The notes beneath the pieces are model-generated. The model saw only the letters and a program-made list of their open reading frames with translations, was not told the DNA's origin and ran no database searches. 22,968 nt of DNA from the NCBI GenBank assembly GCA_002293265.1, contig DBCW01000081.1, positions 1 to 22,968 of the forward strand. The letters run 5' to 3'. Numbering within the stretch: the stretch's first letter is position 1; each line of letters starts with the position of its first letter. Position numbers and translations under genes: made by a program. Shown here one piece after another: positions 1 to 22,968 of the stretch. The DNA comes from Eggerthellales bacterium UBA948 (lineage in GTDB: Bacteria > Actinomycetota > Coriobacteriia > Coriobacteriales > UBA8131).

Positions 1-1068
1 TCTAATGAACAGACATCAGGACAAGATGTAAACGCGAGGCAAAAGCTACTGAGTTTTGCACTTCCGTGTTATAACGCCGCCGAATATATGGACAAGTGTG
101 TTGAAAGCATACTTTCCGGTGCAAGGAATTTTTTGGATCTCATTGAGATCATTATTGTAAATGACGGGTCCAACAAAGATAACACGGGTGAAAAAGCGGA
201 TGAGTGGCAGCAAAAACATCCCAATATCATCAAAGCCATACATCAGGAAAACGGTGGACATGGTCAGGCGGTCAACTCGGGACTTGCTAATGCTTGCGGG
301 CAATACTTTAAAGTGGTAGATTCCGATGACTGGCTGGATGAAAAGTCTTTGAACTTGGTGTTGGTCAGGCTTAAATGGCTGGCTGCTTCAGACCTCGATA
401 TGTTGGTTACCAATTATGTTTACGAAAAAGTGGGCGAGAAAAAGCCAAAACCCGTTAAGTATAAAAATGTCATGCCTACTGATAGGATATTTGGCTGGGA
501 TGATGTAGGTACATTTAAACCACAGCAACACTTACTTATGCACGCCGTGATCTATCGAACTCAAATGCTAAAAGATATTGGTCTGGAGCTGCCAAAACAC
601 ACATTTTATGTTGACAATATCTTCGTCTATGTTCCGCTACCGTCTGTGAGACGTATCTATTATCTTGATGTGGATCTTTACCGCTACTACATTGGTAGGG
701 AAGGGCAATCGGTAAATGAAGCCACCATGATTGGTCGTATTGAGCAACAGCTCAAGATTACGCGTATTATGATCGATGCTTTTCATTTGCGTGACGACGT
801 AACCAGCAAGCAGCTGCTCAAGTATATGATTCATTACCTGTCAATCATGATGACCATATGCTCTATATTTTTAAGGCTTTCGGATCGTGATGATGCTGAA
901 GAGCAGCGCAAAGCAATCTGGGCATATCTTAAAGAGCATGATCCAAAACTTTACCCAAAGATTCGCGGCAGCGCTGTAGGTATATCGGCTAATCTGCCCG
1001 GAGCAGGCGGCAAAGCAATATCATTAGGCGGCTATCGCGTAGCGAGAAAGTTGTTCAAGTTTAATTAA
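1..1068 (+). CDS. Family 2 glycosyltransferase, 5'-truncated by the window edge
   Basis: Transfers a sugar from an activated nucleotide donor to an acceptor, probably in cell-surface polysaccharide or glycolipid synthesis. The frame is open from base 1, and the codons before the first ATG (at 88) encode LLSFALPCYNAAEYM, the typical first beta-strand of a GT-A fold, so the gene starts before the window and the ATG at 88 is internal. Then come IIIVNDGSNKDNT (nucleotide-binding DGS), an ENGGHGQAVNSGL helix and VVDSDDWLD, which carries the DxD-type metal/donor motif. The remaining roughly 200 residues are acceptor domain with no clear transmembrane helix. The TAA stop overlaps the end of the convergent peptidase gene by 8 bp. 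Acceptor and sugar cannot be read from the sequence. Family assignment is strong. Confidence 0.9.
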   Translation, partial: SNEQTSGQDVNARQKLLSFALPCYNAAEYMDKCVESILSGARNFLDLIEIIIVNDGSNKDNTGEKADEWQQKHPNIIKAIHQENGGHGQAVNSGLANACGQYFKVVDSDDWLDEKSLNLVLVRLKWLAASDLDMLVTNYVYEKVGEKKPKPVKYKNVMPTDRIFGWDDVGTFKPQQHLLMHAVIYRTQMLKDIGLELPKHTFYVDNIFVYVPLPSVRRIYYLDVDLYRYYIGREGQSVNEATMIGRIEQQLKITRIMIDAFHLRDDVTSKQLLKYMIHYLSIMMTICSIFLRLSDRDDAEEQRKAIWAYLKEHDPKLYPKIRGSAVGISANLPGAGGKAISLGGYRVARKLFKFN

Positions 1069-2080
1069 TAATATCGTTTGATGACGGTAGGCCATATGCT
1101 GATACGGCAGATATAACTGCATCGTGTATGGCCTCTTCCATTACCCATGGTGCTAAGATGCCAATCAGATCGGGGTTGGTCTCTACCTCGCCTGAACTCA
1201 TGCAAAATACGGCATCACCATCAAATGCCGTGTGCACCGGATCGATGGCTCGCGCCAGACCGTCATGGCTCATATCGGCGATGTGGTTTGCTTGTGGCTT
1301 AGTTAGTTTGCCGTTGGTTAATATGCAGCCGATGGTGGTATTTGTGCCTGCTAAGACTTGTTTAGCACCATCTGCGGCAGACATGATCGCAAAGGCGCTC
1401 AGAGCATCAATGATTTGGGTCGGGTCTTTTGGGTCGCGCACACCCGCTAGAATTTGTCCGGTATCGCGATCAACTACATTACCTACCGCATTAACAACCA
1501 CTATGGCCGTTACCACAAGGTTGTCATGTGTAAAACTTGAAGCACCCAGACCACCTTTCATTGCCAGATCTGCTCCAAGTAATTTACCAACACTAGCACC
1601 GGTTCCGGCACCAACATTGCCGGTCGTCATAGTGTCCGCGGAGGCTTGGCATGCCGCATATCCCATTACTATGTCCGGGTGTGAGTTACTTCCTACACTG
1701 AGGTCAAAGATCGATGCTCCGCATACAATAGGTACCTTGATGTCTCCCACACCAAAACCTACTCCGCGTTCTTGAAGCCATTGCATAACTCCTCCGGCAG
1801 CCGCTAGGCCAAAAGCGCTGCCACCGGATAACATCACGGCGTTGATCTCTTGAACAGTTCTATGCGAAGATAGAAGATCGGTTTCCAGGCTCGCAGGAGC
1901 TGCTCCACGCACTGAGACACCGGCCGTGGCGCCGGACTGACACAACACTACCGTACACCCGGTTGCCATTTGTTTGTCTTCAGCATTTCCAACCACAAAC
2001 CCATTGGGTAATTGGCAGTCAGAGCCTAGTTTTGCCAGCAAGCGCAGAGGGTTTTTGGCTCCGGTTTTCTCGACATTCAT
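1061..2080 (-). CDS. P1 family peptidase (DmpA/S58-like, L-aminopeptidase/D-esterase type)
   Basis: A 339-residue protein of the Ntn-hydrolase-like S58/DmpA family, whose members cleave N-terminal residues from peptides or act as D-esterases or beta-peptidases. Visible family signatures are SGGSAFGLAAAGG (about 85-97), GNVGAGTGASVG (154-165), the KGGLGASS turn, VNAVGNVVD, and a C-terminal segment with HDGLARAI and HTAFDGD. By homology with DmpA, which self-cleaves before its nucleophile, the likely processing site is at N-T-T-I-G (about 247-251), making a Thr the nucleophile. That is inference from alignment by eye. No signal peptide is seen, so it is probably cytoplasmic. Its ATG overlaps the stop of the upstream acetyltransferase gene (TAATG), so the two are translationally coupled. 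Natural substrate unknown. Confidence 0.85.
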   Translation of the reverse strand: MNVEKTGAKNPLRLLAKLGSDCQLPNGFVVGNAEDKQMATGCTVVLCQSGATAGVSVRGAAPASLETDLLSSHRTVQEINAVMLSGGSAFGLAAAGGVMQWLQERGVGFGVGDIKVPIVCGASIFDLSVGSNSHPDIVMGYAACQASADTMTTGNVGAGTGASVGKLLGADLAMKGGLGASSFTHDNLVVTAIVVVNAVGNVVDRDTGQILAGVRDPKDPTQIIDALSAFAIMSAADGAKQVLAGTNTTIGCILTNGKLTKPQANHIADMSHDGLARAIDPVHTAFDGDAVFCMSSGEVETNPDLIGILAPWVMEEAIHDAVISAVSAYGLPSSNDIIN

Positions 2081-2694
2081 TATTGGACACCAACCATAAG
2101 AGCAGTGGCCATCATCAGCGCGGTGTCAACTTCATTATCACGTAGCTTTTTGCATGGCGTTGGCGGACCGTGGGTCTCCGGGTTTGCGCCATCAATTCTC
2201 AGCAACATCCATAATACGTCTTGCCATTCACCAAGTTTGTATCCTACGCCTTCATGTACAGCAAGCTCCTTAAAGCCAAAGCTTTTATGTAAAGCCACGC
2301 TGGCTTCATTGGGTAATGTAATTACTGCGTATAGATTGCAAAATCCTTGTGCTTTTAGTATTTGAAAAAGAGCGGTGTAAAGCGCCTTTGCCATGCCACG
2401 ACCGTGGAAGTTTGGATCCAGATAGATGGATAACTCGGCATTCCAGCAACAGGCTTCGTGTGGACGATCCTTATCCGCATAAGCAAATCCTACCACCTTG
2501 TTTTCTACAGTGCATACAAGGTAGGGAAAAGTCTTTTTTACGATATGCATTTTTTTGCGCACTTCGTCTACCCTTGGCATTTTCGAAGTCAGGGTAATGG
2601 CAGTATCTCTAACGTATGGCGCATAGATATCTAAGATCGCTCGAGCGTCTTTTGGCTGCGCCATTCTGATGCTAAAAGAATTACCATTTGTCAT
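2080..2694 (-). CDS. GNAT family N-acetyltransferase (phosphinothricin acetyltransferase-like)
   Basis: Transfers an acetyl group from acetyl-CoA to an amine. The start IRMAQPKDARAILDIYAPYV and the EAC.WNAELSIYL strand are typical of the Pat/phosphinothricin-acetyltransferase branch of GNAT. HGRGMAKAL (97-105) is the pyrophosphate-binding loop, and NEASVALHKSFGF (129-141) is the usual motif B helix and turn. Residues after about 168 form an extra tail, predicted disordered and not part of the GNAT fold. ATG 2694 has a strong AAGGAGG about 8 nt upstream. The stop overlaps the start of the peptidase gene, so the two form one operon. Real substrates of this branch are often amino acids or analogues (methionine derivatives, for example), so a resistance role should not be assumed. 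Confidence 0.85.
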   Translation of the reverse strand: MTNGNSFSIRMAQPKDARAILDIYAPYVRDTAITLTSKMPRVDEVRKKMHIVKKTFPYLVCTVENKVVGFAYADKDRPHEACCWNAELSIYLDPNFHGRGMAKALYTALFQILKAQGFCNLYAVITLPNEASVALHKSFGFKELAVHEGVGYKLGEWQDVLWMLLRIDGANPETHGPPTPCKKLRDNEVDTALMMATALMVGVQ

Positions 2695-2745
2695 AGCCTT
2701 GTCCTCCTTACATTAATCATTTAATTGTAACTCATGGTTAAGGCA

Positions 2746-4086
2746 CTAGGATACAAGCTTGGTAAGATACGCGATGCTTTCAACGTGATATGTTTGCGGA
2801 AACATATCAAACGGCGTGACCTTTTCCAGATTGTATCCTGCGGCAATAAATATTTTCATGTCTCTTGCCAGTGTTGATGGGTCGCAAGAAACGTATGCTA
2901 TGGATTTAGGCGCGCCAAATATAATGGTTTCTCGGGCTTTGTCGCTTAACCCTGCTCGCGGAGGATCCACAATAACATGGGGCATATCCTTAGTCTCTTC
3001 AGTCATATACTCCACAGAACCACCGACAACATCGGCATACAATTGGTTATCTTCAAGATTTCGCCTCAGGTCTTTTATCGAGCTGCCTGCCATCTCAATT
3101 GCACACACGTCATCAAAAACGTCGGCAAGAGGCAATGTGAATGTGCCAACACCTGAATACAGATCATATATTTGTTTGTTCGCGGATTTATCTGTATTAA
3201 CCTGCGTGTTAACCCACTTAAGCACATCTTCAATCATTAGCTCTGCAACTTTTGAGTTGGTCTGAAAAAACGAAGGCGCACTTACTTTAAAGTCAAAATC
3301 CAAAAGGCGCTCTTGCCAAAAACCCTTACCACCAAGCACCTCTACGTTTCGCACATCTCGTTTCTCGATATTTCCCTTTACCAGCACTCTTACCAAACTG
3401 CTTGCGTTAATGGTGTCTTTTAAAACTTTTGCAATAAAAGCACGGTTGCAGGCTCCGGGTTCGGTCCAAAGCGCCAGTTCCACATCCTTACAGTCTTGAG
3501 AGACGCGTACGCTTACTCGCTTTAAAGACTCCAAGTTGCCTTTAAAGATGTAGTTTAGAGCACCTGCGAGCTTTGCCGGAAGTTTCAAAAAGGCTTTTGG
3601 CAACAAAAGGCAGCTATCCACGGGAATCACATTATGACTTTTTGAAGCTGCAAACCCAAGGTGAAGTTTGTCGCTTAATACTTGTACTTGCAGCTCAATC
3701 TTGTTGCGATAATGCCAGTCCAGCCCTGCATGCCTTGTGTCAGATACGATCAAATCACTGTTGTTGATGCCACCAATTCTCTTTAAGGCATCAACAACAA
3801 ACGCTCTCTTGTGCTTTCGTAAAACATCTCCACGTATATGTTGCATGGGGCATGCTCCACAGTGTTCAAAGTGGGGGCATAGTGGCTTTTGCCTATCGGG
3901 AGAAGCTTCAACGATACTTTTTATGCGTGCATCAAAGTAGCGCCCATGATCCTTGGTAAGCTCTAAAGTAAGCAAGTCTCCCGGAACTGCAGACTCAATA
4001 AACACAGTCTTACCGCCGGTAAGGCGCGCAACTCCTCGACCTTTAAAAGCCAGATTTTCTACACGAACCAATTCATCATTTGCCAT
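2746..4086 (-). CDS. rlmD: 23S rRNA (uracil-C5)-methyltransferase, RlmD/RumA family
   Basis: SAM-dependent m5U methyltransferase of 446 aa acting on 23S rRNA; the family also includes TrmA and RlmCD. Order of domains: N-terminal TRAM RNA-binding domain (about 1-60); [4Fe-4S] ligands C70-x5-C76-x2-C79 with a fourth at C159, the RumA spacing; central RNA-binding domain; Rossmann SAM site YDLYSGVGTF; VDPPRAGLS; and the catalytic cysteine C401 in SCDPSTLARD. ATG 4086 encodes MANDEL and is preceded by AGAAAGG. It stands alone, divergent from the ferredoxin gene. Gram-positive members often modify two sites (U747 and U1939, RlmCD), so the exact target is uncertain although the family is clear. Confidence 0.92.
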   Translation of the reverse strand: MANDELVRVENLAFKGRGVARLTGGKTVFIESAVPGDLLTLELTKDHGRYFDARIKSIVEASPDRQKPLCPHFEHCGACPMQHIRGDVLRKHKRAFVVDALKRIGGINNSDLIVSDTRHAGLDWHYRNKIELQVQVLSDKLHLGFAASKSHNVIPVDSCLLLPKAFLKLPAKLAGALNYIFKGNLESLKRVSVRVSQDCKDVELALWTEPGACNRAFIAKVLKDTINASSLVRVLVKGNIEKRDVRNVEVLGGKGFWQERLLDFDFKVSAPSFFQTNSKVAELMIEDVLKWVNTQVNTDKSANKQIYDLYSGVGTFTLPLADVFDDVCAIEMAGSSIKDLRRNLEDNQLYADVVGGSVEYMTEETKDMPHVIVDPPRAGLSDKARETIIFGAPKSIAYVSCDPSTLARDMKIFIAAGYNLEKVTPFDMFPQTYHVESIAYLTKLVS

Positions 4087-4259
4087 TTAGCTCGCATACC
4101 TTTCTGTTAAATGCGCTTCGCCACTTACCGAGACAATTGAAATCTTTTTCGAGAACAAAGGATAAATATTGTTCCTCTGCTATAGTTTACCAAGACCATA
4201 AGGTATTTACATACATTCATTTATTGTGTAGTGGATATACTAAAAGAAAGAAGGATAAC

Positions 4260-4433
4260 ATGGCAATTGTAATAGACTCCGAAAAATGCACTGCTTGTGG
4301 TACATGCGTAGATGCCTGTCCGCTAGAGCTGATAACTGTTCCCGGCGATTCAGCAGTTATTGAAGACACAGATTCTTGCATTGACTGTGGCGCTTGCGTA
4401 GACGAGTGTCCTGAAGGCGCGATCTCACTATAA
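4260..4433 (+). CDS. 2[4Fe-4S] ferredoxin
   Basis: A 57-residue low-potential electron carrier of clostridial type. It has two perfect CxxCxxCxxxCP cluster motifs: C10, C13, C16, C20 and C40, C43, C46, C50. They are crossed in the usual way, with three Cys of one motif plus the last Cys of the other binding each cluster. The start is ATG 4260 with AAGGA 5 nt upstream. The frame stays open to 4080, but that extension has no ferredoxin character and lies across the intergenic region. A TATACT -10-like hexamer at 4236-4241 would give a short leader; the matching -35 is poor. The gene is closed by a strong terminator (4452-4492), so it is probably monocistronic. Partners in anaerobes include PFOR, hydrogenase and similar enzymes; none is encoded here. 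Confidence 0.93.
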   Translation: MAIVIDSEKCTACGTCVDACPLELITVPGDSAVIEDTDSCIDCGACVDECPEGAISL

Positions 4434-4451
4434 GCGCTGCAATTCATTTGT

Positions 4452-4492
4452 AAATACTGCTCGGTAACGAAAGCGCCGAGCAGTATTTTTTA
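4452..4492 (+). terminator. Rho-independent terminator of the ferredoxin gene
   Basis: A perfect 13-bp stem, AAATACTGCTCGG (4452-4464) with CCGAGCAGTATTT (4476-4488), closes an 11-nt loop and runs into a T-rich tract. It lies 19 nt after the ferredoxin stop and before the feo promoter, so it separates the two transcription units. Confidence 0.9.
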
Positions 4493-4526
4493 TACAGAGA
4501 TTTAAATCTATAGTGTTTGCGGATTA

Positions 4527-4577
4527 TTGACTTTACAAATTGCTATGGTATTGTGTTAATTAGTAAGTCAAATCTAA
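4527..4577 (+). promoter_or_regulatory. Candidate feo promoter with a possible DtxR-type operator
   Basis: TTGACT (4527-4532), a 16-bp spacer and TATTGT (4549-4554), with a TG one base before the -10 (extended -10), make a good sigma-A-type promoter. Over the expected start of transcription lies TTAG-N10-CTAA (4560-4577). Its outer halves match the TTAG...CTAA ends of the DtxR/IdeR consensus, but the interior does not match and it is one base shorter than 19 bp. A DtxR-family regulator is encoded in the same operon. The promoter is reasonable; the operator is weak. Confidence 0.5.
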
Positions 4578-4603
4578 CATTTATATATAGTGAGAGGCGA
4601 AAA

Positions 4604-4831
4604 ATGACCCTTAATGATGTGGAGATAGGGGAGTCATACAAGATAGTTAATTGTGATTTGCCGCTTAAGACTCGAAGTAAGCTTGAGTCGCTTGGTCTGT
4701 TTCCGGGCGAGAGCATAAACATCATTCAAAAGACCGGTGCCGGAGTGATAGTAGAAGTGATGCGATCGCGCTTGGCAATAGCTCACGATATGGCACGCGA
4801 GCTTGTTGTTGAATCATCCGAGCAGGTGTAA
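4604..4831 (+). CDS. feoA: FeoA, ferrous iron transport accessory protein
   Basis: A 75-residue SH3-like cytoplasmic protein that works with FeoB in Fe(II) uptake. It shows the FeoA layout: TLNDVEIGESYKIV, then LKTRSKLESLGLFPGESI and a final beta hairpin ending in RLAIAHDMARELVV. The start is ATG 4604 with GAGAGG upstream. An in-frame start at 4517 would place the promoter inside the gene and is not credible. The feoB start is 5 nt after the stop, so they are co-transcribed. Confidence 0.93.
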   Translation: MTLNDVEIGESYKIVNCDLPLKTRSKLESLGLFPGESINIIQKTGAGVIVEVMRSRLAIAHDMARELVVESSEQV

Positions 4832-4836
4832 ACATA

Positions 4837-7101
4837 ATGCGCATTGCTTTGATTGGAAACCCAAATTCAGGAAAGACCACCCTTTTCAATGAGCTTACCG
4901 GTGCGAACCAACATGTTGGCAACTGGCCCGGAGTGACTGTTGAGAAAAAAGAGGGCAACATCAGATCTACATATGGAGAGGGCCATCTTGTTGATCTTCC
5001 GGGAATATACTCGCTTTCACCGTTTTCACTTGAAGAGGTGGTGTCGCGTGACTTTATCATTGATGAGAAACCGGATGTAGTCATCAATATTGTTGACGCA
5101 ACAAATCTGGAACGGAATTTGTATCTCACTATTCAACTAATTGAGCTAAATGCCCCGATGGTAGTTGCCCTAAATATGATGGATGAGATCGAAGCCGAAG
5201 GTGTTCACATTGATACCGAGCGCTTATCAAAAGATCTGGGCGTTCCTGTGGTGCCTATATCCGCGGTAAAAAAGACCGGCATCAGTGGTCTTATTGACGC
5301 TTTGCCGCAGGCCAAGCAGCCTAAACGCCATGAGTTGCCAAACCCCCATCTGGAAAGGCTTATCGCTCTTACGGAAGCTATTTTAAATGACCATCTGGTT
5401 CGCGAACATGAAATTGGTGACGCTACATCTAAGGGATACCCCCTACATTGGACCGCAATAAAAACACTTGAAAGCGACGAGTTGGTTTTAAATCATTTGA
5501 CTCTAGATGCTGAGGATATGGCCAAAATCGACAAGCTTAAAAATGATTTTGAACAAGAGCACACCTTGCTTTGTACCGCTTTTGCTGATGCTCGCTATAA
5601 GCTGATCCATCATGTTATTCACGACGGGATATCTGTGTGGAGTACAGATGGCGAGAAGCTTGAGCAGCTCCATCACGCTCATAAGGACTATCATCTTGAC
5701 ACCGAGAGCAATATGCAAGACGAAACTGAAGTTGATAGTCGCGTCGGATTGTTGGATGAAGAGTGGGATGTAGAGAGCGCAAGGGTAGATAACGTTCCGA
5801 TGAAAGACCTGGCGGCAACATCCGGCTCCAAGAAGCAAAATCGTTTGAACCTAAATAACTCCGACAAGATCGACCGTGTGTTAACGCACCGTATATTTGC
5901 GATACCGATATTTCTTGTTGTAATATTTTTTGTCTTTCATATGACTTTTTCTGAAAGCCTGTTCATGATCGAGGGCTTGCCAAGTCCCGGTGTGTGGTTG
6001 CAAGGTTTAGTTGAAGGTGGGGTAGAAGCTTTTTCTGCAGCGCTTGCAACACTTTTCATAGAAGGCAGTTGGGCTGAAAGCTTGGTCATCGGTGGAATCA
6101 TTGGTGGTGTGGGATCGGTATTATCCTTTGTACCACAGATACTTTTATTGTTTTTGTTTTTAACCCTACTTGAAGACTGTGGATACATGGCTCGCGCTGC
6201 TTTTATTATGGATAGGTTCTTAAGGCGCTTTGGACTTTCCGGCAAAAGCTTTTTGCCAATGCTGATGGGTTTTGGCTGCACCGTTCCGGCTGCTATGGCT
6301 GCACGAACGATGGAAAACGAGAACGACAGACGCTTAACTTTGATGCTTGTTCCATTTATGTCTTGCGGAGCCAGGGCACCGATATTTTTGGTTTTAGCCG
6401 GAGCATTTTTCCCAAGTTATGCTGATGTCATTTTGTTTGCCATGTACTTATTGGGCATTATTGTGGCAGTGTTTTCGGGTGTAATTCTTCGAAAGCTGCT
6501 CTTTAAAGGTGAATTTTCTCCGTTCATAATTGAGCTTCCTCGCTACAGGGCGCCACATGCCAGATCGGTCATCTTAACGCTTTGGGATAAGTTCAAGGGA
6601 TACCTAGTGCGTGCCGGTACGATCATCTTTGCTATGTGTGTAGTGGTTTGGGCACTTTCCAGTTATGGATTAAGTGATGGCAGTTTTCAAATGGTCGATA
6701 TTGAGAACTCGTTTCTGGCGGCATTTGGAAATCTCATCGCACCGATATTTACTCCACTTGGTTTTGGTACCTGGATAGCTGCTGTGGCAGTGCTTACAGG
6801 GTTTATTGCCAAGGAAAGTGTTATCGGAACATTAGGAACGCTTTTGGGAATCAGCGAGGACAGCGCTATTGAGGGAGATGGCTTAAGTGCATCACTTTTG
6901 GCTTTGGCCGGTTTTACGCCTTTGGCAGCTCTAAGCTTTATGGTATTTTGTTTGTTATACATACCCTGCATGGCAGCGTTTGCAACTTTGCGAAAAGAGT
7001 TCGGTTCTTGGAAATGGGCTATTGGACAAGCTGCTTATTCAGTGGCGGTAGCGTATCTCATGGCGTTTGCGGTATTTCAGATCGGTAGTTTGGTGGTCTA
7101 A
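4837..7101 (+). CDS. feoB: FeoB, ferrous iron transporter with GTPase domain
   Basis: Inner-membrane Fe(II) importer of 754 aa (E. coli FeoB has 773). The N-terminal G domain carries G1 GNPNSGKT (7-14), the GVTVEKKEG switch region, G3 DLPG (53-56), G4 NMMD (113-116) and a G5-like ISA. A helical GDI-like region follows, then an acidic linker (about 290-330, rich in D/E) that is longer than in many homologues. The membrane part starts near LTHRIFAIPIFLVVIFF and has the two Gate regions, including LEDCGYMARAAFIMDR, GFGCTVPAAMAARTM and LYIPCMAAFATL, with the conserved Cys residues present. It sits between feoA and a FeoB-associated Cys-rich peptide, the standard minimal Feo operon of anaerobes. 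Confidence 0.96.
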   Translation: MRIALIGNPNSGKTTLFNELTGANQHVGNWPGVTVEKKEGNIRSTYGEGHLVDLPGIYSLSPFSLEEVVSRDFIIDEKPDVVINIVDATNLERNLYLTIQLIELNAPMVVALNMMDEIEAEGVHIDTERLSKDLGVPVVPISAVKKTGISGLIDALPQAKQPKRHELPNPHLERLIALTEAILNDHLVREHEIGDATSKGYPLHWTAIKTLESDELVLNHLTLDAEDMAKIDKLKNDFEQEHTLLCTAFADARYKLIHHVIHDGISVWSTDGEKLEQLHHAHKDYHLDTESNMQDETEVDSRVGLLDEEWDVESARVDNVPMKDLAATSGSKKQNRLNLNNSDKIDRVLTHRIFAIPIFLVVIFFVFHMTFSESLFMIEGLPSPGVWLQGLVEGGVEAFSAALATLFIEGSWAESLVIGGIIGGVGSVLSFVPQILLLFLFLTLLEDCGYMARAAFIMDRFLRRFGLSGKSFLPMLMGFGCTVPAAMAARTMENENDRRLTLMLVPFMSCGARAPIFLVLAGAFFPSYADVILFAMYLLGIIVAVFSGVILRKLLFKGEFSPFIIELPRYRAPHARSVILTLWDKFKGYLVRAGTIIFAMCVVVWALSSYGLSDGSFQMVDIENSFLAAFGNLIAPIFTPLGFGTWIAAVAVLTGFIAKESVIGTLGTLLGISEDSAIEGDGLSASLLALAGFTPLAALSFMVFCLLYIPCMAAFATLRKEFGSWKWAIGQAAYSVAVAYLMAFAVFQIGSLVV

Positions 7102-7102
7102 C

Positions 7103-7291
7103 ATGCTTGGAAACGTTATCGCCATAATTTTAATTATCGCTGCAATCGCTGTGTGCGTGTATCGTTTTACTCCATTTGCTCGAAAAAAAGCTACGGTAAA
7201 GGGTTGCGGCTCATGCAATTCGTGTAGTTCATGCAATTCTGAAGCAATTTCTAACGATGTTTCTGGTAGCATAGTTAGTGAGAAGCACTGA
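7103..7291 (+). CDS. FeoB-associated Cys-rich membrane protein
   Basis: A 62-residue single-span peptide beginning 1 nt after the feoB stop. Residues 3-20 form one hydrophobic helix. After a basic stretch (RKKATVK) comes GCGSCNSCSSC, four cysteines at C-x2-C-x2-C-x2-C spacing (C35, C38, C41, C44). This matches the small FeoB_associated family, found immediately after feoB in many Firmicutes and Actinobacteria and thought to take the place of FeoC. The positive-inside rule puts the Cys cluster in the cytoplasm, where it could receive Fe(II) or assist FeoB. The start is ATG 7103; the longer frame reaching back to 7067 only overlaps feoB. Confidence 0.85.
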   Translation: MLGNVIAIILIIAAIAVCVYRFTPFARKKATVKGCGSCNSCSSCNSEAISNDVSGSIVSEKH

Positions 7292-7334
7292 TTAATTCAT
7301 TGCACGCCAGCTCTTGCTCGTGGAAGGAGTAAAA

Positions 7335-7733
7335 ATGGCGGAAAAGCAGAACACAGATAAATTAACCCCGGCAAACGAAGACTATCTAGAGGCTATCTAT
7401 GAACTAGGTCGAGATTCAGGATCGGTGAGATCGGTCGATCTGGCCGCAAAACTGGACGTGTCAAAGGCCAGCGTAAACAATGCACTAAAGAATCTAAAGC
7501 AAGCCGGCTATATTGAGCAGCCGCATTATGGCGACATCACCCTTACTGGTGAGGGCGCAGACTACGCAGCGGGAATATTGGAGCGACATCACGTTTTATA
7601 TCATTTCTTACTGGATGTATTAGGCGTTGATCCAGAGACAGCGGTGGAGGAAGCTTGCGAGATGGAGCATGCTATCAGCGATGATACGCTAAAACGTTTG
7701 ACCAAGCACCTAAAAGACCACTTTACATTCTAA
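7335..7733 (+). CDS. DtxR/MntR-family metal-dependent transcriptional regulator
   Basis: A 132-residue iron or manganese sensor repressor with a winged helix (about 10-72; recognition helix near SKASVNNALKNLKQAGYI) and a dimerisation/metal domain, without the C-terminal SH3 domain of classic DtxR. Likely metal ligands are D16 and E19 (NEDYLEAIYEL, as D8/E11 of MntR), H85 or H86, and C108-x2-E111-H112, which matches C102/E105/H106 of DtxR. The ligand set is therefore mixed between the two types. ATG 7335 follows AAGGAG at 5 nt. Position 43 nt after the Feo genes points to control of feo by iron. Metal identity (Fe or Mn) cannot be settled from the sequence. Confidence 0.88.
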   Translation: MAEKQNTDKLTPANEDYLEAIYELGRDSGSVRSVDLAAKLDVSKASVNNALKNLKQAGYIEQPHYGDITLTGEGADYAAGILERHHVLYHFLLDVLGVDPETAVEEACEMEHAISDDTLKRLTKHLKDHFTF

Positions 7734-7743
7734 GAAGCCAACA

Positions 7744-8520
7744 ATGACAGACAACCAAATCGTCGCTTTAACAATTGGCTATAATGGCTCCGGGTTTAGC
7801 GGTTTTGCTCGTCAGCCCGGTCAACTTACTGTGCAGGGAGATATTGAATCTGCTCTTACGACACTATATCGCCGAGAGATTGAAACTGTGGGTGCCGGTC
7901 GAACAGATTCCGGCGTCCATGCGCTTGGTCAGGTTATGTCGTTTGAACTTACCGCAGATGAGATAGGCGAGAAGTCGTTTGACAAAGTACGCAACTCCCT
8001 GAACGCTCTTACAAATGATGGGATAGTGGTTCATAAAGTCGAGCTAAAACCACCGGGGTTTTCGGCAAGGTTTTCGGCAGTTAGCAGGGAGTACCGCTAT
8101 CGCTTTATTTTTGGTGAAGTTGAACCGTTGTTTTTACGGCCTTACGCTTGGTGGACTGCAACAGCACAACCGGCGGACTTGCAAGCCATGAAGCGTGCAG
8201 GCGCTTTACTGGTAGGTGAGCATGATTTTAAGTCCTTTTGCGTTACCGCTTCATCGATAGATAAGAATACGGTCAGAGAGCTGTATAGCGTAAATCTTTT
8301 TGGTGCAGAGCATTTGGGTGAGGAATGTATAGTCATGCAAGTCATCGGCAATGCTTTTTTACATTCGATGATTCGTGTCATTGCAGGATGCATGCTTGAA
8401 GTGGCATTGAGAAGAAAGCCACCGGAGTGGATTGCAGAAGTTCTGGCAGCCAAGGATAGAACTGTCGCCGGACAAACTGCTCCACCGCAGGGACTAACTT
8501 TTTGGCGAGTTGTTTACTAA
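7744..8520 (+). CDS. truA: tRNA pseudouridine(38-40) synthase TruA
   Basis: Converts uridines 38-40 in the anticodon arm of tRNAs to pseudouridine. The 258-residue protein has VALTIGYNGSGFSGF and the catalytic AGRTDSGVHA loop with Asp55. It continues with the REYRYRF strand, HDFKSFC, and the C-terminal NAFLHSMIRVIAGCMLEVA helix that is a TruA hallmark. The start is ATG 7744, 10 nt after the regulator stop, without a strong Shine-Dalgarno, so translation may depend on coupling. The gene links the feo operon to the following DUF1461 gene on one strand. Confidence 0.95.
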   Translation: MTDNQIVALTIGYNGSGFSGFARQPGQLTVQGDIESALTTLYRREIETVGAGRTDSGVHALGQVMSFELTADEIGEKSFDKVRNSLNALTNDGIVVHKVELKPPGFSARFSAVSREYRYRFIFGEVEPLFLRPYAWWTATAQPADLQAMKRAGALLVGEHDFKSFCVTASSIDKNTVRELYSVNLFGAEHLGEECIVMQVIGNAFLHSMIRVIAGCMLEVALRRKPPEWIAEVLAAKDRTVAGQTAPPQGLTFWRVVY

Positions 8521-8531
8521 GGGGATGGATC

Positions 8532-9212
8532 ATGAAGAGAAAAGAAGCCAAGGCGTTTGCTAAAGATAAAAAGAGGCACCCCTTTGTTTTCTTTTTTCTG
8601 GTAGCACTTATAGTGTTTAGCCTTTTTGGCCTATCGTTTCGCATTGTATTACTTCCTTTTGTGACAACAGTTTTAGCGGGGCAAACCGTAAACAATCATC
8701 TCTCAGAGTTTAGCCGTTCTGAATTGGTAGCAGTGGCAGAGGCTGGCAGAGACTATGTAGACAGTGTGCCCGGAGCCACTATGCCAACAGGTAGCGATGA
8801 ACGCACATCATTTACTCCCGAAGTCGTAAGCCACATGGAAGACGTTAGAGTGGTCATTTCGGCATCTGCCTATATTACGATTGCTGTTTGCATTGCGTTG
8901 CTGATAGCGCTGATTTTAGTCTGGCGGTTTTTGGGCAGACAATACCTTGGAAACTCGCTGTTCAGAGGTGGGGTTACGGCAATTGTCGTGGTATTTATTT
9001 TAGGTGTTGTAGGTGTATTGAGTTTCGACACATTATTTACAGCAATGCATCAATTATTATTTGCTGACGGAACGTGGACATTTTCGGCAGATTCATTATT
9101 GATATGTGCTTACCCGATAGGGTTTTGGATTGGCATGGCAACTGTATGGGCGATATCGTTATTGCTTTTAAGTGCTATAGTGGCAATAATGGGCTTGGTC
9201 ATGAGAAGATGA
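8532..9212 (+). CDS. DUF1461/TIGR01906-type integral membrane protein
   Basis: A 226-residue protein of unknown function with four predicted transmembrane helices (about 19-45, 110-135, 140-162 and 193-222) and an extracytoplasmic loop after the first. Family signatures recognised are HMEDVRVVI before helix 2 and AMHQLLFADGTWTF...DSLLICAYPIGFW before the last helix. The N-terminus is highly basic (MKRKEAKAFAKDKKRH). ATG 8532 is preceded by GGGGATGG. An earlier in-frame TTG at 8502 lies within truA and is not favoured. Its TGA abuts the end of the convergent amidohydrolase gene with no gap. The family is widespread in Firmicutes and Coriobacteria; no role is established that I can name. Confidence 0.8.
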   Translation: MKRKEAKAFAKDKKRHPFVFFFLVALIVFSLFGLSFRIVLLPFVTTVLAGQTVNNHLSEFSRSELVAVAEAGRDYVDSVPGATMPTGSDERTSFTPEVVSHMEDVRVVISASAYITIAVCIALLIALILVWRFLGRQYLGNSLFRGGVTAIVVVFILGVVGVLSFDTLFTAMHQLLFADGTWTFSADSLLICAYPIGFWIGMATVWAISLLLLSAIVAIMGLVMRR

Positions 9213-10004
9213 TTATCCCAATTCTGCGCCAATGAAGCGTTCGGCGTTTCGCCATAAGGCCAGCTCTCGTTGTGATTCGCTAAGATCGTTTTGCATAAAA
9301 CGCTTAAGCTCAATAGCGGGCGACCACATAGGGTAGTCAGAGGCAAACATGATCCGCTCAGCTCCATAGATGTTGATAAGCTCGGTAGTTCTGCGCGGTC
9401 CCAGGTACATCGACGAACTAGAAATATCCATAAAGCAATTCTCATCTTTTAGGTAATCAAGCGCGATGTCATAAATTGACCAACCACCAAAATGGGCAGC
9501 ATTTAGAACTAACTTAGGAAACGTCTGCAAGATATTTTTGATACGCTTGGGGTGTGAGTTGTCATAGCGATAATCTCCGCAGTGCAAAATAAGCGGCAAA
9601 CGACCTTCTATGAGTTCGTAAAACTTCATCAGTCGCGGATCATCGGCATTGACATTTTGTGAATCCGGATGGAGTTTAAAACCCTTAAGGCCTAGTGAGA
9701 TGCAGCGCTCGATCTCAGCAGACATATCCTCAAAGTCATGATGTATGGTTGCAAAGCCGATAAATTCCGGGTGCAGTTTAGCTTGATCAGAAATGAAGTC
9801 GTTTATACTTTGGACGTTAGAGGCACGAAGCGCCACGGAGTGAACAATGGATGCGCTGATGTCGGCATCGTGAAGCAGCTCAATTAGCCTGTCAACGGTG
9901 CCTTCACCGGTCATTTCTATGCCATAAAACTTGCCAACACTCTCTACCGCTTTTGCGGCAATTGCTTCAGGGTAAATATGGCAATGCGCATCGATGACTT
10001 TCAC
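9213..10004 (-). CDS. Amidohydrolase-superfamily metal-dependent hydrolase (amidohydrolase_2 type)
   Basis: A 263-residue TIM-barrel hydrolase or decarboxylase. HAH-type metal site: H7-x-H9 in DAHCHIYPEA. Next are GLKGFKLHPDSQ (strand 3), LILHCGDYR (strand 4), LNAAHFGGW (strand 6) and the metal/general-base Asp in IMFASDYPM (strand 8). The order and spacing fit PF04909 (ACMSD, gamma-resorcylate decarboxylase and relatives). The start is GTG 10004, with GAAAGTGG upstream. The next candidate in frame would lose the metal-binding HxH, so the start is well fixed. It stands alone between the DUF1461 gene and tRNA-Leu. Substrate unknown. Confidence 0.82.
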   Translation of the reverse strand: MKVIDAHCHIYPEAIAAKAVESVGKFYGIEMTGEGTVDRLIELLHDADISASIVHSVALRASNVQSINDFISDQAKLHPEFIGFATIHHDFEDMSAEIERCISLGLKGFKLHPDSQNVNADDPRLMKFYELIEGRLPLILHCGDYRYDNSHPKRIKNILQTFPKLVLNAAHFGGWSIYDIALDYLKDENCFMDISSSSMYLGPRRTTELINIYGAERIMFASDYPMWSPAIELKRFMQNDLSESQRELALWRNAERFIGAELG

Positions 10005-10091
10005 GTAGCACCACTTTCAAAATATGTTCAAGTTTTAAAATATATGCATGGAAAAACATGCTGTGATATGTTAACATACCCCCTTGCGAAT

Positions 10092-10178
10092 GCGGGCGTG
10101 GCGGAATTGGCAGACGCGCATGGTTCAGGTCCATGTGAGCTTACGCTCATGAAGGTTCAAGTCCTTTCGCCCGCACCA
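10092..10178 (+). tRNA. tRNA-Leu, anticodon CAG
   Basis: An 87-nt class II tRNA with encoded CCA. The acceptor stem GCGGGCG pairs with CGCCCGC, followed by discriminator A and CCA. The D-arm is GGCGGAATTGGCAGACGC. The anticodon stem CATGG/CCATG encloses loop TTCAGGT (anticodon CAG). The long variable arm is GAGC-TTAC-GCTC, and the T-arm is GAAGG-TTCAAGT-CCTTT with one G-U pair. Its last 19 nt are repeated exactly at 10329-10347, which suggests use as an integration site. Confidence 0.97.
10160..10178 (+). repeat. att-like direct repeat, copy 1 (tRNA-Leu 3' end)
   Basis: AGTCCTTTCGCCCGCACCA forms the end of the tRNA-Leu T-arm, acceptor stem and CCA. The same 19 bases recur at 10329-10347 in the same orientation. 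Duplication of a tRNA 3' end is the usual mark left by a tyrosine-recombinase element. Confidence 0.8.
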
Positions 10179-10328
10179 CATCACAGTTGGCTACGCTGAA
10201 ATTTTTGAAACCAGGCAAGCTGGATTTAAAAACAACACTTCGCCACTGCTCCTTCTCCCAAAAAATAATTCGCTTCGCTCATAGACCATTTTTTGGGTGC
10301 CCATTCGTCCTGGACTAAACTATTCTCG

Positions 10329-10347
10329 AGTCCTTTCGCCCGCACCA
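10329..10347 (+). repeat. att-like direct repeat, copy 2
   Basis: An exact 19-bp copy of the tRNA-Leu 3' end, 169 bp after the first, with different bases on both flanks. It fits the far attachment site of an element now almost fully deleted, or the junction between two elements inserted in tandem. Confidence 0.75.
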
Positions 10348-10467
10348 TGTCGGCTGTCGCGGCACTTGCATCGTCGTGCTCAAGTTCAGCAAGCATTCTC
10401 GTAAATAAAGCATCGTACTTACCCCGAGGTATAGGTGCAAAAATAGCTACTATCAAACAAGAACAAG

Positions 10468-10514
10468 CATTTTACTGGTAACCATTGCCCTGTGTATTGG
10501 TTACCAGTAAAATG
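10468..10514. promoter_or_regulatory. 17-bp perfect inverted repeat, candidate operator of the restriction-modification locus
   Basis: CATTTTACTGGTAACCA (10468-10484) and its exact complement TGGTTACCAGTAAAATG (10498-10514) flank 13 nt. There is no T-tract on either strand, so it is not a terminator. It ends 3 nt before the presumed -35 of the methyltransferase promoter. The methyltransferase itself carries a DNA-binding HTH domain, so this is a natural autoregulatory site. Binding is inferred. Confidence 0.55.
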
Positions 10515-10517
10515 AAT

Positions 10518-10548
10518 TTGAATCTAGTTGCGAATGAATGGATATTAT
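10518..10548 (+). promoter_or_regulatory. Candidate MerR-type promoter (19-bp spacer) for the methyltransferase
   Basis: TTGAAT (10518-10523) and TATTAT (10543-10548) are separated by 19 bp, the long spacer typical of promoters controlled by MerR-family proteins. Transcription would begin at about 10554, on the methyltransferase ATG. No Shine-Dalgarno precedes that ATG, so the message may be leaderless. Confidence 0.4.
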
Positions 10549-10553
10549 AAAAC

Positions 10554-11813
10554 ATGCCAGCATTAACCGAGTGTAGAGAGTTTAAGATTTCTGAAGCATC
10601 CCAACAACTTGGTGTGTCTGTTGACACTATTAGACGCTGGGAAAAAATGGGGTTAATTAAAGCAACGAGAGATCAAAACAATCATAGGTTATTTAACCTA
10701 GATGAACTGACCCGTGTAGAAAAGAAAACTAGAGGAGAGCACGGCGAGAACAATTACACGGTGCTAAAGGAAAAGGTTGTCTATCCAGTGACGTGCATTG
10801 ACCTTTTTGCAGGTGCTGGTGGAACCGCGCTAGGTTTTCATAATGCTGGCATTCAACACGTGCTTTTATCAGAGTTGGATAAAGGGGCTTGCTCAACTCT
10901 TAGGGCGAACTCGGATGCCCTGTCACTTGGTTGGCGCATTGTAGAAGGTGATGTTGCCGATATTGATTATTCCGATATAACCGCTGATGTTATTCAAGCT
11001 GGCTTTCCTTGCCAAGCTTTTAGTTACGCTGGAAAAAGCCTGGGTTTTGAAGATACTAGAGGTACTTTGTTCTTTGAATTCGCGCGTGCTATTAAAGAAG
11101 TGAGACCAAAGATTGCTATAGGTGAAAATGTTCGCGGACTCCTCACGCACGACAACGGCAGAACTTTGCAAACCATGATTGATGTCTTGGATGATCTCGG
11201 CTACTCGACCAGCTACAAGGTGCTTAGATCGCAATATTTGGATGTGCCGCAAAAAAGAGAGAGACTAATACTCTTCGCTGCGCGAAATGATTTAGATACC
11301 CCTGCTATCTTTCCCAAAGAGAGAGACTACTATATTTCACTGAGAGAGGCTTTGCACGATTGCCCCGTATCTATTGGGCAATCATACACCGAGCGAAAGC
11401 GAAGTATTATGGAGCTGATTCCCGAAGGCGGATACTGGCGCGATCTTCCTGACCATTTACAGCGTGAGTATATGGGCGCAAGTTATTTTCTTGGTGGAGG
11501 AAAAACTGGTATGGCGCGTAGGCTTTCATGGGATCAGCCAAGTCTGACGCTTACCTGTAATCCCGCGCAAAAGCAAACCGAACGGTGTCATCCAAGCGAA
11601 ACAAGACCGCTTAATGTGAGGGAGTATGCTAGGATACAAACTTTTCCTGATGAATGGTCGTTTACCGGATCGGTATGCAGCCAATACAAACAAATTGGAA
11701 ATGCTGTTCCTGTCAATCTTGGTTATCATATCGGAAGGTGTGTTCTTGCAGCCTTGGGGCACATTGATATAACCGAGGATATGGATGTAATTCACACTCG
11801 AAAAGAGGGGTAA
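10554..11813 (+). CDS. DNA (cytosine-5-)-methyltransferase with an N-terminal MerR-type HTH
   Basis: Modification enzyme (419 aa) of a type II restriction-modification pair. Residues 10-52 form a MerR/excisionase-type helix-turn-helix (FKISEASQQLGVSVDTIRRW, then HRLFNLDEL). The m5C methyltransferase core follows: motif I IDLFAGAGG (82-90), motif IV GFPCQAF with catalytic C153, motif VI ENVRG (191-195), motif VIII QKRERLIL, a target-recognition region with GGGKTGMARRLSWDQPS, and motifs IX/X with REYARIQTFPDEW and QIGNAVPVNLG. All catalytic motifs are intact. The ATG has no clear Shine-Dalgarno. It is followed 1 nt later by the endonuclease gene. The HTH probably represses the gene's own promoter, as the N-terminal HTH does in M.EcoRII/M.SsoII-type enzymes, though here it is of a different HTH family. 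Specificity GGNCC is inferred only from the partner nuclease. Confidence 0.92.
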   Translation: MPALTECREFKISEASQQLGVSVDTIRRWEKMGLIKATRDQNNHRLFNLDELTRVEKKTRGEHGENNYTVLKEKVVYPVTCIDLFAGAGGTALGFHNAGIQHVLLSELDKGACSTLRANSDALSLGWRIVEGDVADIDYSDITADVIQAGFPCQAFSYAGKSLGFEDTRGTLFFEFARAIKEVRPKIAIGENVRGLLTHDNGRTLQTMIDVLDDLGYSTSYKVLRSQYLDVPQKRERLILFAARNDLDTPAIFPKERDYYISLREALHDCPVSIGQSYTERKRSIMELIPEGGYWRDLPDHLQREYMGASYFLGGGKTGMARRLSWDQPSLTLTCNPAQKQTERCHPSETRPLNVREYARIQTFPDEWSFTGSVCSQYKQIGNAVPVNLGYHIGRCVLAALGHIDITEDMDVIHTRKEG

Positions 11814-11814
11814 T

Positions 11815-12603
11815 ATGTGGAGCATGGACTTTATCAGCAAGGATGATTTTAGGACACACATTGCAAAGACAATTGGTGCCTATGCTGACAATTTACTTTC
11901 ATACGACATCAAAAAGTTCAACAGCAACATAGTTGATCCCATAAAGTTGATTTTTGATAAGTTTGTGTATGGACTCAGCTGGGAAGAGGTTATCAAGAGC
12001 GAAATATTTCGTCAAAGAGATAAATCAAACAACAACAGTATCGGTTATTTTCATCAAATGATGTTTAGCTATATTGCTGGTTGTGAAGTGCCCAAACAGG
12101 GTTGGGATGTAATCTTTAAGCCTGAAGGCGGTGTAGATGTTTTTGACAACCTGCATGTTTCCACAGTATACGTGGAGATGAAAAATAAGCACAATACTAT
12201 GAACTCTGCATCAGCTGGTAAAACATATATTAAAATGCAAGACCAGTTGTTAAGAGACGATGACTGTGCTTGCTTTCTTGTTGAAGCAATTGCAAAACAC
12301 TCTCAAAACTGTCAGTGGGATGTCACAGTTGACAAGGTAAAAAGAGGGCATAAATTGATTCGCAGAATCAGCTTAGACAAATTCTACGAGTTAGTTACTG
12401 GTGACCCAAATGCATTTTATAAAATTTGTCTAGCATTGCCTAATGAGATCGAATATGTCCTTAAAAATGTACCGAGCGTAAATGCTCCAGATGATTCCGT
12501 TTTTGAAGAGTTGTTAAGTTTTGCAGGCGGCGATGATACCGCTATCCCTATGGCACTTTATTTGCTTGGGTTTTATGAATACATAGGCTTTGCCAATGAA
12601 TAG
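11815..12603 (+). CDS. Eco47II-family type II restriction endonuclease
   Basis: A 262-residue nuclease paired with the methyltransferase. The sequence fits the RE_Eco47II family, whose founding members cut GGNCC. Recognised stretches are IGYFHQMMFSYI, a GWDVIF strand, VEMKNKHNTMNSASAGKTY, and ISLDKFYELVTGD. The PD-(D/E)xK core is readable as D98 (GWDV) with E121-x-K123 (VEMK), on a beta hairpin followed by the conserved KHNTMN. The start is ATG 11815, preceded by GAGG 6 nt upstream and 1 nt after the methyltransferase stop; ATG 11824 is a second option. Tight coupling to the methyltransferase ensures modification comes first. Family assignment is from memory of its conserved motifs and is fairly sure; cleavage specificity is inferred. 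Confidence 0.82.
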   Translation: MWSMDFISKDDFRTHIAKTIGAYADNLLSYDIKKFNSNIVDPIKLIFDKFVYGLSWEEVIKSEIFRQRDKSNNNSIGYFHQMMFSYIAGCEVPKQGWDVIFKPEGGVDVFDNLHVSTVYVEMKNKHNTMNSASAGKTYIKMQDQLLRDDDCACFLVEAIAKHSQNCQWDVTVDKVKRGHKLIRRISLDKFYELVTGDPNAFYKICLALPNEIEYVLKNVPSVNAPDDSVFEELLSFAGGDDTAIPMALYLLGFYEYIGFANE

Positions 12604-12638
12604 AACTCTTTATTAATTTCGGCTCAAATAAAGTTAAG

Positions 12639-12966
12639 ATGAGTGTGTCTGGAAATGGAATAGAAATTGCCTACTTATCGACTGTCAAGTTATTGCTGAG
12701 TAACACCTTATTCGTAAAAAGTTCTGTAACTGTTTTATGACGAAGAGCAAAGCACGTTGGGGTTCGACCCTAATGACAAAGGCAGCTGGCGATTACTGTT
12801 TTTCGAAGAGACCGACAAGTTTAAAATGCGTCGATATCCCAAGGATTTACACACACGATATGAAGAAAGGTATGTTTGCGCTAGTCTATCCTGAATCGTC
12901 TCCGCGGAGATTGAGTATTATCTCTTATTGCGCCACACACCAAGGACTTTCTCTACAACCTATTAG
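12639..12966 (+). pseudogene. Decayed small protein gene (one frameshift, one internal stop)
   Basis: From ATG 12639 the frame encodes MSVSGNGIEIAYLSTVKLLL and runs to 12740. The reading then continues naturally in the next frame from 12730 (LFYDEEQSTLGFDPNDKGSW, then RLLFFEETDKF) to a TGA at 12892. In that same frame it resumes (IVSAEIEYYLLLRHTPRTF) to a TAG at 12964-12966. Joined, this gives roughly 105 residues of protein-like sequence. The pattern 'SVS.NGI...(30)...V.VLFDEE...GF.P.DKGSWR' reminds me of small proteins found near mobile elements, but I cannot name a family. The alternative frame at 12737-12970 is basic and low in family character, and I treat it as a shadow. It follows the endonuclease gene directly. 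Confidence 0.5.
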
Positions 12967-14049
12967 CTAGCCGAACATCGGCACATAGAAAGCATTTTGA
13001 TTTCTGACATCAAAACGTCTTGCCAGTTCGATGCCACTTTCATAAAAGAACTTGTCACCTGTTACTTGATACGCCGCCAAGCAGTAATAGACTTTTTCCG
13101 GACTGGATATTGCTTCAATGACACCCTCAAATTGCTCTATCACCTTGTTTGCAAGGTCTAGATTTTTCGTGTGGCTCGAATAGAGCAAGAGGAAGTAAGC
13201 CTCATAGACCATCACATCACGAGCTGTAAGGTTTTTGACGGCTGCCTTTTCCAGTTTCTTAAAATCGCAATCTTGTCTATCAAGCATTTTTGCAACCAAT
13301 AGTTTTTGCACATACGTGGAGTTAGGGATAAGATCACAAGACAATTTATCGTAAAATACCTTATCTATCAGTAAAGATGCGGTCTCGTAGTTTTCATTAA
13401 GGATATGCCAACGTATGAGGCGGTTTACGATGCAAGCATAACAATCAGAGTAAGAACCTTTCGGTAGTTCCATCAGCTTGTTGCTGATTTCTATCAACCC
13501 ACCAAATTCCCCACGCATAGCAAGATAGTTTAGACTCTCGTCTCCAAACGCAAGCTCCTCACCGTCGCCCAGCAAATCATCAAACTCCTTAAGCGCAGTA
13601 AGGATCAGTCCATTAGGACAATCAGGGTGTTCAGCGTAAGTGCGAACAAGCATTTGAAGAGTGCTTACAATGTCTTCTCCACTCTCCATATAATCATTTA
13701 CTTCACTATTTTTATGGTACTCTCTAACTATGTTTTCAAGTGCTTCGATTTGCAGAATGTTGTCATAGGTGTTTTCGGAAAGCCAGATTGTAAAGAGCAG
13801 GGCATCGTTAAGTTTAATGAACTCCTCAAGCCCAAAATCAACGTCTTGCTGGTCTTTGTCCGAATACATACTTTGGGTAACAAAATACTTCTCTGGATCA
13901 ATGACTGCGTTTTTATGGTTCCAGCTCCTACAGAGACTTGCGATATAGGCTACAGATTCTTTTTCATCTTTTGGAAGATGATTCTCAAGACCGATCATCT
14001 TTAACGCCAGTGACTTGAAGATACGTTTTGTTATTGGATTGATTTTCAT
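12967..14049 (-). CDS. Unrecognised alpha-helical repeat (TPR-like) protein
   Basis: I do not recognise this 360-residue protein. It has no signal peptide and no transmembrane helix, is acidic, and is almost wholly helical. Helix pairs of about 35-40 residues (for example ALLFTIWLSENTYDNILQIE, YACIVNRLIRWHILNENYET with ASLLIDKVFY, and VYYCLAAYQVTGDKFFYES) suggest a TPR- or HEAT-like solenoid, a scaffold for protein binding. No catalytic motif is visible. ATG 14049 follows GGGGAG at 4 nt. It lies on the minus strand between the restriction-modification pair and msrA, with its stop touching the decayed gene. The location in the accessory island makes defence, toxin-immunity or regulatory roles possible, but nothing in the sequence decides. 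Confidence 0.75.
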   Translation of the reverse strand: MKINPITKRIFKSLALKMIGLENHLPKDEKESVAYIASLCRSWNHKNAVIDPEKYFVTQSMYSDKDQQDVDFGLEEFIKLNDALLFTIWLSENTYDNILQIEALENIVREYHKNSEVNDYMESGEDIVSTLQMLVRTYAEHPDCPNGLILTALKEFDDLLGDGEELAFGDESLNYLAMRGEFGGLIEISNKLMELPKGSYSDCYACIVNRLIRWHILNENYETASLLIDKVFYDKLSCDLIPNSTYVQKLLVAKMLDRQDCDFKKLEKAAVKNLTARDVMVYEAYFLLLYSSHTKNLDLANKVIEQFEGVIEAISSPEKVYYCLAAYQVTGDKFFYESGIELARRFDVRNQNAFYVPMFG

Positions 14050-14110
14050 TATCTCCCCATCCTAAATAGTAGTTGAACCGATATCATGTGTTGACTTTTT
14101 AACCAAGCTG

Positions 14111-14656
14111 CTACCTCTGGACTTCTGTCTGGATATCTTTCAGTGAACTAAAGTCTATGTGGCAATAGCCTTCGGGGTTCTTCACCAAGTAATTTTGATG
14201 GTATTCTTCGGCTAAATAATAGCTTTTCAAAGGCATAAGCTCGGTGACTATTTTTTTATCGTAGCGCTTTTGTTCATCATCAAAAACGGCTTGAACGATC
14301 TCTTTGTCGGATACATTTACGTAATAAACTCCCGTGCGGTACTGGCTGCCCATGTCGTTTCCTTGTCGGTTTAGGCTTGTTGGATTGATGATCTTAAAGA
14401 GTTGCTCCGTTAGCGTTTTTAGGCTGATAATACTAGGGTCGTACTTAATATGCACCGTCTCCGCATAACCGGTAGCTCCTGAGCAGACTGCCTCGTAACC
14501 GGGGTTTTCAGTGTTGCCATTTGCATACCCACTGGTAACATCATGTACGCCGGGCACTCGGGAGAAGTACTCCTCAACACCCCAAAAGCAGCCACCGGCA
14601 AAGTATATTTCTTTAAGATTGTTGGCATCTATCAGCGTCGTTTCTTTTTTATCCAC
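14111..14656 (-). CDS. msrA: Peptide-methionine (S)-S-oxide reductase MsrA
   Basis: Repairs methionine-S-sulfoxide in oxidised proteins. It is a 181-residue single-domain enzyme without a fused Msr[12 protein letters not shown] carries the catalytic C23. Further family blocks are [31 protein letters not shown] (with the second Cys), [11 protein letters not shown], and [14 protein letters not shown]. The C-terminal part has [14 protein letters not shown]. The start is GTG 14656 with a strong AGGAGG 5 nt upstream, clearly better than internal ATGs, which would cut off the active site. A diverged relic of a second msrA lies near 20.4 kb. Probably reduced by thioredoxin. Confidence 0.95.
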
Positions 14657-15014
14657 GTTTCCTCCTATCTGCTCCCCTATCGTATTGTAGTTAACTAAAA
14701 TACACCACTAGGAGGCTTTACAACAAACGATGTAAAGCCTAAAGTTGTGCGAACGGGCGGAGCAAATGCGCCATATCTTATAGGTTATGCCAGGCAAAAC
14801 CTGTGACAGTTCAAGTCCTATCACCCACGTTATCAACCATTTTAAGTGGTATTATGCATAATGTTTTCCCTAATCGATGGAGGATAATTACATGAAGCTG
14901 CCGTATAATACCTATGTAGACGCAAATCCTATTAACGACATTTAAGTAGAGTTTCATATAGTGGCCTGTCGATAATTTGACACCAAATTTCTCACTTGAC
15001 AAGGGAGGCTTAAC
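14657..15014. other. 358-bp gap between msrA and the luxR-type gene
   Basis: Contains a 10-bp perfect inverted repeat AGGCTTTACA (14713-14722)/TGTAAAGCCT (14731-14740) upstream of msrA, a degenerate tRNA-like remnant (about 14745-14829), and a 17-codon open frame at 14892-14945. That frame (MKLPYNTYVDANPINDI) sits behind GGAGG at proper spacing and looks like the cut-off start of a lost gene. Two TTGACA hexamers (14978-14983 and 14996-15001) precede the luxR-type gene, without a clear -10 for either. Confidence 0.5.
14745..14829 (+). pseudogene. Degenerate tRNA-Leu-like remnant
   Basis: The stretch ends in GTTCAAGTCCTATCACCCAC (14809-14828), matching the T-loop and 3' acceptor of tRNA-Leu (TTCAAGT exact, 17 of 20 positions shared with the intact tRNA-Leu here). 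Before it come GGGCGGAGCAAATGCGCC, resembling a class II D-arm (GGCGGA...GCGC) with a deletion, and a CATA...TATG arm followed by CCAGGCAAAACCTG, like a long variable arm. The cloverleaf cannot be closed and no CCA is present, so it is not a working tRNA. Confidence 0.35.
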
Positions 15015-16511
15015 TTGGATGAAATAAACTCCAAGAAAGAAAAATCTTCAAATAATCTCTCGATTCTTATTTCACTTATTGATGCACACACAACATTATC
15101 TATCATTGCCTTTGCCTGTTATTGGGCATGGATTTTTACGTGTTACTGGGGCGGTGTCCTCAACCCAAGCTCTGAAACCTTGAGCTCTCTAGATTATATC
15201 AGTCGCTCTGGAGCACTCTGCGCTCAAGCACTGGGACTTGGCTTTATAGCAATATTTTGGAAAACCTTTTCAACAACTATAGGCCAGCGATTTCTTACTA
15301 TATTTATGATAGCTTGTGCTCCTCTTAGCAGCCTAAGCGTTTTATTACCCACACTTGGAATACCTGTATCCGACTGGCTTACTATTGCCTTCTTTTTTCT
15401 GTTTGGATGTGCTCATGCCTTTTTGTTTCTAAGAATTGGGCTCATTCTTGATACAATAAATGGTCGTGTTCTAAGTTTCTCTATTGCCATAGCTGTCCTC
15501 ACGAGCTGTGCTTTCTATGCCTTTCTAATCACCTTAAGCGGTGAAGTTCAGTTAATAACCCTCATGATCGTGCCGTGGGTTTGCTGTCTCATGGTTTTCG
15601 CTGCACGTCCAAGCGGAAAACTAATTATTCCTAATACTATGGAAGATTCAAAACAGGGCAAAGGAAACTATCTTTCTGCTGCAAGAGAATTTCGTTATTT
15701 CTTTATTCAGCTCTTGTTATATAGCATTGTGTTCTCAGCAATTCAAATGTTCATGTCTTTTACGCCTATTATCTTTCCCCAGGAGACAATTATGGGTGTA
15801 GCAATACTTGTATCGGGCGCAGTAATGCTGATATACAGTATCGCTGTAAGCAGATATGTGCCTGCTGGATCATTTTTATGGTACCTTTTACCTATCGTTG
15901 CGCTCGCACTATTGCCACTCTCTCTCGTTGACGGGCAAGGTCAAATTATTTGTTTTTTGATAGTTGCTTTTGGATTTACATGCTTTGACATGCTTTCTGT
16001 CTATCAGCTTACTGGATTGATCAAGTTTCACAATCTTAGTGTTGTGAGATATTTTGCTTTAGGTAGATTTGCAAATGCATTGGGCATGGCCATCGGTTGG
16101 CTTTTTGCTCTTGGTCTTATTTCAATAGTCAACTCTGCTGAGATGATTCTTGCTTATGGATCAACAGCTCTTGTTTCACTACTTGTCATAATACTTGCCG
16201 TACTTAACAAACCCAGTATTAAAATCTCTCCTTCTGCTCCCATAAGTGACGACAGTGCAATGCGAAAACCTTGGAAACAATGCTGCACCGAAATATGTGA
16301 GCAATCCGGGCTTTCACCACGCGAAATCGAAGTATTCATTATGCTCGCACGAGGGCGCACGGCACGCATGATATGTGAGAAACTATATATCTCCGAGTCA
16401 ACTGCAAAATCTCATATTTATCATATTTATCAAAAGACCGGATTTCACACGCATCAAGAGCTTATCGAAGAGGTTGAGAAGCGTTACTACGCAACTGAAG
16501 CTCAAACTTAA
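15015..16511 (+). CDS. LuxR-family transcriptional regulator with a multi-pass membrane sensor domain
   Basis: A 498-residue regulator. Residues about 18-400 hold roughly 12 hydrophobic helices arranged like an MFS transporter, probably sensing a ligand in or through the membrane. Residues about 430-490 are a LuxR/FixJ-type HTH with GLSPREIEVFIMLARGR, then ARMICEKLYISESTAKSHIY and HIYQKTGFHTHQEL. This architecture is strongly expanded in Eggerthellaceae, where such genes typically sit beside the molybdoenzyme operons they control. The start is TTG 15015, with GGGAGG 6 nt upstream; the ATG 4 nt later is out of frame. It faces, convergently, the molybdoenzyme/SpoVA operon. The ligand is likely the substrate of that operon (inference). 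Confidence 0.9.
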   Translation: MDEINSKKEKSSNNLSILISLIDAHTTLSIIAFACYWAWIFTCYWGGVLNPSSETLSSLDYISRSGALCAQALGLGFIAIFWKTFSTTIGQRFLTIFMIACAPLSSLSVLLPTLGIPVSDWLTIAFFFLFGCAHAFLFLRIGLILDTINGRVLSFSIAIAVLTSCAFYAFLITLSGEVQLITLMIVPWVCCLMVFAARPSGKLIIPNTMEDSKQGKGNYLSAAREFRYFFIQLLLYSIVFSAIQMFMSFTPIIFPQETIMGVAILVSGAVMLIYSIAVSRYVPAGSFLWYLLPIVALALLPLSLVDGQGQIICFLIVAFGFTCFDMLSVYQLTGLIKFHNLSVVRYFALGRFANALGMAIGWLFALGLISIVNSAEMILAYGSTALVSLLVIILAVLNKPSIKISPSAPISDDSAMRKPWKQCCTEICEQSGLSPREIEVFIMLARGRTARMICEKLYISESTAKSHIYHIYQKTGFHTHQELIEEVEKRYYATEAQT

Positions 16512-16570
16512 ACAAATCATTTGAGCACATCAAACAACATGTACCTTAAACAACAAAGACCTGTGTCAAC

Positions 16571-16729
16571 TTATGACTTGCGTTTGCCAATACCTGGTTT
16601 AGGCGGAAACTTAAAGCCGCAGTTATTACAAATAACGACACCCGGTACATTTTCATAGCCACACATTGCACAGGTCTCTAATGAGTATTTCTTTTTACAC
16701 TTGCCACAGTTTCGACAAGGATAACACAT
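16571..16729 (-). CDS. Small double zinc-ribbon protein (52 aa)
   Basis: A short gene that is easily missed. ATG 16729 has AAGGAG 7 nt upstream and encodes 52 residues with eight or nine cysteines: MCYPCRNCGKC, then TCAMCGYEN and ICNNCGFKFPPKPG, ending in a basic tail GKRKS. The paired CxxC knuckles (C5/C8/C11 region, C20/C23, C34/C37) indicate one or two zinc ribbons, or less likely an Fe-S or rubredoxin-like site. It is the last gene of the molybdoenzyme/SpoVA operon, 89 nt after the SpoVAE-like gene across a hairpin. Function unknown; a metal-binding or protein-binding accessory is plausible. Confidence 0.72.
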   Translation of the reverse strand: MCYPCRNCGKCKKKYSLETCAMCGYENVPGVVICNNCGFKFPPKPGIGKRKS

Positions 16730-16750
16730 ATACTTCTCCTTAAGATCGGC

Positions 16751-16780
16751 AAGGAGGCCGTATACATTTACGACCTCCTT
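16751..16780. other. Hairpin between the SpoVAE-like gene and the zinc-ribbon gene
   Basis: AAGGAGG and CCTCCTT (16751-16757 and 16774-16780), with a further CGTA/TACG pairing inside and a TACATT loop. There is no U-tract on either strand, so it is not a standard terminator. Read on the minus strand it could sequester an AGGAGG-like element or act as an RNA-processing or partial read-through site before the last gene. Confidence 0.5.
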
Positions 16781-16818
16781 TATGCGAGATGTAAAACAGC
16801 ACTACTTTGCGGTAATTG

Positions 16819-17205
16819 TTACTCTGATATTTTGGCACCACGTGTAACGGTTTTAGCGTCAGAGGCAATAGCACTTCTTATCATACCCGCAACAATACCT
16901 ATAATCATGAGTGACAAGAAAACGCCTAGCACTGTAACAATAGGAATCCAATTTCCTTGAAATAATGCCACCAGGGCTCCGGTCACTCCAGCACCTGCAT
17001 CCATCACCATGATAGCCATTCCGGCACCACCATACATTTCAAGCACTGCTATTGCTCCAAGAGGAAGTAAGACTGCGCCAATTGAAAAACCGATAATCAA
17101 AATCTCTGGCGGTTTTAGTTTTGTTAGCATCATGAACAGTTGAAAAACTGCGCAAAGCCCGCCGCCAATCAAAAATGCAAGTAAAAAACCAACTGCTATG
17201 TCCAT
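16819..17205 (-). CDS. SpoVAE-like (SpoVA family) membrane protein
   Basis: A 128-residue protein with about four transmembrane helices. The N-terminus AFLIGGGLCAVFQLFMMLTK followed by LKPPEILIIGFSIGAVL closely follows the SpoVAE pattern (FLVGGLICxxGQ...TKLTPxxILV...GxxLG), and AGAGVTGAL lies where SpoVAE has its Gly-rich segment. In spore formers, SpoVA proteins form the channel that moves calcium-dipicolinate. Nothing else here suggests sporulation, so the protein is probably repurposed. ATG 17205 follows AAGGAG at 6 nt. It lies 9 nt after the SpoVAC-like gene in the molybdoenzyme operon. A transporter or membrane anchor for that system is the likely role; family call is fairly sure, function is inference. 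Confidence 0.65.
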   Translation of the reverse strand: MDIAVGFLLAFLIGGGLCAVFQLFMMLTKLKPPEILIIGFSIGAVLLPLGAIAVLEMYGGAGMAIMVMDAGAGVTGALVALFQGNWIPIVTVLGVFLSLMIIGIVAGMIRSAIASDAKTVTRGAKISE

Positions 17206-17214
17206 CGTGTCTCC

Positions 17215-17604
17215 TTACAAAACAAAAGTGATTACAAGGGCAACAATAATTGCTGTAATCGATCCGGCTCCGATCACATACCAAACAAGCTTTGCGCTGG
17301 CCAATACTCCCGAAACTGCTGAACCCTTTTCCTCATTAACTCTACAAAACGTACCTGCTGCAGCGGCAGCTAATCCGCTAAAAGGAAGAATCGCACCAAA
17401 TCCACCTATTTTCTCGATCTTTTGATAGACCCCCAACGGAAAGGTGATCAAAGTAAAAAAGCCCATTAGTATCAAGGTGCCCGGCCCAACAATTGGCGAG
17501 GAAGAGCCAAAAACTGCAGCTAAGATTGTAAAAAATAGCTGTCCGAGAAGTGCCAATGAACCACCCACTAAGAACGCCATTGCGATTTTTTTAATGTACT
17601 CCAT
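17215..17604 (-). CDS. SpoVAC-like (SpoVA family) membrane protein
   Basis: A 129-residue protein with about four transmembrane helices. AMAFLVGGSLALLGQLFF matches the start of SpoVAC/SpoVAEB proteins. LGVYQKIEKIGGFGAILPFSG corresponds to their LGxYDKIxxxAGAGxxVPxTGFA block, and the following EEKGSAVSGVLASAKLVWYVIG fits their 'G...G...MF...GPVI' region. It lies 8 nt after the Fe-S subunit gene (stop TAG at 17613-17615) with AGGAG at 6 nt before ATG 17604, and 9 nt before the SpoVAE-like gene. Together they make a two-component SpoVA pair lacking the other SpoVA subunits (A, B, D, F). Substrate is unknown; a small carboxylate or aromatic acid is a reasonable guess from dipicolinate. Confidence 0.65.
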   Translation of the reverse strand: MEYIKKIAMAFLVGGSLALLGQLFFTILAAVFGSSSPIVGPGTLILMGFFTLITFPLGVYQKIEKIGGFGAILPFSGLAAAAAGTFCRVNEEKGSAVSGVLASAKLVWYVIGAGSITAIIVALVITFVL

Positions 17605-17612
17605 GACAGCTC

Positions 17613-17948
17613 CTAAATAGCGTATAGCACTTGCTTATTGTGGCTGGATACTTCCTTTACAAGATCCTCAAGCGAACCATACTTCATGCAGTCAGCTTGG
17701 CAATGCTGAACGCAACTTGGCAGCTTTCCTTTCGCAGCACGCTCTGCGCAAAGTGTGCACATATCGGTAAATACCGGCATGAAGCTGTACTGCCACTTCC
17801 TTTCGTCTATCTGCCAAGGTCCAACCTGAAACACCTTGACTCCGCTTTGACCTACAGGAAATCCAAATTCCATCTGGCAGGCCATTTCACAGCTATGGCA
17901 ACCAGTACACCAGTCATAATCAATAAGAATTCCGCTTTTTTCAGCCAT
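17613..17948 (-). CDS. 4Fe-4S dicluster electron-transfer subunit of the molybdoenzyme
   Basis: A small (111 aa) DmsB/HycB-like protein carrying electrons to or from the molybdopterin subunit. The cysteines are C14-x2-C17-x2-C20-x3-C24 (WCTGCHSCEMAC) and C64-x2-C67-x11-C79-x3-C83 (MCTLCAER...SCVQHC), plus an extra C87. That is enough for two [4Fe-4S] clusters, fewer than the four of full DmsB. No signal peptide or membrane segment, so it is cytoplasmic. I favour ATG 17948, with GGAG 7 nt upstream and a start that matches relatives. An in-frame ATG at 17960 (adding MENK) overlaps the end of the upstream gene by 11 bp and is also possible. The PWQIDERKWQYSFMP block is typical of Eggerthellaceae subunits of this kind. 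Confidence 0.88.
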   Translation of the reverse strand: MAEKSGILIDYDWCTGCHSCEMACQMEFGFPVGQSGVKVFQVGPWQIDERKWQYSFMPVFTDMCTLCAERAAKGKLPSCVQHCQADCMKYGSLEDLVKEVSSHNKQVLYAI

Positions 17949-17949
17949 T

Positions 17950-20193
17950 TTATTCTCCATCCTTTACCTTATAGAGTTTGACAAGCATGCATTTATAGTT
18001 GGATCCAAACCCACTTTTACCCGGAACCCACGGCACGCTGTTATTTATATTTAGATCAAAGACATCAAAAAGCTTCTCGGGATCACCTTCCGGATACCAC
18101 CAAGCATGATCTGTGGAGCAATACTTTGAATTAAGCAAAACGGTGGTAATCTGCACTTTTCGCTTAGCCCTGCCACGCTGGTTTTCAACCCAGACCCAAT
18201 CGCCGTCTTTTAATCCGTATTCACTTGCAGCTTCCGGATGAACCTCGATAATAGGATCAGGTCGCATAGCTCTCAGACGCGGAATATTACGATGCTCGGA
18301 GTGGAACATACCCCAATTGCGAGCGCCTGTTGTAAGTATCAGTGGATACTCGTTAAGAAGTTCTGGCGTAGATGTAGGGCCCGGATCAGGTTCTCCAAAA
18401 TATGGTAACGGGTCAAGATCGGCATTTGCATATTGAGTTGCCCATAGTTCGATGCGCCCTGTGGGAGTATTAAAGCCTGGTTGGCCGTCTTGCCGCAACA
18501 TACCTTTAGCATGTCGATCATAGCTAAACTGTGGGTAGGCAGGTGCAATTTCGCGCATTCCCTTAAAGTCATAGCCTGTCCCATCATATACTGCTGAGAA
18601 CATTTCCTGAACGTCTTTCCATGGCCAAGCACTTGGGTTAAAGCGACGTCCTAACTCAAGATTTATCTCCATATCAGAGCGACACTCACCAACCGAAGTA
18701 CACTTATTGATGGTCTCACCCCTCTGCGGGCCATCACCAACACGAATCCCATCACGCTCGGGAAATGTTGCTGCCGGGAGAACATAATCAGCAAGAGCCA
18801 TGATAGTTGGAGTCATGAATAGATCGATGCAAACCACAATGTCAAGATTTCTAGCAGCGTTATAAAAGCGTTTGGGATCTGCGCCCATACAAGCAATGGT
18901 ATTAGTGGTCTGAAGCCATGCGCCTTTTATTGCGTATGGATCAGCTGTTTCCATTTGAGCCATCATCTCATCAGCTTGCAGTGTGGCAAAGCCATGATGA
19001 AGCAATGGGTATTTTTGGAGACCAATACGCTTTGCTTCTTGTTCTGGGGTAAGCAAGTCCGACCCAAAACCACCGCCATAAAATAGGATTTCTGGAGGGG
19101 CAATCATGCATCCCGGCTTTTCAATGTAGCCGCATATCTGATAAATTGCTGCAATTGCCTGGATAGCTGGAAGCGCTTCACGCACCATGTCTACTGCTAG
19201 ACCCCATTGAATGCATCCGTTTTTAGCATTACCAAATGCACGCGCTGCCATACGAATATCTTCAGCCTCAAGCCAACAAATGTTGGCTACTTTTTCTACA
19301 GGATATTCCTGCACGCGCTTGCATAGCTCATCAAAACCATAACACCACTTATCAACAAACTCTTTATCATACAGCTCTTCATTAATAATGACGTTTAGCA
19401 TACCTAGAGCAAGAGCAGCATCGGTACCGGGACGAATTGCCAAATTGACCTCAGCACGCCTGCCCAACCAAGTCATGCGAGGATCAACAGTGATAATTTT
19501 CATACCGCGCTTCATAAGGTCTGTAACCCAATGGCCAAAAAAACCATCGGAATTGGAAATAAGCGGATTATTGCCCCACAAGATCATTACTTCAGGAACT
19601 TCATATTGTTCATTGTCATAACGATCGACAAATTGTTGTGAGCAGTCACACACCCAAAATGATCCGGTAGTAGACATCATTCCAGAAACGCGCGGCAGAT
19701 AACATGCAAGGCCCGAGAGTGGAAACCCGTAATTTGGGCTTCCAAACGACCACGCCAAGCGTGATATCCAGCTAGCAATATCACGGCCGGTTCCCTGAAG
19801 AAACACTATCGATTCCGGTCCAGAGCTGTCAGCAATTTCGTTAAACTTTGCTTCAATATCGTCAAGTGCCTCATCCCAAGATATACGCTCAAATTCATTC
19901 TTTCCACGCTTATCTTTATCTCGCTTCATGGGGTAAAGCAAACGCTTATCGCTATTAGTAACCTCAGGTAAATCTAGACAGCGTACGCACAGACGTCCTT
20001 TGTTGAATGGGTTTTCCGGATCACCTTCTACTTTCACTAACTTACCTTCATCGTTGGTATACATCAACACACCGCATCCAAGATGACAACCGGGTCCGGT
20101 CCAAGCACTTCCTCGCGTTACCGTATACCCCTCCTCTTCATAGCGCCAAGGTTTCTCGTGCTCAACGAGAACGTACTTTTTTTCTTCTGACAT
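17950..20193 (-). CDS. Molybdopterin-dependent oxidoreductase, catalytic subunit
   Basis: A 747-residue DMSO-reductase-superfamily enzyme with bis-MGD cofactor. Visible parts are an N-terminal Fe-S site (C36-x3-C40...C69-x2-C72), the FERISWDEALD block, GSPNYGFPLSGLACYLPR where C164 is the probable Mo ligand, and MILWGNNPLISNSDG. Further along are ITVDPRMTWLGRRAE, LADYVLPAATFPERDG and LTTGARNWGMFHSEHRNIP. The C-terminal molydop-binding domain has VHPEAASEYGLKDGDWVWVE. There is no Tat signal, so unlike most Eggerthella reductases it should be cytoplasmic. ATG 20193 follows AAAGGA. It is the first gene of an operon with the Fe-S subunit, two SpoVA-like proteins and a zinc ribbon. The substrate cannot be read from the sequence; reductase, dehydrogenase, dehydroxylase or hydroxytransferase activity are all possible. 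Confidence 0.92.
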   Translation of the reverse strand: MSEEKKYVLVEHEKPWRYEEEGYTVTRGSAWTGPGCHLGCGVLMYTNDEGKLVKVEGDPENPFNKGRLCVRCLDLPEVTNSDKRLLYPMKRDKDKRGKNEFERISWDEALDDIEAKFNEIADSSGPESIVFLQGTGRDIASWISRLAWSFGSPNYGFPLSGLACYLPRVSGMMSTTGSFWVCDCSQQFVDRYDNEQYEVPEVMILWGNNPLISNSDGFFGHWVTDLMKRGMKIITVDPRMTWLGRRAEVNLAIRPGTDAALALGMLNVIINEELYDKEFVDKWCYGFDELCKRVQEYPVEKVANICWLEAEDIRMAARAFGNAKNGCIQWGLAVDMVREALPAIQAIAAIYQICGYIEKPGCMIAPPEILFYGGGFGSDLLTPEQEAKRIGLQKYPLLHHGFATLQADEMMAQMETADPYAIKGAWLQTTNTIACMGADPKRFYNAARNLDIVVCIDLFMTPTIMALADYVLPAATFPERDGIRVGDGPQRGETINKCTSVGECRSDMEINLELGRRFNPSAWPWKDVQEMFSAVYDGTGYDFKGMREIAPAYPQFSYDRHAKGMLRQDGQPGFNTPTGRIELWATQYANADLDPLPYFGEPDPGPTSTPELLNEYPLILTTGARNWGMFHSEHRNIPRLRAMRPDPIIEVHPEAASEYGLKDGDWVWVENQRGRAKRKVQITTVLLNSKYCSTDHAWWYPEGDPEKLFDVFDLNINNSVPWVPGKSGFGSNYKCMLVKLYKVKDGE

Positions 20194-20238
20194 TTCCTAT
20201 CCTTTCTCCAGATGAGAAGACAGCGCAAGCTGTCAACG

Positions 20239-20256
20239 TAAGGTCTGCTTACCTTA
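20239..20256. promoter_or_regulatory. 18-bp dyad upstream of the molybdoenzyme operon, candidate LuxR-type operator
   Basis: TAAGGT (20239-20244) and ACCTTA (20251-20256) are exact complements 6 nt apart. It lies 46 nt before the ATG of the molybdoenzyme gene. The size is close to the roughly 20-bp dyads bound by LuxR-type dimers, and a LuxR-type gene is the nearest regulator. Inference only. Confidence 0.35.
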
Positions 20257-20340
20257 AAAGGAAGGAAGTCTTTTAGCATCCGTCTGTGGGTGCAAAAAGG
20301 CAAGTCAGCAACTTTTAATGACTAAAAAGGTGCAGTCAGT

Positions 20341-20505
20341 CAAATAGTACTATGTTCTGAATATTCGTCTGCCTTGAAGTCTTGGGGTCGTATTTAATAC
20401 GCGCCGTCTTTACATACCAGGCAACTCCTAAGCAAACAACGATATTGTACCCAGCAACACCAGTACTTGCTTGGACAGACTTGGCGCAAGCTAAACAACA
20501 CCTGA
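20341..20505 (-). pseudogene. Decayed msrA fragment
   Basis: On the minus strand the stretch encodes GYNIVVCLGVAWYVKTARIK followed by YDP, which lines up with [22 protein letters not shown] of the intact MsrA at 14111-14656. At DNA level GGGTCGTA-TTAATA-GC-CCGTCT is shared around 20385-20407. The frame continues on both sides without recognisable MsrA sequence, the start and the GCFWG active site are absent, and the final GA[TS]GYAE core is altered. It is a remnant of a second, diverged msrA. Confidence 0.6.
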
Positions 20506-20539
20506 CCTAAAAGCAATAAAAACGACACCCCTCAAACGC

Positions 20540-20592
20540 TTGACAAAGCGCACTTAAACAAATAAATTACAGTTGAATGATTGTTCAACTGT
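20540..20592 (+). promoter_or_regulatory. Promoter and ArsR-type operator of the metal-resistance operon
   Basis: TTGACA (20540-20545), a 17-bp spacer and TAAATT (20563-20568) form a good promoter. Immediately after the -10 is the inverted repeat ACAGTTGAA (20569-20577)-N6-TTCAACTGT (20584-20592), containing the TTGAA...TTCAA core usual for ArsR/SmtB/CadC operators. Repressor bound here would cover the transcription start. A second ACAGTTGAA half-site lies at 20983-20991 before the ATPase gene. Confidence 0.75.
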
Positions 20593-20607
20593 TTAAGGTG
20601 AAGTAAC

Positions 20608-20961
20608 GTGATTGATAATATTTGTGATTGCGATGTCATCCATCAAGATGTGGTGGATTACGTAAGCGAAAGAATGCCTCAAAATGATGAGTTCTATGCT
20701 CTGGCAAATCTGTACAAAATGTTTGCCGACAGCACCAGGATCAAGATTCTTTGGGCGCTTTCTTGTAAAGATATGTGTGTCTGTGACTTGGCGGCGTTAT
20801 TAGGCATGACCAAATCAGCCATTTCTCATCAACTTAAATCGCTGCGGTTATCTAACCTTGTTAGACCCGACAGGCAGGGCAAGATTGTTTTTTACTCACT
20901 TGCTGATGATCATGTAAAGGAGATCTTTATTAAGGGCTTTGAACATACTCATCATCAGTAA
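20608..20961 (+). CDS. ArsR/SmtB-family metal-sensing repressor, CadC-like
   Basis: A 117-residue winged-helix repressor released from DNA by Cd(II), Pb(II) or Zn(II). It shows both sensor sites of CadC almost residue for residue. The alpha3N site has C57-x-C59 (MCVCDLA; CadC C58/C60) plus N-terminal C6 and C8. The alpha5 site has D100, H102, H113 and H116 (CadC D101/H103/H114/E117). The HTH is LAALLGMTKSAISHQLKSLR, and the wing ends in GKIVFYSLAD. GTG 20608 has AAGGTG 7 nt upstream. It sits under its own operator and directly before the metal-export ATPase. Zn versus Cd/Pb preference needs biochemical data; having both sites suggests a thiolate Cd/Pb sensor. Confidence 0.92.
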   Translation: MIDNICDCDVIHQDVVDYVSERMPQNDEFYALANLYKMFADSTRIKILWALSCKDMCVCDLAALLGMTKSAISHQLKSLRLSNLVRPDRQGKIVFYSLADDHVKEIFIKGFEHTHHQ

Positions 20962-21028
20962 TTCGTAAAAATTTTTAAGCAGACAGTTGAACAGTAAAGC
21001 AACTATTCAATATAAAAGGAAAACGAAA
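20962..21028. promoter_or_regulatory. Second ArsR-type half-site before the ATPase gene
   Basis: ACAGTTGAA (20983-20991), identical to the left arm of the main operator, is followed by TTCAA at 21005-21009, giving a loose TTGAA-N13-TTCAA dyad. It may allow separate control of the ATPase gene. No clear promoter hexamers accompany it. Confidence 0.4.
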
Positions 21029-22968
21029 ATGCAAAAGGAATACTTTTTAGAAGGACTTGGTTGCGCTAACTGCGCTATGAAAATAGAAAATGCCACAAGC
21101 GCTTTGGAGCACGTTTTATCTGCCAGCGTTAACTTTGCCACAAGCACAATGCAGGTAAAGACCGTGGAGGGTTATCGCGGTGACATTGCTGTAGATGTCA
21201 AGCAGATCGTTCGCAAATACGAGCCGGATGTGATTGTTATTGACAAAACGCAAGCAAAAACAGCTACCACCGCGTCTAGGGTCGTGACTATTAAGAACAA
21301 AGAGGTCGTCGCACTCATTATAGGCGCAGTGTTATTTGGGCTCACTTTCTTTACCGGTCTTCTAATTAATCTTCCCCCTTACATCTCTTTGGTCGGCTAC
21401 TTACTTGCTTACCTTACGCTGGGTGGCAAGGTATTGATTAAGGCTATACGAAATATCTTCCATGGTCAGTTCTTTGATGAAAGCTTCCTTATGAGTGTTG
21501 CTACCATTGGCGCTTTTATTATCGGCGAATACCCGGAAGCTGTGGCGGTAATGCTTTTTTACCAAGTCGGCGAGTTTTTTCAAAACCTGGCGGTGTCTCG
21601 CTCAAAAAAGTCCATTACCGATCTTATGGATATCAGACCGGACTTTGCCCACCTCAAAGTGGACGAAACACTGCAAAGAGTATCTCCTGAGACCATTAGC
21701 ATCGGCGACATAATCTTAGTAAGGCCCGGAGAAAAAATTCCGCTTGACGGAGTGGTGATTAGCGGCAAGTCCATGCTTGATACAACTGCTTTGACAGGCG
21801 AATCTTTGCCACGCAAAGTTGGGGTTTCTGATGAGGTGTTATCAGGTTGTATCAATCAAAATGGCGTTTTGACCATCCGTGTCACCAAAACTTTTGGCGA
21901 TTCTACTGTTGCAAAAATTATCGAGCTGGTAGAAAGTGCCGGTAACAAAAAGGCACCAACGGAGAACTTCATCACCAAATTCTCTCGATATTACACACCT
22001 GTTGTTGTTGGACTGGCGGTACTTATCGCCATTATTCCACCGCTTCTTTTTGGCGGTGTTTGGACAGATTGGATAAACCGAGGTCTTATCTTTTTAGTCA
22101 TTTCTTGCCCTTGCGCTCTGATAATCTCTATCCCGCTCGGTTTCTTTGGTGGCATTGGCGGTGCCTCAAAAAAAGGCATACTTGTAAAAGGAGGAAACTA
22201 TCTGGAAGCGCTGGGCGATTTGGACATTGTCGTTTTTGATAAGACCGGCACACTTACCAAAGGCGTATTTGAGGTAACCAAGCTCTGTCCGGCCGATAAC
22301 CACAACGAGATTTCACTTCTAAAGACCGCTGCCCAGGCTGAGGTGTTTTCTAATCACCCTATTGCCCTATCGATCATGAAAGCATATGGCAAAGATATCG
22401 ACAAAACCAAATTGTCTGACTATGAAGAGATATCAGGGCATGGCGTGCAAGTTGATATTGAGAACAAAACTGTGTTAGTCGGCAACGCAAAACTAATGAC
22501 TGCACGAAACATCAGTTTTACCGAGACTAAAGACGTTGGCGCAATAGTTTACGTCGCAGTTGATGGCACGTTTGCCGGAAGCATCGTAATATCTGACGAG
22601 CTTAAAGAGGATAGCACCAAGGCAATTGCTGCGCTTAAAGCCCGAGGGGTTCAAAAAGTCGCCATGCTTACCGGTGACACTGCTGAAATCTCTAAAGCTA
22701 TAGCAGACAAATTGAATCTGGATGAGGTACATGCAGAGTTGCTGCCGGCTCAAAAAGTTGAGAAAGTGGAGCAGTTAGATACACAAAAGCGTCGAAAAGG
22801 TAAGCTAGCCTTTATTGGCGATGGTATAAACGATGCGCCGGTACTAGCGCGCTCCGATATAGGTATTGCGATGGGAGGACTCGGGTCAGATGCTGCCATA
22901 GAAGCAGCCGACATCGTACTGATGACCGATGAGCCGTCCAAACTTGCAGAAGCCATTGATGTGGCAAA
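21029..22968 (+). CDS. Zn/Cd/Pb-exporting P1B-type ATPase, 3' end beyond the window
   Basis: ATP-driven heavy-metal exporter (CadA/ZntA type), 646 codons visible and still open at the window edge. The N-terminal HMA domain carries GCANCA (residues 12-17). Transmembrane helices follow (about 95-165), then the actuator loop with TGES. The metal-path motif SCPCALIISIPLGFFGGIGG is typical of P1B-2 Zn/Cd pumps. The phosphorylation site is DKTGTLTKG, with SNHPIA (the nucleotide-binding His) and GDGINDAPVLA downstream. ATG 21029 follows AAAAGGA at 8 nt. It is co-transcribed with, or has a second half-operator after, the CadC-like repressor, which fits metal-induced expression. Confidence 0.93.
   Translation, partial: MQKEYFLEGLGCANCAMKIENATSALEHVLSASVNFATSTMQVKTVEGYRGDIAVDVKQIVRKYEPDVIVIDKTQAKTATTASRVVTIKNKEVVALIIGAVLFGLTFFTGLLINLPPYISLVGYLLAYLTLGGKVLIKAIRNIFHGQFFDESFLMSVATIGAFIIGEYPEAVAVMLFYQVGEFFQNLAVSRSKKSITDLMDIRPDFAHLKVDETLQRVSPETISIGDIILVRPGEKIPLDGVVISGKSMLDTTALTGESLPRKVGVSDEVLSGCINQNGVLTIRVTKTFGDSTVAKIIELVESAGNKKAPTENFITKFSRYYTPVVVGLAVLIAIIPPLLFGGVWTDWINRGLIFLVISCPCALIISIPLGFFGGIGGASKKGILVKGGNYLEALGDLDIVVFDKTGTLTKGVFEVTKLCPADNHNEISLLKTAAQAEVFSNHPIALSIMKAYGKDIDKTKLSDYEEISGHGVQVDIENKTVLVGNAKLMTARNISFTETKDVGAIVYVAVDGTFAGSIVISDELKEDSTKAIAALKARGVQKVAMLTGDTAEISKAIADKLNLDEVHAELLPAQKVEKVEQLDTQKRRKGKLAFIGDGINDAPVLARSDIGIAMGGLGSDAAIEAADIVLMTDEPSKLAEAIDVA

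Follow-up and report, generated by a model that had tools for sequence, protein, structure and literature searches.

What is a pair of SpoVA-like membrane proteins doing directly behind a cytoplasmic molybdoenzyme in a gut-type bacterium of an apparently non-sporulating lineage? The question arises from a locus in the window, i.e., the whole 22,968-nucleotide stretch of Eggerthellales bacterium UBA948 that was analysed here. The five tightly spaced minus-strand genes described by the first-pass annotation of this DNA are all present, and all lie within positions 16571-20193. The locus and its neighbour comprise:

17950..20193, minus strand: MoA, bis-MGD molybdopterin oxidoreductase catalytic subunit, 747 aa (PF00384/PF04879/PF01568)
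17613..17960, minus strand: MoB, small Fe-S subunit, 115 aa (Fer4 matches; 8 invariant Cys)
17215..17604, minus strand: VAC, SpoVAC-like multi-helix membrane protein, 129 aa (PF03862, TIGR02838)
16819..17205, minus strand: VAE, SpoVAE-like membrane protein, 128 aa (TIGR02839; profile match to VAC)
16752..16779, minus strand: RNA hairpin of 11 pairs between VAE and the zinc ribbon (folding compared with shuffles)
16571..16729, minus strand: small zinc-ribbon protein, 52 aa (Cys-rich homologues in relatives)
15015..16511, plus strand: convergent neighbour, multi-TM LuxR-type regulator (PF00196 at 432-484; 11 TM)

MoA and MoB overlap by 11 bp, the gaps from MoB to VAC and from VAC to VAE are 8 bp and 9 bp, and the zinc ribbon starts 89 bp past VAE.

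Pfam matches bore out the description of MoA and MoB as a molybdopterin oxidoreductase with a small Fe-S subunit, and no Tat-like N-terminus was seen in MoA when this region was read by eye. Cys164 of MoA is kept in 61/61 aligned rows. Eight of the nine Cys of MoB are kept in 55/55 rows (the ninth in 46/55), which would leave room for two [4Fe-4S] clusters. A Pfam scan of MoA, MoB, VAC, and VAE returned no anchor of the NrfD/DmsC/PsrC type. This architecture (a ~750-aa catalytic subunit without Tat signal, a small Fe-S protein, and no anchor gene) is that of the Gordonibacter-type catechol dehydroxylases (Dodh, Gp Hcdh), whose defining activity is removal of a para-hydroxyl from a catechol. 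In the available portions of their descriptions (PMC7028382, PMC11887054, PMC11585353), the shared features are the short Tat-less catalytic subunit with its small Fe-S partner, a multi-TM LuxR regulator nearby, and kinship to acetylene hydratase. As for differences, MFS or other transporters adjoin some of these enzymes, and a SpoVA pair is not mentioned in those portions. The enzyme of our operon shares 62-63% identity with Gordonibacter proteins of unstated substrate and, judging from sequence, looks like a soluble two-subunit member of the Gordonibacter-type catechol dehydroxylase kind. By sequence comparison, the closest solved relative of MoA in the PDB is acetylene hydratase from Pelobacter acetylenicus (2e7z; 307 bits). 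MoA was rejected as an acetylene hydratase itself: at the Asp of the CDINC motif, which we take to be catalytic in that enzyme, MoA has His37, and His is found in 60/60 aligned rows with a residue there. The LuxR-type neighbour, for which a simple count from hydropathy gives 11 TM, recalls a multi-TM LuxR family described in the accessible part of PMC9734109 and probably regulates the molybdoenzyme operon.

VAC and VAE had been annotated as SpoVAC-like followed by SpoVAE-like, a reading that held at the superfamily level but not at the equivalog level. Against PF03862 (SpoVAC_SpoVAEB), VAC scored 38.6 bits and passed the Pfam cut-off of 25, whereas VAE, when scored alone, fell under it (20.5 bits). 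With the NCBIfam profiles, VAC matched TIGR02838 SpoVAC (E 2.1e-11, 43.7 bits; equivalog cut-off 164) and VAE matched TIGR02839 SpoVAE (E 2.8e-6, 27.6 bits; cut-off 131.1); a profile-profile alignment joined VAE to VAC over 79 columns with 96% probability. The sporulation copies in a Desulfitobacterium MAG clear the equivalog cut-offs (189.6 and 146.0). VAC and VAE were rejected as sporulation proteins, given scores far under these cut-offs and neither SpoVAD nor Spo0A found in the genome. Spo0A_C (PF08769) was found in none of the 25 genomes searched (the window genome, 83% complete, and 24 relatives; 12/25 are at least 90% complete). SpoVAD (PF07451) was not found in the window genome at its 83% completeness, and only a borderline 22.2-bit match to this profile was obtained in 1/25 genomes. 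The lineage thus does appear to be non-sporulating and their profile matches mark VAC and VAE as kin of SpoVAC/SpoVAEb rather than as sporulation genes.

SpoVAC and SpoVAEb are reported to form a membrane complex that passes dipicolinate (PMC13059800, in the part available). VAC-VAE shares with that channel the Pfam superfamily (above the cut-off for VAC only), the small multi-helix build, and the joint occurrence of a C-like and an E-like partner. It differs in its far lower equivalog scores and in its setting, a metabolic operon in a genome with neither SpoVAD nor Spo0A found, and its relatives are often fused. A predicted model of VAC reached pLDDT 83.0 and pTM 0.57; that of a fused homologue beside MoA-MoB (L115) reached 94.6 and 0.89, and consists of two similar halves with matching helix patterns. 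No solved structure clearly resembled the predicted SpoVA-type model, so the putative pore and its direction rest on the spore literature.

How firmly is the pair linked to the enzyme? Throughout one of the examined sets of loci, the VAC stretch always occurs with the VAE stretch, separate or fused. Of the 19 Coriobacteriia places with the best scores, 11 have the pair directly adjoining molybdoenzyme genes on the same strand, as do 4/4 places in the Desulfitobacterium class. Three of the 19 (L036, L157, and L162) show no molybdoenzyme in the stretch that was fetched, which for L162 is cut short by a contig end. A second SpoVAC-SpoVAE homologue in the window genome (L004), a single fused protein, also lies in another molybdoenzyme operon. 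Mere proximity to molybdoenzyme genes must be common here, since this genome has 80 PF00384 matches. From the enzyme side, 5 of the 46 examined matches (at least 53% identity) directly adjoin the pair and one further match shares a gene run with it; the co-occurrence with this enzyme clade proposed as a check was therefore not strict. The pair is tied to the enzyme in part of its distribution, not everywhere. One could accordingly regard VAC-VAE as a hitch-hiker in the operon, a channel of general mechanosensing or stress release with no substrate link to the enzyme. Most weaker-scoring homologues examined do adjoin unrelated genes, with 1/35 directly adjoining molybdoenzyme genes among places whose neighbourhood was fetched; a scan of ten neighbours identified, among others, EF-G, DeoR, PfkB, metallo-lactamase-fold, solute-binding, and CitMHS proteins. 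SpoVAC also turns up together with mechanosensing among listed germination papers. However, direct adjacency recurs in distinct enzyme subclades and two phyla, and the pair is exchanged with MFS transporters at the same operon position, and we consider hitch-hiking improbable.

This exchange also bears on the proposal that the pair has replaced the usual membrane anchor. An anchor or quinone-linked subunit docking MoA-MoB would fit the position of VAC-VAE directly behind the Fe-S subunit, as in three-subunit enzymes. Yet of the four enzymes that sit closest in the tree (76-77% identity), three have an MFS transporter gene in their operon in place of VAC-VAE, and in another Coriobacteriia operon (L154) a complete DmsA-DmsB-DmsC set, with its own DmsC anchor (PF04976, 46.0 bits), precedes the pair. 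Both observations disfavour a replaced anchor and favour a transporter. In addition, two-subunit cytoplasmic relatives are described as soluble and anchorless (available parts of PMC7028382 and PMC11887054), many close MoA-MoB relatives have no recognised membrane subunit, and related pairs exist with no molybdoenzyme nearby. No His or Cys position is fully conserved in the VAC and VAE alignments, although Cys18 of VAE comes close, and the MoB Cys suffice for two clusters, not four. The anchor reading is very unlikely on these grounds, and we did not retain this part of the earlier proposal.

The alternative put forward with it, import or export of an aromatic carboxylate, has the strongest support. 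Aromatic substrates are suggested by a locus from a genome that is probably Desulfitobacterium chlororespirans (L177), where the order Mo2A-Mo2B-VAC-VAE-MoA-MoB runs on into an MCP-type protein, a methyltetrahydrofolate-type methyltransferase, a corrinoid protein, and a UroD-family methyltransferase. The cassette resembles an O-demethylase set, the products of which would be catechols. We therefore favour, with somewhat more confidence than doubt, a scheme in which soluble MoA-MoB would reductively modify a small, probably carboxylated aromatic in the cytoplasm. VAC and VAE would form a heteromeric channel built like that of SpoVAC-SpoVAEb, occupying the slot used by MFS transporters in sister operons and most likely admitting the aromatic acid or releasing the product; the LuxR regulator would probably sense the substrate. 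On this best reading, aromatic acids would use a channel of the SpoVA type that was recruited for a role other than sporulation. It is possible, although we think it the less likely case, that the main task of VAC-VAE is export, either of the dehydroxylated product or of a toxic intermediate, and not substrate import. SpoVA complexes handle dipicolinate in both directions (PMC13059800), and MFS neighbours have been suggested to import or export (PMC7028382), each in the sections available. A facilitative channel, however, would serve both directions.

More tentatively, and with slightly more doubt than confidence, SpoVAC/SpoVAEb may belong to a wider family of vegetative small-acid channels, made in one or two pieces, that non-spore-formers use for aromatic acids in molybdoenzyme respiration, the dipicolinate channel being one specialised branch. 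Most work on SpoVA proteins has been done in spores, in which assays of the channel are difficult. A vegetative version encoded in an operon, which in some cases is one confidently modelled chain of ~260 residues, offers a simple system for testing transport by this fold. It would also bear on gut polyphenol metabolism through the route by which aromatic substrates reach cytoplasmic molybdoenzymes.

Folding of a 98-nt stretch that includes the hairpin gave a z of -2.74 (3/200 shuffles fold equally well), and no T run follows the hairpin. Relatives carry Cys-rich homologues of the zinc ribbon downstream of VAE or of MoB, both where the pair is present and where it is absent, and this small protein is probably an accessory of the enzyme type, not of VAC-VAE.

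Four closely packed genes, followed by a small zinc ribbon, form the operon considered here: a molybdopterin oxidoreductase catalytic subunit (MoA, 747 aa), a small Fe-S subunit (MoB, 115 aa) and SpoVAC-like (VAC) and SpoVAE-like (VAE) small membrane proteins.

20193 to 16571, minus strand: MoA, MoB, VAC, VAE, small zinc ribbon

Successive genes from MoA to VAE overlap or are separated by gaps of <12 bp. The first-pass annotation had noted SpoVAC- and SpoVAE-like signatures in the two small proteins. This holds for VAC, which scored 38.6 bits against PF03862 (Pfam cut-off 25), and partly for VAE, whose sole NCBIfam match was SpoVAE (2.8e-6) but which by itself remained under the PF03862 cut-off of 25 (20.5 bits). 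Both proteins scored far under the equivalog scores, which two sporulation copies in a Desulfitobacterium metagenome-assembled genome (MAG) exceeded; the VAC profile aligned with the sporulation SpoVAC of that MAG over 126 columns. A fused homologue (locus L115) was modelled with high confidence (pLDDT 94.6, pTM 0.89; alignment of 42 sequences) as two halves with a matching helix pattern, offset by ~130 residues, and with isolated strand/bridge residues at positions 76 and 206. Judging from this model, VAC and VAE may pair as the L115 halves do; VAC modelled alone reached pLDDT 83.0 and pTM 0.57.

The nearest solved relative of MoA was acetylene hydratase, a relation likewise reported for catechol dehydroxylases (excerpts of PMC7028382). 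The Asp of the acetylene hydratase CDINC motif is replaced by His in all 60 aligned rows with a residue at that place; Cys164 of MoA occurs in 61/61 rows and would be a plausible metal ligand. Eight Cys of MoB were kept in 55/55 aligned rows. MoA fits the Gordonibacter-type enzymes in size and in lacking a Tat-like N-terminus, and likewise in having a small Fe-S partner and a multi-TM LuxR regulator nearby; these enzymes are described in excerpts as two cytoplasmic subunits (PMC11887054, PMC11585353) with multi-TM LuxR regulators (PMC9734109). Named relatives at 62–64% identity included Gordonibacter, Ellagibacter and Adlercreutzia proteins (among the best 120 of 3821 matches). Behind two-subunit enzymes, whether the pair is present or not, a very small Cys-rich zinc-ribbon protein is found repeatedly (window 16571–16729; L092, L093, L116, L112, L123, L119); it is possibly an accessory of these enzymes, one that the literature passages do not mention.

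To locate the pair, a profile built from 14 VAC proteins was run on 396 sampled Coriobacteriia genomes, and matched 73 places in 59 of them. Neighbourhoods, some ending at contig ends, were obtained for 54/73 places, including all 19 with at least 84 bits. Among these 19, 11 directly adjoined molybdoenzyme genes on the same strand (window, L033, L034, L035, L100, L115, L152, L154, L158, L160, L161), five had a molybdoenzyme non-contiguously within ~3.5 kb or head to head (L151, L153, L155, L159, L180), and three had none in the fetched stretch (L036, L157, L162). The adjoining MoA of L158 is in broken frames; together with L036 and L157, this suggests that the enzyme was lost and a related pair retained. 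Direct adjacency was found in 1/35 weaker places (L004, in the window's own genome), and a molybdoenzyme of the profiled kinds lay within ~5 kb at five more (L039, L040, L045, L169, L183). At L045 and L169, a fused SpoVA-type protein lies downstream of MoA-MoB on the same strand, separated by other genes, among them one for a CitMHS-type transporter at L045 and ones for many-TM proteins at L169. Within the class to which the Desulfitobacterium MAG belongs, the pair occurred in 3/82 genomes (E<=1e-12) at four places, all directly adjacent to a molybdoenzyme. Orthologues among the counted places are not independent, and the enzyme tree required six label changes among 62 rows.

The molybdopterin-oxidoreductase family PF00384 was matched 80 times in the window's own assembly (2.9 Mb, 180 contigs; window on contig C106), some matches being fragments of the same gene. 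This is an extreme expansion for an incomplete genome of this size. Closeness to a molybdoenzyme is therefore common, and only direct operon adjacency weighs much. A second SpoVA-type protein (349 aa, contig C175), with both halves fused, stands behind another molybdoenzyme and Fe-S gene. The expected absence of spo0A was borne out: Spo0A_C was found neither in this genome (83% complete) nor in the other 24 searched (12/25 at least 90% complete). SpoVAD was likewise not found in this 83% complete genome, and gave a borderline 22.2-bit match in 1/25.

Starting from MoA, at most two candidates were scored in each of the 396 genomes, giving 53 listed matches of at least 53% identity (one a fragment), of which 46 had their gene neighbourhood examined. 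The pair directly adjoins MoA in 5/46 (window, L034, L100, L115, L158) and shares a gene run with it at L160; L035 and L152 fall outside this count because the candidates scored in those genomes did not include their enzymes. At the 40 loci obtained for this enzyme-side search, chosen after excluding places already covered, the genes behind the chosen enzyme included the pair (2), an MFS-type transporter (7; L090, L092, L093, L108, L111, L114, L124), a four-helix protein (7) or none of these (24, some running into a second molybdoenzyme). Pfam confirmed MFS_1 in L092, L108, L111 and L124, the other transporters being assigned by similarity. In one enzyme subclade (L099, L104, L105, L107, L109, L113, L128), the gene behind MoB encodes the four-helix membrane protein (about 167–199 aa); the two scanned (L099, L113) had no Pfam family, and the other five were assigned by similarity.

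The window enzyme clusters with L090, L091, L092 and L093 (76–77% identity), three of which have an MFS gene, at L090 immediately behind the enzyme without an intervening MoB. Nothing speaks more strongly for a role in transport than this exchange of MFS gene and pair among the nearest enzyme relatives. The earlier proposal that the pair replaced the usual NrfD/DmsC-type anchor is opposed by L154, where the pair follows a full molybdoenzyme set including DmsC. In the most probable reading, VAC and VAE make up a SpoVA-type channel that serves a cytoplasmic aromatic molybdoenzyme; its function, direction and substrate are inferred. Our literature searches found no paper describing such a system.

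A hint at the substrate comes from L177 (probably Desulfitobacterium chlororespirans), where genes on a single strand with gaps of at most 227 bp run in the order Mo2A, Mo2B (further molybdoenzyme genes), VAC, VAE, MoA, MoB, MCP-type protein, methyltetrahydrofolate-corrinoid methyltransferase, corrinoid protein and UroD-family methyltransferase. The methyltetrahydrofolate-corrinoid methyltransferase had 4o0q as its top PDB match (309 bits), the corrinoid protein matched 1y80 (163 bits) and 4jgi (132 bits), and the UroD-type protein had no match in PDB; 4o0q and 4jgi are presumably from D. hafniense O-demethylases. Since O-demethylation of methoxyaromatics gives phenols and catechols, a catechol-type substrate for the enzyme is plausible. 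A structure of the D. hafniense O-demethylase kind has been solved (PMC3727330). The corrinoid protein also scored against glycine-betaine and methylamine families, all under cut-off, so that any assignment of the methyl donor is tentative.

Elsewhere in the window, a C5 cytosine methylase bearing a MerR-type domain at its N-terminus adjoins an Eco47II-type restriction enzyme (10554–12603), and an ArsR-type regulator and, after it, a heavy-metal P-type ATPase (20608–22968) are divergent from the MoA operon.
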